A DNA stretch of 64,000 nucleotides, taken from Zymoseptoria tritici IPO323. Lineage: Eukaryota; Ascomycota; Dothideomycetes; Mycosphaerellales; Mycosphaerellaceae. This document shows positions 1 through 64,000 of the stretch, one piece after another. The first letter of the stretch is position 1. Each line of letters begins with the position of its first letter. The notes below the pieces were generated by a model. That model was not told the origin of the DNA. It made no database searches and saw only the letters and a program-made list of their open reading frames with translations. Where the stretch lies: assembly GCF_000219625.1 (NCBI RefSeq), contig NC_018200.1, forward strand, positions 372,001 through 436,000, written 5' to 3'. Made by a program: the position numbers and the translations under genes.

Positions 1-1037
1 CCTTTGTAGGGTGGAAGGCTACTCGTAGTGCCTTTAATAAGGCACAAGCTATGTTAGTAAAGTACTTCTTAGTTAGTCTAGTGTCGCTACTTACGGTAAC
101 GACGTCTACGTTCTAGTAAGTAAGTAGTAGCTTGTTGCTGCTATCGGACTAAACGCGGCTCTTAATGCGCTTTGCATCTAATTTCCTACAGTCGTAGCAG
201 ACTCTAAGCTCTTTAGAGCCCTTAATAACTATGCCTTCGGTGCTATTCTTAATAAGGTCTACCTTCCCTTTAGGGAAGTGACTAAAGCGGTCGTGCTAGA
301 CCTGCACGGTCTCCTTTAATAGATGGCAAACATAAGAGCTGGCGTAAGAGCTAGCGTTCGCTTGTTGTTGCTTAAGCACCAGCTGTGGTATACCGACCTT
401 AGTAACGACGTCGGCGACTACTATATCCTTAGTAAACAGTATGTCGTTGTTATTGCGGTAGAAGAGGCCCTTCTTCTTAAGCTTCTCGGTTAATAGAAGA
501 TTAGCCCTTAAGCCTTCCACGAACAGTACGTCGGTGAACTTAACTGTATTTACCTAACCATTGCTATAAAGCCTTAGCTTAATAGAGCCTAGCGCAGTCG
601 CTCTTAAGGCGCCCTTGCCGAAGTTTACTATTATGTCGACGGTCGTGACGTCTGTTATACTATTGAAATCGTTCGTGAAGTATAATAAGGAGCCGGAGTC
701 GATATACTAGGTATTACTGTTCTCGGTTATGTGTAGGAGCTCGACTGTTCGCTTAGTAATGTGCTTAGTCGCTAAGGCTAAGAACGAGAACTCTTTATTA
801 GTTGTGGTGTAAGCAATTAACTCCTTCTTTAACGTCTACAGTGGAAGTTTCTTCTTATAGTCCTTTAGCTTGCAGCCGCTCTTATTGCAACTGAACTTTA
901 GCGTCTAGTCTGCTAGTCGTTGTTTAGGGTAAAGGTAGCGACATTTCTTAGCGCTGTGCCATATTAAGCCGCAGTAAGTGCACTTGCTCTTCTTAAAGTC
1001 CTTGTCGTTAGCGTTGTTGTTCGGCTTCGATAGTAGC
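1..1037 (-). mobile_element. Ty1/Copia gag-pol fragment, RIP-degraded
   Basis: Read on the minus strand, 940-985 encodes a CCHC zinc knuckle, KCTYCGLIWHSAKKC (C-x2-C-x4-H-x4-C), the nucleic-acid-binding motif at the end of a Copia gag. Downstream, 296-520 gives an open stretch with GLRANLLLTEKL and a following LRVCYDCRKLDAKR-type segment that fits the gag_pre-integrase region just before the integrase core. The order knuckle, then pre-integrase, is that of Copia. No protease, integrase core or RT can be read, because the window edge cuts the element at position 1 and the LINE tail starts at 1038. Many in-frame TAA/TAG codons sit where CAA/CAG would fit, so it is inactive. Confidence 0.7.
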
Positions 1038-1249
1038 TTTGTTTGTTTGTTTGTTTGTTTGTTTGTTCCATTTACGTCCTATAGGAGTCTATGACTATGT
1101 AGGACGGCTGTCTCGCGACAGCAGTCTATCTATGTACAATCGTTGTTCTCTCGTATCTCTTAACCTTAGGGAAAGACCCGTGCCTAGGATAGTAGCCAGC
1201 TAGTATCGAAGGACTTTAAAGAAAGACAAATAAGGAAAAGTAAAAGGAG

Positions 1250-4200
1250 TGTAGGCTAGACGGTCTCGTCTTCGCCTCTTGCTAGGTGCTAGGACCTAGA
1301 AGCAATCTTTGTATCCGAGAGAAAGGTAGTAAGGTGTTTCCGGAGTTCCTTATCTTCTACTATTTCTAGTAGAGATTGTACTTGTCGTAGCGGTAGTAGC
1401 CTAAATACATCGTAAATAGGGCAGCTACATACGAGGTGTTCTGCTGTTTCTCGTCGTCCGCAAGGGCAGTCTAGCGTCGTTACGTGTCTAAAGCGATAGA
1501 GATAGGACTTTAGGTATCCGTGTCCTAATAGGATAGTATAGAAGGCACTAGTTAAAGCGCGTCTTCCTCCTATTCTATGTTTTCCTAGCGAGCTCCATAG
1601 AAATCGACTAAGGTAGCTATTTGTATTCCTAGGTACCTTATTAATCTCCCGTTGTCTTACTATTTCGTATCGGGTTTTCCAGACGCTAAAGAGATCGTCT
1701 TTTGCGTAGTTAGCCCTTTCGTGTTCTACGAAATGCTTATATTGTCGGAGTCGATAATAGAGTAGTTGTATCTATGTTCTCTATCGTTTTTGCGGAAGTA
1801 TCTCTCTCGAGTCCTCGTGTCGGACTTCTCGCGTATCCGAAGGCGCGCTTTAGATAGCGAGTCTTATAGGGTGGTTTTCGGGTAGCTTTGCTACGCGTAG
1901 AGAGTATAAAATTAACTGTCTCTCTAGGCGTAGATCCGGGGGGAAGAGATTTGACTCTACTTCGGACGGGACGTTTAGGGCGGTACGGAAAACGCCTAGG
2001 ATCTTTCTATAAGCTTTACTTTGTAGAGATACTAGAGGTTTTATGCTCTTTTTCGACCGCTACTAAACCGGGGCCCTATAGTCTGCTATTATAGTAACGC
2101 AGGCTAGGTAGATCTTTCTTAACGATATAGAAGATAGACCGCGTTCGGTATTTGCTAGTCTTTCTAATCGATAGAATGCCGCTTATGCTTGTGCCGATCT
2201 TATTATAATATACTCCTTAAAGGTAAGACCGGCGTCTAGCTAAATCCTAAGCTACCTTATCGCTTTCTTTGCCGGGCGAATAATATCGCTATTTAGAAGA
2301 ATTACTAGGCAATCGGACCCTTTCCCTTTCGAGAAGTGTACTAGGTCTGTCTTTGCTAGGTCGAAAGTAATCGAGTTCTTCTTTCCTAGGTCTATTAGCC
2401 TTCTTGCCTTACGTTCTAGTACCTTAGAGTTCTTCTTAAGGGACGTAGACGAGGTAGATAGTCTAATATCGTCGACGTAGGAACTAGGAGTAACTCCTTG
2501 TAGCGAGAAGAATATGTCGCGCGTATAGATAAGAAAGAGGATAGGAGACATCGGGCTGCCTTACGGAACGCCGATCTCTACGTCCTAGAATTCCTGTATC
2601 TGTCTGTCGAATGCTATTCGTAGGCGTCTATTGCTTATAAACGACTAAACCTAATGTATAAGGCTATGCGGAAGCCTTAACTGGATTATTATTCTTAACA
2701 GTCGGTTCTTTGTAACGTAGTCGTATGCTCCTCTTATATCGAGGAAGATAACCGAAGTCTTCTTTTTCTTTCTTCGATTCTCCTCGATTTCGTTCGTTAA
2801 GAGAAGCACCGTATCGATAGCCGATTTCTTCTTTCGCCCTCCTAACTACGAGTCGTGTAGAAGGGGCTTCGTCTCTGCGATAATCCCTAGGCGTTTTGCG
2901 AGTATTCTCTTACTAATCTTACCGAGGTAGTTTAGGAGAGAGATAACTTGGTAGGCCTTAGGGACCGAATAGTCTGGTTTTCCCGGCTTTGGTAGAACTA
3001 CGCCTGTCGCAACTTTCCAGCATCGGGGGTAGTGTCCTTCGTCGAGTAGCCTACTATATATACGTAGAAAGGTAATAGGAATAGCGCCGTACGCTTTACT
3101 AATAATAGCTTGCGTAATACCGTCTAGGCCCGGCGTTTTTCCTTTTACTATCTTCGTACTATAGGCGGCAGCGAGTTCCTCTTCGGTTAGCGTAGTCCAG
3201 CCCTAATCCCCGGCTATATACGCTTCCTAACGGCTAGGTAGAGGTTCCTCGGCAGGAGGGCGCGGAAATAAGGCTTCGGAGAAGGCCTTACATTTCCCCT
3301 CGAAAGAATCTTTGTTGTTTATCGTAGGTATCTGTCTTCGGCTGCTATTCCTAGTATAGGATATAGCTTTAAAGATAGATTTCGAGTCTTCTTTTTCGAG
3401 GAAAGCGTTCTAGTAGTTCTTCTTAGCTGTTTTAATAGCTTGGAAGTACTCGTTTCTCGCTTTCGTATACGCCTCTTTCTCGTCTAGCGTCGGCGTACGT
3501 CCGTAGGTAAAGGTCTATCTATATGTTCTAGACATTGTACGGCGTAGCGTGCGTAGCTCTCTATTCCACTAAGGTTTTGCGTAGGCGTGTACTACTTTCT
3601 CTAGGATTGCTCCCCGCATCGATTCGGTAATATACGAGGTAAAGGAGTCTACGATGTCGTCGAGGGAGTTCGTATAGTTAATAGACGTCGCCTTGCTTAT
3701 TAGGAGATCTGTAAACAGTTCCTAATCCGCGGAAGCTATATCTAAAACTACTTTCTTCTGTTAGGCTCGATCTTGCGCGCTAATAAGGTCTATAGATATA
3801 GCCTTATAGTCTAAGCCTATCGGAATTGTTCTCTAGTCGATTTCTTTCGTAGATAAGGATCCTCTTGTAAACGTGAGGTCTAGGACCGACTCTGCGTCTA
3901 GGTGCGGCCTATAGAAGGTCCCGATACCTATCGTATTATATAAAGTAAAGCCCTAGTCTTCTATCTACTCTATAAATTCGCGGGCACTAGTAGTATCCTT
4001 TCCCCTCGGATCCTAGGACGGGTGTCTAAGGTTAAAGTCTCCTACTAGTAGAGTGTTTGGAAGGAACGTGTTGCGTAAAGAGTAGAGGCTTCTCTCTGTT
4101 GTTCGTCGGTTTTACGGGTTCTCGGTATCCCGAAGGTCCTTCTCGTTGTAGAGATTAACTATCTAGATCTTGTTGCCCTTCTTGTCTGAAATAACAAAGG

Positions 4201-4560
4201 AAAGTATGTCGCTGTCGTCTAATAAAATAGGAGAGATATTAACGTTAAGTCTTGTGCTAATATATAGTATTGTTCTTGGCCGGATCGTCGAATCCGTAGT
4301 CGTTAGGAATAGCTAGTTGTAATCCCGGTGTGCGATAGATCTTGTCTCTTTGTAGCCTGTTATCGGGTCTTCTATAGTCTACGGTTCCTAGACTAGTAGA
4401 AGGTCGGCTTTCTGCTTAACCGCGACGTCTAAGGTAGACTCTATAGCCTCGATAGATTAGTTAAGATTAACGTAGAAAATCCGTAGAGAGTGTTCTAATA
4501 TGTAGAACGTTCTAGGGGCCTCCCTTTCTGTTATATACGATCCTTCGCCTTCTCGACTCT
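1250..4560 (-). pseudogene. LINE ORF2: APE endonuclease and reverse transcriptase, broken
   Basis: Domains appear in the expected order on the minus strand. An endonuclease/exonuclease/phosphatase domain lies at roughly 3770-4420 (VQEPW, then GDFN, then HPSWDPRG). A reverse transcriptase follows, with the palm motif PQGSPMSPILFLIY near 2520-2580 and YVDD near 2475. A C-terminal CCHC-like motif (CPCG, then ETAEHLVYSCP) lies near 1420-1480. Nonsense codons are spread across all domains. No RNase H domain was recognised between RT and the zinc motif. Known role of the family: nicking DNA and copying element RNA at the nick. Confidence 0.75.
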
Positions 4561-5661
4561 TAGGCTGTTCGCGCCTACATATAGACGGTTTTGAATAGCC
4601 CTTTTTGCCTCTTCCTCGGTAGCAAAACCTACTAGAACTGTCGCCCTAGTAAGAGTCCTTCTTCTCTCTTTGTTCGTTAGCCAAATCGGGGTGCCTGCGA
4701 GTTTAAGACCTCTATTAAAGGTCTTAATTTCTCGTTAAATGTCCTATAGGCCTGTTAGCGTGTTAAAGTTCGCGGTCGAGACGCCGTAGACTACGACCTT
4801 ATGTTAGAGAGAGTCCTCTATTACCTGTGCCTCGCCTACGATATCGGTAACCTTAGTAAGGCTATCGATCGTTCGTTAGCAGGCTTTCTCTGTTGCAAAG
4901 TTTAGGACAATGTTACCCCGAAATAATTTCTTTATCGTAAGGACAGCTAGCTCTTGGTCTTCGCCTTTAAGAGCGTCGTTAATTTTGTCTCGGGTTGCGA
5001 TCTAGTCGAGTTCCTTCTCTTTATCCTTTAGTACAAGGATAAGAGGCATCGGTTCTACTTGTTCTTTCGGCTTGCTAGCCCTCCGGGAGACGGTCGTCCA
5101 ACGTTGTTGTTGTTGTTGTTGTTGTTGTATTGTCTTTGTTGTCGAGGAGGTAAAGGTAGAGGTATCGGATCCGCTATCTCCCTTAATAACGTCTGCGAAA
5201 GTAGGCTTCTTCGCCTGTGCTACTAGTTTCTTTGTTGTCGTTTCTAGGTTCGAGACTTGCTTTACGAGGATTTAGGACGTTATCCTAAAGTCTATACGCT
5301 CGGTAAAGTGCCGAAAGACTTCGAGAAGGTCGAGAACCCGGGTTTGTTCTTCTAGAAACCCGCCTAGATCCCCCGCCGCTTCGACTAGTAGCTGTCGGGC
5401 TTATAGGATCTTCTCGTTCGCGGGCGTACGAGAGAGTGTTTGTTTCTTTCCGAGAGAAGGGCTACGAGTCGGGGAGCTACTAAATTCGAAGGGGTTTTGC
5501 CTTTTCCTAGGTAGGAAAGGAATGCCGGTTCTTTTTAGTAGTTCCTTCGGCAACGGCAGGGTTTTAAGAGACTTAAACGTAACTTCCTCGTCCCCTCTAG
5601 CCGTAGCTTTTAGAGTCTAAGGGGCTAAGCTTGCGTCCGTTATTTCCGTCTCGGTAGACAT
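4560..5661 (-). pseudogene. LINE ORF1 (gag-like), broken
   Basis: The frame opens with ATG at 5659-5661 (MSTETEITDASLAP) and runs leftward with several TAG/TAA codons. It encodes a Lys/Thr-rich protein with a glutamine run at 5104-5127 made by eight GTT repeats on the plus strand. Near the end is a segment resembling an RNA-recognition fold of LINE ORF1 proteins (VGFATEEEAKRAIQNRL). In living LINEs this protein binds the element RNA. The 3' boundary of about 4560 is approximate. No CCHC knuckle was seen. Confidence 0.55.
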
Positions 5662-5981
5662 TGTCTTGTTGTTGTTGTTTGTTATTTAAAAAGAGGCTTA
5701 GCAGTCTTACGCCGAGAGGGCTGCTTGTTCGTCTCTATTTCTAATCGCGTTCGGGTCCTAGCCTACTTGCGACACTAGGGCACTCTTCTCCCTACTATAC
5801 AAGAGTATAGGAGAAGGTATACTTTAAAGAGGAGAGAAGAGATATATAAATATACCTCTGCTTCTAGGAAGTACTCTAGCCTGTAGCAACGTGCGTTTTT
5901 ATAGCAGGCTTTAGAGGCGTTCTACGGGTAGCCGTAGCAGGTTCGGGACAACCTTTGTCTCTAGGGAAAGGTAGGCCTATA

Positions 5982-6143
5982 TTGTTGTTTGTTTGTTTGT
6001 TTGTTTGTTCCATTTACGTCCTGTAGGAGTCTATGACTATGTAGGACGGCTGTCTCGCGACAGCAGTCTATCTATGTACAATCGTTGTTCTCTCGTATCT
6101 CTTGACCTTAGGGAAAGACCCGTGCCTAGGATAGTAGCAAGCT
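5982..6143 (-). mobile_element. LINE 3'-end fragment, 5'-truncated copy
   Basis: The (GTTT)n tract at 5984-6008 and the following 135 bp match the 3' end of the long LINE (1040-1200) almost base for base. The match stops at 6143, where unrelated sequence begins. A copy holding only the 3' end is the usual product of aborted target-primed reverse transcription. It lies directly beside the 5' region of the long copy, head to tail. No clear target duplication was found. Confidence 0.8.
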
Positions 6144-9100
6144 GACGTCTTGAAACAGACTCACATCTCATCGACTCCCGAGCAGTTAACTTCATACACG
6201 CCTGGTCCCGCAATTGCAGTATCTTCAAGTCCAGACAGATCGCGCTCGAGAAACAGGCGACGCCGCTTACTATAACCGCACTCCAAAACTTCACGAGGGG
6301 CGCTATCTGACCATCAGACCTAACGATACAGACCTAGCACAATGCCTGATGACAGCCTGATACTAGTCCGCAGTCTTAGTGTCTTCGGGCCTGCCATCGA
6401 TCGCATCCAAGTTGAATAAAAACTTTCCTAGACCAACAACCAGCAATTTTAAGAACGAAAGAGCCAAAACTTGGAGACTCTAACCGGGAGCAAAAAGGAT
6501 ACTGGACTACGGGAGTTTAAATAGCCTAACACCGAAGAGCCTCTCGACACGCTCCGCGGAACGACACGGAGCATGAAGTGTCTCCAAAGCATGAGTTGCT
6601 ATCTAATATATCTGGAAGTTTCGACGACACCTGAACATCTACTTACGGACACTCCTAGAAAGATGACTTGCTATTTAAAGCAATTAGGACCGGCTCTTCC
6701 AGACCAGATCTCTCGTACATCGACCGAAGAGACCGACGACTGCTAGAAGCTATCACTTTTTGGAATGACCACTCCGTTACAAGACGATCGTGATCTCTAT
6801 CGACACTACTGCAATCAGGAAGATGATCGCGCTTCGCCCGAGTGAAGACAGATGAGGAGGAAAACTTGTCGACGGAGATCAATGCCGAACTAGGACCGAC
6901 TGGCTGCTACCTTGACGGAGTGGAGATTGACCCTTGCTTGCCTTCGAAAGTCTTTGCTTCTTAGCCTACCTGCGAGCTTTGAACGTTCTAGACGCACGAT
7001 CGGTGGCACAGTCTAGGAAAGGATCCAGAAAATGCTCCATTTAAGTAGTTCCCAGAGTTTCGGACACTTCACATTGTCTTTTGGCGAACCCTTGGGCGTA
7101 GTGTAACAACGCGACATAAGGCATGCCTGCTCGGGCGTTCTCCTGCTGGGTGGAGTCTTGTCTCTATCCACGCACGAGCGAGCTGAAGGGGACTGGTGCC
7201 CACCGAGTAACGCCTCATTGACTTGTTCCCTTCTGCTTTGGAGATACAGCCACGTCGAAATGACTGCTTTCGATCCTATGCTGCCTCTACGACCGCTCCC
7301 TCAGACTAGATTCTACATTCATCCATCCGGTCGCCCCGTCTTGGCCGCACCAGCTGCTCCGTCCGCACTATTCACTACTTCTTCGCCAGGCCCCCAGCTC
7401 CAAAGCTGCACAACCCTGCACCGTTGCATGCACCACGGACTCCGCTACGAACATAGAGGCCGAGCACCCCGTAAGACCCGAGGCCGCAGCTCCGCACTTC
7501 CGGACGGCTCCTTCTCAGTAAAACAGCAGGACAGTCGGACTCAGAATGGCATAAACAATGCTACAGCTCGAGCCTCAGGATTTCTGAGGGTCAGTAGTCC
7601 CCGACCTAGCTAATTTCGACATTAGTAACTTCTCTTCGACTCTGGGAAGTTGCACAAGTAAAGGCCAGCTTATCTAACCCCAGACTTATTAACAAGATCT
7701 ACTTGATAAAACGCTTCCCTGAGCTTTCTCCGGGATCTCCACCTCGCCTGTCCTGCTGTGCGGCACCTCGCACGCCCCGCATAGTGGCCGAGAACCTGGA
7801 GTAACACCTTTGCAATGTCCAACAACTAGTCGACGACCATCTCGCGGCTGTAGCAAAGAGCCATGCAAGAAGCAAAAGTCGAAGGAGAATGGGACTGACA
7901 CCACGATCGCATTCAATAGCTGGCGAGTAACTGGACCGTGTAAGGCAATGCTGAAGTTGCTATTACGTCTTCGACCCGGTAGCCAGTCCTGGCGCCCCTT
8001 TAAGCGACGAACGATCGATGTCGTACCTCCATCCCGTCTTCAGCAGCAACATACCGGTAGATTTGAGGAAAGCAAGCCTAGCTCGGACGCGGACGACTGC
8101 GACCTGGACCGCAGCCGCGATGATCGCTACGATCGTCAAAGATCTCTGGCAGCGGACATACCCTTCAGATACGTAGCGCTCCTCTCCGTAACGATACATG
8201 CCTCACGAAGTATAGTTCCGCTTCGAACCTCGCTATTGCGTGTTGATGTCGTACAAGGCTATCTACGGCCGAGTCCGATGAATTGCTCTAAGCAATGCAG
8301 CGGCAACGCGGCATCGCGGCATCGCATATTCGCTCGCCTGCGTGCGCCCTCGCAGAGGCGGGACAACTTGACAGATGCGGGAGGCTCTGGCGCCCTCCAC
8401 GCTCGACAAACGTGCCGCAACCCGAACGCTGCGGCTCCCCCTGTCCTTGGACGACGGGATCGCTGAGGCGGATCGTGCCATCAAGGCCCAGACGGAACTC
8501 TCGTACTTGCAGCAGAAGGGCCTACCGACTTTCACCATCGATGCACGAATTTGCGGGCTCACATTCAATAGAGCGACGCTCCGGCGCTCCGGGAATCCAG
8601 GTCAGCAAGCGCCGCTGCCTTCAGCTTTATTTTTAATGACCTCCACCGAGAACACCCTAATTCCACTGAAATCCATAACTGCCGAGCGTAGAGAGACGGA
8701 AATCCATCGGAGAAGCAGCGCTCGCTGCCTCGAGCGATCCAGTGGATGCATCCACCATTGATGCAAGGTCCTTCAAGCCTCAAGTCTTTCTGGAGAGCCC
8801 TTTTCCCCTTAATCCTGCTGACCGACGGGAGTTGATAGTAGAGGGCCGTTATATCTGCTGTTGGGACACCGCTTCTGCAACGACTGAGATGCTCGAGTGA
8901 TTGCCAGCGGGACCTCGCCATCAACCCCCGTTGCCACTAATACAAGTTCAGCGGGAAGAGGAGGTGTAACACCAGCTTGAAGACCAAACTCGACGTGAAT
9001 GAGACATTAATTTCAACCACTTAAGACGGCAGCAGGGACTTTCTTCGGATTCTCGATGCCAACCCGGCGGTTGCTCGCCCAAAGGAGCCTCGACCAGGGG

Positions 9101-10860
9101 TGGACGCGGATACCACCGTTATCCCTGTCGTGGGGCCGGTCCCATCTCCTTCTTAAAGCGCAAATCCTGACAACGTCTTATGCAGCAACTTCATGGCCGA
9201 CGGAAGGGAAGTATCTGGACCCGGTCAATATCGCAAGTAGGAGACCGAGAAGGCGGCTGCAACCAACGCCATCTCCCCACCACCCCTCGACGGGACTCCT
9301 AGCCGACTTAGCAGAGACCAAAACCATGCTCTACACAGTGCTTTGGTCAGTAAATCTCCGCAGTCTCCTTACTGGCGCCGGTGGTCATCATTTGGTACCC
9401 CACTTGCAAAAGCCAGCTGCGACAACATAGGTCTGGACGAATTAAACTCGGCCATACAAACTCTCCGCATCTCCGATCAATATAGAGTACAGTGAGGAGT
9501 ATGCACAGTACGTGGTTTCTAAGATCGCAGAGCAAGAGGAGGACGGAATAGGGGATTACCAACTAAGCGTTTGGACGAGTAGCACACGTAGGCACGGAAA
9601 TTTAATGCTTCTAACGTATCTAGAAGCTACAGCGACTTTATTGTTGCTGCACCGACCAAAACGAAGAAGACTCTGGCACGAGGCCATCGGCTTACACACT
9701 ATCCAAGAATGCTAGTATAGAGACATTCTACGCTAAGATCGAGACCACGAGGACTCGTGACACCGCATCGCAGCTCCGCGCTGTACCGCAAAAGATCGAT
9801 ATTTCACGCCGTTACCGGGAAACATTCTCTCCATATCTGGGGTCCTCAATGACGTCTACGACATGTCGGCCGAACAGCTACAGTTTCGACCCCAAAGGAG
9901 ATCCGAAGGAGGCTGACTAGCACAGACCCCAGGTCTCACCGCCGCTGCCTGTTTGTTCGCTACAATGAAGCACTTTCCGGCCTGTATAGAGTCCTCCAGT
10001 GCTGTATCTCAGCGCCGAAACGAAATACTCGAGCAAATCCTCTGCTGAATCTTCTCCGTCAACACTAACACTGCTAAGTCCAGCTCGTCGTCGACAATAT
10101 TACCTTCCTCGATCTCCGCGCTACTGATCCTGCCGCCCAGGCAGTTTGTATCTGCCCGACGCTGACAATATAGAGGAAATCCACCCACGCTCGACGCCGT
10201 GACGGACTCGCCGCCCAGTCCGTGGCCGAGGGTGTAGACTTGCCGCCGATGTAGAGGTTAGTAAAGGGAGATGTATGCTAGGAAGAAAGCGTAGAAGTTT
10301 TGGAAGATAATGAACAAGATAGCTGTGACGGAGGAGCACCGGTGCTGGCCTTAGACAAGCTTAAGAAGACTTTGAGGGAGAAGCTCAAGTAATACTGGCT
10401 TCGATCAGGGGAGATACGAATTGAAGCCTCACATGGTCCACACCTGTGCCCAAGGAGCTACAGCGAGCAACAATCTTCGCATTTCAACGACCACAACATC
10501 AAACTCTCTCAATCCGTACGACCACGTCTTATACGTACAGCCACCCACCGCACGCATAGTCGCCATCATCACCTATGGAAGCAGCGCCAACTCTGCCATA
10601 ATGTCCATTAATGCTTCCTCGGCCTCTTTGCCGATCTTGCCGTAGAGAAAGGATTCGCGCTGCTGCGCTAGACAAATATGTCGAGGCTCGAAACCGACCA
10701 ATCGGAGGCGATAACAGCACTTTAAAAGGATCCCGGCGGCGGAGAGAGCGAGGACGACAGTAAAGCCTGCGATCGATTTAAGCGCCTAAGTCTGAACTTT
10801 CGATGCTCCAGTTCCCCTCTCTGATGTCCGCCTACGAATCGTAACCTCGTCCTAGTTCGG
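6144..10860 (+). pseudogene. Broken host-like coding block, unknown protein(s)
   Basis: Base composition changes to about even GC and no long open frame exists, yet pieces of plausible coding frame follow one another on the plus strand with shifts. Examples are 7800-8620 (NVQQLVDDHLAAVAKSHARSKS-like, then LSLDDGIAEADRAIKAQTEL), 8640-8930 (RSFKPQVFLESPFPLNPADR), 9055-9480 (GLDELNSAIQTLRISDQYRV), 9490-9600, 9723-9930 (TFYAKIETTRTRD) and 10200-10400 (LALDKLKKTLREKLK). Most internal stops are TAA, TAG or TGA where CAA, CAG or CGA would continue the frame. I recognise no domain. Introns could explain some frame changes. It may be one large gene or several. Confidence 0.4.
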
Positions 10861-10899
10861 CGATCTGGCATGACAATCTTCAACAAAGTCGCGATCTAC

Positions 10900-11950
10900 C
10901 GACTTACTCTTCGCGCCGGGCCGGAGTATCCAGAGGCGTCAATTCCTCCCCTTGACATGCTGGCTTTTCTTCTTTATTCTTGTCTCCAGATTGACCGTGC
11001 AGATCATCATCTCGATAGTTGCTGGCAAGGTCTCTCCGGCTCCGAGTCATAGCTGTTCGAATCCGAAGTGTCCCACAGGAGAGACCTATTTCAGGACTGC
11101 CGGAGGTCGCGCTGTGATGCGAAAGCATAGTCGCGTGTTGCGGAAGAATCTTATTCCCTGGTATGGTGGGCTCTTGCAAGTCCCGCTTGAGCTCGCCGAG
11201 AGGCTGTCGGTCTCGATGACGCGGAAAGGTCTTCTCCAGAATGACAGTGGGAAGCAAATCCCCAGCCTTCTTTCGGCTCTGATTCCTGGCTGTTAAGTTC
11301 GAGATGTGCGACGGGTGGGGGTCCGATATCTGGGCTGCGAGTTGTAGCCGGATTGCGTGAATGCCCTCTTGCGACGTCCATGGTTTGTCGTAGAAAAGGT
11401 CCCGTTCTCCGCGATCGTGGACATTTGCGAGAACCGCATGCGTTTATCCAAAGGCTGTCATCTCCGGTATTGCTGGCGACTGGGGCTTAGAGCGCACGGT
11501 ATCAAGCTGGACTCGCAACGCGCCGACAGCCGCGCTGTGGGGTTTGTCGCGTGCAGTGCCTGAAGTAAGACAAGCGAGAAATGCAGCATCAGCCAGGAGG
11601 CTCGTGGCGAGAGCAGCTTTGCGTCCAGGGCTTCGGTGGCCAACCTGGTCTGGTCCTGAACCTACACGCGGAGATTCTTTCTCGACGTGGTGATACAGGG
11701 CCCTCGCTCGAAGCTGACAGCTCAATACCTTAAAAAGTCGTTTCTCTCGCGGCGAATGGCTTGTACATCGATAGCTGTGTGGTCGCATACACAGATTGAC
11801 ACTGCAGCTGGTCCTGTTCCCCCCCGATTCGGCATATACGCATTCGCTATAGATTCCGTTCAGGTTTGCGCTCAGTATGCCTGTATAGCGTCCGGGATGG
11901 CATCGATATCGGCGTCCACACCACACCATCATCGCTGCCACCTCCTGCAA
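10900..11950 (-). pseudogene. Broken gene, paralogue of the frame at 37026-37694
   Basis: The minus strand carries short open pieces: 11444-11950 (ends QSPAIPEMTAFG), 11151-11381 (PPPVAHLELNSQESEP) and 10904-11257 (RDRQPLGELKRDLQEPTI). Each has a counterpart in the 37-kb frame: QSPAIPERQPVGEL, PPPVAHFEFNSHEAEP and ERQPVGELMRDSQMPTI. The DNA is also alignable by eye, for example 11403-11490 with 37079-37160 and 11268-11330 with 37467-37530. The order of segments differs, and the ELKRDLQEPTI-type segment is present twice here (11150-11220 and 11400-11490). Function unknown. Confidence 0.5.
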
Positions 11951-12852
11951 GACACAGCGTCAAGCGAACTGCCAAAGCTATCCCAGGCCGGAAAGCCGAG
12001 TAACTGCGAGTGGGATTTGTCCAGGCTTTCAAGCAGTGAGCGTGAGTGTAAGTGTGGCTGGATGACGATGAAATCTTCAGGTGGCTCCGACATGCTTGCG
12101 TTACACGGCGATGTGCGGGTGGATGCAGCGGTGGTGTAGGAATTAATCTAATTGCGTAATGTTAGTGGCAGTGATTGTGGGAGGAACGTGGAAGAAGCAT
12201 AGAGGTTTCTGGGCTTTCGAGGAGCCGGATGTTGACCCAAGGGGTGTTGAGGGTCGACTTTGAGCCGGAGTCGATATGGCATGATCAACATGTTCACTCT
12301 ACTGCGGCCTTGACCTTCGATAACTCCAAGTATTATGAAGTCTATCCAGGCTGTCTCCGTCGTTGTTCTGGTCTAATCAGTGTCCACATCCATGTGTGTC
12401 TTCAGACCGTCTCCGTGATGCTGTGGCATGCCGTTCTTGGAATACGTATTCGAAGGATAAATCACCGTCGCTAATAGACTTCTGACGCCGCAGCTTTGTT
12501 ATTGGTTCGAGCACACTTTCGCGACATCTATTCTAGCACGATAGGAGGGAGTACCGCTCGTTTAGCAAAGCATCCACTTAGATAGAACGAAGTGCCAAAA
12601 CGATGCCAAGGGCCACTCCAGAAACGGCACGCCAGGTTGTGAAAGGATCCAAAGCTCTGTCCGGAGGCCAGACTCTACTAACTTCAAAACTCGGCTGCTA
12701 TAGAGGAGCCGAGTCCGTAAGAAAGTCTAACGAGTTGCTCGAGCCTAGGAGGTTTCGCCAGCTCTATATCACAGGGCACGATGACACACAGCCAAGTGCA
12801 GCAAATAATTCGCAGTATAGAAAGCTTGTACCTCTGCTAAAGACGACTTAAC
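11951..12852. other. No gene recognised
   Basis: Only short frames without family resemblance are present, on both strands (for example 12175-12474 plus, 99 codons). Composition is normal for the host-like part. Nothing further can be supported before the LINE junction at 12853. Confidence 0.3.
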
Positions 12853-14441
12853 AATAGCATTCGACGGACAGATACAGGAATTCCAGGACGTAGAGATCGG
12901 CGTTCCGCAAGGCAGCCCGATGTCTCCTATCCTCTTTCTTATCTATACGCGCGACATATTCTTCTCGCTATAAGGAGTTACTCCTAGTTCCTACGTCGAC
13001 GACATTAGACTATCTACCTTGTCTACGTCCCTTAAGAAGAACTCTAAGGTACTAGAACGTAAGGCAAGAAGGCTAATAGACCTAGGAAAGAAGAACTCGA
13101 TTGCTTTCGACCTAGTAAAGACAGACCTAGTACACTTCTCGAAAGGGAAAGGGTCCGATTACCCGGTAATTCTTCTAAACAGCGATATTGTTCGCCCGGC
13201 AAAGAAAGCGATAAGGTAGCTTAGGATTTAGCTAGACGCCGGTCTTACCTTTAAGGAGCACATTATAATAAGATCGGCATAAGTACAAGCAGCATTCTAT
13301 CGATTAGAAAGACTAGCAAATACTAAACGCGGTCTATCTTCTATATCGTTAAGAAAGATCTACCTAGCCTACGTTACTACAATAGCAGACTACGGGGCCC
13401 TAGTTTGGTAGCGGTCGAAAAAGAGTATAAAACCTCTAGTATCTCTACAAAGTAAAGCTTATAGAAAGATCCTAGGCGTTTTCCGTACCGCCCTAAACGT
13501 CCCGTCCGAAGTAGAGTTAAATCTCTTCCCCCCGGATCTACGCCTAGAGAGATAGTTAATTTTATACTCTCTACGCGTAGCAAAGCTACCCGAAAACTAC
13601 CCTGTAAGACTCGCTATCTAAAGCGCGCCTTCGGATACGCGAGAAGTCCGACACGAGGACTCGAGAGAGATACTTCTACAAAAACGATAGAAAACATAGA
13701 TACAACTACTCTATTATCGACTCCGACAATATAAGCATTTCGTAGAATACGAGAGGGCTAACTACGCAAAAGACGATCTCTTTAGCGTCTAGAAAACCCG
13801 ATACGAAATAGTAAGACAACGGGAGATTAATAAGGTACCTAGGAATACAAATAGCTACCTTAGTTGATTTCTATAGAGCTCGCTAGGAAAACATAGAATA
13901 GGAGGAAGACGCGCTTTAACTAGTGCCTTCTATACTATCCTATTAGGACACGAATACCTAAAGTCCTATCTCTATCGCTTTAGACACGTAACGACGCTAG
14001 ACTGCCCTTGCGGATAACGAGAAACAGCAGAACACCTCGTATATAGCTGCCCTATCTACGATGTATTTAGGCTACTACCGCTACGACAAGCACAATCTCT
14101 ACTAGAAATAGTAGAAGATAAGGAACTCCGGAAACACCTTACTACCTTTCTCTCGGATACAAAGATTGCTTCTAGGTCCTAGCACCTAGCAAGAGGCGAA
14201 GACGAGACCGTCTAGCCTACACTCCTTTTACTTTTCCTTATTTGTCTTTCTTTAAAGTCCTTCGATACTAGCTAGCTACTATCCTAGGCACGGGTCTTTC
14301 CCTAAGGTTAAGAGATATAAGAGAACAACGATTGTACATAGATAGACTGCTGTCGCGAGACAGCCGTCCTATATAGTCATAGACTCCTACAGGACGTAAA
14401 TGGAACAAACAAACAAACAAACAAACAAACAAACAAACAAT
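12853..14441 (+). mobile_element. 5'-truncated LINE with RT and zinc motif
   Basis: It starts inside the reverse transcriptase domain (homology with the long copy begins at AATAGCATTCGAC) and runs rightward to a (CAAA)n tail at 14404-14441. It shows PQGSPMSPILFLIY (about 12910-12950), YVDD (about 12994-13005) and the C-terminal CPCG...HLVYSCP motif (14003-14050). The open piece 13019-13219 keeps LERKARRLIDLGKKNS. Nonsense codons of RIP type are frequent, as in the minus-strand copy at 1038-5975. The 5' truncation fits target-primed reverse transcription. No target duplication is evident. Confidence 0.85.
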
Positions 14442-14487
14442 ACGGAACCTCCTACGAACGGTAGACCTACTCGGGAGCGAAGAGCAC

Positions 14488-14845
14488 TGTGAGGACACCC
14501 TTACGATGACGCCCCCCACCTGTCCCAACCTGCGATGACGCCCCCCACCTGTCCCAACCTGGACCATCCTAGCACTACAGATTACTAGTGCCATCTCATC
14601 TAGCCTAGACTGGGACATCCTGTAGAGGGACGAACCTTACGGGCGTACGATGGCCCCCGTACGGACGTTGGACTACGACCGGTGCCTAGTCTAGGCGGAG
14701 GGACGCATTTAGCAACACGAAGGGCGGGTACATAGCCTCGGGGGACGCTCTTGTCCATTCCCTTCCTTATCGAATCGACTCGTTACATTCTACAACCATT
14801 TGTTTTCGGTGCAAGCCTACACTCCCTCTTAAGGTGCTTCTAACA
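14488..14845 (+). repeat. Gypsy1-family LTR, 358 bp, with internal duplication
   Basis: It begins TGTGAGGACACC and ends GGTGCTTCTAACA, matching in opposite orientation the two 329-bp LTRs of Gypsy1 (48341-48669 and 54812-55140). It is longer because a 29-bp block starting GATGACGCCCCCCACC is present twice in tandem (about 14503-14560). It is followed by leader sequence, so it is a 5' LTR of a truncated element rather than a recombined solo LTR. Confidence 0.9.
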
Positions 14846-14927
14846 TTCGATTCGATTAAAAAAACAACCGTACAACTGTACCGAAAACCACCGACATAGC
14901 TCTAAAGGTCACCCGTCGTCAGGACGG
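14846..14927 (+). mobile_element. Gypsy1 leader stub (PBS and gag start)
   Basis: Right after the LTR come TTCGATTCGAT (the predicted self-primer site) and the leader up to the gag start. The start codon reads ATA here too, but the codon that is TAG in Gypsy1 is still CAG (CGTCGTCAGGAC). The match ends near 14927. The stub therefore gives an independent sight of the unmutated codon. Confidence 0.8.
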
Positions 14928-15049
14928 GGCATGACCCATAAGTACATCCAGAATTCACTCCTCCCTGACCTTCAATCAGAGAGTCTGCTCGAGCAACTCC
15001 CCCCACCGATTCCGAACCTTCCATTGGCAGCTCGCCGGAGCATTCCGCA

Positions 15050-15355
15050 CGACCATCTCATCTTCCCACGACCGACTCATCTTCACACGACCGACTCATC
15101 TTCACACGACCGACTCATCTCCGCACCATCGACTCATCTTCGCACCATCGACTCATCTTCGCACCACCGACTCATCTTCGCACCACCGACTCATCTCCGC
15201 ACCACCGACTCATCTCCGCACCATCGACTCATCTCCGCACCACCGACTCATCTCCGCACCACCGACTCATCTCCGCACCATCGACTCATCTTCGCACCAC
15301 AGGATCACCTCCGCACCACAGGATCACCTCCGCACCACAGGATCACCTCCGCACC
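15050..15355 (+). repeat. 19-bp minisatellite (about 16 units)
   Basis: The unit is CACCATCGACTCATCTTCG with variants (CACCACCGACTCATCTCCG). Units near the left edge read ACGACCGACTCATCTTCAC, and those near the right edge change to CACAGGATCACCTCCG. The unit has no stop codon in any forward frame, so it produces a long apparent reading frame (14931-15815) with a 19-residue protein period. Confidence 0.9.
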
Positions 15356-15815
15356 ATCACTCCCGCACGCCCGCCTTCCGACACCGGTGCCGCTTACCGT
15401 CAACAAAGCCCAGGGCACGCTTCCTAACCACTACCTTGTCCACCCCCTGCCTTCGCGAGTCCTTCGACGTCACTCCTACGGCCTGGTCGTTCGACGACAC
15501 TGGCTCAATGATTCTGCGCTGGCCGCAAACAACAACAACTACCAACAACGATCCTCGAGCATTTCGCTATGGGCAATGTTCACGTTCTCCCGCTTAGGCT
15601 CTACCATCACGAAAGGACGAAGAAGAGCGGAGGCATTACAAACAGCAGGATGTTACCCTAACAAACTTTTGGGCACAACCGCAAAAACCAGGTCTTGCGT
15701 TAACACATCCTCTTCGCTCCTGTATGCAAGAAACTACCTTTCTGCTTTCGCCTTCGACGTAGGCTTGCTCGCCAGCCTTTGCACGACCATCATCGACCTG
15801 AGACTGAGCTCCTAG

Positions 15816-18800
15816 CTCCTGCTGATCTGCGAGGCCATCGTGTCTTACAGCTGCAACGACCACCTGCGCAGTGATTCCTCGCCGTCAACTTCTTACACTA
15901 CGGCCGCCGCAGTTACCGTTCCTGGCTCGATGGCAAATTCACAGATCACTAGCAAAGCCACGGCCTCTGCGGCAGACAACTGAAATACCGCCAAAATCGC
16001 GCACGAACCTACAGAGCTATCCAGTCTTGTAACATAGTCGGCCTGCGACACTACTTATAATCCCTTTCGAGCATCGCCTTTTCGCCTCGCGGCAACCACC
16101 ACGAATGTCCCGGCGCCACGCAACATTCGACCAAGGCGAAGCTGACGCTCAAGCTGGTAGCTGCGCATGAGCGTATGAAGAGTCAGAAGACAGAAGCCGG
16201 TGGATACCCGATCGATTGCGCACGGCTCTCGACTCGCTTATACGCTCGCTTAGAGCCATTGTCTTCTCCCACGACCGATGCGCACAGCCGAAAATTGGTC
16301 GTGGCCGGGATGACCGCAGCAGCTTCCGCGGGTCCCCTGCGAACAACGATCAGGACAAGGCTCTCAGGACACGTTGCACCGTTACCAACGTTAAGATCTT
16401 CGGCATCGATCCGTCTAACTACAACCTCTAGGCTACCACGACCTCGCAACGCTATTATGCGTCTCCTTGAACAGCTCGACTGCATGTCATTTTCTCGGAT
16501 CTTGCGACGCTGCAGAGAGTGAAACACTTCCTTTTTGCTGAGCTCTACAACCTTTGCTGGGCTCCACACCTTATCAGGGTAGAGAGGGAAGAGGAGACTC
16601 TGTGATATAAGTGGAGAAGATTTTGGTATAGATGGGATAGAATTTCATGGTTAGATCTTTTTGGACATATTGGAACATTTGTACCTGTTCATCGTCGTTA
16701 ATATTCATCATACGGTCCCTTGCTCCGCCACATACTCTGTACTCTCGCCAATGCCCGGACTTGCGCCTATGTTCAGGCAACCACAGCTACTGTTGCTACG
16801 CACGATGAGATGGTCGACATCGAGGATGCCTCTCTTCGTGGGTAAGAGCATCGGCAAATCCTGAAACCACGCCGAACTGGACTTTTCTCGTGTAGTGCCA
16901 CCGAACACCTCGTCCTTAACTAAAAAGAGCCGGATCTGGCTACCAGCGCCACCACTACTTAACACTGCCGTCGACGTCCAAGCGGAAGGTAAGCTCTCGC
17001 TCCACTTGGCCTCTCTTCCCTCTAGCCACCAACCTGCTTCAGATTCGGCCTGGTCCAATCATCAACATAAGCCTGATCTACCGATTAGCGCTGCAAGTAC
17101 CCTATATCAGCAAGGGCCACTTCATTAAGGGCCCCGCGCCTTCGCCGTATTCCGCTATGCCCTCCGGCACAATTTAATTAATAGAGCCCGTAGGTTTAGC
17201 CCGCCTCTCGACAGCGACTAGCTATTAGTGCCAATCCGTCAAGCCTTCAGTCCAGGACTCTGACGCCTTACTTCCCTCTTCTCTATCGAAAAGTCTTTAG
17301 TAGAGTCCTAAAGGAGGTCTATGCCGGTTCCAGCGTTCACCGACTAGAAGACTCACCTACTAAACTGCTTGCGTGCATTGCGGATACTTGGGACAGTGCA
17401 CTCGGACACTATGTGGACCGCTCTTGCTTCAGCGGACGCGCAGCAAGCAGTTAGCTACCTTATGCACTACCGCGGGAGGTTAAGAGACTTTATATTATAC
17501 GACGTTTATATATTCGTCCTAAGCTCCGCACCTAAATGAACCCCTTCTGTTACAACAAATCTTCGCCCCGGGGGCTTGACAAGACGCATCGTTCTCCCAT
17601 TGGCATGAACAACGGACACATCAAGCCCTTTCCTCGGGGCTAGAGTTGTCTCTCTCAACAACAATCGCCAGTTCCCTCAACTTGCGGCGGACGACCGATT
17701 GCTCCACGACGAGCGGAACTTCCTTGACTATGACGTCTCACTTCGCCGTAGCATCAGTTGCACGTGACTTCCCTCCCTTCGCTAGTGTTCGTTGGCCTCG
17801 CCAAACTCTGCGACCCGGTGACCGGCATCTTTAAATTCTGCTGCTAGTGCTCGAAGTTTATTGCCCTCGGCCATGATCCGAGAAAAGCTACACGTGCGAG
17901 TTCTGCGTACAGTACGCCTCCCCCGGATCATATTCTACCACAGCAGCTCGATGGCCATGCTCACGAGTCACGACAACTTCGACCGAATCTTGTACTAGAT
18001 TCAGTCCTTTGATATCCGCCCTCGCGGACACACCACTCCCTGCACTCCTGCCACATGTCGTCAAATTTGCGACAGCATCGACCGTGATGTGCTCATCAGC
18101 CGAGTCAAGTCCAACGCCGGCTCGGACTGCGCCTATCGCGTTGTTTTCAGACCTCCCGCCAGCACCACCTCGACCGCTCGATCCCTCGGACGATGTTGTC
18201 GAAACGCAAGGATGCGCACACACAGCCGAGGCAGATGTGGAAATTTGTTGCTGGCGGATACCCCGGCAGGAGTACGGGTAGTACGTCTCCTCTCCCGACC
18301 GTAGCCTTATATCTTCTCTCTCTAGTACTAACGCTTTCCTCCCTCCTCTAGATCGCCGCTATAACCTAGGACGCCGTCTTCACAACGACCTCGTGCTCTT
18401 AAATTAAGTTGCAAAACATCCTACTAATACAGAACAGAGCACTAGAGCAGATCTTCTCGTCGGAGCCATCTAAGCATAGCGGAGGACAGCTACGAGGTGC
18501 TACAATCCGGTCCTCCATCGAAGCCCCTGAGCCCTCGCCGAAGCTCAAGGCCAAGCAGCAGCGACCGGAACAAGCTCAGAAGGCTACTAAACCGCGCAAG
18601 AATAGACTGTTGTCCAACCTCATGGACATGGAAGAAGCAGCCGCACCTCGCCAGACTCGCAGCTAAGCACCCGCAAAAGCCTTGCCAATGCCTAAGATCA
18701 ACACTAACCGGCCCCTGCCTAAGCCTAGAGTGTACGCCGACGTCCCGAAGACGAATCCAACAGCCTCCTTCAACAGGAAACCAGACCCTTCAACTCCGCG

Positions 18801-19500
18801 GTGACACCAGATCCTTTGCCGGCTCAATGTTACCTCTATCGTGTCCTCTCGCGACTCGCCTCTTGTTCTTAATGCCGTCTGAACTAAGTAGACCTTAGCT
18901 AGGCCATTGTTTAAAGAAGACGTCGTACCGTGGGGGCTTCAACTCAAAACAGCAGCGCACTACTTTCAGAAACCCAAGTCTTCTGCTAGAGCTTCAATCT
19001 CTGCCTACTAAATTAGCAGCGCACTACTTCCACGAACCTAAGTCTTCTCATCCAAAACGATGAAAGCCTTAACGTAGGGCTGTTCGAAAGCTACGCGTGT
19101 GGACGGTCAAGAGCAATACCTGATCTCGCAGACTTCAGCCGCCGAGCTTGCGTCTTCTCTTCCACCACATCTGGAGCACCGCAATGCCGCGCAATCGCCC
19201 GTGTCACGGCAGTGACCGGGTGAAAGATGTGCGGGAAAGGAAATTGAGAGAGTCGGGACAATTCGAAAAGCGAGGAGCAAAGTGATGCATCTTGTGAGAA
19301 GCACCAGGGATTCGTGCACACCGAGCTGCGGGATCGCTCCGAAATTGCGAGCCTTGACCGCCATCCAGCAACAACAAAGCGCCAACATCCGGAGCCGGAC
19401 GACGGCGGCGCGATACAAAAATATCCAGTCAGTTTCAGCTCGTGCATATAGCCAGCTTAGCTACGGTACTAGGAGGTATCAAGATTCGAATCTATTAGCC
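15816..19500 (+). pseudogene. Broken host-like coding block, unknown
   Basis: Plausible plus-strand coding pieces separated by stops and shifts include 15816-16130 (Ser/Thr/Ala-rich), 16290-16590 (TRCTVTNVKIFGIDPSNYNL, then ATLQRVKHFLFAELYN after TAG and TGA codons), 17280-17640 (KVFSRVLKEVYAGSS, then LPREVKRLYIIRRLYIRP) and 18497-18898. Stops again often sit at positions one C-to-T change from Gln or Arg codons. No domain was recognised. A direct repeat of about 40 bp lies at 18950-19050 (AGCAGCGCACTACTT twice). Confidence 0.35.
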
Positions 19501-21249
19501 AAAAACCCACGACATCCAGATCATGGAATCCGCACCACTAACAACATGATCGACAGCGACGAAGATAGCGACACCGATATTCAGACCGAGACTCACGGCA
19601 CGAGCAGGACCAAGCCGCCTCAAGAGCACCGCTTCCATCCACGACGATGGGCAAGCGCAAGCAGAGCAAGACCATTAAGAGCAAGCACCACAGGAGAGAG
19701 ACTTGCTACACTCGGTCAACCAAAAGAACGCACAAACCTTCATCCCTGACCTCCAAATCCAACCAGCTCGCCACCTTCGTCCCCAACCTCTGCGAATGCC
19801 AAGGTCACATCTTAGCACATTCCTCTCCGATCCTCTGGGTCCGCTGCATTGTCCAACGTCAATGGGAACGAATGCCACCAGCATACGCCTCGATGACTTC
19901 CATCTGCCAACGCCATCACGTCATGTCAATATTTCCAGCTCAGTCACACGTCCAGCTTCCACGTAGGCCGCGCGTCGGAGCGCCGTACCCTCGCTCCTAC
20001 TACAAATCCTTCAAGAACTGCAAGACCCGCGCTGTTATCTCCCTCCACTCCGGGCATCTGCAAGTCCGCCATTGCCAAGAAGCCAGCAGCTCGGAACTTG
20101 GAAGTCGATCCTCCCTATTTACGTTCGACCATGCGGCCGGCCTTGTTCAGCGGTCCTACACCCATGGATAGTAGAGCTGCGCCGCTCTGTGAATTCTTCG
20201 ACACGTGAATCTCGACAACACGGCAGCTCGGGCCCACCATCTCCTATCCTCTTCCATCGACAACACCAGCACGGTCGCGATTCCCGTCGTATTGGTGCTG
20301 GTGAATGAGGCGACCACGTCCTCAATTTCCTCCCGACGCTGTACCTCTTTAACCGGTGGCTGCACACATGCTGCTGCGAAACAAGCCCATGATCCGAGTT
20401 TACCCCAAGCCGTCACACTCTTCCTAGCCTCACTGGACTTGCAGCATCCCTAGTCGATGCTTCAACAGTTCCCGAGCTTCAGTCGACTCCTCATCGCGCT
20501 CTACAGCTTGGACTGTGACAATCATCCTTGACTTCACTCTCGGCTCCGTCGATTGTGACGTCGGCATCATTTGCCGTGGCTGTCTCGGTCACTCGGATGG
20601 CATCGGCTTCGAGTATGGGTCCTCCCACAGCGAGTGACTCCGACCTCTAGCAGTCTGATGCTGAAAAGCAGAACGACCAGCAATCTTCAGAGTTTGGCAT
20701 CTCGTTCGCCGACCACGTGCCTGTAGATCGCGTTGAAGTCATCCACTCGCGTCGCTACCAACCGCATCCGCGCTCCAACAGCCGCAGCACCCGCTTTGAC
20801 GCGCTACCGGCCTCGCGATCGACGTCATCTCCATCTTCATTTCCGCCGACGCTGTCATCGTCGGGATGTGCGAAGGACACAACGATCGAAACGCCGATCT
20901 CCTCACAGCATCCGCGGACACAAACTCATCGCAAGAACGACGTGCTTCTGTTCCCTAAGGGTACGGAGGCCTCGCCTGCCCAGAAGGTTCTAGTTTGGCA
21001 TCGACTCCTCCGACATTAGCACCTCCATCACGGCTCACGTGGATGCTCAGCCCCAGACTAAAGTCGGTATGTTGCAGCAGCGGCTTGATGCGAAATGGGG
21101 TTCGCATTGAAGAACACCTCGCATTGACGCCTTCCTGCACTCGTTACCGTCGGTCGCGTTTCCGCCAGTTGCGACTTTGAGTCGAGCCGTCATCGGCTCC
21201 ACCGGCAGCTGCAACGTCAGTCACCTAGAGGCAGATCCTGAAGTCGGCC
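19500..21249 (+). pseudogene. Left part of a gene relic split by a retroelement
   Basis: The plus strand shows coding-like pieces: 19540-19749 (MIDSDEDSDTDIQTETHG, acidic then basic), 19703-20171 and 20205-20453 (ATTSSISSRRCTSLTGG). Near 21000-21249 a frame reads TSITAHVDAQPQTKVGML and ends ADPEVG. That frame continues without a break after the retroelement at 23331 (PRAYRDAVIRSEEQVLLY) if the element and one copy of the CGGCC duplication are removed. This shows the element landed in coding sequence. Function unknown. Confidence 0.4.
21245..21249. repeat. Target site duplication CGGCC, left
   Basis: CGGCC at 21245-21249 is repeated at 23326-23330, directly flanking the LTR element. A 5-bp duplication is normal for LTR-element integration. 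Confidence 0.9.
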
Positions 21250-21472
21250 TGTTAGAAATAGAAGGACTATATCGGGAGATAAAGGGACTATATCGGGAGA
21301 TATAGGACCTACTAGATATAGCTCGAAACAAAGGGACGAAACAGGGCTAATAACGTAGTCTATTACGGGCTATTCTATCTATATACACAAAGGGGGATAT
21401 AAGGGCCTCGAGTCCCCTCGGTAGACAGACCACTTAGCTTTGTATCGCTTTATCCACTCGTTTATTCCAACA
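21250..21472 (+). repeat. 5' LTR of gag-only element A
   Basis: It starts TGTTAGAAATAGAAGG and ends TTTATTCCAACA. It contains two copies of GGGACTATATCGGGAGATA-like sequence and is nearly identical to the 3' LTR. Confidence 0.95.
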
Positions 21473-21485
21473 GTTATAAGCCCGG
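21473..21485 (+). promoter_or_regulatory. Primer-binding site for half tRNA-iMet
   Basis: GTTATAAGCCCGG directly follows the 5' LTR. It is complementary, with one mismatch (A for G, itself a RIP-type change), to the CCGGGCTCATAAC anticodon arm of initiator tRNA-Met. Use of an internally cut initiator tRNA is known for Drosophila copia and some relatives. The minus-strand copy (45902-45914) has the same 13 bases. Confidence 0.65.
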
Positions 21486-21833
21486 AAGCAGCAGCGGCCT
21501 AGATATACAACGTGTATATCTCAGCACACGCATAGCGCACTTCAGCATTACCCCGGATTTCGAAAGCCTACTAGCCCGAAAGCAGACATTGCTATAGTCC
21601 AACTTCGGTTGTAAAATCCACTAGTCCGAAACAGGCAGATTTCCGAATAACGTCGGCTCCCGAATCTCTCTCCTCTCCTACGATAACAAGCCGGATTCGA
21701 TACACAACTACGCAACGCCGCGCCGACGTATAACAGCGATACGCTAGGGGAATATAGAACCGGCCCTTGCGGATCCGACAAATTAAAAATCGTATCGATA
21801 CGACAAATACTCGTAGAGTTATACGCACTCGAA

Positions 21834-22439
21834 ATGGACGACCTCGTTACGGAATATAAGACGTCTATTAGCATTCCTCGGCTATCTACGGACAACTGGC
21901 TCGACTGGAGCGACTTACTAAGCGACCTACTCGAGGCGAGAGGTCTGCTATCGACTATACGGACTACTACGCCCTCGGAATCGACCGGAAACAACGCTTT
22001 AAACTCGAAGCAAAACGACGCAAAAGCAAGAGCTATTATAAAGACTGCGGCGGGCCCCGAGTACCGTGTACACATCCTCGGCCTTTCTACAGCTCGAGAA
22101 TGCTTCGATAAGCTACGCAGAGTCTGCGAGACTACTAGCGAAGAGCTAGTACAAGTTCTACTTACGGAATTCTACGGACTTAAGTTTACGACGTCTATCG
22201 ATACTACGGCGTCTAAACTATCAACAATCCAAACCCGAGTTAAGGTACTTTGCCCGGAAGAAGCGCCTACCGATACCTCGAAGAAGACAATCCTCCTAAA
22301 AAGCCTAGGAGAAGAGTATAGGTCTACGATCTTTGCTCTTAAGGCGGCCGGACTTTCGAAGATATCCTTCGACGATATCGTACAACGCCTTAAGGAGACC
22401 GAGTACGGGCTTACGGAGATCGAAGACGTACTTACCTAA
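21834..22439 (+). CDS. Copia-type Gag (UBN2/DUF4219-like), 201 codons
   Basis: This is an intact frame with ATG at 21834. The N-terminus holds LSTDNWLDWSDLLSDLLEAR, the W-containing helix typical of Copia gag. The middle has RECFDKLRRVCE, and the C-terminus has LLKSLGEEYRSTI and SFDDIVQRLKETEYGL, all in the usual order. Gag forms the particle that packages element RNA. In the other copy the terminal TAA is CGA, and this frame stays open for about 55 more codons past 22439 up to TAA near 22588. The 201-codon length may thus be a shortening by mutation. No zinc knuckle was seen. Confidence 0.85.
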   Translation: MDDLVTEYKTSISIPRLSTDNWLDWSDLLSDLLEARGLLSTIRTTTPSESTGNNALNSKQNDAKARAIIKTAAGPEYRVHILGLSTARECFDKLRRVCETTSEELVQVLLTEFYGLKFTTSIDTTASKLSTIQTRVKVLCPEEAPTDTSKKTILLKSLGEEYRSTIFALKAAGLSKISFDDIVQRLKETEYGLTEIEDVLT

Positions 22440-22614
22440 GACCCTACGAGCGCCGGAGTAAAGGAGTTAAAAGGAGATAACGAAACGAAGGATTTCGAAA
22501 CGAAGGATTACAAGCCGGTTTCGACAAACGAGAACACTTCTTTAAACAGCAACGAAGTACTAAGAGCGGAGGCCTGGACAGTACTTATATAAGCCGCTTT
22601 TTAAGTACCCGGAA

Positions 22615-23035
22615 CATATATCGATCGTAGGAATCGCTATACGAACGAGCTATCGATCGTAGGAATCGATAAGTAATCGACTAAAGGAGTCGATATACGA
22701 ACGATCGATCGAAGGAATCGATATACTATCGACCGAAGGAGTCGATATACGAACGAGTTATCGATCGAAGGAATCGATAAGCTATCGACCGAAGGAGTCG
22801 ATATATAAACGATCGATCGAAGGAATCGATATACTATCGACCGAAGGAGTCGATATATAAACGAGTTATCGATCGAAGGAATCGATATACTATCGACCGA
22901 AGGAGTCGATATACGAACGAGTTATCAATCGAAGGAATCGATAAGCTATCGACCGAAGGAGTCGATATACAAACGATCGATTAAAGGAATCGATACCCGG
23001 ACAAACTATCGATCGAAGGCATCGTTAGTTAAACC
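22615..23035 (+). repeat. Palindromic minisatellite inside gag-only element
   Basis: Alternating blocks TATCGATCGAAGGAATCGAT and TATCGACCGAAGGAGTCGAT, separated by ATACGAACGAG-type spacers, repeat about eight to nine times. Each block is itself partly self-complementary. The same array, with other copy numbers, occupies 44435-44760 in copy B, so it belongs to the element. Role unknown. Confidence 0.88.
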
Positions 23036-23087
23036 GGACATATTCGAATACTCTACTAATAAGACTTCCTAACCTATAAGAGGTATA

Positions 23088-23101
23088 GGAAGTAGGGGGA
23101 G
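23088..23101 (+). promoter_or_regulatory. Polypurine tract of gag-only element A
   Basis: GGAAGTAGGGGGAG lies directly before the 3' LTR (23102), the place where plus-strand DNA synthesis is primed in LTR elements. The matching tract in copy B is at 44325-44340 on the minus strand. Confidence 0.85.
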
Positions 23102-23325
23102 TGTTAGAAATAGAAGGACTATATCGGGAGATAAAGGGACTATATCGGGAGATATAGGACCTACTAGATATAGCTCGAAACAAAGGGACGAAACAGGGCT
23201 AATAACGTAGTCTATTACGGGCTATTCTATCTATATACACACAAGGGGGATATAAGGGCCTCGAGTCCCCTCGGTAGACAGACCACTTAGCTTTGTATCG
23301 CTTTATCCACTCGTTTATTCCAACA
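23102..23325 (+). repeat. 3' LTR of gag-only element A
   Basis: 224 bp, TGTTAG...CCAACA, followed by the right-hand CGGCC duplication (23326-23330). Confidence 0.95.
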
Positions 23326-23619
23326 CGGCCCTCGAGCTTATCGCGACGCTGTTATAAGATCGGAGGAACAGGTTTTGCTCTACTGCCGCCGGAACCTCCG
23401 CGTCGCATGCCAGCTTTCGAGAAATCAGTCGCTCCACCAGCAGCGTTCACTTCACAACCTGGTCCTTCCACGGTCTCTTGTTATATCTCGAAAGAACCCT
23501 GGTCACGCTAACGACAACTTCACCCCTCGGCACACTCCACATCGTCCACTGTTCCACGCTCGGCATCGACGCCCAACACCAACATCCTAAACCGCCCCTG
23601 CAAAACCAGCTCCAGCTAA
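23326..23619 (+). pseudogene. Gene relic continuing right of the gag-only element
   Basis: The frame AYRDAVIRSEEQVLLYCRRN resumes the frame left at 21249. It breaks further on, with a TAA at 23617-23619 that is one change from CAA. Confidence 0.35.
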
Positions 23620-24363
23620 CGAAGAGAACCCCTCTTCCCGACCCGCAATCACCACAGCCACAGTACCGACATCGAAATCCTGCAATTCGCCGGCCGACAA
23701 GCTTGTCTCAAACGGGGTCTCACTCCAGCAACGCCGTGGAATGTTGGAAGACCGAGAGTCAAGTTGGGGTTTTTGACGGAGAGTCCAGCGAGGAAGGGGT
23801 GGGGGGAGGGTATGAGACGGGTCTTCGGCGGGAGGAGGGAAGAGAGTGGGCTTGGAAGTGAAGAGCGGGACGAGCAAGGGGTTCAGGTTGAGGATGATGA
23901 ATTTGAGGACGCGGTTGTTGTCTTGGGTGGAGATAAGGCTTCACGCCGGAAGAACACTCGGCCGAGTTCAAACTCGACGTCTGTATCCGAGGAGGAAGGG
24001 GGAAGGACCGTCAAGACAGCGAAGGTCGTTCGTCCGAGCGAAGGCGTTGTGGTTTCCGGACGGACCTTACCAAAGATTGCGCGACTTCCGCCGTCGAGAC
24101 GGAATGTTGCCATGCTCGACGCAGCGCCGCCGCCGACGAGCACCATACAGTCGCCACGCTTCAGCCCTGGTCCTGTCCCGAAAGTGCGTGGCAGCAGTCG
24201 CTTGCGGTTACGACTCATCTCCAAGTTCTCGAAGGCAATTCCGTCAGGATCCGACACTCTTGCTAGGAAGTTCGGTAACGTTCCGACTACCTGCACGTCC
24301 AGATGGCGAAACTGGCACTCCGGGATCCTCGCGTCTCCTCTCGGATCGACTGGCCACAGATAG
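23620..24363 (+). CDS. Open frame of 247 codons, unknown, probably part of a relic
   Basis: The frame is open from 23620 to TAG at 24361-24363 with no ATG at its left end, so it is likely an internal piece. It reads TDIEILQFAGRQACLKRG, then VKLGFLTESPARKGWGEG, then an acidic VEDDEFEDAVVV, then KTAKVVRPSEG and a basic SSRLRLRLIS tail. Composition (mixed charged and disordered) supports coding on this strand rather than the long antisense frame 23883-24497. No family recognised. It may continue the gene broken by the retroelement on its left. Confidence 0.45.
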   Translation, partial: RREPLFPTRNHHSHSTDIEILQFAGRQACLKRGLTPATPWNVGRPRVKLGFLTESPARKGWGEGMRRVFGGRREESGLGSEERDEQGVQVEDDEFEDAVVVLGGDKASRRKNTRPSSNSTSVSEEEGGRTVKTAKVVRPSEGVVVSGRTLPKIARLPPSRRNVAMLDAAPPPTSTIQSPRFSPGPVPKVRGSSRLRLRLISKFSKAIPSGSDTLARKFGNVPTTCTSRWRNWHSGILASPLGSTGHR

Positions 24364-25338
24364 AGACCTGCAGAGGTCTCGGAGGTACGACTGGAGCCCG
24401 CTAGAAGGGACGTCTGGCTGGAATCAACTCTACAACGACAGGACATCTGCTGTATATGCACCCCAATCAATTCCCACCACAATTCTCGGATCACCAAGAG
24501 GCTAGGCTGCTACAGCCTCTGATTCAACTCAGGAACGTCGCATGCGGGATGTCTCAGTCGCCCGTCCGAAGGCCACTCACTCAGCGGCAACGATACATCT
24601 GCCTACTATTGGCATTTTCTGGCCCAGGACACCAGTGGCAGTCGGCTCGATGTCGAGCACATTGAAGTCGAAGAGTTGTGGAATTTACCTTAGAAGATCC
24701 AGCGCAAATCATGGAAGACGATATCACCGATGTGGTGATTATGGTCCGGTACAGACCATGGCAGGCGATGAGGTACTGGCGTTAAACAAGAGAAGTACGC
24801 CGCGCATCGTTGCTAGCGGGACGGACACTTATACGTCTGAGGCGGCGCATGCGCAGGAGACAGCTTTCGTGGGAGTGGTTCATGACAGCAGCGTAGAAAT
24901 CTGCGGCGGATATAAAGTAGTGGTCGTCCACGCTTTCTGCCTCTCCATCTTGAAATGCGTATCCGTCAGGCATGACCTTTGCTTTTGCTTGCGGGACCGA
25001 CGGGGCATCACTCCTTTTGCTTGGTAACTGATTGTGTGCCGCCATGTGATGATCAAGCGTGCTGTGTGCGCCAACTACTACTATTCTTTAGACCGAACTT
25101 CTGCTTTTGCACTATAAGCTTCATTATTGTTACTCTCCACTCTCTTCCTAAATGTAGTTGAAGCCTGAAAGCATGCGCAGATTCATCCCGTGTTCCGATC
25201 CGCAGCAGTCTACCGATTAAGACTCGGGAGTAATGTGGCAATGGCCGCCATCTACTACAGAGCACTCCCTTAGCCGAATCCTCTCCCAGCTAGATAAATG
25301 TCAGCGAAATGTTCACTGCTCCAAAAGATAGCACGTAC
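24364..25338. other. No gene recognised
   Basis: Short frames on both strands (for example 24542-25027 plus, 161 codons) show no family resemblance and overlap one another. I see no repeat structure here. Confidence 0.3.
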
Positions 25339-26076
25339 CTATCGCCTCATACTCGTCCTACACCGTTCTGGTGACGGACTTTTTGCCGACCGAAATCTTA
25401 TCCGCAGATTCCTCGACGTTAGTCTATTAGCAGATTCCTCCTCAGGTTCCTCCTCGTCAACAGCTTCATCGTCCTCGCCGCGAACTAAGCTGACTTTGCG
25501 TTCCTCCTCTTTAGAATAGACCAGCTTATGCTTATTGTCCTCGCGCACCATTTCCGCTTTCATTTGACCGAGCGGAGCGAAGGCCTCCGTAAGAGTGGCT
25601 CTTGTTTGGTCCACCTGGCCGAACAGTTCCTTGACACGGTCGATGTCCACCCCCACAAAATTCCCTTTATTATCCAACCATTCGATGACATCGTACCTCT
25701 CCAGACCATAGTCGATCATGCCGAGACCAATTGGGCTGTCGTACTTGTCGCCCTGTTCTGGGTCATCTGTGTCCAACTCCGACTCGCTTCTATCCTTATC
25801 GTTTCTATACTTATCGTCTGTGGCCGCGTCGGTTTCCTCGGAGCAGTCGCTCCTCTCGAAATCGTCGCCCCTCTCGAAATCGTCGCCATACTCTTCAGAG
25901 TCGCTGGACCAGTACTTCGAATTGCTTAGTAGTGAGTGGACCTCGTCCGAAGTGGTCATCTCGTCGCGTTCATCTGCGTTGCTTTCCTCGTTATCTTCCT
26001 CGTCTTCCTCTACGCCATCGCCCTTTGGGGCTCTCGTCACGGATTGCGGAGACGTGGGATGACGCATCGTCATCAC
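25339..26076 (-). CDS. Acidic hypothetical protein, 245 aa, apparently intact
   Basis: An uninterrupted frame starts with ATG at 26074-26076 and ends at 25339. Residues 1-110 are strongly acidic and disordered (EEDEEDNEESNADERDE), with a duplicated GDDFER unit near residues 66-77. Residues 115-190 look folded (GLGMIDYGLERYDVIEWLDN, then VDIDRVKELFGQVDQTRATL). The C-terminus alternates acidic and basic stretches and ends RRSAKSP-like. There is no signal peptide or membrane segment. It stands out because its frame has no RIP-type stops while nearly every neighbour does. Family unknown. Confidence 0.55.
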   Translation of the reverse strand: MMTMRHPTSPQSVTRAPKGDGVEEDEEDNEESNADERDEMTTSDEVHSLLSNSKYWSSDSEEYGDDFERGDDFERSDCSEETDAATDDKYRNDKDRSESELDTDDPEQGDKYDSPIGLGMIDYGLERYDVIEWLDNKGNFVGVDIDRVKELFGQVDQTRATLTEAFAPLGQMKAEMVREDNKHKLVYSKEEERKVSLVRGEDDEAVDEEEPEEESANRLTSRNLRIRFRSAKSPSPERCRTSMRR

Positions 26077-27580
26077 GGCCTCTCGGGGGAAGCCGGCGAG
26101 TTCAAAGGCACGAGGTGGAAGAGCAAGGTGGGAAGAGGCAGGTGAATAGGATAGTTATAAGAGGAGAATGACTTTGACGGGAGGCTACGACAGCATTAAA
26201 CCAAACGCGCCACTGCCGTGAGCGTCCACCCATCATCCATCTTCAGAGAGCCAACGCTTGATCCGACACAACTACCGCGAGCTCGCGAAGAACAAAGAGA
26301 CCCAAATTCTCTCACGTATAAAGAACGACCGTTGCAGCAAAGGGAAAATGAATGTTGACGAAGCTCATCTTCAGTCCAAGCCGCCACCAACACAGTGGTG
26401 AACAACAACGCTGGCCGAGCCCATGTAGGTAAGAGGAAAGCTAAAGATCGTTCAATTAGTTGAGATGTAATGATGGACAAGAAACGATGGAGGATTTGAA
26501 GCAAGTCCTCGGCATGACGAACCTATTGCGGAAGTCTCATACAACATAGCCACTCGACGCAATACAGACATCATGCAGTAGGTCTGCTGACCTTTGACAT
26601 CGCCGGACAGCACCCGGCTGAGAGGTAAGCATTCGATACACACCCTGCTCCAAGTCCCAATCCTTCGACGCTCCTACGACAAATCTGCCCACCTATCCAC
26701 TTCCTCCGCTCCTGTATCTGTCGCCGCACAATTGGTGGTGAGTCGCATGGTCTTCTTGGCGGACTGTCGGTGTCACCTAGAGGTGCAACGATGGGTCAGG
26801 GGCTTCTATTCCGGTGACAAAAAAGGCATAGTGGTCCTCAGCGGCCTTAGGCTCCGCGATCCGGCAAAATCCTCAGATCGACCGTTCAAGAAAGGTCGAT
26901 GGCGCTAACTCATGCTAAGCGCTCGGTCTGTGGGCGAACTTCTGTAAACGAGGGAGCCGTTGCGGAGCGGGAAAACCTGGAGAAAAGGGAGATGAGCTGT
27001 AGATATGCGTCTTAACTGAGTTGTCGACACTTTCGGACGTCAGGACTTCCAGTCCGTGCGAGGCCGAACATGCTACTGAGGGGCCGTCCGTCCTCGCTCG
27101 CAGGCTTTCAGGAGTTCTAATGAAGCTCGGCTTTTTAATTTGGATCCTTCCCGCCACTCTTACGAGAACCTTTGTATTGGCTCTCTGCTCCTCCGCGCAA
27201 CGACGTTAGTACAGTACTTGTAGTGTCGTGAAAGCTATTACTACTCACTGCGTGAATCTCGCAAGCTTGGAGTTGGCCATGCTTAGTATCGCATCCGAAG
27301 GACTGACATATGTGCCGGACTGCTGTTCTGCTCTGCGATCTGCTCGAGTATTTGTCTGTGCTGTCCGGCGTCTACGGTCTGGTTTTCCTCTCCGCCTATT
27401 ACGAACTTCTAGGTGTTTTGTTGCGTCGCTTGCAGGTTAGTGTCCTTTTCGGCGAGAGCGAAGGCGGTGGAGTGAGACGTGCTAGATAGGCGATTGCGGT
27501 GCTTTGTACGCGGTCCACTCCTCTTCTTAAACGTTGTAGCGCATCATTCCTCACTCGTCAAGAGGACCAACATCATCTTT
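26077..27580. pseudogene. Degraded coding pieces, unknown
   Basis: A minus-strand coding-like stretch lies near 27270-27560 (EKDTNLQATQQNT, then EENQTVDAGQHRQILEQIAE), with TAG/TAA codons one step from Gln. Other short frames (26594-26908 plus) are not convincing. It is probably the 3' part of the minus-strand relic at 27825-28604 after frame shifts. Confidence 0.3.
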
Positions 27581-27793
27581 CTATGCCTCTCCTGAATCTT
27601 CAGTCTCTCGACTCGTGACCTCACCCATGGCCTCGGCCTGCTTGGTCGGCTCGTTCCAGCGGATCAACAACAATCCAGCGATCTCATCTTCTTTAATGAC
27701 GGAGGTCGACGCCGGCGCAGCTTTTGGGGATCGGATCGGACCTGGCAATCGGAAAAGGTGGGGGTTGATGTTCCAGGAGTGCTCTTCGACCAA
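27581..27793 (-). pseudogene. Open fragment of minus-strand relic
   Basis: Seventy codons, VEEHSWNINPHLFRLPG then KEDEIAGLLLIRWNEPTK and acidic GEVTSRETEDSGEA. It is coding-like, in a different frame from the relic upstream (27825-28604), and may be its continuation. Unknown function. Confidence 0.35.
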
Positions 27794-27824
27794 GTCTTGG
27801 TCTTCGCTGCGGCGGCAGGGGTCT

Positions 27825-28604
27825 CTAGTCTGGCGGGTTTACCGGCGCCGCGGTAGTAGGTCCCGCGCAGTCTCGTTGTAGCGGAGAATGGGAATGAAAG
27901 AGAGAGGAGGAGGCAGGAGTGAATGCTGTACCAGCAATGCTCTTGATTTTCGATGCGGTGACAATAGTCTTTGGCGGTTTCACCGGCGTCGGGACGATTG
28001 GAGCAGGAGCCTTAGATTGGCACACTACCGCAACGACGATGCTACGCTTCGAGAGAGTGCTGTGACGATAAGACGCCAGCGGCTGCGCGAAAACGGGCGT
28101 AGATTACGCCTTGTCCAGCTCACCAAGCGTCTCGTCGTCGTTTTCAGCCTAGTCCTCCAGCTCAGCGGCCTAGTCTTTCTTCACTTCCCGGTCCTCTTCT
28201 TCTCCCTCTTCTCTGCTGACGCCCTTCTTGGCCAGCTTGTCCTGATACTGCTGCGCGACCTCCTCCGCCAACGCCTTTACCTCCTTCTCCTTGCTTCCCG
28301 TATTGACACCCTTTTTTCCCACGCGATTCTCCATGAAGATCATTCTAACACGGTACGCCATCTCACACGCCATCTCGAACGCCATCTCCAACACCTCTTC
28401 CTCGGTCCTGAAGACTTAATCTGCTCCAACAGGCGACGGAAGCTGGAAGGATCGGGCATGTGGTAACTTCTTGCCATAAGCGGCGAGAATGGCGACTTCG
28501 TGGTCGCGCAGCTTGAGCGCGAACTTGACAACTGGAGTGCCGTTGGACTTGCGCGAGAGGAGCCGGTCCATAGCGAGATTGGTCGTGACGAATGCGGGCG
28601 GCAT
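27825..28604 (-). pseudogene. Gene relic of 260 codons with four C-to-T nonsense codons
   Basis: One continuous frame begins with ATG at 28602-28604 (MPPAFVTTNLAMDRLL) and is interrupted by TAA at 28416-28418, TAG at 28170-28172, TAG at 28149-28151 and TAA at 28104-28106. Each is one C-to-T change from a Gln codon. Between them the protein is coherent: VVKFALKLRDHEVAILAAYG, then a helical EVLEMAFEMACEMAYRVRM, Lys/Glu-rich VKALAEEVAQQYQDKLAKKG, then a Pro/Thr/Ser tail. No family recognised. It lies divergent to the gene starting at 28737, with 132 bp between the start codons. Confidence 0.6.
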
Positions 28605-28736
28605 AGTGGGCGATTGTTGCGGGTTGCTGTTTTCGTCGATGGTCGATGAAGTTGGGCTTCACCTTGAAGGGCAAGAAGCAGCATTTTTCTAAGTAGTTCT
28701 CCAATCTCATAGATTTCGAAGGCTCCCGGTTGAATC

Positions 28737-29117
28737 ATGAAGGCTCTTGATCAAGCAGGCTCCCGGATCACGCAGACGCCTGAATCGCAGCACCACCAGC
28801 GTTCCGCAGGAAGACTGTTCATCAGCAGCAGGTCTCATCTCATCCCACCATCGCTGTCACTGCCGCTGCCGTCGCCGTGCTATTGCTTGGACCGTCTGCC
28901 AAGTCCTCTTCTCCCATCGCTCCAATCCCCTCCGGCATTTCATACCCTCCATCACTCACAGCTATTTCAAGCCGGCATGCATCAGTCCATGGAATCCACC
29001 GCGCAGCTCCACTCGATCGAAGCATCGCAAACTCGGCGGGAAGAGCTCGTACCCGAGCTGGTCAAAGACATGTCGGCGCTGGCTAGAAGCCGTCGAGAAG
29101 AAGAGGTTGCAGTGTAG
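28737..29117 (+). pseudogene. 5' part of plus-strand gene relic
   Basis: ATG at 28737 opens a frame of 126 codons ending EELVPELVKDMSALARSR, then EEEVAV and TAG (29115-29117). The frame stays coding-like beyond the TAG (DEFKSSILDVIGEIMSSSWL), so the TAG is best read as a mutated CAG. It is followed by TGA near 29203. It is divergent from the relic at 27825-28604 and could have shared a promoter with it. Function unknown. Confidence 0.5.
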
Positions 29118-29229
29118 GATGAGTTCAAGTCTTCCATTCTTGATGTGATCGGAGAGATCATGTCGTCGTCATGGCTTGGCATTCAGATCCGGATTGACCA
29201 CTGAACTGCTGTGTTGACCACCTCATCCC

Positions 29230-29980
29230 GCGGAGTCTGCCGATTAAGCCTCCGCCGTCGACGAGGTGGCCGAATCCTCCGCTGACGACGAAATGACCGA
29301 GCAAAAGTGGTCTAGCGATGCCAAAGTCGACCTCATGTCTCCCTCTCTCGAGGAAGACTGGTCCACCGAAGTCGCACATCTTTCCGAAACCTCGATCAAC
29401 GAGTTCACCGCTGAAGACGCCGGCATACGTCGTCAATCGCGCGTCAAGGACCCAGCCGCGCTCGCCGCTCTACGCCGTAGCTCGATGGTGGTCCGAACTT
29501 CAGGGTTTGTTCTTCGCGATTCGGGAGGCACTGAGAGAACAAGGGACTCGGAGACGGCTATCGTGGTTGTTCGCATCGTCGTCGTCGTCGTCGGGTGGAG
29601 AAGGAGAAAAAACTCTGCTCACTGTCATAATCTGTCATCAGAAGTCTATTCCGTACACTCCCATACTGAATGATATACCCCCATTCCCATCATCTCCGTC
29701 ATCTCCTCCAATGACGACGCTTTTGCTGCGAATGGACGTACTTATCCTCACGACCGTGATCGAATACGCGGCTGCGTGGTCGTCGCGTCCTGCGGTTCAT
29801 CATCGACGTTCGATCACCCGACACGGTAGTCCAACAAGCATTTCCATTTCCGCATGGACAATATGCATAACGCGTAATGCTGTCCGACCAGCTCCTCGGA
29901 ATCCTTCCGATGAGCTGGTCGACTGGTATTCTTGCTGGTGGATCTTGTCAGCCAGTAGTGCCTTGGCTTGGTATAACTGA
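29230..29980 (+). pseudogene. Acidic coding piece, likely continuation of 28737 relic
   Basis: In a shifted frame, 29235-29500 reads ASAVDEVAESSADDEMTEQ (after a TAA one step from CAA), then SLEEDWSTEVAHLSETSINE and DPAALAALRRSSM. In the next frame an open stretch to 29980 includes RWWSELQGLFFAIREALREQ. The two may be joined by an indel or an intron. Unknown function. Confidence 0.4.
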
Positions 29981-30071
29981 TCTGTGGTGAGTCGGACTCG
30001 GACTCGGACATCAGGAGAACCCCGGGCCACATGAATGTCATATCATCTCATCATCTCCATTCCAATGAACA

Positions 30072-30431
30072 ATGCAATGCGCCCATTTCCCTCTCATTCC
30101 GATGAGAGGAACAATGCGCTCATCTCTCCCTCCTTCCGATGAGTATTGCGTCATGGGCGGCAACAACAACCACCACGGCGAATCGGCCTACCCCTCAGCC
30201 TCACTGACAACATCAGCTTCCGATTTCGCATCGGCCTGGGAATTAATGTCGGACAGCGACGCGTCATACTCTCCCTCCTCCACCTCGAGCATCTCCTCCG
30301 ACTCCAGCAGGACCACCTCCGATGCATCCTCAGCCTTCCGCATCCGCAGCGCGCGCCTGGAATTGCAAGATCTGGAAAAGGACAACGAGTTGGCCTCCCG
30401 ACTTCCCCTAACCCAGCCCGATGACCGCTAA
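30072..30431 (+). CDS. Ser/Asp-rich open frame, 119 codons, probable N-terminal exon
   Basis: The frame reads SAYPSASLTTSASDFASAWE, then SDSDASYSPSSTSSISSDSS and ends LELQDLEKDNELASRLP. It is a disordered, acidic Ser-rich segment typical of the start of fungal membrane or regulatory proteins. Past the TGA at its end the same frame shows a hydrophobic run (TLAMVAFAALYLVAMV) among further stops. The neighbouring frame carries the relic at 30425-31291. Uncertain. Confidence 0.35.
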   Translation: MQCAHFPLIPMRGTMRSSLPPSDEYCVMGGNNNHHGESAYPSASLTTSASDFASAWELMSDSDASYSPSSTSSISSDSSRTTSDASSAFRIRSARLELQDLEKDNELASRLPLTQPDDR

Positions 30432-31291
30432 CAGCGGACGAGTCGGATCAGATGGACCGCGCTCGGTTGGACATAGACCCTTGCTATGGTGGCTTTCGCT
30501 GCCTTGTACCTCGTGGCCATGGTCTAGCTTTTGCGGTCTCAATGCGACTGTGAATAGACAGAACTGAGCGGTCAGGATTCTTAGAAGGATGGTAGATGTC
30601 TGTCACAGAGCATTGGCGGGAAGTCGTGGCCTGAGCTGTCGTAGCGGTGGGCGTGGTTTCGGCATCGGTCCTCGACAGACTTCACTCCTTGCCGCGGCAG
30701 TTGGGCAGTACCGCTCCTGCGGAGGGCTACGTGACCCTATTGAAAAGTGGTCGGGCACATTGAGAAACGTCTTGGCGATTCGTGCTGCATTCCATTGGGA
30801 CGGTATTTTGACAACGGTCGCTTCCCTTTGCATCTGCCAGTCCACGGCACGGAAAGACAGATCTTTGCAGTCCTGATGCATCTGCCAATGTCGGCAGTCT
30901 CGGTCTAGCGAATGAGCTAATGGCGAATTTCACCACTGCAAAAGGCTACCTGTTCCCACTGAGATGGTGGGATGAGCCGTAGAAGTCGGTAGAGGATGCA
31001 AGTCGTCCATCAAAGGTAGTTGAATCGACGATGAATCTGTGTGCAAAACCTGTGCAACGATCGCTTGATACACTCTCGACTGATGGCCGGATCGGCCCTC
31101 TCGAGCATCGGTGCTTCGCTTTGTTGCATGACAACTTTGATCGGAACCCCGTGGGCACGTTGATGTGAAAGTGTGCATTCTTAGCAGTGCCCGTGCGGTC
31201 TTGGTATGCACTTGCCCAAGCCGGAGCCGGGATGAAGGATATCGCACAGCTCAAGTCGTTTGGACTTGATGACATTGTGCTCGTTCAGTAG
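30425..31291 (+). pseudogene. Gene relic of 288 codons with RIP-type stops
   Basis: One frame is coherent from LTADESDQMDRARLDIDPCY through HWREVV, ASVLDRLHSLPRQLGS, ANELMANFTTAKGYLFPLRW, HRCFALLHDNFDRNPVGTLM and VRSWYALAQAGAGMKDIAQL to TAG at 31289-31291. Internal stops (TGA 30551, TAG 30590, TGA 30632, TGA 30761, TGA 30809, TAG 30986, TGA 31166, all approximate except the last) are each one C-to-T change from Arg or Gln. No domain recognised. Confidence 0.55.
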
Positions 31292-31399
31292 GTCGGGTGT
31301 GAGCTATGCTTCTGCGTTCCCGATAAAAGAGAGCGTGAGCGACACGGTCAAGATGAGACATCATTGTTGTCGTATGATCTATGCACGTTGGGTTCAGTT

Positions 31400-31845
31400 T
31401 CGTCGTTCGACGATCGCAGAGAGGCCATATGATGATTCTCTCAACGTCTCGTCATCTCCGCTCCCAGATTCTCGCCCAGTCGGCATCCGCACGAAGATCA
31501 ACGAGGTTCCATGATGCTTGACCTCCAGCGAACGGCCCGAGAGGACCCGCGAGCTCACCAACGAGCGAAAACGGGGGTATCGCATCGAGTTCGAGAAGGA
31601 GCGAGCGGTTTGGCAGGAGGAGGAGTGGTGGAGAGCGAGAACAAATTCAAGCCAGGCTCGCGAACGGCTGCTCGGTTGACGCCGTGCCCAGGAAGCAATC
31701 ATCGTGGAGGTCACAGAATGTACTCGACCCAGGCGAATTATCAAGGCCTCGTGGTTGGATGCTTTTGGTAACAATCTTGCCACACTTCAGCGCATGGTGC
31801 TTGAGCCATTCTCAATGTCCGAGTACTTCGCCTGGGTCAAATGAC
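31400..31845 (+). pseudogene. Charged coding relic downstream of 30425-31291
   Basis: The frame reads RTKINEVP, TGA, LTSSERPERTRELTNERKRG, then EKERAVWQEEEWWRARTN, RERLLG, TGA, RRAQEAIIVEV and LDAFGNNLATLQRMVLEPFS before the final TGA near 31842. The two internal TGAs fit mutated CGA codons. Strong alternation of charges suggests a helical protein. It is possibly the 3' part of the same gene as 30425-31291, after an intron or shift near 31291-31400. Confidence 0.5.
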
Positions 31846-32138
31846 CTCTTCATCACACTTTGAGCACCATCAGCTGTGCTGTCTCCACGGTGTCGACATG
31901 CACAGCCCAATATTTGCATCAGATTAGTAGGTTGACATGCCATAGTGCTCTGCCGCGGATAACTCACCGCAAACTGAAGACTTTGCTGTCTGGCATCATC
32001 GAACCAGGTGCAAAGGACCTGATCGACAAGGTTGATACTAATCTGCGGGAAGTCGAAGGTGGTGATGGATCTTGGGGCACCCGCCGCGGGATCAGCGCAT
32101 AAACGTGTGCTTGCTTGAGCCTGAAGCATTCAGACCTG
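31846..32138. other. Ambiguous coding pieces on both strands
   Basis: The plus frame 31860-32102 (HRKLKTLLSGIIEPGAKDLI) and the minus frame 31812-32129 (ISINLVDQVLCTWFDDARQQ) both look coding-like over the same DNA. I cannot choose between them. Confidence 0.3.
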
Positions 32139-32144
32139 ACTAAT

Positions 32145-32220
32145 GGGCAGATCTGACCAATAGGTGGGCAGATCTGACCAATAGGTGGGCAGATCTGACC
32201 AATAGGTAGTCAGATCTGAT
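32145..32220 (+). repeat. 21-bp tandem repeat, about 3.6 units
   Basis: GGGCAGATCTGACCAATAGGT starts at 32145, 32166 and 32187; the fourth unit (32208) is degenerate (AGTCAGATCTGATCAAACC). It lies between coding relics, with no gene in it. Confidence 0.9.
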
Positions 32221-33150
32221 CAAACCTACCACCTAGCGACTCCTTCCTTCGGTACATCTCCGTGACAGGCAGAGCCTCGTCCCAAACTTGTGACATGGAC
32301 CACGCGACATTCGATTGGCCGCCGGAAGTCTTCATCGTCCAATATAACCATCGGCTGACGGTTTATTTCTCTGACAAATGGCCGAGACTGATGCCTGCAA
32401 ATTCGACAAATCGATCGTCGAGGGAACTACCGGAAAGGAGGGAGTTGACACGCGGATTTCAGTCGGCAGGTCCGACAAGATCGCCAGCGAAGCTTGCAGA
32501 ATGAAATGAACACCCAAGTCATCACTTATGGGTACCGCGCGTTTTCTGCCCGAGCAGTGAAGAGTCCGATTGACGGGGTAAATGACTGGCGGCTCCTCGT
32601 TTCAATCCAGGTTGGCCGAGTATGGCATGCGTAGATCCAAAGTGGTCCATGTCTTCCCAGAGCGCGATGAGAGCGCTCGGATCCGCAGGGTCAGAGGAAG
32701 AACAGAACGGACTTGACAAGTCCGTTTGATGAAACAGCGAAGGGAGATGCGCAATGTTATACGAGGAGAGAAGCCAAAGCCGAACATTGTTAAGCAGAGG
32801 TCGGGGTGCACCGGTGGCCAAACGTTGGGATGCACCGATGACCAAGATGAATGCTACAGCTCGGAAGTGTGTTTCAACGTGCTGGCTAACACTCCACCCA
32901 ACTCGCTCACGTCGCAAATAACGACACAGAGAGCTGCGTGTCCTGCCGTGACGATGTCGAGGCCGATCAATCTACAAGATACCGTGATTAGATCGACACA
33001 GTCATCCCGCGCCCGTCCTCCGCTGACTGAGGCATTCACTGATCGCCTTCAGCTAATTTCTTGAGCTTTCCAACCGATTTGCGTTCAGGTAGAGCGGTGA
33101 ATTCGTACTTGCTGGGGCCGGGAGTTTGGCGTCAGCTCCATGAACGAAGG
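32221..33150. other. No gene recognised
   Basis: Short, mutually overlapping frames only (for example 32262-32504 plus and 32522-32917 minus). No family resemblance and no repeat. Confidence 0.3.
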
Positions 33151-33154
33151 GAGG

Positions 33155-34300
33155 TCAAAGTTCGGAGACTTGTAACTCTTCCTGTTCAATTTGCTGGCCG
33201 ATGCCGCTGAGCTCCATTAAAGGGAGCTGGGTAAGAGGTGGAAGCGAAACCGGAGGCATGGCAGATGATAAACCTGGATGAACGCGCCTTGCAATTGTAT
33301 CCTGAGCAATGTCATACGGTGCTGGGTATACATGCCTATTTGTCCTTGTGCTAGACTGCAACCGCCCGCTTCCACACATCCTGTCCTTCGTGTACTCATC
33401 TTCCTCCACGTGCGCCGACATCAGTCGAAACGCAGCTGTAGTCCACCCGCAGCCCCATTGACAGCTCTGCCGCTTTCCATGGCCCGCAGCAAAGAGGTTT
33501 GAGGGTGGTTTGTGACATCACACTCAGCCTCTGTATCCTGTCTTGGACACATCCTTTCCCATCTCTTAGAAGGGCGCCGTGAAGCCGTCTGCTTGCAGAA
33601 CGCGGCCAGTACGTCTTCGCCGTTGAGGATCAACGTGCGTGCTCCGTGAGGGTGAATTATCGACAAAGCGGGTTCGTAATGGGCCGCAAGCTCTGTAAAT
33701 CGAGTGGTCGAAGACGCGGTGGGTGTATAGCCGGGCCTTGCCAGTTGCTCGTACATCTTGGTCGGGCATCCGGGAATTTTCCAGTGGCGGTCAGTGGTGT
33801 GATTGGCATGAAAAGGCAGACAGGCGCTTTACAGGCTGAGAATCTTGCCAGTGGTCTGTGAAGCCGAATATGCCGTGGGCGTCGCAGCTGACCGTCGGCC
33901 AGGACAGTCGGTCATTGGTGGGAGAGTCGCCGTTGAGTGCTTGCATATCGTACGGGCGTAGTACTATGCCTTGCCGGGGATGCGGAGGGTATAAGGGCTG
34001 GAGAAGTCGGCGATGAGGGATTTCGTCATGGGCGCGGAGCGGGAGAGCTATAGGACGGGGGAGTGGATCGTGCACGTGGGAGGTGAGATTGCCGGCTGAG
34101 TCCAAGGCAACACCGTCGTGTAGACTTGGAGAATGAGGACGCCGGGTGTGGTCCGTGTGGCCGACCAGAGAGTGTTGCCATCAGAGGACCGCATCTTCTT
34201 GAGGTCATCGCCGTTGCTGTTGATCCGAGAGAAACATCAGCAGAGCCCGAGCTCGTCACACCATTGTTGCCATCTGCGTCCACTCTGCAAGTGACATCTG
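33155..34300 (-). pseudogene. Minus-strand coding relic, unknown
   Basis: Successive minus-strand pieces in different frames look coding: 34026-34283 (TSSGSADVSLGSTATAMTSR), 33791-34105 (RPYDMQALNGDSPTNDRLSW), 33421-33756 (FTELAAHYEPALSIIHPHGA, then LILNGEDVLAAFCKQT) and 33155-33421 (MSAHVEEDEYTKDRM). Frame changes may be introns or indels. No domain recognised. Confidence 0.4.
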
Positions 34301-34324
34301 TCGGTAGTCACATCGAGCCTTTCG

Positions 34325-35064
34325 TCACAGAACCATGGACTGAGCGCCGTGTTTCACCATTGCTGCGACTCCTAGCGAAGGATTTTCTCCTCGTTGTCGC
34401 CTTCCTGCCTTATCTTCCTCATTCTCGACAGCGACATCCGCCGCAACACATACCTGTCGCTTCAACCTGCAGAGTGCCATTTTCAAGCGGCTTGCTGTTT
34501 GTATCCTCGTCTCTATTATCATTCCTGCATCTTTCTGCTCGTGTGTGGGAGTCATGGCACGTCCAGCAGCTTGGTTCGGTCTATGATGAATGAGCAACCG
34601 AGGAGCAGCAATTCCAAGACTCGATCAAGGGCCTCATCGCGGGCAAGTCCTTCGTTGGGCGGCCAATCGCATGTTCGAGAGGAGAGTGAAGTAAGCTTGC
34701 ATTAAGCGTAGGAGCTTGAAGCGCAGAAGAGGATCGGACAGAAGGTGAGCGTCCAAAAGCGTCGTGGTCGAGATGGCCGGGTTCGTCTGCTTCGATGGTG
34801 GGAAAATGGGAAGAAAGCGAAGTCCGCGCAAAAGTCGGCGCCGAGGCGATTGTCAGAATGTTGACGACGGTTTGCCTCAGGCTGAAACGAAAGCTTGTCG
34901 GCGCTGTTTGAGCGCCGACAAGCCTTAGGTAAGCTTTGAGCCCAGCCCTGATCTCTCTTCAATCGCGGATGTACGTTGATCCGAGCGTTGTATGCACTGA
35001 TGGCATTCAAGTTGTCGGTCAGCGTGGTCTCGTCGTGCAAGAAAGTGATGGCATTGTTGATCAA
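34325..35064 (-). pseudogene. Minus-strand relic interrupted by a hairpin repeat
   Basis: 34940-35064 reads MINNAITFLHDETTLTDNLN. After the 78-bp hairpin repeat (34857-34934) a second piece reads SKQTNPAISTTTLLDAHLLS and LRLMQAYFTLLSNMRLAAQR, then two stops, then LIHHRPNQAAGRAMTPTHEQ to 34325 in the same frame. The hairpin repeat appears to sit inside former coding sequence. Function unknown. Confidence 0.4.
34857..34934 (+). repeat. 78-bp hairpin repeat, copy 1
   Basis: The order is ATGTTGACGACGG, TTTGCCTCAGGC, then a 12-13-bp perfect inverted repeat CTTGTCGGCGCT / AGCGCCGACAAG around loop GTTTG, then CTTAGGTAAGC. Same-length copies lie at 42259-42336 (minus) and 61311-61388 (plus). Confidence 0.93.
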
Positions 35065-35069
35065 ACATG

Positions 35070-36430
35070 AATCTTGCCGAAGTCCAGTTCTGGTTCACAA
35101 TTCATTCTGGACTTCCAACCGAAGGTTCACAGTGACCTCACCATTCCGAGGACTTCCGCGCCGGCCGTTTTACATTGTGCTGACAGGTTGAATATCGTTT
35201 GACCAGGACGCACATTCCGAAACCTCCACTGCTCCAGCTACATCGACACCCAAGAACGCTCACTTCCTATCGACACTGGACGAGGCGGGCCGTTTCCTTC
35301 CATTCAGCCACGAAAGTCCTCGTCGCGCAGCCAGCGTGGCAACGGATCAAGGACAAGCCGGGAAGACAGCCGCGAAAAGGGAAATGTGCAGGCAGCAATG
35401 GGCGAAGAAGAGAAGGAGAAGTGCCATATCGACGGAACGCGAAGAGGGAGGACAATAAGGAGATCGGGCAATCGGTTGTGGTCGTGTTGTGTGGCTGGAC
35501 TACAGCTTCGTGCATTGACTGTTGCCGGAGCGGCTGTTCTGTGGTCGCGGGTGTGCCATGTGGAAATATACCCTTGAGACCGCAGCGCGAAGGTTTTATA
35601 TAAAGTATCCCAATGGTCACAGCCTTCCTCCTTTCAGACACGGAAGAACCAAATCGAGGGCGTTTTTCGAAGAATGTTAAAGGCTGATTGCACGTGGCCC
35701 AGTCCAAGGTCGCTTAGGCGTGGTCAGGATTGAAGCTGAAAGTCCTCGTTGTCAAATAGGTATTGACCTAATCTGCCTGCTGAATTGTGCCAGGGTTCGG
35801 GAACCGTATTCAAGGGAGCACGGCGCCGGAGCAGCTCATTGTAGTCGAACGGGAGATCTCCTTTGCTCGGGGATTGGTGTTTGCGTGTGTGTGCGCTGTC
35901 AACAGGCCCAGAGATGGTTGGAGACTGGGTGAAATGCGCCATGCACAAAGCTCTTCCCAACGATCATGACCTTACGACACTTGATCGAGATCACCGGCGC
36001 CATCGGACTGATTTCGAACTCCTCACGGTCCCGCGACCGCCCATCAGCTTCACCCAGCATCGTCAACATCCAGCGTCGCGCCGTATTGTCAGATGGCGAG
36101 ATGTCAGATCGGAGACGTCGATCCGAGCGGCGAATTTGCAGTGGCTGCGATTGTAGCCGCGAAAAGGCATAGGACAAGCTGCTCCAGCGGAGAGTTCGAG
36201 AGCGAGGACTGCGATCCTCAATCGCATAGATCATGCCATCACCTCAAGGATGCCGACTGATGAGATCTTCGACTCCCCGCAGAGAAGCTCTTCGATCGGG
36301 AAGACAAGAGCCCGTGTCAATATTTCTACTCTTGACGGCGAAAAGCTGTCCTCGTGGTGCGTTCGTGCGCGCATGAGATAGCGCAGCCCGCCGTGGAGCA
36401 GACGGGAGTTCGCGCCGACAAACTTAGTAA
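35070..36430. other. No gene recognised; scattered short frames
   Basis: Frames of 60-146 codons exist on both strands (longest 35267-35707 minus), but none resembles a family or continues into neighbours. The right edge (36411-36432) carries a right-arm piece of the hairpin repeat, GCGCCGACAAACTTAG. Confidence 0.3.
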
Positions 36431-36436
36431 GCGGAT

Positions 36437-36465
36437 CTTGTCGGCGCGATTTTTGCGCCGACAAG
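36437..36465. repeat. Hairpin repeat variant (11-bp stem)
   Basis: CTTGTCGGCGC, loop GATTTTT, then GCGCCGACAAG. The stem is the same as the central stem of the 78-bp family, but the flanks differ. Confidence 0.85.
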
Positions 36466-37025
36466 CTCTGGCAGCTCTGAACTCCAAAAGCAGACCTGAC
36501 CTCGACTCAGTACGCCCTGCACCAACGACAACATGATGGCCACAGAACAAGCCCGAGGATGATCCAAGGTCAAATGCGCCATGTGCGTGCTGTATTTTGG
36601 TGGTGGAGGAGAGGATGGGCAAGGCCTGCTCTGATTCGAGACGCTCGTTCATGTCTTGTGCTTTCGATTCCATCTCAAAGGCGCATTCTTACTAGCTGCG
36701 CGTGGCATCTGGTCGGTATCCGGCGGAAGATCGAGCGTTGCACCCTTCGTGGTGAGACGATCAATGGTGGAGCGAGGCGCAAGAAAGAAACACGATTGTG
36801 CAGTGACCGCAAGGTTGCCGAGGGACGAGCTACGGAAGAGGCCGCCAGCAAGGCAGACCGATGAAGATGTGGAGCTCTCAACTCCGTGAACTCCCTCCTC
36901 ACAGCTCGTGTCCTGTCCCGTCCATCTCTTCTTTGCTCTAGCCGCAGTCTGGTTAACTTCCACGTGTTCGGACCGCCGTCCTTTCCATCGGTCTGCACCT
37001 CAAAGCCTATGAACCCCGAAGTCCC
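36466..37025. other. Short minus-strand exon-like piece only
   Basis: Apart from a minus-strand piece at 36460-36673 (MESKAQDMNERLESEQALPI, then IQHAHGAFDL), nothing coding-like is seen. Confidence 0.3.
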
Positions 37026-37694
37026 TCATCCGCAATCCACGTGAACTCTCTTGAATCTAACAGATCTCTCATCCTCTGCGATCGTGGGCATTTGCGAGTC
37101 CCGCATGAGTTCACCCACAGGCTGTCTTTCCGGTATTGCTGGCGACTGAGGCTCAAGATCCTTAATCACCTGCCTCTCGAAGCCGGTGTCTGGTGTGACA
37201 TCCTCCTCCAGTCCTTCTAACAATCCAGCGTCCTGGGTTGGAGGTTTGACAAGTCGGTCTCCAGATCCATGTCTGTCCGCCAATTTCCTTATTGCACCCG
37301 TTCGGAGTATGAAAGGCGTCACGTCTGATTCGGCCTTCACCGAGGAATGCGCTGGTATAGACGATCTTCTCATTTCGACCTTTGCCGTGCTGTTTTTCCT
37401 ATTCCTTCTTGTCTCCAGGTTGATACTCGGAAGCGAGTCATGGTCCGGGATCGGCGGCGGAAAGGTCTGATTCGGCTCTGCTTCGTGGCTGTTGAATTCG
37501 AAGTGCGCGACGGGTGGTGGCGCCGACTTACCACGCTCGAGGAGCTGCCCGATAGTGAACTGCCGAATATTGGACGGCGGACCGAGAGTCGGAGAGTCCT
37601 TGGAGGAGTTGGACGGTACCTGAAGATGGCGAGGAACGTTCTTCCGAGCAGAGACTCGCGGCGATGCTGTGAAGTATTGACGAGGTAGCCGCAA
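37026..37694 (-). CDS. Open frame of 222 codons, unknown; paralogue at 10.9-11.5 kb
   Basis: An uninterrupted minus-strand frame. Its left-most codon is TTG; an in-frame TAG (mutated CAG?) lies 12 bp further upstream, so the true start is unclear. It reads SNIRQFTIGQLLERGKSAPP, PPPVAHFEFNSHEAEP, TPFILRTGAIRKLADRHGSG, LEGLEEDVTPDTGFERQ and ends MPTIAEDERSVRFKRV. The composition is disordered, with charged and Pro/Ser-rich parts. The shifted frame upstream starts MLLAVLLAATSSILHS, which looks like a signal peptide, so a frameshift after a secretion signal is possible. The decayed paralogue is on the same strand at 10900-11950. Confidence 0.45.
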   Translation of the reverse strand: MRLPRQYFTASPRVSARKNVPRHLQVPSNSSKDSPTLGPPSNIRQFTIGQLLERGKSAPPPVAHFEFNSHEAEPNQTFPPPIPDHDSLPSINLETRRNRKNSTAKVEMRRSSIPAHSSVKAESDVTPFILRTGAIRKLADRHGSGDRLVKPPTQDAGLLEGLEEDVTPDTGFERQVIKDLEPQSPAIPERQPVGELMRDSQMPTIAEDERSVRFKRVHVDCG

Positions 37695-38039
37695 GCAAGA
37701 CGGCTAGAAGCATGTTGAACAGTGTTTCTCCTCTCAGTAGGATTTCGACGGAGACCTGACCTCTCCACTTCCCTCAGTCAGTCCAGGTCTCTCGTCCCAA
37801 ATTACCCATCTCGGTGCCTCCTCCCGGCAAGAGATTACTCACGCAGGACCACTCAAGCGAGGGTGGAGGTGCGACGACGAGTCCGCAGCTCGCCTGTTGG
37901 CTGTGTTTGCTCGCGTCAGACGGCAGGGTATATGGCGAGGGTAATGGTCGCAATGCGTCGAGAGTGGTATTGTTGTGGTCGCGGACATGATGTTGTCGCA
38001 ATGCGTCAAGAGTGATCTCGTCGTTGTGGTCATGATTGA

Positions 38040-38088
38040 GTAATCAAAGCTTGTCGGCGCAAAAACCCAGCCGACAAGCTTTGATTAC
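38040..38088. repeat. Perfect 19-bp inverted repeat with 11-bp loop
   Basis: GTAATCAAAGCTTGTCGGC at 38040-38058 and its exact complement at 38070-38088 enclose GCAAAAACCCA. The inner part is the GCTTGTCGGC stem of the hairpin repeat family. 38101-38128 adds, in reverse, the TGCCTCAGG...GACATATCGTCAA unit found at 61712-61830. Confidence 0.92.
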
Positions 38089-38129
38089 TAAGCTTGTCGA
38101 AGTTGACGATATGTCGCCCTGAGGCACTC

Positions 38130-38535
38130 TGTCAAACTTGAGCTCTTTCTCTTTAAGAAGAAGGGTCTTAACGAGGTTAAGACTCTGCTTCTAGGTAAGG
38201 ACAGTCTTAGTACTTAGGAGCGCCGTGTGCATCTCCTGCATTTGCACGGCGGGCAGTTTGTCGTCGTTCGAAGGGAGAGTAGGTGATGGTGAGTGAGGGT
38301 TGAAGTAAGCCCGAGACCCCGACAGCCCAGCACGGCGCGGTCCAGGAGGTGATTGTGTTGAGGATGGAGGAAATCAGGGTGAGAATGAAGACGAAGTCGG
38401 AGATGTCAGAGAAGGAGGTGGAGATGCAGATAGCTCTCCACATGTGGTTGAAGTTAAAGTGGGTGGAAAGCTACTGAGCGTGATGTCTCTGGTCGCAAGT
38501 CAAAGGTGTGCCAATGCCCTCTTACGGTAGATCAA
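38130..38535. other. No gene recognised
   Basis: A short minus frame (38207-38443, 78 codons; FSDISDFVFILTLISSILNT is hydrophobic) is the only candidate, with no support beyond being open. Confidence 0.25.
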
Positions 38536-39000
38536 TTATGCCAATAACGGGTACCATACCATTTTACCATGTCCTCGCCAGGCGAGATGTTCCGGAAGCA
38601 AGCGTGCCTCGTTCGCTTTCGACTCGTGCTCCAGCCGCGCCTGCCCGAAGCCTTCTCCTTTCCTAGCTCTACGCGCGCGCGATGAACTTCGATTCGTCCT
38701 GCAAGCCCCTGATGACATCTTCTCTTTACCTACCGCTCGCCGCACACAGATCGAGAACGCCGCCGACGAGCACGACGACAAATAAGAGTGCGGGTCTTTT
38801 AGTAGGTCGAATCTCGAGAGCAACGTAACACGCTCGAGAAAGGTATTGCTGGAGTCGGCGAGACAAAACGGCGGTCCGGGAAGAAGGAGAAGGACCTGCG
38901 GAAATATGATGAATAACGATGCCGGAGTGTCGAAGTCAAAGTGGTGAGGTTGGGAGTCAAACGTGGGACCCAAGTCCTCTTCGGGCCACTGTCTGCTCAA
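38536..39000 (-). CDS. Open frame of 154 codons, unknown
   Basis: ATG at 38998-39000 (MSRQWPEEDLGPTFDSQPHH) to a stop at 38536. An early hydrophobic stretch (ASLFIIFPQVLLLLPGPPFC) is followed by a Ser/Arg-rich part (SSSRARRARKGEGFGQARLE). It could be a small membrane-anchored protein, or a chance frame. No RIP-type stop interrupts it. Confidence 0.35.
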   Translation of the reverse strand: MSRQWPEEDLGPTFDSQPHHFDFDTPASLFIIFPQVLLLLPGPPFCLADSSNTFLERVTLLSRFDLLKDPHSYLSSCSSAAFSICVRRAVGKEKMSSGACRTNRSSSRARRARKGEGFGQARLEHESKANEARLLPEHLAWRGHGKMVWYPLLA

Positions 39001-39109
39001 ATGCTCTCATAGTCGCGCGACGTGATGTCTCGAGCGCCGTAGCATCTTGATGTTGATGTTGTTGAGGTTCAACTTTACACCCTGTCTCAGCCACTCGTTC
39101 GGAGGGCTT

Positions 39110-40170
39110 CAGATTGCTCGGGAACTATCATCTCACTTGTCCGCGTCGTGTCGACGTTGTCCTCGACGGTCCTGAGATCGTGCGTATGTCGCACGTTGGT
39201 GGCATTGAAGGCGTGTCGTATCTGGTCCGATCAAACGTAAACAAGTTTGCTGCGATGGTGATGGAATTGACGGCCGGAGATCGAGTCGGCGGGCTGGCAC
39301 ACGGATCACGGGTGGGATGAGTTTTGCTGCTTTCAACCGATGGACCTCGACCTGGGGAGGGAGCGTCTTGTCAATGATGGAGGTCGCCATCGCCAGTGCG
39401 GACAAGAGCTTCTGAGTGGTGAAAAACCTCGCTCTCGCGCGATTCCGAACCGTGGCGGAGGTGTTCGTCGTATCGGTGGGATGGTTGGTGGACGGCACCC
39501 AGAGCATTCGTCGACGGAGCGGTAATTGCAAAATTGGAGCAGAAGCAAGATCTCAGCCGTCGCAGCCTCGCAGGAACTCGCCAGAGTCATTCTCGCGCAA
39601 AGTCTTGCGCGGGGCGTGATCGAGTCTAAAGTCAACAAAGAGTTGGGAAGACCGTCCAACTAGACCTGCTTCTATGTTGATGACACTTATCTGCGATCGC
39701 ACGAGCAACCGCGAGCACTCGGGCTTCGAGAAGATCGAACGACGCTGCACCTAGCTACCTTGCATATTCACCCGTGGGAGACTTCGGACTTCGGCGGAGG
39801 TGTTCCAATTGGGGAGAAGCGGATCAACAGTATGAGCTGGAGCCACATGGATCGTAATCGGGTGGTATCCCACTGTCTGCTCGCCATTCTGCCGTACTCA
39901 GCCTCGATTTGAAGGCCGAATTGAACTGCCGTGGCAGTGCAGTCTGCTTGCAGAAAATGGTGTCAACTGACCTGCCTCAGAGATGTTCAAGGCGCATGGC
40001 TGGAGGGCTCTTCATTGAAACTAGTTGACCAACCTCGGAAGCGGGTGCGAAGCGGAAGTTTGGGCATACGGGGAGGGAGGGGGTGCAAGGGGGAGGATGG
40101 CGAGATTTGGGAGGGATTGGCGGAAATCTCAGGTGGGAGGCAGATATGGCGGCCGTGACGAGTGCTGTGA
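39110..40170 (+). pseudogene. Degraded plus-strand coding pieces, unknown
   Basis: Coding-like stretches include 39114-39320 (SHVGGIEGVSYLVRSNVNKF, then MVMELTAGDRVGGLAHG), 39416-39500 (RFRTVAEVFVVSVGWLVDGT), 39560-39760 (SQELARVILAQSLARGVIES) and 39760-39920 (EKRINSMSWSHMDRNRVVSH). They lie in different frames separated by stops. No domain recognised. Confidence 0.35.
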
Positions 40171-40374
40171 ACGCCGACCAAATAGTCAGAGTGACATTCT
40201 GTTGGCGGTGCGCACTGAGATATGATTTGGACTGACAGCGACGGATGAAGGATGCGGATGAAGTAGATGGATGAAGGAAATGGATAAAGGGAACAGAGAG
40301 AGGAAATGGAGATCGGCGTACGCGGTCGGATACTGGGGCCTGGTCTCGCCGACCAGGCCCGTCAACTCTTCCTC

Positions 40375-41512
40375 ATCGTCGTTCCGTAGTATCGGCATCG
40401 AGGGTCGCTTGTTCGGACCGTGGAAGCACCGTGGAGAATGACCTAGGCAACGTGCGATGAATGTCCTTGACGGGCTTGGTGGACACCTCATTCACCTCGG
40501 ATCCGTTGACCAAGACCGAGCGCATTGTCTGCCGCAGATTCTCTTGCATGAGTAGATCTTTCTCTCGATGCTGGTGGTTTGTGCTGTAGAACGTCTTCAA
40601 AACATATGCTTATCCTCATCAAGCATTCCGTGGGTGCTGCATTGAAGATTTGAGAAGAGTCTCAAATCGACCCTCACCCTGGCTCGACCACACAAGCACT
40701 CCCGCTTGAGTCGGGTCAGAGGAGCGAAGGGAACAGGTTGTTGTTGCGAGGCCATTTCTTTCATTCCTTCATTCCTTCCCTTTTGCGTTGGAAATGGGAT
40801 AGATCGTCCCAGGATTTTTGGCTTGAGGGCAGATGATCGTGGTGTTCACCTCCCGCCCAATATCCCGTGACAGATCCGTCGGGTACTTGCGCAGATACGC
40901 AGAGGTGTCGTGGACAGCGCTCATACGGCTCTGCTCTGGGCTTTCCGAGATGATGCGATCATGGAAGAACGCGGATGAATGGGACATAACGTGTGGATTG
41001 GTTGTTCCCGGCGTTGCTGGCCTTATTGTGTCCGAAGAATTATTGTCTTACCCTCGCTCTGACGACCGAGCGGCAGGCCTGTAGATTTCAAAGTCCTCGA
41101 AGAAGTGGATGTCCTCACCTCGTCCAGATCGCATGGTCCATTTGGCTCTCGGCTGCGTCTTCGCCGCTCCGTTACTCTTCTGCCGCGCAGCGTCCGCGGC
41201 AATCCTATCCAACACTCCCTTATCTTCAATCTCCCTCGGGCGCTCCGCCTCCTCTGCAATCCCGTCCGTCAATCACCCGCTGCCTTGTCCGCTCCAGAGC
41301 CATCTCCTCCATGCCGCCCACTGCCTCATCTTACTATTCACCAGGTTCATCGCTTGCTCTGTTGCCTTGTTGTCCTGCTCCAACTAGTTGTCGTACAACT
41401 CGAATTGATGCTCGTGAACGCAGAATTGTCGGCCAACTCGGATTGTGTGCTCGTGAACGAAGGCGGAGGTCCTGTCGTCCAACTCGGATTGAGTGCTCGT
41501 CAACGAAGACAT
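40375..41512 (-). pseudogene. Gene relic of about 380 codons, one frame, C-to-T stops only
   Basis: ATG at 41510-41512 (MSSLTSTQSELDDRTSAFVH) opens a single frame to TGA at 40373-40375. It is broken only by TAG 41384-41386, TGA 41273-41275, TAA 41048-41050, TGA 40769-40771, TGA 40619-40621, TGA 40616-40618 and TAA 40610-40612. Each is one C-to-T step from Gln or Arg. Segments include EQDNKATEQAMNLVNSKMRQ, EDIHFFEDFEIYRPAARSSE, DTSAYLRKYPTDLSRDIGRE and RQTMRSVLVNGSEVNEVST. There are no frameshifts. No family recognised. It is the clearest case here of a single-copy-looking gene silenced by RIP-like change. Confidence 0.65.
41395..41510 (+). repeat. Imperfect tandem repeat, about 45-60 bp period, 3 units
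   Basis: CAACTCGAATTGATGCTCGTGAACG, CAACTCGGATTGTGTGCTCGTGAACG and CAACTCGGATTGAGTGCTCGTCAACG-like blocks (each shortened here in description) recur. They lie within the first 40 codons of the minus-strand relic and produce a repeated HEH-x-RVGRQ / SELDDRT protein pattern. Confidence 0.75.
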
Positions 41513-41699
41513 GGCGGCGTGGATTGAGGAGAATTCCGATGAGGACGCGGCTGATGACCACGGCTTCCGACTCGCGCGAACTCGTGCGGAGGCTGGAAAG
41601 ACGAGTCCGGTGTCAAAAGCTCGGCCAATCAGATTCCCGCGCCTTCAACTTTCGACCGGTCGCTTTCACGTTGAAGGTCGCGGATGAGAACGACTGAGC

Positions 41700-42258
41700 A
41701 GTTTCTTGGTCGCGTTTCTCGCTGTGCGGCTTATGCTATTCGAGATCTCGCGTTATCTGCTCGGCGTACTGTTCGTTGAGCTCCACCCAAGTCTTCCGCA
41801 TCCCATCGCCTCCTTCCATGCCGCAACCCTCAGGTGGAATGTCGATCCATCCCATCGCCTCCTTCCATGCCGCAACTCCTTTCTCGTATTCTCATCCGTC
41901 TGTTCCATCCTGCTGTTTCTGCTACCATGCCAATGCTCCCTCTTTCAGCGCTCACAATCGTTGCTGGTGAGGGCAACGACAGTAAAGCACTGAGCGCTCA
42001 GGCGTGGATGATATCTTTTGGTGCGGTGAGGTCGAGGAGGTTGATGTGCAGAGTCAGCCGGTGATGGTGTCGAGGAATGGAGGAGACGCGAGCAGGTGGT
42101 GGACCGCGGCCGAGGAACCTCTCGTCGGTTTTTGGTGTCATTCGAGGTTTTTGCTTGAACGGAGTCGATAGACGCGGCGGGGTTGGATGGGATGGATGGG
42201 ATGGCATTGATTGTGCGATCAATGCGTGTTATTGATTGAGCAAGGGATCTGAGACAAA
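41700..42258. other. No gene; one direct repeat
   Basis: A direct repeat of about 27 bp, CATCCCATCGCCTCCTTCCA followed by TGCCGCAA, occurs at about 41802 and 41851. No coding frame is supported. Confidence 0.5.
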
Positions 42259-42336
42259 GCTTACCTAAGCCTTGTCGGCGCTCAAACAGCGCCGACAAGC
42301 TTCCATCTCAGCCTGAGGCAAACCGTCGTTAACATT
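42259..42336 (-). repeat. 78-bp hairpin repeat, copy 2
   Basis: On the minus strand it matches copy 1 including loop GTTTG between the CTTGTCGGCGCT / AGCGCCGACAAG arms. One C-to-T type change (GTTAACG for GTTGACG) separates them. Confidence 0.93.
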
Positions 42337-42690
42337 TGACGACCGCGCACTGCATCGATTTGCTGCACACTGCACACTGCACACTCCACCGGGCCGTTAC
42401 TCGTTCCGCCGACGCCTTTCCAGTTGGTACTTTCCATCTCCCTCGTCGATTGGTACCGCTACATCTGGCGCAGTTTTCTTGTTACGTAAGCCTCACTTGA
42501 GACGTGACCGCCACGTCACAAACAAACTTCTGCCTGAGGTATCATGCCAAAAAATCTCAAAACCTTCGAATGTCCTTACAACATCGACCGATTCCCACGA
42601 AGATGCCGGTGGAATGCAAGTCGAGATCTTGCGGCGATAAAAGAGGCGCCCGCGCTCTTCTCCATCCTCTCTCCAGCTTTCATTAGGTTC

Positions 42691-42768
42691 TGGCCTCAGG
42701 CCAACACATCGTCAAGTTTTTAACGATCTTCCTGCCTCAGGCCAACATATCGTCAACTTCTTGACGAT
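42691..42768 (+). repeat. Two tandem units of the TGCCTCAGGCC / ATCGTCAA hairpin module
   Basis: Each unit is GCCTCAGGCCAACA followed by ATCGTCAAG-TTTTT-AACGAT (42708-42727) or ATCGTCAAC-TTC-TTGACGAT (42749-42768). The same two small palindromes begin the 78-bp repeats, so these are parts of one family. Confidence 0.85.
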
Positions 42769-42779
42769 CCTCCTGCCCG

Positions 42780-43790
42780 GGCTAGATCTCTTCCGGCCCA
42801 TTACTCTTCTGCTCCTCCGTAGCTGAGACCGGATAGAAAGCTGAAGACGACCTCGGGAGAATCCAGGCGAGCGCATTGAGCAGCAAGATAAAGAGTGATG
42901 CTCCCTCCCGTCCGATTGTGATGGCGAGCGAATCTTGCGCCCCGACTCCTTGCACCTTGACGACGGACATCCTCAACGCATGACTATATTCATCCGCATG
43001 CGTACGGTATCGACGGGATGAAGACGACTGACTCTTGCAGGCAGACAGGCAGTAGCATTCACCGGAACGACGACGAGATTCTTTTCAACCCGTTCAGTCC
43101 GCTACTGGCACGTTCGTACAGGACCAGCTATATATGTTGCCGGCCTGCCTTCCTCGTGCTCCGTGACCAACGTTTCTACACAGGATCACCAGTACCAAAT
43201 GCGTACGCTTACTCCTCCATGATTTTTAACACGCCGCCCTCGCAACCTAGTATCATGTGTGATGCTTTCACGACGAACTTTCAAGTTGACGATGCATCTC
43301 CCTGGATTGCCATTCAACCTTGCGGAACCCAATTTCCAAGCATTTACACAGACGTTCAGACGGTTCACTGCAGGTGAACTTCAATGGAATCGCATACCGA
43401 CGGCATATAGGTGTGTGTTCCATGTCGGAGATCAACTTCCCAGGCCGACTTCCGGCCAGAAAGCGCGGTGCCTTCCCATACTTTCAAGAGTGTCAGTCGC
43501 GATTCTTCAAGGTGCCATTTCCATGGAACTCGTGATCCGATTCTCAGCACACCACTGCGAGCACACCACTGCGATCTTCTTCTTTGCTCTCGGCTCGCTT
43601 TGGGTGTCGCATTTCAAGGCGCTCTTCAAAGAGGCAGCTATCGAACCAAAGGACATCGGTAAAGCTCCAGCGCTCGAGAAGCCCAGGAAACAGCCTTGTA
43701 CTGACTCAGATACAGCAGCCAACATGAATTCTGAAATTCGCCAGAAACACAGCCCTCCCAGCAAAGCGCCGCCGTTGACTCCTCCTGGCG
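42780..43790. other. Short coding-like frames, unknown
   Basis: 43018-43377 plus (119 codons) and 43259-43879 plus (206 codons, running into the tubulin fragment) are open but resemble nothing; a hydrophobic [24 protein letters not shown] stretch lies near 43550-43610. There is a 15-bp direct repeat at 43548-43572 (CACACCACTGCGA twice). Confidence 0.3.
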
Positions 43791-43794
43791 CCAC

Positions 43795-44100
43795 CGTACC
43801 CGAGCTCACCCAGCAAGTCTTCGACCCCAAGAACATGATGGCCGCCAGCGACTTCCGCAACGGTCGTCGCATCAGCTGATTCCCGCTGTCTACCGCGGAA
43901 AGGTCTCCATGAAAGGAAGGCGAGCTCTCTACGACATCTGCATGCGCACACTCAAGCTCAACGACTCATCTTACGGTCTCGTCTCCGCCGTCATGTCCGT
44001 TGTCACCGCCTGCCTGCGCTTCTCCGGCCAGCTCAACAGCGATCTCCGCAAGCTTGCCGTCAACACGGTGATGGCCGCCAGCGACTTCCGCAACGGTCGT
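43795..44100 (+). pseudogene. Beta-tubulin fragments, rearranged, not RIP-mutated
   Basis: Three pieces of beta-tubulin follow one another out of order: [19 protein letters not shown] (middle domain), then YRGKVSMK joined to [18 protein letters not shown] and SDLRKLAVN (a part that lies earlier in the real protein), then [10 protein letters not shown] again. Inside the pieces codons are intact and GC-rich, unlike the tubulin pieces to the right of the retroelements. Tubulin forms microtubules; this is not a functional gene because large parts are missing and shuffled. Identification rests on near-identity to conserved beta-tubulin motifs. Confidence 0.88.
44096..44100. repeat. Target site duplication GTCGT, left
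   Basis: GTCGT at 44096-44100 is repeated at 46139-46143, flanking gag-only element B. Joining the flanks restores the tubulin order DFRNGR then YLTYSA. Confidence 0.9.
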
Positions 44101-46138
44101 TGTTGGAATAAACGAGTGGATAAAGCGATACAAAGCTAAGTGATCTGTCTACCGAGGGGACTCGAGGCCCTTATATCCCCCTCGTGTGTATATAGATAGA
44201 ATAGCCCGTAATAGACTGCGTTATTAGCCCTGTTTCGTCCCTTTGTTTCGAGCTATATCTAGTAGGTCCTATATCTCCCGATATAGTCCCTTTATCTCCC
44301 GATATAGTCCTTCTATTTCTAATACTCCCCCTACTTCCTATACCTCTCGTAGGTTAGGAAGTCCTATTAGTAGAGTATTCGGGTATGTCCGGTTTAACTA
44401 ACGATGCCTTCGATCGATAGTTTGTCCGGGTATCGGCTTATTTCGTCGGTAGCTTATCGATTCCTATAATCGATAGCTTGTCTATATATCGACTCCTTCG
44501 GTCGATAGCGTATCGATTCCTTCGATCGATAGCTCGTTCGTATATCGACTCCTTCGGTCGATAGCGTATCGATTCCTTCGATCGATAGCTCGTTCGTATA
44601 TCGACTCCTTCGGTCGATAGCTTATCGATTCCTACGATCGATAGCTTGCTTGTATATCGACTCCTTCGGTCGATAGCCTATCGATTCCTACGATCGATAG
44701 CTTGCTCGTATATCGACTTCCTTCGGTCGATAGTATATCGATTCCTTCGATCGATATACGTTCCGGGTACTTAAAAGACGGCTTATATAAGTACTGTCTA
44801 GGCCTCCGCTTTAAGTACTTCGTTGCCGTTTAAACGAGTATTCTCGTTCGTCGAAACCGGCTCGTAATCCTTCGTTTCGAAATCCTTCGTTTCGATGTTT
44901 CCTTTCGATTCCTTTACTCCGACGCTCGTAGGGTCTCGGGTAAGTACGTCTTCGATCTCCGTAAGCCCGTACTCGGTCTCCTTAAGGCGTTGTACGATAT
45001 CGTCGAAGGATATCTTCGAAAGTCCGGCCGCCTTAAGAGCAAAGATCGTAGACCTATACTCTTCTCCTAGGCTTTTTAGGAGGATTATCTTCTTCGAGGT
45101 ATCGGTAGGCGCTTCTTCCGGGCAAAGTACCTTAACTCGGGTTTAGATTGTCGATAGTTTAGACGCCGTAGTATCGATAGACGTCGTAAACTTAAGTCCG
45201 TAGAATTCCGTAAGTAGAACTTATACTAGCTCTTCGCTAGTAGTCTCGCAGACTCCGCGTAGCTTATTAAAGCACTCTCGAGCTGTAGTAAGGCCGAGAG
45301 TGTGTACACGGTACTCGGGGCCCGCTGCGGTCTTTATAATAGCTCTTACTTTTGCGTCGTTTTGCTTCGAGTTTATAGCCTCGTTTCCGGTCGATTCTAA
45401 GGTCGATTCCGAGGGCGTAGTAGTCCGTATAGTCGATAGTAGACCTCTCGCCTCGAGTAGGTCGCTTAGTAAGTCGCTCCAGTCGAGCCAGTTGTCCGTA
45501 GATAGCCGAGGAATGCTAATAGACGTCTTATATTCCGTAACGAGGTCGTCTATTTCGAGTGCGTATAACTCTACGAGTATTTGTCGTATCGATACGATTT
45601 TTAATTTTTCGGATCCGTAAGGGCCGGTTCTATATTCCTCTAGCGTATCGCTATTATACGTCGGCGCGGCGTTGCGTAGTTGTATATCGAATCCGGCTTA
45701 TTATCGTAGGAGAGGAGAGAGATTCGGGAGCCGACGTTGTTCGGAAATCTGCCTGTTTCGGACTAGTAGATTTTACAACCGAAGTTGGACTGTAGTAATG
45801 TCTGCTTTCGGGCTAGTAGGCTTTCGAAATCCGGGGTAATGCTAAAGTGCGCTATATATATACTAAGATATATACGTTGTATATCTAGGCCGCTACTACT
45901 TCCGGGCTTATAACTATTAGAATAAACGAGTAGATAAAGCGATACAAAGCTAAGTAATCTGTCTACCGAGGGGACTCGAGGCCCTTATATCCCCCTCGTA
46001 TATATATAGATAGAATAGCCCGTAATAGACTACGTTATTAGCCCTATTTCGTCCCTTTGTTTCGAGCTATATCTAGTAGGTCCTATATCTCCCGATATAG
46101 TCCCTTTATCTCCCGATATAGTCCTTCTATTTCTAACA
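44101..46138 (-). mobile_element. Gag-only Copia-type LTR element (copy B)
   Basis: 2038 bp, same plan as copy A in reverse: 224-bp LTRs (44101-44324 and 45915-46138), primer site at 45902-45914, gag relic, palindromic minisatellite at 44435-44760, polypurine tract next to 44325, and a GTCGT target duplication. It is inserted in a beta-tubulin relic. It differs from copy A mainly by transitions, including TG/CA to TA changes in one LTR end (TATTAG for TGTTAG). Confidence 0.92.
44935..45553 (-). pseudogene. Gag relic of element B
   Basis: It aligns along its length with the gag of copy A. The start codon is ATA (45551-45553) where copy A has ATG. At least two glutamines of copy A (in LVQVLL and TIQTRV) are TAA here, all RIP-type. 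Conversely the codon that ends copy A's frame (TAA) is CGA here, so the ancestral gag was probably longer than 201 codons. Confidence 0.85.
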
Positions 46139-46271
46139 GTCGTTACCTTACTTACTCCGCTATCTACCGCGGAAAGGTGTCTATAAAGGAGGTCGAGGAC
46201 TAGATCCGCAACGTCTAGAACAAGACTACCGCCTACTTCGTTAAGTAGATCCCTAACAACGTCTAGACCGC
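46139..46271 (+). pseudogene. Beta-tubulin relic, RIP-mutated, part 1
   Basis: It reads YLTYSAIYRGKVSIKEVED, stop, IRNV, stop, NKTTAYFVK, stop, IPNNV, stop, TA. The stops fall exactly on conserved Gln (TAG from CAG) and Trp (TAG from TGG) codons of beta-tubulin. The frame continues at 60005 after Gypsy2 (LCSIPPYRLKM), with the ACCGC duplication between them. Confidence 0.9.
46267..46271. repeat. Target site duplication ACCGC, left
   Basis: ACCGC at 46267-46271 is repeated at 60005-60009, flanking the outer LTRs of Gypsy2. Confidence 0.9.
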
Positions 46272-46486
46272 TGTAAAAGGTGCAGTTAAGAATAGAGTAG
46301 CAGTATGAATCACTTCAGAACAGACTCGATTCGATACTCTCTCGGAAGGAGGAGATTCTACGTATCCTTATACTACAGGCGCAATCTAGCTCAAACGAGC
46401 TTAAAAGGCCCTAGTAGGGGTGCATATGCCGCTAAGGCAGGGGATTAGATGCCGATTGTCGGTATTCGGCGGAGGCAGATATAACA
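46272..46486 (-). repeat. 3' LTR of Gypsy2
   Basis: On the plus strand it reads TGTAAAAGGTGCAG to GCAGATATAACA. It is 215 bp, the same length as the 5' LTR, and differs from it by scattered transitions. Confidence 0.93.
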
Positions 46487-46502
46487 TAGCCCCCCTCCTT
46501 GC
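46487..46502 (-). promoter_or_regulatory. Polypurine tract of Gypsy2
   Basis: On the minus strand CAAGGAGGGGGGCTA abuts the 3' LTR, as expected for plus-strand priming. Confidence 0.8.
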
Positions 46503-46599
46503 GTAGAGCGTCGCGCTCTAAACGGTTTCTCCTCGAGTAAATTCTTTTTGGTGTTTGCCAAGTTTAATAGCCTAAGGCCTTAATTAGGGTCTACTGCGG

Positions 46600-46607
46600 C
46601 TTTAAAA
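46600..46607 (+). promoter_or_regulatory. TATA-like box of Gypsy2 antisense gene
   Basis: CTTTAAAA lies 63 bp before the first GTAAGT donor (46663). In Gypsy1 a TATATTAA lies 56 bp before its first donor. The similar spacing suggests an own promoter. Confidence 0.4.
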
Positions 46608-46856
46608 CCTAGGCTCGGATCCCTCGAGTTCTTCTCTTCTTTAACAACCTTATGCAGACTTAGTAAGTATAACTTAATCCTATCCGATAGCTAAACAGGT
46701 CTAAAAGTGCCCCCCTAAGGGGCATTTGTAGCCTATATAGTGCTAACGTAGCGTTTAGTTCCCTTCTAGCCCTATTTTCTACCAGACGACCTCGAATTTT
46801 ATCGAAAAACCGCTATTCTTACCAAACGACCCCATCCGCGACCGAACGAGCCTATT

Positions 46857-47721
46857 ATAACGCAACCCGCCTCTATCGCGACCTAACGCAAGCAATTCGC
46901 CGCTAACGGCATCTTTAAGGGCAATCCGTGCGTTAACTACCTTAACAAGCCCTTAAACAAGGCCGATTTGGCCTAGTTCTGCCTCTTTGCGCGCGAATCG
47001 CCGGATAAGTAGGCAACTAATAATAAGGACGAATATTACCTAAAGTGTCACAATTACTCCAACCGCGATTGTTTCTAGGTATGTATACATAGGGTCAAAA
47101 AGGGGGCTTTCGGGGGCTAATATAGTTAAAAGATGCCGGAACTAGTTAAAGGCGACATTACGAGGGCTAATAAGCTCCGTAGGGCCGCTATTGCCGCCGA
47201 TAGTACCGGAGCGATAGCTGCGGCGGCTTGTTCGGCCTATAAGGCGGTCTACGTACGTATTAAGGGGTATGCGTAGTTAGTTCGGGTCTGTTTAGCTCTG
47301 TTAACCCCCTTTTAGGCGCTTTAACTCCTTCACCGGTGTCAACGGCCTCTATCTGCACTAAGGCAAGGCCGAATTCGACCAGACGGGACCGCTTATACTT
47401 GGAAAGCGCGAGAAGTTGCTCGCTAAGGAGGCTGTAAAGCGAAAGAGGGAGCTTGTAAGTATTTGGGTCCCTTCTTGCCCAAAAGTGCCCTACTAACCCT
47501 AATAGGGTAAAGACGTGCCTAACACCCCCCGCAAGCGACTTATTCTAGCCTAAGGATCTACCGAGGACCGCCTAAGGCGTCGCGTTCGGGCCCTTTCGGC
47601 CGCTCTAGATACCGTCTACACCTGTGCGGGCGCTAAGAAGGGCTCGAAGGCCTCTGTTGTAGAGGGAGTGCTCCGTCCGACCGAGTACGACCTCTCTAGG
47701 GACCTTAAGCCTAAGGAATAA
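46857..47721 (+). pseudogene. Antisense four-exon gene of Gypsy2 (236 codons), unknown protein
   Basis: It lies opposite to gag-pol, between the chromodomain end and the 3' LTR. Coding exons are 46857-47078, 47133-47266, 47316-47454 and 47506-47721; introns are 54, 49 and 51 nt with GTATGT/GTATGC/GTAAGT donors, CTAAT/TTAAC/CTAAC branch-like sites and AG acceptors. Exon lengths keep one frame (phases 0, 2, 0) to TAA at 47719. A further intron (46663-46758) lies upstream. The start reads ATA (ATG by one RIP change), though the frame is open further left to 46770. Internal stops TAA, TAG, TAG, TAG (exon 1), TAA 47359, TAA 47551 are all one step from Gln. Shared with Gypsy1: KC...NRDCFQ at the end of exon 1 and NSFTGVNGLYLHQG in exon 3. 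Unknown function; the Cys pattern may bind zinc. Confidence 0.75.
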
Positions 47722-48114
47722 GCATATAAGCGCTTTTTTGTGTTTCTTTTATCTCTTTTAGCCTCTTTTGGGCTCGTTTTAGGACTAATGGGCGCGGTAA
47801 CGCCTAGGTTGTTTCTTTTTACTACGACTTGGCGACTTATAGATTAGATAGAATTAAAATAACTTTACTGTGCTTAATTGTCTCTCGTTGTGTGATAATG
47901 TCGTCCTTAGGGGCCCGTTTAGCCCCTAATTTCCCCCCCTAGGATTTTATTAGATTGAAATTCTTCTAAGGTAGAGAAAATTTTTAGGTAACTAGGAACC
48001 GGACTAAGGAGTTAGTGTGGTGTTAACTAGTGTCTTTTGGGCCTTAATAGTAACTAATAACGCGTTTGTATATCTATCGTGCTAGTCTACCGCCCTTAGT
48101 ACCTCCCGTGCTTC

Positions 48115-48340
48115 TATTAAATGCTCTTATTATAGTAGGGCTAATGTAAGTCGCAGGTTCCTAAGTGTTTTCAGACGCGGGCCAGCCCTTCTACGCGATC
48201 CTGTACATCTATCTGCCGTGTTGTTTCTTACGCTTTAGGATCTTGTCTACTACGTAAACGTCGGGTTCCTCTAATCGGATCTCCTTTAGGCTATTCTAGG
48301 CCCGTTCGGTAATTTTGGCAGGTTTTTCCTCCTCTAGTAG
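48115..48340 (-). pseudogene. Gypsy2 chromodomain, cut by Gypsy1
   Basis: The minus strand reads VYVVDKILKRKKQHGR, stop, YRIA, stop, KGWPASENT, stop, EP: the standard chromodomain pattern (YLVKWKGYP.ENTWEP) with TAG where Trp (TGG) is expected. Chromodomains steer chromovirus integrases to heterochromatin marks. Gypsy1 is inserted about 30 codons upstream of it, separating it from the integrase at 55146 and beyond. Confidence 0.85.
48336..48340. repeat. Target site duplication AGTAG, left
   Basis: AGTAG at 48336-48340 is repeated at 55141-55145, flanking Gypsy1. Confidence 0.92.
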
Positions 48341-48669
48341 TGTTAGAAGCACCTCGAGAGGGAATGTAGGCTTGCACCGAAAACAAATAGTTGTAGAATG
48401 TAACGAGTCGATTCGATAAGGAAGGGAATGGACAAGAGCGTCCCTCGAGGCTATGTACCCGCCCTTCGTGTTGCCAAATGCGTCTCTCCGCCTAGACCAG
48501 GCACCGGTCGCAGTCCAACGTCCGCTCGGGGGCCATCGTACGCCCGTAAGGTTCGTCCCTCTACAGGATGTCCCAGTCTAGGCCAGATGAGATAGCACCG
48601 GTAATCTGTGGTGCCAGGATAGTCCAGGTTGGGACAGGTAGAGGGCGTCATCGTAAGGGTGTCCTCACA
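48341..48669 (-). repeat. 3' LTR of Gypsy1
   Basis: 329 bp, plus-strand reading TGTTAGAAGCACC to GTGTCCTCACA. It is nearly identical to the 5' LTR at 54812-55140, differing by a handful of transitions. Confidence 0.95.
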
Positions 48670-48690
48670 TTGCCCCCCTCCCCTCTCTGC
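48670..48690 (-). promoter_or_regulatory. Polypurine tract of Gypsy1
   Basis: On the minus strand GAGAGGGGAGGGGGGCAA abuts the 3' LTR. Confidence 0.88.
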
Positions 48691-48777
48691 AACTAACCTC
48701 AGTTGCGGTGGAAAATTCACAAGCTATCAGCTGCCAGATGTCCCAATCTGGAAGGATTTGCGGGTCCGTGGCGTCGC

Positions 48778-48785
48778 TATATTAA
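48778..48785 (+). promoter_or_regulatory. TATA-like box of Gypsy1 antisense gene
   Basis: TATATTAA is followed by a pyrimidine-rich stretch (TTCTTCTTCC, then CTTTCTCTCTTTTTCACC), a typical fungal start region, and by a GTAAGT donor at 48834. Confidence 0.5.
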
Positions 48786-48905
48786 TTTAATTCTTCTTCC
48801 AAACTTTCTCTCTTTTTCACCAACTACCAAAAAGTAAGTAATCTAGGGTGGTACCAGTATGGTCCAGTTTGGGTCCAGCAAGGCTAACATTGGCGCAGAC
48901 ACACC

Positions 48906-49807
48906 ATATCTTCCGCCGCCGCGGCCCTCGTACGCAACGATTACGCCAAAAAGGTCCGCAACGGGGCTTTTAACCACAATCCGTACTTCAATTGCATCAA
49001 AGACGTCAAGCTAAACAAAGACTTAACCAAACTGTACCAGTTGGGGCCAGAGAAACCCATTAAGGGCATTACTACCAAATGCGCCGGCTGTCTGGACAAC
49101 AGAAATGCCGATTGCTTCCAGGTAGGATATTTCTGGACTATTCTGGAGTCTTCTAGGTCCAGGCTGACCCTAAATAGCTCCCTCCGGCCCGTAAGGGCGA
49201 GTGGGACACCATTAATGCCCAGATTCAAGCAGAGTACGCCAATCCGGTAGTAAACGCGGACAACAGGAAGAAGTTAAGGAGCAAGGTGCTCCTGTTTGCT
49301 AGTTCGATTAAGTTGTATATGCCGTTCTAGCTCATTTTGGACTAGTATGCTAACAGTTGGCGCCTTAGGGAGCTTGGAAACAGCGTTCGCGGCCCGGAGG
49401 GTCTCACTTTGCACCAGGGTACCCGCGAGTAGGACACGACGGGTCAAAAGGTTAAGAAGCGGGACAGGTCGGCCGCTGCTTACATAGAGAAGGCCGTAAG
49501 TGTACCGTTCTGGCGCATTTTGGGTCATGCTGACGTCAGGATGTAGGAGCAGGCTGCTGCCGGGACCCCGAGGGCCAAGAGAAGCCGCCTAATTAATCTA
49601 AAGGGCGCCATTACGGTCCAGTCGTTGACAGACAAGCTTAACAAGTACAAGACTGCCTTGCATCGTAACAGCAAGGCCCTAGAGAGGTTTAATTCGTACG
49701 CTAGGGGTACGGGAAAGACTAACAGGGAGGCGTTGAAGGCTTTGGTGAGCACTACGGCCGCTTAGGAGCATAGAGAGGACGCTTCGGACGAGGATAGCGA
49801 TAATTAA
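48906..49807 (+). pseudogene. Antisense four-exon gene of Gypsy1 (246 codons), unknown protein
   Basis: Coding exons 48906-49121, 49178-49314, 49369-49495 and 49547-49807 total 741 nt in one frame. Introns are 49122-49177 (56 nt, GTAGGA...CTGAC...AAATAG), 49315-49368 (54 nt, GTATAT...CTAAC...CTTAG) and 49496-49546 (51 nt, GTAAGT...CTGAC...TGTAG), phases 0, 2, 0. A 5' intron lies at 48834-48898 (CTAAC...GCGCAG). The start reads CACC-ATA-TCT, ATG by one RIP change. Only two nonsense codons occur (TAG 49430, TAG 49763), both from CAG. Exon 1 ends KCAGCLDNRNADCFQ; exon 3 has NSVRGPEGLTLHQG; exon 4 is Lys/Arg-rich and ends acidic (EDASDEDSDN). It is convergent with pol, with about 300 bp between. 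Not recognised; possible zinc-binding, perhaps nucleic-acid-binding (inference). Confidence 0.82.
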
Positions 49808-50104
49808 GCCGGTTTAGTCCAGTTGGCTCTAGCAGTGTGCAGGGTATAACAGATAACGCCATTACGCAGAGTGATGGGGCCCTTTCGAGTTATAATAGCG
49901 CAGAATAGCTTGACGTAGGCCAGAATAGTCCAGAATGGAAAGCCTTGACGCCCAAATGAAATCCCTAGAATTATTAAAAATGTTGAAGTCCAATGTCATA
50001 AAGCAAAAATGATTGAAAAATTGACCAAGGGGGTCAGCGTTTTTTCTGGAATTTACCGCGCGCAGTCGGTCCTTTCTGGCCTATTCTGCGCCGGTAGGCC
50101 CGCA

Positions 50105-53100
50105 TTGCTGCCGGGCTGATGTTAACTGCTGCTTCCCAGGAGTTCTCGGACCAGTCGTAGTCTTTCTACTTGATGAGGTACTCCCGATTGTTCAGTTCGT
50201 CTACACGTTCGGCCAGAATGGCCTCGACTTCGTATTCATTGTCCTCTCCTGCGTCGTATCGCATTATCCTGTCCTGTTTGCGACCAAACTGGTCCGGGAT
50301 AGATGGTTCTAGCAGAGAAACATAGAAGGTTGGGTAGATCTTCAGTAAGTCTAGTAGATCGAGCGTGTATGCGACGCGGTTAATGACCGCTTTTACCTTA
50401 TAAGGTCCAATATATTTGTGATCGAGCTTCGCCGAAGGTCTCAATAACCTAATGTTGCGTGTGTTAAGGTAGACTTCGTCTCCGACGTTAAAGGAGATGT
50501 CCTTCCTGTGCTCGTTCGCCCACTTAGCCATTTGCTTCTTTGTTTTGGCCAGTCTAACCCGCAGTTTCTTCTGGTTGGAAATAACGCGGTCCGTAAGTTG
50601 TGCGGCGAACGGGGCTTCTCGTCCATCCTAGCGTAGTCTAGGCCAGTGGCACCGCCGAGGGTCCCGTGTCGTGTACGCCTGGAATAGCGTAACCCCTGTT
50701 GCGGAGTGTACGCTGTCATTGTACGAGAATTCCGCGGTAGAAAGTAGGGAGGCCCAGTTGTCCTGTTCATAGTTGCAGTATGTGCGAAGATACTACTCCA
50801 GCGTCTGGTTTTGGCGCTCTATTTGCCCGTCTGTTTGAGGGTAGAACGCTGTGCTCAGTTTCCGGCGTATGCTAAGGCAGAAACAGAACGTGCTCTAGAA
50901 TTTTGAGGTTAGGATAGGCCCTCGATCCGACGTGATCGTAGCTGGTGCGCTATGGAGTCGTACGACTTCCCTTATAAACACCTCTGCGAGCTCTGCTGCG
51001 GTAATCGTCTTCTTGCATGGCGCATAATAGACCATTTTGGTACATCTGTCCACGATTACTAGGATTAAGTCGTAAGCCTGGCCCAGAAGCATACTAGGTA
51101 GCAGGTCCGTTATAAAGTCTAGCGTCACATCCTCCCATAGTGTGAGCGATAGTAGCTCTACGTGCAGCAATCCGTGAGGTTTGTGCCGCCGTGGCTTTGC
51201 CCTACTACACGCTTAACACGTTCGTGTGTAGTCCTTAACGTATTTCCTCATTTTGGGCCAGTAGAAACTCCTTTGTAGAAGTTCGAGCGTTCGAGAGAAG
51301 CCGAAGTGCCCTGCCATAGGGTCGTCGTGGCATTCCTAAAGCAGTTGGAGTCTTATGCTTCCTTCAGGTACGTAGGCTTTGCCGTCTATGTACGCGACTC
51401 CATCCTCGTTAGTCCATCGATCTGCCCAGAAAGCAGGTTCCGCTTGGTCCTTCTCCTCGTTAATCCTGTTAAAGGTCGGATCTTTCAAGAGGGCGCGTTT
51501 CAGGCGCGTTTTCAGGTCTAGGGCGTCCTTCACTACCCCTACGTACCTTACTAGTCTATTATGGTCCAGATGCGGTTAGAATGCCGTCTGGAGGAGCCGC
51601 AAGCTTGCAGACGACTCTTCGTCTGTAGCCTACCGTCCAGAGTGGTCCTTGTCCGTAAGGTCGGGCCTTCTGCTTAGTACGTCCGCCGCCCTATTAGCCT
51701 TGCCGGGTCTGTAAATAGTCCTGAAGTCGATCTGCGACAACCACTCGGCCTATCTAACCTGCCGCCTAGACAAGGTCTTAGTCGTCATAAGAGTTTGCAG
51801 GTTTGCATAATCCGTTAGTAGCTCGACCTGGTGTCGAGCCCCCTCCAGGTATTATCTAAAGTGCTTAAAGGAGTCCACGACTACTAACAGCTCAGCGTCT
51901 TCCGTAACGTAGTTCCGTTCTGCCGCGATCATCTTTCGTAAGAAGTATAATACAGGGAACCACTGCGTCTTGCCGTAGTCTTCGTATGGTTAGCTTAGGA
52001 TGCCCGAGATTGCCTCGCCTAAGGCGTCGGTTTCCACCCTACAGGGCAGTTCTGGGTTAAAATGGCGCAGGATAGGGGCTTCCGAGAACCTTTTCCGCAA
52101 TTCGTTAAAGGAAAGCACAGCTTGCTCGTCGAGCTCTAAGTATGCTCGTTCCTTCTTACGTTAGTTTACTGCCTTTTTCCCCTCCGTATAGCGGTTGAGT
52201 GCCGCAGCGAGGCGTAAGAAACCCTTAATAAAGCGCCTATAGTAGTTCGCGAAGCCGATAAAGACCCTAATGTCATGTATTAACTAGGGAAGTAGCCACT
52301 CCTGGACCGATCTGACCCGTTCTGGGTCGATCTCCAGCCCATCACGTGTAATAACGTACCCGAGGTAGTCGACGCGGTCCTTATGGAAATCGCACTTAGA
52401 CAGGTTAGCGTACAACTTGTGTTTCCGGAGGCGCTCCAGCACCTCCCGGACGTGGCCCTCGTGCTCCTTCACCGTTTTGGAGTATATAAGGATGTCGTCG
52501 AGGTAAACGACGCAGAACACGTCGATCAGCCCCACCAACGCGCTGTTGATGAAGTTTTGGAACACCGCGGGGGCATTGCAGAGCCCGAAGGGCATCACGG
52601 TGTATTCGAAATGGCCGTATCTGGTCCGGAAGGCTGTCTTCTACTCATCGCCTTCCCGGATACGGACACGGTGGTACGCGTGGCGGAGGTCTATCTTCGT
52701 AAAGTACCTAGCGCCGGCCAGCTAGTCTATTAACTCGGAAATCAAGGGAAGACCCCCCCTGTTCTTCACCGTGACCGCATTCAGGCCGCGGTAGTCGACA
52801 CAGAGGCGGAGTGTGTTGTCCTTTTTCCTCGCGAAGAGGATTAGCGCGCCCGCCGAGGATGTCGAGCGGCGAATGAAGCCGCTCTTTAGATGTTTAGGGA
52901 GCTACTTGCGCATCGCATCCATCTCTGCCTCCGACAGAGCGTACATAGGGCTGAATGGGACCCTTGCTCCCTTAACCAGGTCGATCCTGAGATCGTACGG
53001 TCCATACGGTGCCAACTCGCTAGCCAACTCCTCCGAAAAGACGTCGGAGAAGTCGGAGTACGCCGTTAGGACACCATTCTAGTCCAGTTCGAGTCCATCC

Positions 53101-53690
53101 TCGACCTCTTAGATCGACATAACGTAAAGAGCTACCTCGACTTTACCGAGACACTCCCGGTAGAACCTGTCCGGGGACACTACCGCTATCGCTTGACGCT
53201 TTTAAGGTTTCTGCCTCCAGAAGACCTTCTTCAGAGCGAAGTTAACACCCGGGTTGTACTTCTCGAGCTAGGGCATGCCGAGCACGACTTCGAAACCGTA
53301 GATACGTCCTACCTTGAACGTGTCCACGCACCCCTACGCCTTGCTAAAGGTGTCTACAGCCTTGTAGGAGTTTCTCGTTTCTCCAAAGACCTGCAGGCTC
53401 TAGCTATTCAGAGTTAGGTACTTTGTCTAGGTAGATAGCTCGGAAACCGTCCACCCTATTTCCTTTGCTAGCATAGAATCGCAGAAGTTGTCCTGGGCGC
53501 CGCTATCAATCAGGCCCCGGACCTTTCTAGACTCCCCTAGGCCGTTTAGCGTCAACTCGACGCTGATTAGGCGCCCTTGCTGGGCGCGGCGCTTTCCTAG
53601 CTCAGCCGAGCGCCGCTAATCCTCATTGTAGAGGACTTGGCCCACCCAAGCAACAGCGTCTACTTAGGGGGCGTCTCTTTCCCCGAATCC
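50105..53690 (-). pseudogene. Gypsy1 pol: protease, RT, RNase H, integrase, chromodomain
   Basis: In reading order on the minus strand: aspartic protease region near 53450-53550; RT with FGLCNAPAVFQNFINSALVG and VVYLDDILIYS (52284-52598); RNase H region about 51700-52100; zinc-binding and integrase core with TLDFITDLLPS and TSDRGPILTSKF (50895-51170); integrase C-terminus with KYIGPYKVKAVINRVAYTLD (50166-50531); and a chromodomain ending YLIK, stop (from Trp), KDYDWSENSWEAAV near 50110-50240. The polyprotein makes DNA from element RNA and inserts it. It is interrupted by RIP-type stops, so not functional. Confidence 0.88.
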
Positions 53691-54775
53691 TTCTATAGGT
53701 GCTAGTTAGTGCAGTCGCGGCGGATATGCCCGACCTGTTGGCATCCGTAGCACGTAGCCTTAGAGGGGGCCTTCGGGTTCTATTCGCCATCGCTGGTCCT
53801 TGCCTTCTTACCGTCTGGAGTAGCAGAGCCGTCGCTAGGGCGCTTCTTCGCCTACTTGGCGGACCTTTTAGTAGCCTGCCTCTTACGAGCCTCCTACTTA
53901 GAGCCCTCGTTGGCACGGTAGGCCTTTTTAGCCCTCTCCTCGGCGTCCACCAGGTTCAGTAGGGCGGTAGGGTAGTTCGAGAGGCGGTTGCGAAGGGTCT
54001 ACGGAAGGGCGCTATAGAACCTAAGGATCTTCTTGCTATCGTCCCTTTTATCGAGCTCCTTCTAGAGTGTCTTTAGCTCCTCGAGGAGTTCTTCCGGCGT
54101 GCGGTTACCTAGGGTAACCTTTTTCAGCTTCTCGTAGGCCTTCTCGCGCTGTTCGGTCTCTATGCCTATCGAGTTAAGCATAACCTCCTTTATTATAGAC
54201 CAGGTTGGCTCAGACTAGTCGTTAAGGCCGTCGACGTAGCGTTCCCAGTAGTCTTGCTAGAGCTTTCCCATGTAGTCGGCAGCAAAGTCGACCTTGCGGT
54301 CTTCGCGTTCGGCGAATCCTTCGTATCGTCTAAAGGCTCTTTCGAGGGCTCGGACCCAGTCGTCGTAGCTTGTACGCGACTTGCCCTCGAAGACTGGTAG
54401 CTCTTTTGACTTGGGGAGGTTATCCCTCGTTTTGGTATGCTAGTTAGGTTCGGAGAAGAGGTAGCGGAGGGTAGCCGTCCTTAGGTTCCCTTCTGGCGTA
54501 GGATAGTCTAGTTCGGCACGGAGTTCCTTAATCTTCTGCTAAAGGGTCAAGAACTCGAAGGTAGCGCGGGCGACTTCGTTGTCGTGCTCCCGGGTAGCCC
54601 TTTCTTCCGCGGTCTCTCCCGAGCCAGGCTGGTTGAGAAGGTTAACGTCCTACAGCTGACTAGCAGGCGTGGCCGATAGCTCCGTAGAGGAAGCGCTCGC
54701 CTGCTGTCGGGCGGAGGTGTCAGGAAGGGAATCGTCCTAACGACGGGTGACCTTTGGAGCTATGTCGGTGGTTTT
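53690..54775 (-). pseudogene. Gypsy1 gag with zinc knuckle
   Basis: It starts at an ATA (ATG by one RIP change) in GAC-ATA-GCTCCAAAGG near 54760, followed by TAG where the stub at 14846-14927 still has CAG. The core includes LPVFEGKSRTSYDDWVRALE and KAYEKLKKVTLGNRTPEELL, typical of Gypsy gag. Near the end it has CYGCQQVGHIRRDC (C-x2-C-x4-H-x4-C, about 53705-53750). Gag coats the element RNA. Confidence 0.85.
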
Positions 54776-54800
54776 CGGTACAGTTGTACGGTTGTTTTTG

Positions 54801-54810
54801 ATCGAATCGA
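54801..54810 (-). promoter_or_regulatory. Gypsy1 predicted self-primer binding site
   Basis: TCGATTCGAT (minus strand) lies one base inside the 5' LTR. Its complement ATCGAATCGA occurs in the LTR itself (54879-54888). This is the arrangement of Tf1/sushi elements, whose mRNA 5' end folds back to prime reverse transcription. No tRNA-type TGG site is seen. Confidence 0.6.
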
Positions 54811-54811
54811 A

Positions 54812-55140
54812 TGTTAGAAGCACCTCGAGAGGGAATGTAGGCTTGCACCGAAAACAAATAGTTGTAGAATGTAACGAGTCGATTCGATAAGGAAGGGAAT
54901 GGACAAGAGCGTCCCTCGAGGCTATGTACCCGCCCTTCGTGTTGCCAAATGCGTCTCTCCGCCCAGACCAGGCACCGGTCGCAGTCCAACGTCCGCTCGG
55001 GGGCCATCGTACGCCCGTAAGGTTCGTCCCTCTATAGGATGTCCTAGTCTAGGCTAGATGAGATAGCACCGGTAATCTGTGGTGCCAGGATAGTCCAGGT
55101 TGGGACAGGTAGAGGGCGTCATCGTGAGGGTGTCCTCACA
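54812..55140 (-). repeat. 5' LTR of Gypsy1
   Basis: 329 bp. Transcript start is predicted at 54888 (see self-primer), which would leave R-U5 of 77 nt. A TACATAG box lies about 40 bp upstream of that point in element orientation. Confidence 0.95.
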
Positions 55141-55145
55141 AGTAG

Positions 55146-58100
55146 GGAGATGTAGAACGTAGGATGGATGTTTATCGTTTCCGGCAGTTCTAGCGTATAC
55201 GCGACGTCGTTTACGACTCGCTTAATCCTATATAGGCCGACATACTTATAATCGAGCTTTTCCGACGGCCGGATAGACTTTAAATATCGAGTAGAGAGGT
55301 ATATACGGTTGCCAACCTTATATGTTTTCGCAGTTTTGCGAGTATTGTAGTATCGTGCGTATCTCTCCTATAACGCAGCTAGTCTTTTATATAGTGTTTT
55401 CTATAGGCCGATTACTCTGTACGCTATTTCCGCCGCACTAGGAGCTTTGCCCTCTAATTAGGGCAGGTCGGGCTATCTAGCGGTAATTAGATCGCGAACG
55501 TTATATGCTTAGAATAGTGTTACCCCTGTTGTCGCATAGACGCTATCGTTGTAAGAGAATTCGGCTACCGACAGCATCTGTGCCTAGTCGTCCTGTTCGT
55601 AGTTGTAGTACACTCGTAGGTATTGCTCTAGCGTTTGGTTCTAACGTTCCGTCTAACTGTCCGTTTAGGGGTAATATGCGGTACTTAGGCCCCTTCGGAC
55701 CCTAAGGTAGTAGCAAAGCGTGCTCTAGAACCTAGATGTAAGGATTAGTCCTCTGTCGGACGTAATTAACTTAGGAGTTCCGTAAAGGCGGAAGATTTCT
55801 CTTAGGAAGACCTCCGCGAGGGTTTCGGCGTTAATGTCCTTCCGTACGGGAATGTAGTGGGCCATTTTGGACCACCTGTCTATAACGACGAGGATTAAGT
55901 CGTATGTGTGCCCTATAAACGTACTTAGGGGCAGATCGGTAATAAAATCCAATGTTAGGTCCTCCTAGGGCCCGTTTAGTAGAGCTTCCGCATAGAGTTC
56001 TCTATATAGGCTATATCGCCGTAGCTTCGCCCTATCGCATGTCTAGCAGCTGTTTACGTAGTCCTTAACGTATTTTCTTATATCTAGCTAGTAGAACGAC
56101 CGTTATAACAGCTCCAGGGTCCGTTTAAAACCAAAGTGGCCGGCTAGGGGATCGTTATGGCACTAGCGGAGAGCTGCTAGGCGTACTAGGCCCGCCGGCA
56201 CGTACAGTTTCCGTTCGTAGAAGAGGAATTCGCCCTATATAGCCTACCTTTAGGTCCATTCCGGCGGATCCGGGTTATTTATAGCTAGTTCGACTATCGA
56301 TGCTATAGGGTTATGTTTCAGGCTTTCGCGTATTGTATTAATTAGCGGGGAGTCTAATAATTCTTCTATTAGAGTGCTCGCTATTATATACGTTTTGCTA
56401 CAGTAGGTCCTAGCGAGCTGCAGATAGTAGGTTATAACTACTATTATAGACCGAACGGGGCTAGATTCGGCCGTTATTCCCTCGGACAGACCTAGTTGGT
56501 GCCGAAGGGTGTCTAATACAGGAGCACTGTCGCTTTCGTTAATCCACCGTCCCGAGTAGTCCCTATCTTCTAAGTCTAGGCGTCTGCTTACTCCGTCCGC
56601 GGCGGCATTAAGCGACCCCGGGTTATACGTTATGCGGAAGTCGACGTTTGACAGCTGCTCTGCCTATCTTGCCTATCTTCGGCTTAGTTGCTTAGTTGTT
56701 ATAAACTATTTTAGGTTATAATAGTCTATTAAGACCTTAATTTAGTGCGAAGCGCCCTTAACGTAGTGTCTCTAGTGCTTAAAGGCCTCGACTATAGCAA
56801 GAAGCTCTTAATCGTATGTGTTATAGTTCCTTTCGGCCGCGTTTATCTTGCTAGAGAAGAAGGCTACTAGATGCTAGTGCATTTTGCCCTCTGTTTTATG
56901 CGGTTAGGATAGTACTACCCCGACAGCGAACCTAGAGGCATCTATTACGACGCGGATAGGCAGTTTTAGGTCGAAATGCCGCAAGATGGGCGCTTTAATA
57001 AACCTGGTCTTTAACTGCTAGAATGCTTGCACTGCGTTAGGTAGGAGTTCGAGGGGAACTAATTCCTCCTTTCTCTGTCGGTGTCTGCCTTTAGCACTAT
57101 TTAGGCCTCTCTCTATTAAGCAGTTTAGTAGGCTAGCTATGCGGGAGAATCCCTTAATAAACTGGCGGTAGTAGTTCGCAAATCCGATAAAGATGCGAAT
57201 GTCCCTAACTAAGGCCGGAAGGGGCTAGTTAGCAATAGCTTAGATCCTTTCTGCCTCTATTTCGACCCCTTTTAGGGTTACTACGAACCTAAGGTAGCCG
57301 ACTTGCCGCTTAAAGAACTCGCACTTTAATAGTTTGGCAAAGAGTCGGTGTCTTCTAAGTCTCTCGAGGACTATCCTAACGTGTTTCTTATAGCTTTCGG
57401 TGTCTTGTAAGTATATTAAGATATCGTCGAGGTATACTACAACATAGTAGTCTAGTAGGCCCCGGAGGGCGTAGTTTATGTATCCTTAGAACACTGCTGG
57501 GGCGTTGGTTAGCCTAAACAGGACTATAGTGTACTTAAAGTAGCTATACCTCGTCCGAAAGGCAGTTTTCTACTAGTCGCTCTCCTTAATTCGGATGCGA
57601 TAGTACGCGTCTCGTATATCTAGCTTTATAAAGAACTTTGCCGGCGCCAACTAGTCTAGAGATTCTTAGACGAGGGGCAGGGCGTGTCTATTCTTAATAA
57701 TAACGGCATTAAGGGCCCTATAGTCGACGCATAGACGTAGGCTACCGTCCTTTTTCTTTACAAAGAGGATGCCTGCCCCCGCTAGGGAGGTCGAGGGGCG
57801 GATCTACCTCTTCTCTAGGCTGTCGGTAAGGTAGTTACGCAGAGTCTCTAGTTCTGTTATAGAGAGGTTGTATAATAGGCCGTATAGGGCCTCCTTGCCT
57901 TCTTCGAGGTCGATACTAAGCTTATTCGGCCCCGTCTCGGGGAGAAGGGACTCGTTTCCTTCTGCGAAAACGTCCGCGAAATCCGAGAATTCACTTAGAA
58001 GTTCCGGTTCTTTTAGCGCGTCGTCTATGCGTTAAGCGGCAAGGGCCTAAACGCGCCCCGAAGGGATGCCGGAGGCGTCCTTCTAGAACTCTTCGGGTAA

Positions 58101-58600
58101 GACGAGCCTAACCGGCCTCTATTGTCTGCCTTTCGTCCCCTTCTAGGTAACGCTTTTGCAGATAAAGTTCACCCTCGGGTTCTATCGTTCTAGCTAGGGC
58201 ATACCGAGGACTAGTTAGAACCCGTAGATTCTTCCGACTGCGAAGGTTTCTACACATCCTCTTATGTGTCCTTAAGTGTCCGTTACTTTAAACGGGACGC
58301 GGCATTCTCCCTAAATAGCTATCCTTTAGCCGTTTAGTACTATATATTAGGCCGTTTGCCCTAACTCGGGGCTTAGGCCTAGCTCTTTAGCTACTATGTT
58401 GTCTATAAAGTTACTTTGCGCTCCGCAATCGAGCAGTGCTCGGAGTGTCTTAGTCCTATTAGGACCCTGCATCTCTACTTTAAGGCGTATTAGCCCTTCC
58501 CCTGTAGTTCGGGGAATTCCTCCTAGCTCGGCAGCCTTTCTTTAGGCCTCTAAGTACTAAACTTAACCCGCAGCGGTTAGAGGAGATCTACTATAGGCTC
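55146..58600 (-). pseudogene. Gypsy2 pol: protease, RT, RNase H, integrase
   Basis: Read leftward: RT palm VVVYLDDILIY (57410-57450), RNase H region about 56700-57000, integrase core TYDLILVVIDRWSKMAHYIP with TSDRGLILTSRF (55725-55952), and integrase C-terminal region up to the Gypsy1 junction at 55146. Almost every frame is cut by TAG/TAA/TGA of RIP type. It is more degraded than Gypsy1 pol, in line with its greater age. Confidence 0.82.
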
Positions 58601-59770
58601 TCCCTTTTCCCGACTAGTCCTTATTAGGGCATTCCTAGCGCCGGTAGCCCTCTTTGCTATATGTCTAGTAGGCGGTAGCCGACTTCTCCTTATTAGCCGC
58701 CTTTAGGGGGGTTTTAGCCCTTCTCGGCCTACTCGGGGGCTTGTTGTTTTTGTTTAGGCGCCTTCCGTTAGTCTCGTCGACGGAAGTCTTCGCTAAGCGC
58801 TTTTTGTTAAATTCCTATATCTGTCGGTACGATATATTAGCTCGTTCCTCCGCATCTACGAAGGTCGTAAGGGTAACTTGGCCCTGTTCGAGCCTGTTTC
58901 TAACCGCCGGGGTAAGAGCTCCCTTAAATTTATAGATTATCCTAGGAATGTCGGTATAACTAATCTTATCCTATTGTTCTTTTAGGTAGTTTATTAGCCC
59001 GGTTAGGGTCCTGTCGCCCTATTTAGCCTCTTTAATATTGTCTATAGCTCTTTAGGTGCGTTCGTCTTTTGTACCTATAGAATCTAGCATTACGAGCTAC
59101 ATGTCGCTCTATATTAGCTAAACAGGTGCCTTGTCGAGAAGGTAGCGCTTCTAGTGCTGCTTTTAGGGTCTCGCCATCTATTCTTTAGCGAATTCTATCT
59201 TTTCTTCGTCGGTAGCTATGCTAGCCCGGTTAATTGCTCGGTTAATGTCTTCCTACTACTATTCCTAGTCGGCGCGGTTCTTTCCCTCGAAGATGTAGGG
59301 ATTCCGGGCCTTTAGGAGCGCGTTCTTAGGGATAGATAGCCGAACTAGGGCATCGGGCAGGACAGTAGGGATAGATCCGTTCTATACCTAGGCAATGCGG
59401 TCCCTTATAGCCTTATTGCGTACCTAGAGAAGGCTAAGCTAGAGGAGGCGCTCCTATCTGGCGGTAGCGGCCTCTTCCTTGCGGATTTGTTTATTAATGT
59501 CGTCTTCTTCTCCCTTAGGTAGAGTGTCTTCTTCCTGTAGAGGGTTCTCCGGTTCTTCTTCGCCCTCGTTAGTAGTATCCTAATGCCCGATAGGTTCTTC
59601 CGGGTTTTTAGGCCCGCCTTCGGCATCTTCGTCGTCGCTAACGGCAGTCTAAGTAGAGGTTTCTATAGTCTCCGGGTCGTTAGCAGGTTCGTTCGTACGG
59701 CGACGGGTGCTCTTGCTCCCTAATAGGCCGGGACGAGACGAAGCTATCTCGGAGGTAATTCGTCGTGCTG
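58600..59770 (-). pseudogene. Gypsy2 gag, zinc knuckle destroyed
   Basis: The region upstream of pol has short open pieces (59405-59626, 59649-59831 minus). The CCHC knuckle can be located at about 58630-58680, but conserved Cys and His codons read TAC/TAT (Tyr), the result of G-to-A and C-to-T changes, with TAG beside them. Confidence 0.65.
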
Positions 59771-59778
59771 TAGGGTAG

Positions 59779-59787
59779 ATCGAATCG
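59779..59787 (-). promoter_or_regulatory. Gypsy2 predicted self-primer binding site
   Basis: CGATTCGAT (minus strand) lies two bases inside the 5' LTR. The complement ATCGAATCG is in the LTR at 59845-59853. It is the same arrangement as Gypsy1, although the LTRs are otherwise different. Confidence 0.55.
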
Positions 59788-59789
59788 TA

Positions 59790-60004
59790 TGTAAAAGGTG
59801 CAGTTAAGAATAGAGTAGCAGTATAAATCACTTTAGAACAGACTCGATTCGATACTCTCTCGGAAGGAGGAGATTCTACGTATCCTTATACTATAGGCGC
59901 AATCTAGCTTAAACGAGCTTAAAAGGCCCTAGTAGGGGTGCATATGCCGCTGAGGTAGGGGATTAGATGCCGATTGTCGGTATTCGGCGGAGGCAGATGT
60001 GACA
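59790..60004 (-). repeat. 5' LTR of Gypsy2
   Basis: 215 bp, ending GCAGATGTGACA on the plus strand and followed by the ACCGC duplication. Confidence 0.93.
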
Positions 60005-60276
60005 ACCGCTCTATGCTCTATTCCTCCTTATAGGCTTAAGATGTAGTCTACCTTTGTCGGTAACTCTACTTCTATCTAGGAGCTTTTCTCTACTATATCT
60101 AGGCGTAAGCCTTTCTTATATTAGTACACTAGTAAGGGCATAGATAAGATAGAGTTTACCGAGGCTAAGTCTAACATAAACGATTTAGTGTCCGAATACT
60201 AGTAGTACTAGGAGGCTTCCGTATCGGATACTAAGGAGGAGTACGATAAGGAGGCTCCTCTTAAGGGCGAAGAGTA
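60005..60276 (+). pseudogene. Beta-tubulin relic, RIP-mutated, C-terminal part 2
   Basis: It reads TALCSIPPYRLKM, stop, STFVGNSTSI, stop, ELF, then SRRKPFL...YTSKGIDKIEFTEAKSN, INDLVSEY, stop, stop, Y, stop, EASVSDT, and ends with the acidic tail KEEYDKEAPLKGEE and TAA. The EYQQYQEA motif is present with all three CAG codons turned to TAG. This joins the part ending at 46271. Confidence 0.93.
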
Positions 60277-60277
60277 A

Positions 60278-60291
60278 GCGCGTTTGGCGTA
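60278..60291. repeat. 14-bp target site duplication of LINE fragment
   Basis: GCGCGTTTGGCGTA at 60278-60291 is repeated exactly at 60428-60441 on the other side of the LINE piece. Confidence 0.95.
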
Positions 60292-60427
60292 TTGTTTGTT
60301 TGTTTGTTTGTTTGTTCCATTTACGTCCTGTAGGAGTCTATGACTATGTAGGACGGCTGTCTCGCGACAGCAGTCTATCTATGTACAATCGTTGTTCTCT
60401 CGTATCTCTTGACCTTAGGGAAAGACC
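60292..60427 (-). mobile_element. 136-bp 5'-truncated LINE insertion with target duplication
   Basis: It consists only of the (GTTT)n tail and about 115 bp of LINE 3' end, matching 1040-1160. The exact 14-bp duplication shows integration by target-primed reverse transcription, two bases after the tubulin stop codon region. It has few differences from the other 3' ends. Confidence 0.93.
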
Positions 60428-60680
60428 GCGCGTTTGGCGTAAAGGAAGTTATATAGGTAAGGGTATAGATAAGATAGAGTTCAAAACGTTAAGTACTAGA
60501 CACTAGATCCGTAACGTCTATAACTCGAATACCGCCTACGTAGCCGAGTAGATCCCTAACAACGTCTAGATCGCTCTACTTATACTATAAGCCTCCTCGC
60601 GGATAAAAGATAGCATCGACTATCGTCGGAACTTCTACCTTACATCTAGGAGCTCTTTAAGCGTATTAACTAGTCTTCCC
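60428..60680 (+). pseudogene. Further beta-tubulin fragments, shuffled and RIP-mutated
   Basis: After the LINE piece, tubulin motifs appear again out of order: YIGKGIDKIEF (near the C-terminus), then IRNVYNSNTAYVAE, stop, IPNNVQIALL (earlier part), then stop, ELFKRIN near 60644-60668. They are therefore from at least one further tubulin copy. Stops again lie at Gln/Trp positions. Confidence 0.75.
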
Positions 60681-61190
60681 GGACGTTGATCTTAGACTAT
60701 AGTAGCGCAATCTACCTACCTAGCATACTACTACTTTATTAGTCGTCGGCATTTATAACACCGAGACATCTACCGACTTCGAATCCGTACCTACTAACTA
60801 TTAGCGACTATATCTCGACTACTACCCTAAGCGACGAGCGACATCGCCTTCGATAGTAGTAATACTCGCCCGTAGCGAGTAATTAGCGTAAGCGATATTT
60901 CGAAAAGGTTTAAAGCATTAGCACGGTACTTAGACGTCTAGCGATAATGAATAATAGAAGATCGATATCGAAAACGATAGAGAATCTATTCCGATTTATC
61001 CTTGTTCCTCTTAGGTTAGGCGGTAGTACTAATAACCGTAGCTTGTTCGATTTCCGCTCGTTCGTAGGCTTGCTACTTAATGTGCCTCCTAGAATCCTAG
61101 AGAAGTGGAGGGATGCAGCGAAGATACCTAGTAGTAGGGGAGCGAAACAATTTAATCGGAGTTTAATAGGACTTTGATAGGATTAATCAA
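60681..61190. other. RIP-degraded sequence, origin unknown
   Basis: It is poor in CA/TG and rich in TA, like the adjoining elements. I could not assign it; it may be tubulin intron or 5' sequence, or another element. Confidence 0.4.
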
Positions 61191-61191
61191 G

Positions 61192-61305
61192 TTTGTTGCA
61201 GCACTGCAGGGTGTCGCGATACTTTGTTGCAGCAACTGCAGGGTGTCGCGATAATTTGTTGCAGCAATACAGGGTGTCGCCATGATTTGTTGCAGCACCT
61301 CCGGT
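61192..61305 (+). repeat. 31-33-bp tandem repeat at the edge of the RIP block
   Basis: TTTGTTGCAGCA followed by CTGCAGGGTGTCGCGAT-type sequence occurs three times plus a partial fourth. It marks the switch from TA-rich, RIP-type sequence on the left to even composition on the right. Confidence 0.88.
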
Positions 61306-61310
61306 GGTCA

Positions 61311-61388
61311 AATGTTGACGACGGTTTGCCTCAGGCTGAGATGGAAGCTTGTCGGCGCTCAAACAGCGCCGACAAGCCTTAGGTAAGC
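61311..61388 (+). repeat. 78-bp hairpin repeat, copy 3 (loop inverted)
   Basis: Flanks are identical in order to copies 1 and 2, but the loop between the CTTGTCGGCGCT / AGCGCCGACAAG arms reads CAAAC instead of GTTTG, its reverse complement. Confidence 0.93.
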
Positions 61389-61711
61389 ATCGTCAGTCGC
61401 TCCCGTCGTCCACCTCAGCCGTGATCTCTTCTTATCAATGCCCGAGTCCTCATTCACAACAACCGGTGCCGCAATACTTCCCTTGACTGATCAAAACACC
61501 GGATCATCTGGCAAGGTCAATACGACTTTACACCTGTTTGCGGCACGACGCAGCCCACGAATCCCAATCTGAATCGACAGAATGATGGAATATCTTCTTG
61601 GATTTTGTTGGCCATGGTTGGAGTTCACGTGCAGCACAAGGGCGAGAAAAACAATGTGCAGCGGAAGGCGTCGTGAAGCAGAAGAGCTTGTCTCGGACGC
61701 ATCGAGCGGAT

Positions 61712-61830
61712 TTCAGGCCGACATATCGTCAAGTTTTTGACGATCAATCTGCCTCAGGCCGACACATCGTCAAGCTTTTGACGACCTTCCATCCTGCTTT
61801 GGACGAATACATCGTCAACAATCTTTGACG
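61712..61830 (+). repeat. Array of TCAGGCCGACA / ATCGTCAA hairpin modules
   Basis: Three palindromes of the ATCGTCAA...TTGACGAT type (about 61725, 61766 and 61811), two of them preceded by CAGGCCGACA. Same modules as at 42691-42768 and, reversed, 38101-38128. Confidence 0.85.
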
Positions 61831-62420
61831 CCTTTCTCCGCGCTCTCCCGACCAGACTCGACTCCGGTATCTCTTGTCCAGACCGCGATTGGAACGTCAA
61901 CAACGACAGCACACACTGATGCACTTCACAGCTTCGTAATGACATTTCGACGAGGTCTCCTCGAGCCACTCCATTCACCATCCTCTACGACCCGAGTGGT
62001 CCTCTCGCTCGGCGGCGAAATGCCCGTATCGATACCCTCAAGCTGCTACCCGCATATCCGTTGCCACCACGAATCCCGAACCTGAGCACCTGGAGATCGC
62101 GGATGAGAAGGCGTACAAGGACAAATCGTGATGCCTGCCCCGGTATCAGAGACATCAAAATGCAGCGGAGAACCAAATCTTGGCTTGGAGTTGATCCAAA
62201 AGCGTGCAGAAGGAGTGGATCGGAGCGTGTGAGAAGGAAGCAAGTGGATCGTCGCCGTGGCCATGCCGCTCGGATGTGAACCATCGGGAGGCAGTATCTC
62301 AGCCCACCAAAGCGTACACCGAATCTCATGCGTGTCAGCAAACGACTTCAGGACCGACCGTGTGCTCCGGCGCCATGACGAACGAGGTCGCTAGAGAGCC
62401 ACCGACGCCTGCGAACAGCC
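61831..62420 (+). pseudogene. Plus-strand coding pieces, unknown
   Basis: Two overlapping frames look coding-like: one reading LRALPTRLDSGISCPDRDWN and LLPAYPLPPRIPNLSTWRS, the other EHLEIADEKAYKDKS, stop, then KSVQKEWIGACEKEASGSSP. I favour the second by composition, but the choice is uncertain. It is likely the 5' part of the relic at 62421. Confidence 0.35.
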
Positions 62421-63683
62421 GTGGCAGCAGTCGAGCTGCCCACCGATCACTACATCTCGATTGCAGCGATGCACCAGCATGACTTTGTTACCTGCGCGAT
62501 CGACACAGTCAATGGAAGATGGAGAAGGAAGCGATTGCGATGGAATCGTCAAACAGAGGGAGATGATCAGGCAACTGCAGAACGGGCGCAGGAGGTAAGA
62601 GAGTCTTCCACTTCTGCCACTGAATCTTCGACTGAATCGTCCACCAGCGCTGCGGAGTCCTGTACCGACCTGATCGGATACTCCACCTTTTGCACTGGAT
62701 CTTAAACTGAATCTTCCACCAGCGCTACGGTGATCTCTACGTCCCCGATCGGACATTTCAATCCGTCTAGCCTTGCGACCGCCACCAAAAGCGCCACCGA
62801 GACGTCATCCAGCGAGACGCAATCCACGTCCGCGAAAGACGTCACCAGCTCAACGAGAAGCGGTTTGACCACGTCGGCTCAAGAAACCCCTACATCGGAT
62901 ACTGCCAGCTCCACCAGCGCTCAGGAGAGTACCAACGAGTCTAGGAGAACTGTGACCGCATACCATCCTACAGAAGGCGAGTTGACCTGGCACGTCTATG
63001 CAAGTCGACAAGTCAAACACATTTGCTATACCTGGAAGCAACGAGCGAGGCTGTGCAAGAGATGATTCGCGGCCTTCCAAGAGTGTCACTCAAAATTGCC
63101 CGGTCTTCCAAGCGAGCGGTACGTGTTCGCGTCGCTCCTCTACACGCAAGACGACAACAAGAAATATCAACCTACGTCAAGCGCCACGAAAGAGCCTCGA
63201 TTCGCAGTCGCAGAAGGATAGGCCAAGAATGCGAAGGGACTCGAGGACGAGATGCATTCGGCATTTCACAGCACCACATTGCAGGTGTCTGATCTTGGCG
63301 CCACAGGCATGTCCGAAATAGCACATACCTTACCCTGGTAATCCTGCCCATGGGAATGCGGTCTCTGCCGAGGCCGAAATCGACATTCCCTCGCTACAAG
63401 AAGCCGACGCCGGGACAGTCCCACGCACGAGCAAGCTGGATTCGACTGGTTACCGCAGAAAGTTAGCCACGAAGATTAATGGAAAGTTCTGGGCAAGGGC
63501 AGTGAGGTGCCGGAAAGGAAGAGTGACGAGCAGAGTAGAGGAGGCTGGAAAGATCGAAATGCACCGAAACGAGATGGGAGTCCTTTGGCTCGCGGCTTTG
63601 TTGTATGTTACTACTACTTGGACGAGCAGCAGATACCATGGATAGCGAAGCAGAGAGACGAGGCCTCACACGGTGTCACTTAG
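62421..63683 (+). pseudogene. Ser/Thr-rich gene relic, about 420 codons, unknown
   Basis: One frame runs through LPTDHYISIAAMHQHDFVTC, a Ser/Thr/Glu-rich middle (ESSTSATESSTESSTSAAES, TSAQETPTSDTASSTSAQES), then EGELTWHVYASRQVKHICYT, DEMHSAFHSTTLQVSDLGA, and WKVLGKGSEVPERKSDEQSR to TAG at 63681. Stops at 62703 (TAA), 63063 (TGA), about 63222 (TAG), 63339 (TAA) and 63477 (TAA) interrupt it; the first three fit C-to-T from Gln or Arg. No signal peptide or known domain. Ser/Thr-rich linkers are common in fungal cell-surface and regulatory proteins. Confidence 0.45.
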
Positions 63684-64000
63684 GAGTAAGGTTAGGTGCT
63701 GCAATGCAGCTTTGGTATTACTCCAACGCAAGATAGTTGAAACATCGAGAGCAGCTATACCGAACGGTAGCAATCCTCCCAGCACGGACAGTCTGGTGAT
63801 GAACGATATTCTACAGTCAAGCATTTCGACGACATCAGTCATTTGGTCAACTTACGATGGGTAGAGGCGATGCATTCAGCAGCACATCGACTATCGAGGA
63901 TCATCAACACAGCACACCTGGTAGTGGCGACACGGAAGAAGCATCGTCGCATCGACTATCGCACGAGACCCCACACACGACACTACAACCAGTAAGTGAT
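63684..64000. other. No gene recognised
   Basis: Short coding-like plus frame near 63790-63960 (HFDDISHLVNLRWVEAMHSA) runs off the window edge. Nothing firm. Confidence 0.25.

What the first reader, a model, noticed from the sequence alone, without database searches (positions are those of the whole stretch)
48906..49807. Antisense, four-exon accessory gene inside Gypsy1
Seen: opposite to gag-pol, between pol and the 3' LTR, four exons (72 codons, 137 nt, 127 nt, 261 nt) join into one 246-codon frame through three introns of 51-56 nt, each with fungal donor, CTAAC/CTGAC branch site and AG acceptor. Only two TAG codons and a mutated start break it, far fewer than in gag-pol. Inference: a retrotransposon gene with its own promoter and spliceosomal introns, which cannot be carried on the sense genomic RNA as introns to be spliced (they are antisense), and so survive retrotransposition. 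Antisense ORFs are known in some plant LTR elements (for example Grande); I know of none with conserved introns in fungi.
Basis: partly seen in the sequence, partly recalled or inferred. Interest (0 to 1): 0.9.

Follow-up and report, generated by a model that had tools for sequence, protein, structure and literature searches.

The report
Spliced antisense gene in fungal retrotransposons
A virus-like jumping element in a wheat-pathogen fungus carries an extra gene written backwards and cut by introns; the same gene with the same intron positions recurs in two related element families, so it looks like a real and old part of these elements.

Summary
Opposite to gag-pol, between pol and the 3' LTR of a 6.8-kb Ty3/Gypsy element (48341-55140), four exons form one frame of 246 codons plus a stop. 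The assembly looks like Zymoseptoria tritici. The 40 copies compared keep the layout; their stops are almost all of the RIP type (a fungal mutation process that hits repeats). A public Z. tritici gene model joins exons 1-3 at the same two junctions. A second Gypsy family (51% nucleotide identity in exons 1-3) has the gene at the same place, with exons 1-3 of identical length and all three introns at the same positions and phases. A third family has it too, one copy in this window: the reported element sits inside a family-3 element whose own antisense gene lies at about 46759-47721. Conservation is at the protein level. Six cysteines are shared by all three families; no known domain matches. 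An antisense gene in a fungal Gypsy element (brtn of Botrytis Boty) is already in print, so this is a new variant of a known kind. Transcription, splicing and function are not shown, and comparisons within family 1 show no selection.

The parts
48341..55140 (-). Ty3/Gypsy element of family 1, gag-pol on the minus strand, inserted in a family-3 element
   Evidence: LTRs, TG...CA ends and AGTAG duplication, RT and SH3_Tf2-1 matches
48341..48669 (-). 3' LTR of family 1
54812..55140 (-). 5' LTR of family 1
48778..48833 (+). candidate promoter and transcription start region, A+T- then pyrimidine-rich (inferred)
   Evidence: partly conserved with family 2; similar tract in family 3, by eye
48834..48898 (+). 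candidate 5'-UTR intron, 65 nt, GTAAGT...GCTAAC...CAG
   Evidence: donor and branch-site blocks conserved in family 2; coordinates by eye
48906..49121 (+). exon 1; ATA at the start here; cysteine motif
49122..49177 (+). intron 1, phase 0
49178..49314 (+). exon 2
49315..49368 (+). intron 2, phase 2
49369..49495 (+). exon 3; holds the stop found in all 40 copies
49496..49546 (+). intron 3, phase 0
49547..49807 (+). exon 4 with final TAA; basic segment and acidic end
46272..48340 (-). 3' part of the family-3 Gypsy element, with its 3' LTR at 46272-46486
   Evidence: 95% identical to L067; ends and duplication
55141..60004 (-). remaining part of the family-3 element, 5' LTR 59790-60004
   Evidence: RT hit at C19:429222-429569; the stretch 55453-59789 was not aligned to another copy
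46759..47721 (+). antisense gene of the family-3 element (start codon not fixed); introns 47079-47132, 47267-47315, 47455-47505
   Evidence: outer ends read by eye

Best explanation
The feature is an additional gene of a group of Ty3/Gypsy retrotransposons, transcribed from the strand opposite to gag-pol from a promoter just inside the 3' LTR, and spliced. Shown by sequence: the coding frame, its protein-level conservation between families, and the same three introns in three families. Inferred: because the genomic RNA carries the introns in antisense they cannot be spliced out of it, so they pass through retrotransposition, and the protein can be made only from nuclear transcription of an integrated copy. 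Inferred and less sure: the product is a small nuclear protein with a zinc-binding six-cysteine domain (C-x2-C-x13-C-x14..21-C-x2-C-x4..7-C) and a basic segment, which regulates the element's own transcription or its treatment by host chromatin, as is proposed for Grande gene23 of maize and comparable to HBZ of HTLV-1.
For: Same frame and layout in 40 copies. Public gene model P0001 joins exons 1-3 at the same junctions. Family 2: 12 of 21 loci fetched, exons 1-3 of equal length, introns in the same places and phases 0, 2, 0; the proposed frame scores 1.98 BLOSUM62 per codon against 0.39-0.73 in the five other frames at 51% nucleotide identity (exons 1-3). Family 3: same intron places and phases. 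97 of 150 scored RT hits have the gene on the opposite strand 2-6 kb downstream. Six cysteines with spacings 2, 13, 14-21, 2, 4-7 in all three families.
Against: No RNA or protein evidence. Within family 1, transversion differences show no constraint: 16 of 741 coding against 15 of 513 non-coding sites, p = 0.46; 6, 5, 5 by codon position. Exon 4 is weakly conserved: transversions between window and L055 at 27, 25, 29 of 81 for positions 1-3. None of the 40 copies examined is free of stops. No domain match, so zinc binding, nuclear location and regulation rest on composition and analogy.
Confidence: 0.7

Rival explanations
1. The functional product is only the 138-residue protein of exons 1-3, ending at the stop found in all family-1 copies; the rest is 3'-UTR.
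For: The stop is present in 40 of 40 family-1 copies and at the homologous codon in 12 of 12 family-2 copies; P0001 ends there.
Against: Similarity continues past the stop in families 2 (E = 5e-8) and 3 (E = 0.005); family 3 has a sense codon at the aligned place; intron 3 lies beyond it at the same place in the three families.
Confidence: 0.12
2. The antisense strand gives a regulatory non-coding RNA (for example a double-stranded RNA source), and the frame is a by-product.
For: Spliced antisense transcripts of LTR elements in Blumeria were described as non-coding (PMC10648671). Within-family data show no selection on the protein.
Against: Protein-level conservation at 51% nucleotide identity in one frame only and equal exon lengths and phases.
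Confidence: 0.1
3. A host gene was captured once in reverse orientation and is carried as a passenger without function for the element.
For: Retained introns fit capture in antisense orientation. No function is shown.
Against: Present in three families (45% to 75% or so RT identity to each other) with conserved protein. Exon-1 and exon-4 searches of the genome found only element copies; exons 2 and 3 were not searched alone.
Confidence: 0.08

Closest known systems
brtn of Boty-like retrotransposons (Botrytis cinerea, Sclerotinia sclerotiorum; Zhao et al. 2011)
   Same: Additional antisense gene of a fungal Ty3/Gypsy element (title in reference lists); [quoted passage not shown]
   Different: Sequence, length and introns of brtn could not be seen (paper not held); no Botrytis protein was among the hits of three protein searches
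Antisense aORF-3R of plant elements: Grande gene23, RIRE2, Retand TRP28, PvRetro13
   Same: [quoted passage not shown] nuclear protein and own promoter reported for Grande (PMC7264820, PMC11963269; passages)
   Different: No introns mentioned in the passages seen ('intron' 0 occurrences in both texts); different domain (TRP28, PF04195) in Retand; none found here
HBZ of HTLV-1 and relatives
   Same: Antisense gene near the 3' LTR of a retroelement, nuclear product (PMC11963269 passages; that HBZ is spliced is recalled)
   Different: No sequence relation tested; HBZ is a bZIP protein (recalled), this one is cysteine-rich
Spliced antisense transcripts of LTR elements in Blumeria hordei
   Same: Splice sites on the antisense strand of fungal elements, shown by long reads and cDNA (PMC10648671 passages)
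   Different: Described there as not encoding meaningful peptides; not compared by sequence here

Membership tests
Fungal/plant antisense additional gene (aORF-3R) | Lies between pol and 3' LTR of an LTR retrotransposon | tested here: met
   LTRs, pol pieces; constant distance from RT in three families
Fungal/plant antisense additional gene (aORF-3R) | Antisense to gag-pol | tested here: met
Fungal/plant antisense additional gene (aORF-3R) | Present in most copies of the family | tested here: met
   40 of 43 RT hits at 80-100% identity and 19 of 21 at 66-79% have it
Fungal/plant antisense additional gene (aORF-3R) | Transcribed in antisense | not testable with these tools
   no RNA reads available
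brtn (Boty) gene family | Sequence homology with BRTN | not testable with these tools
   paper and sequence not held; protein searches gave only P0001
Gal4-type Zn2Cys6 domain | Profile match to the domain and first-loop spacing C-x2-C-x6-C (spacing recalled) | tested here: not met
   no Pfam match at E up to 10; spacing is C-x2-C-x13-C
TRP28 (PF04195) antisense protein of Retand | Pfam match to PF04195 | tested here: not met
   no Pfam family matched
Spliceosomal introns of an expressed gene | Conserved place, phase and splice signals | tested here: met
   three families
Spliceosomal introns of an expressed gene | Splicing seen in RNA | not testable with these tools
   no RNA reads; P0001 is a public gene model with the same junctions 1 and 2, its RNA support unknown

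The most novel reading that the evidence does not exclude
A lineage of fungal Gypsy retrotransposons has kept, through the divergence of at least three families, an intron-containing antisense gene for a nuclear zinc-binding regulator: an HBZ-like accessory gene of a retrotransposon whose expression needs nuclear splicing and so can come only from integrated copies. Spliced antisense transcripts of fungal elements now filed as long non-coding RNAs may in part be mRNAs of such genes.
Probability: 0.35. Interest if true: 0.78.

Novelty: new variant of a known kind. Interest (0 to 1): 0.62.

Why it matters
LTR retrotransposons are usually seen as gag-pol alone. A further gene kept in several fungal families, with introns that survive because it is written on the strand that is not spliced, shows how an element can keep a spliced gene. 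It makes concrete tests possible: whether the product acts on the element's transcription or on host silencing, and whether antisense transcripts of fungal elements are really non-coding. It also suggests that such genes are overlooked in RIP-active fungi, because hardly any copy stays open.

Tried and rejected
Chance frame: rejected by homologous spliced frames in families 2 and 3. Gene on the sense strand at the same place: rejected, the minus frames score lower. Selection within family 1: neutral; a first count with longer flanks (35 of 499 sites) suggested fewer changes in exons, but those flanks hold alignment gaps, and with shorter flanks the difference is gone. Known domain: none in Pfam or among PDB sequences (two matches at E 0.05-0.06 to ribosomal protein eS1, taken as chance). 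Structure: single-sequence model of P0001, mean pLDDT 48; no fold search was run on it. Viral contigs: 83 pattern matches, no relative. L066, one of three regions fetched, held no match to the gene. Literature: ten searches; no listed title or abstract start describes a fungal antisense gene with conserved introns, but most listed papers were not opened and the paper on brtn is not held. Rows dropped before counts: L029, L038, L042 of family 1 (indels); L059 of family 2; L059 and L048.

Full report
What was checked. The window lies on contig 19 of an assembly of 39,686,251 bases in 21 contigs. From recall these sizes are those of Zymoseptoria tritici IPO323, and the only database protein that matches the gene is from Z. 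tritici. The reported feature lies in a complete-looking Ty3/Gypsy element, 48341-55140, with 329-nt LTRs that are 98.5% identical, TG...CA ends and a perfect 5-bp target duplication. Pol runs on the minus strand; pieces match reverse transcriptase, a Tf2-1-like SH3 domain and, below its curated cut-off, integrase. The antisense gene lies between the end of pol and the 3' LTR.

The gene in this family. The exons are 216, 137, 127 and 261 nt, the introns 56, 54 and 51 nt. A DNA search gave 40 copies (40 of 47 candidates scored), all examined. The start reads ATG in 29. Donors are GT in 39, 30 and 39 of 40, the exceptions being AT; acceptors are AG in all. Stops fall at 12 codons of the frame; at 11 of these other copies have sense codons, glutamine or tryptophan at nearly all of them, and the twelfth is a stop in all 40. 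That is the mark of repeat-induced point mutation (RIP), and the element has RIP-like dinucleotide ratios (TA/AT 1.57, against 0.43 for 28-38 kb). None of the 40 copies is free of stops. The exon-1 protein search lists 46 family-1 loci; six not in the first 40 were fetched: four keep the layout, one of them with a stop at a thirteenth codon, one is split by an insertion and one is a fragment. A Z. tritici ST99CH_1A5 protein of 138 residues (P0001) is a public gene model that joins exons 1, 2 and 3 at these junctions and ends at the stop found in all copies.

A second family. The exon-1 search also gave 21 loci at 41-46% identity. Twelve were fetched. Where pol was covered it is that of a related Gypsy family (64% identical in the longest tblastx stretch), and the gene lies in the same place and orientation. 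Exons 1-3 have identical lengths (216, 137, 127), exon 4 has 252 nt, and introns of 53, 57 and 49 nt interrupt the frame at the same points and phases 0, 2, 0. Eleven of 12 begin with ATG; donors are GT in 12, 11 and 6 of 12 (the rest AT), acceptors AG in all. Stops fall at 14 codons; at 9 another copy has a sense codon, and 5 are stops in every copy without gaps there. Exons 1-3 are 51% identical in nucleotides to family 1. In the proposed frame the mean BLOSUM62 score per codon is 1.98, against 0.40, 0.39, 0.70, 0.73 and 0.47 in the five others (370 pairs from 37 of 40 and 10 of 12 copies). Transversions, which RIP does not make (recalled), are commoner at third positions in the pair window-L055 (55 of 157) than at first and second (40 and 35 of 157; p = 0.012). 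Exon 4 shows little of this (27, 25 and 29 of 81). Intron sequences align poorly in that pair, while the donor and branch-site blocks of a further intron in the 5' UTR (window 48834-48898) are conserved.

A third family, in the window. Three regions downstream of pol from other Gypsy loci were fetched. One, L067, held a third version antisense to its pol (tblastn E = 8e-8); L068 held a copy of the same family lying beside another element; L066 held none, its gene copy probably lying beyond an insertion (a hit about 9 kb from its RT). The family has 52 loci by exon 1. One is in the window: the reported element is inserted in the pol of a family-3 element (46272-48340 and 55141-60004, LTRs about 215 nt, duplication ACCGC), whose own antisense gene occupies about 46759-47721. 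Its introns of 54, 49 and 51 nt have the same phases and corresponding places; exons 2 and 3 are 134 and 139 nt. Its start codon could not be fixed. At the codon that is a stop in all copies of families 1 and 2 examined, family 3 has a sense codon.

Co-occurrence. Of 150 reverse-transcriptase hits scored (of 278 candidates), 97 have the antisense gene on the opposite strand 2-6 kb downstream, mostly at one distance per family (about 3379, 3357 and 3508 nt). By RT identity: 40 of 43 at 80-100%, 19 of 21 at 66-79%, 8 of 23 at 55-65%, 30 of 63 at 44-54%. Some of the rest are interrupted copies, as the family-3 element in this window; others belong to families in which no relative was found by exon 1. 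A probable fourth family has a diverged version (match E = 6.5e-4 with family 2) that can be read without introns through the corresponding part. It has 9 loci with nearly full-length matches among 13 rows and a similar distance from RT in the three checked (3419, 3418, 3141 nt), and shares a downstream DNA motif. Its frame is not the most open of the six, so this case is weaker.

The protein. Families 1-3 share six cysteines with spacings 2, 13, 14-21, 2 and 4-7. Two of the six read tyrosine in the mutated window copy. A basic segment follows, and an acidic end in families 1 and 2 (read). No Pfam match was found and no convincing PDB sequence match; the structure model is too poor to use. A zinc-binding nuclear protein is an inference from composition.

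Results against. Within family 1, transversion differences show no selection: 16 of 741 coding sites against 15 of 513 non-coding (p = 0.46), and 6, 5 and 5 by codon position. Nothing here shows transcription, splicing or protein.

What is known. [quoted passage not shown] 2011, brtn). PMC8365987 and PMC4227169 cite the same work (passages). The Zhao paper is not held, so I do not know whether brtn has introns. In Blumeria, spliced antisense transcripts of LTR elements were shown by long reads and cDNA and called non-coding (PMC10648671, passages). Three Zymoseptoria papers (PMC10936205, PMC10711317, PMC4502367) were searched for a few terms only; the passages returned do not mention such a gene.

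Verdict. The kind, an antisense additional gene in a fungal Gypsy element, was known; a protein family with shared introns across element families is, as far as these searches reach, new.

Noticed in passing
window 46272-48340 and 55141-60004: A family-3 Gypsy element with its own antisense gene, split by the insertion of the reported element; both elements have perfect 5-bp target duplications.
   Followed up: yes
window 49430-49432 and the homologous codon of family 2: One stop is present in 40 of 40 family-1 copies and 12 of 12 family-2 copies although similarity continues beyond it; a RIP hot spot or a stop that is used.
   Followed up: partly
L069 1085-2396 (contig C10:1625800-1628300): A further Gypsy family has an antisense ORF of 130 codons, acidic then basic, not related by sequence to the gene here; 13 of the 14 loci at 74-100% identity have no stop in it, and 11 of 13 lie 3902-3938 nt from their RT hit.
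   Followed up: partly
L070 945-1643 (contig C3:2592400-2594900): Probable fourth, diverged and apparently unspliced version of the gene.
   Followed up: partly
window about 49843-49870; L055; L070 about 1700: A motif GGTATAACAGATAACG downstream of the antisense gene is shared by families 1, 2 and 4 although the surroundings differ.
   Followed up: no
window introns 49122-49177, 49315-49368, 49496-49546: The introns resemble each other around a TTCT[AG]G...TTCTGG-like stretch that also recurs in the non-coding flanks of the gene; seen by eye.
   Followed up: no
window 44399-44718 and 44103-44327 / 45917-46141: A 56-nt tandem repeat and a 225-nt direct repeat pair 1814 nt apart, just beside the nested elements.
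   Followed up: no
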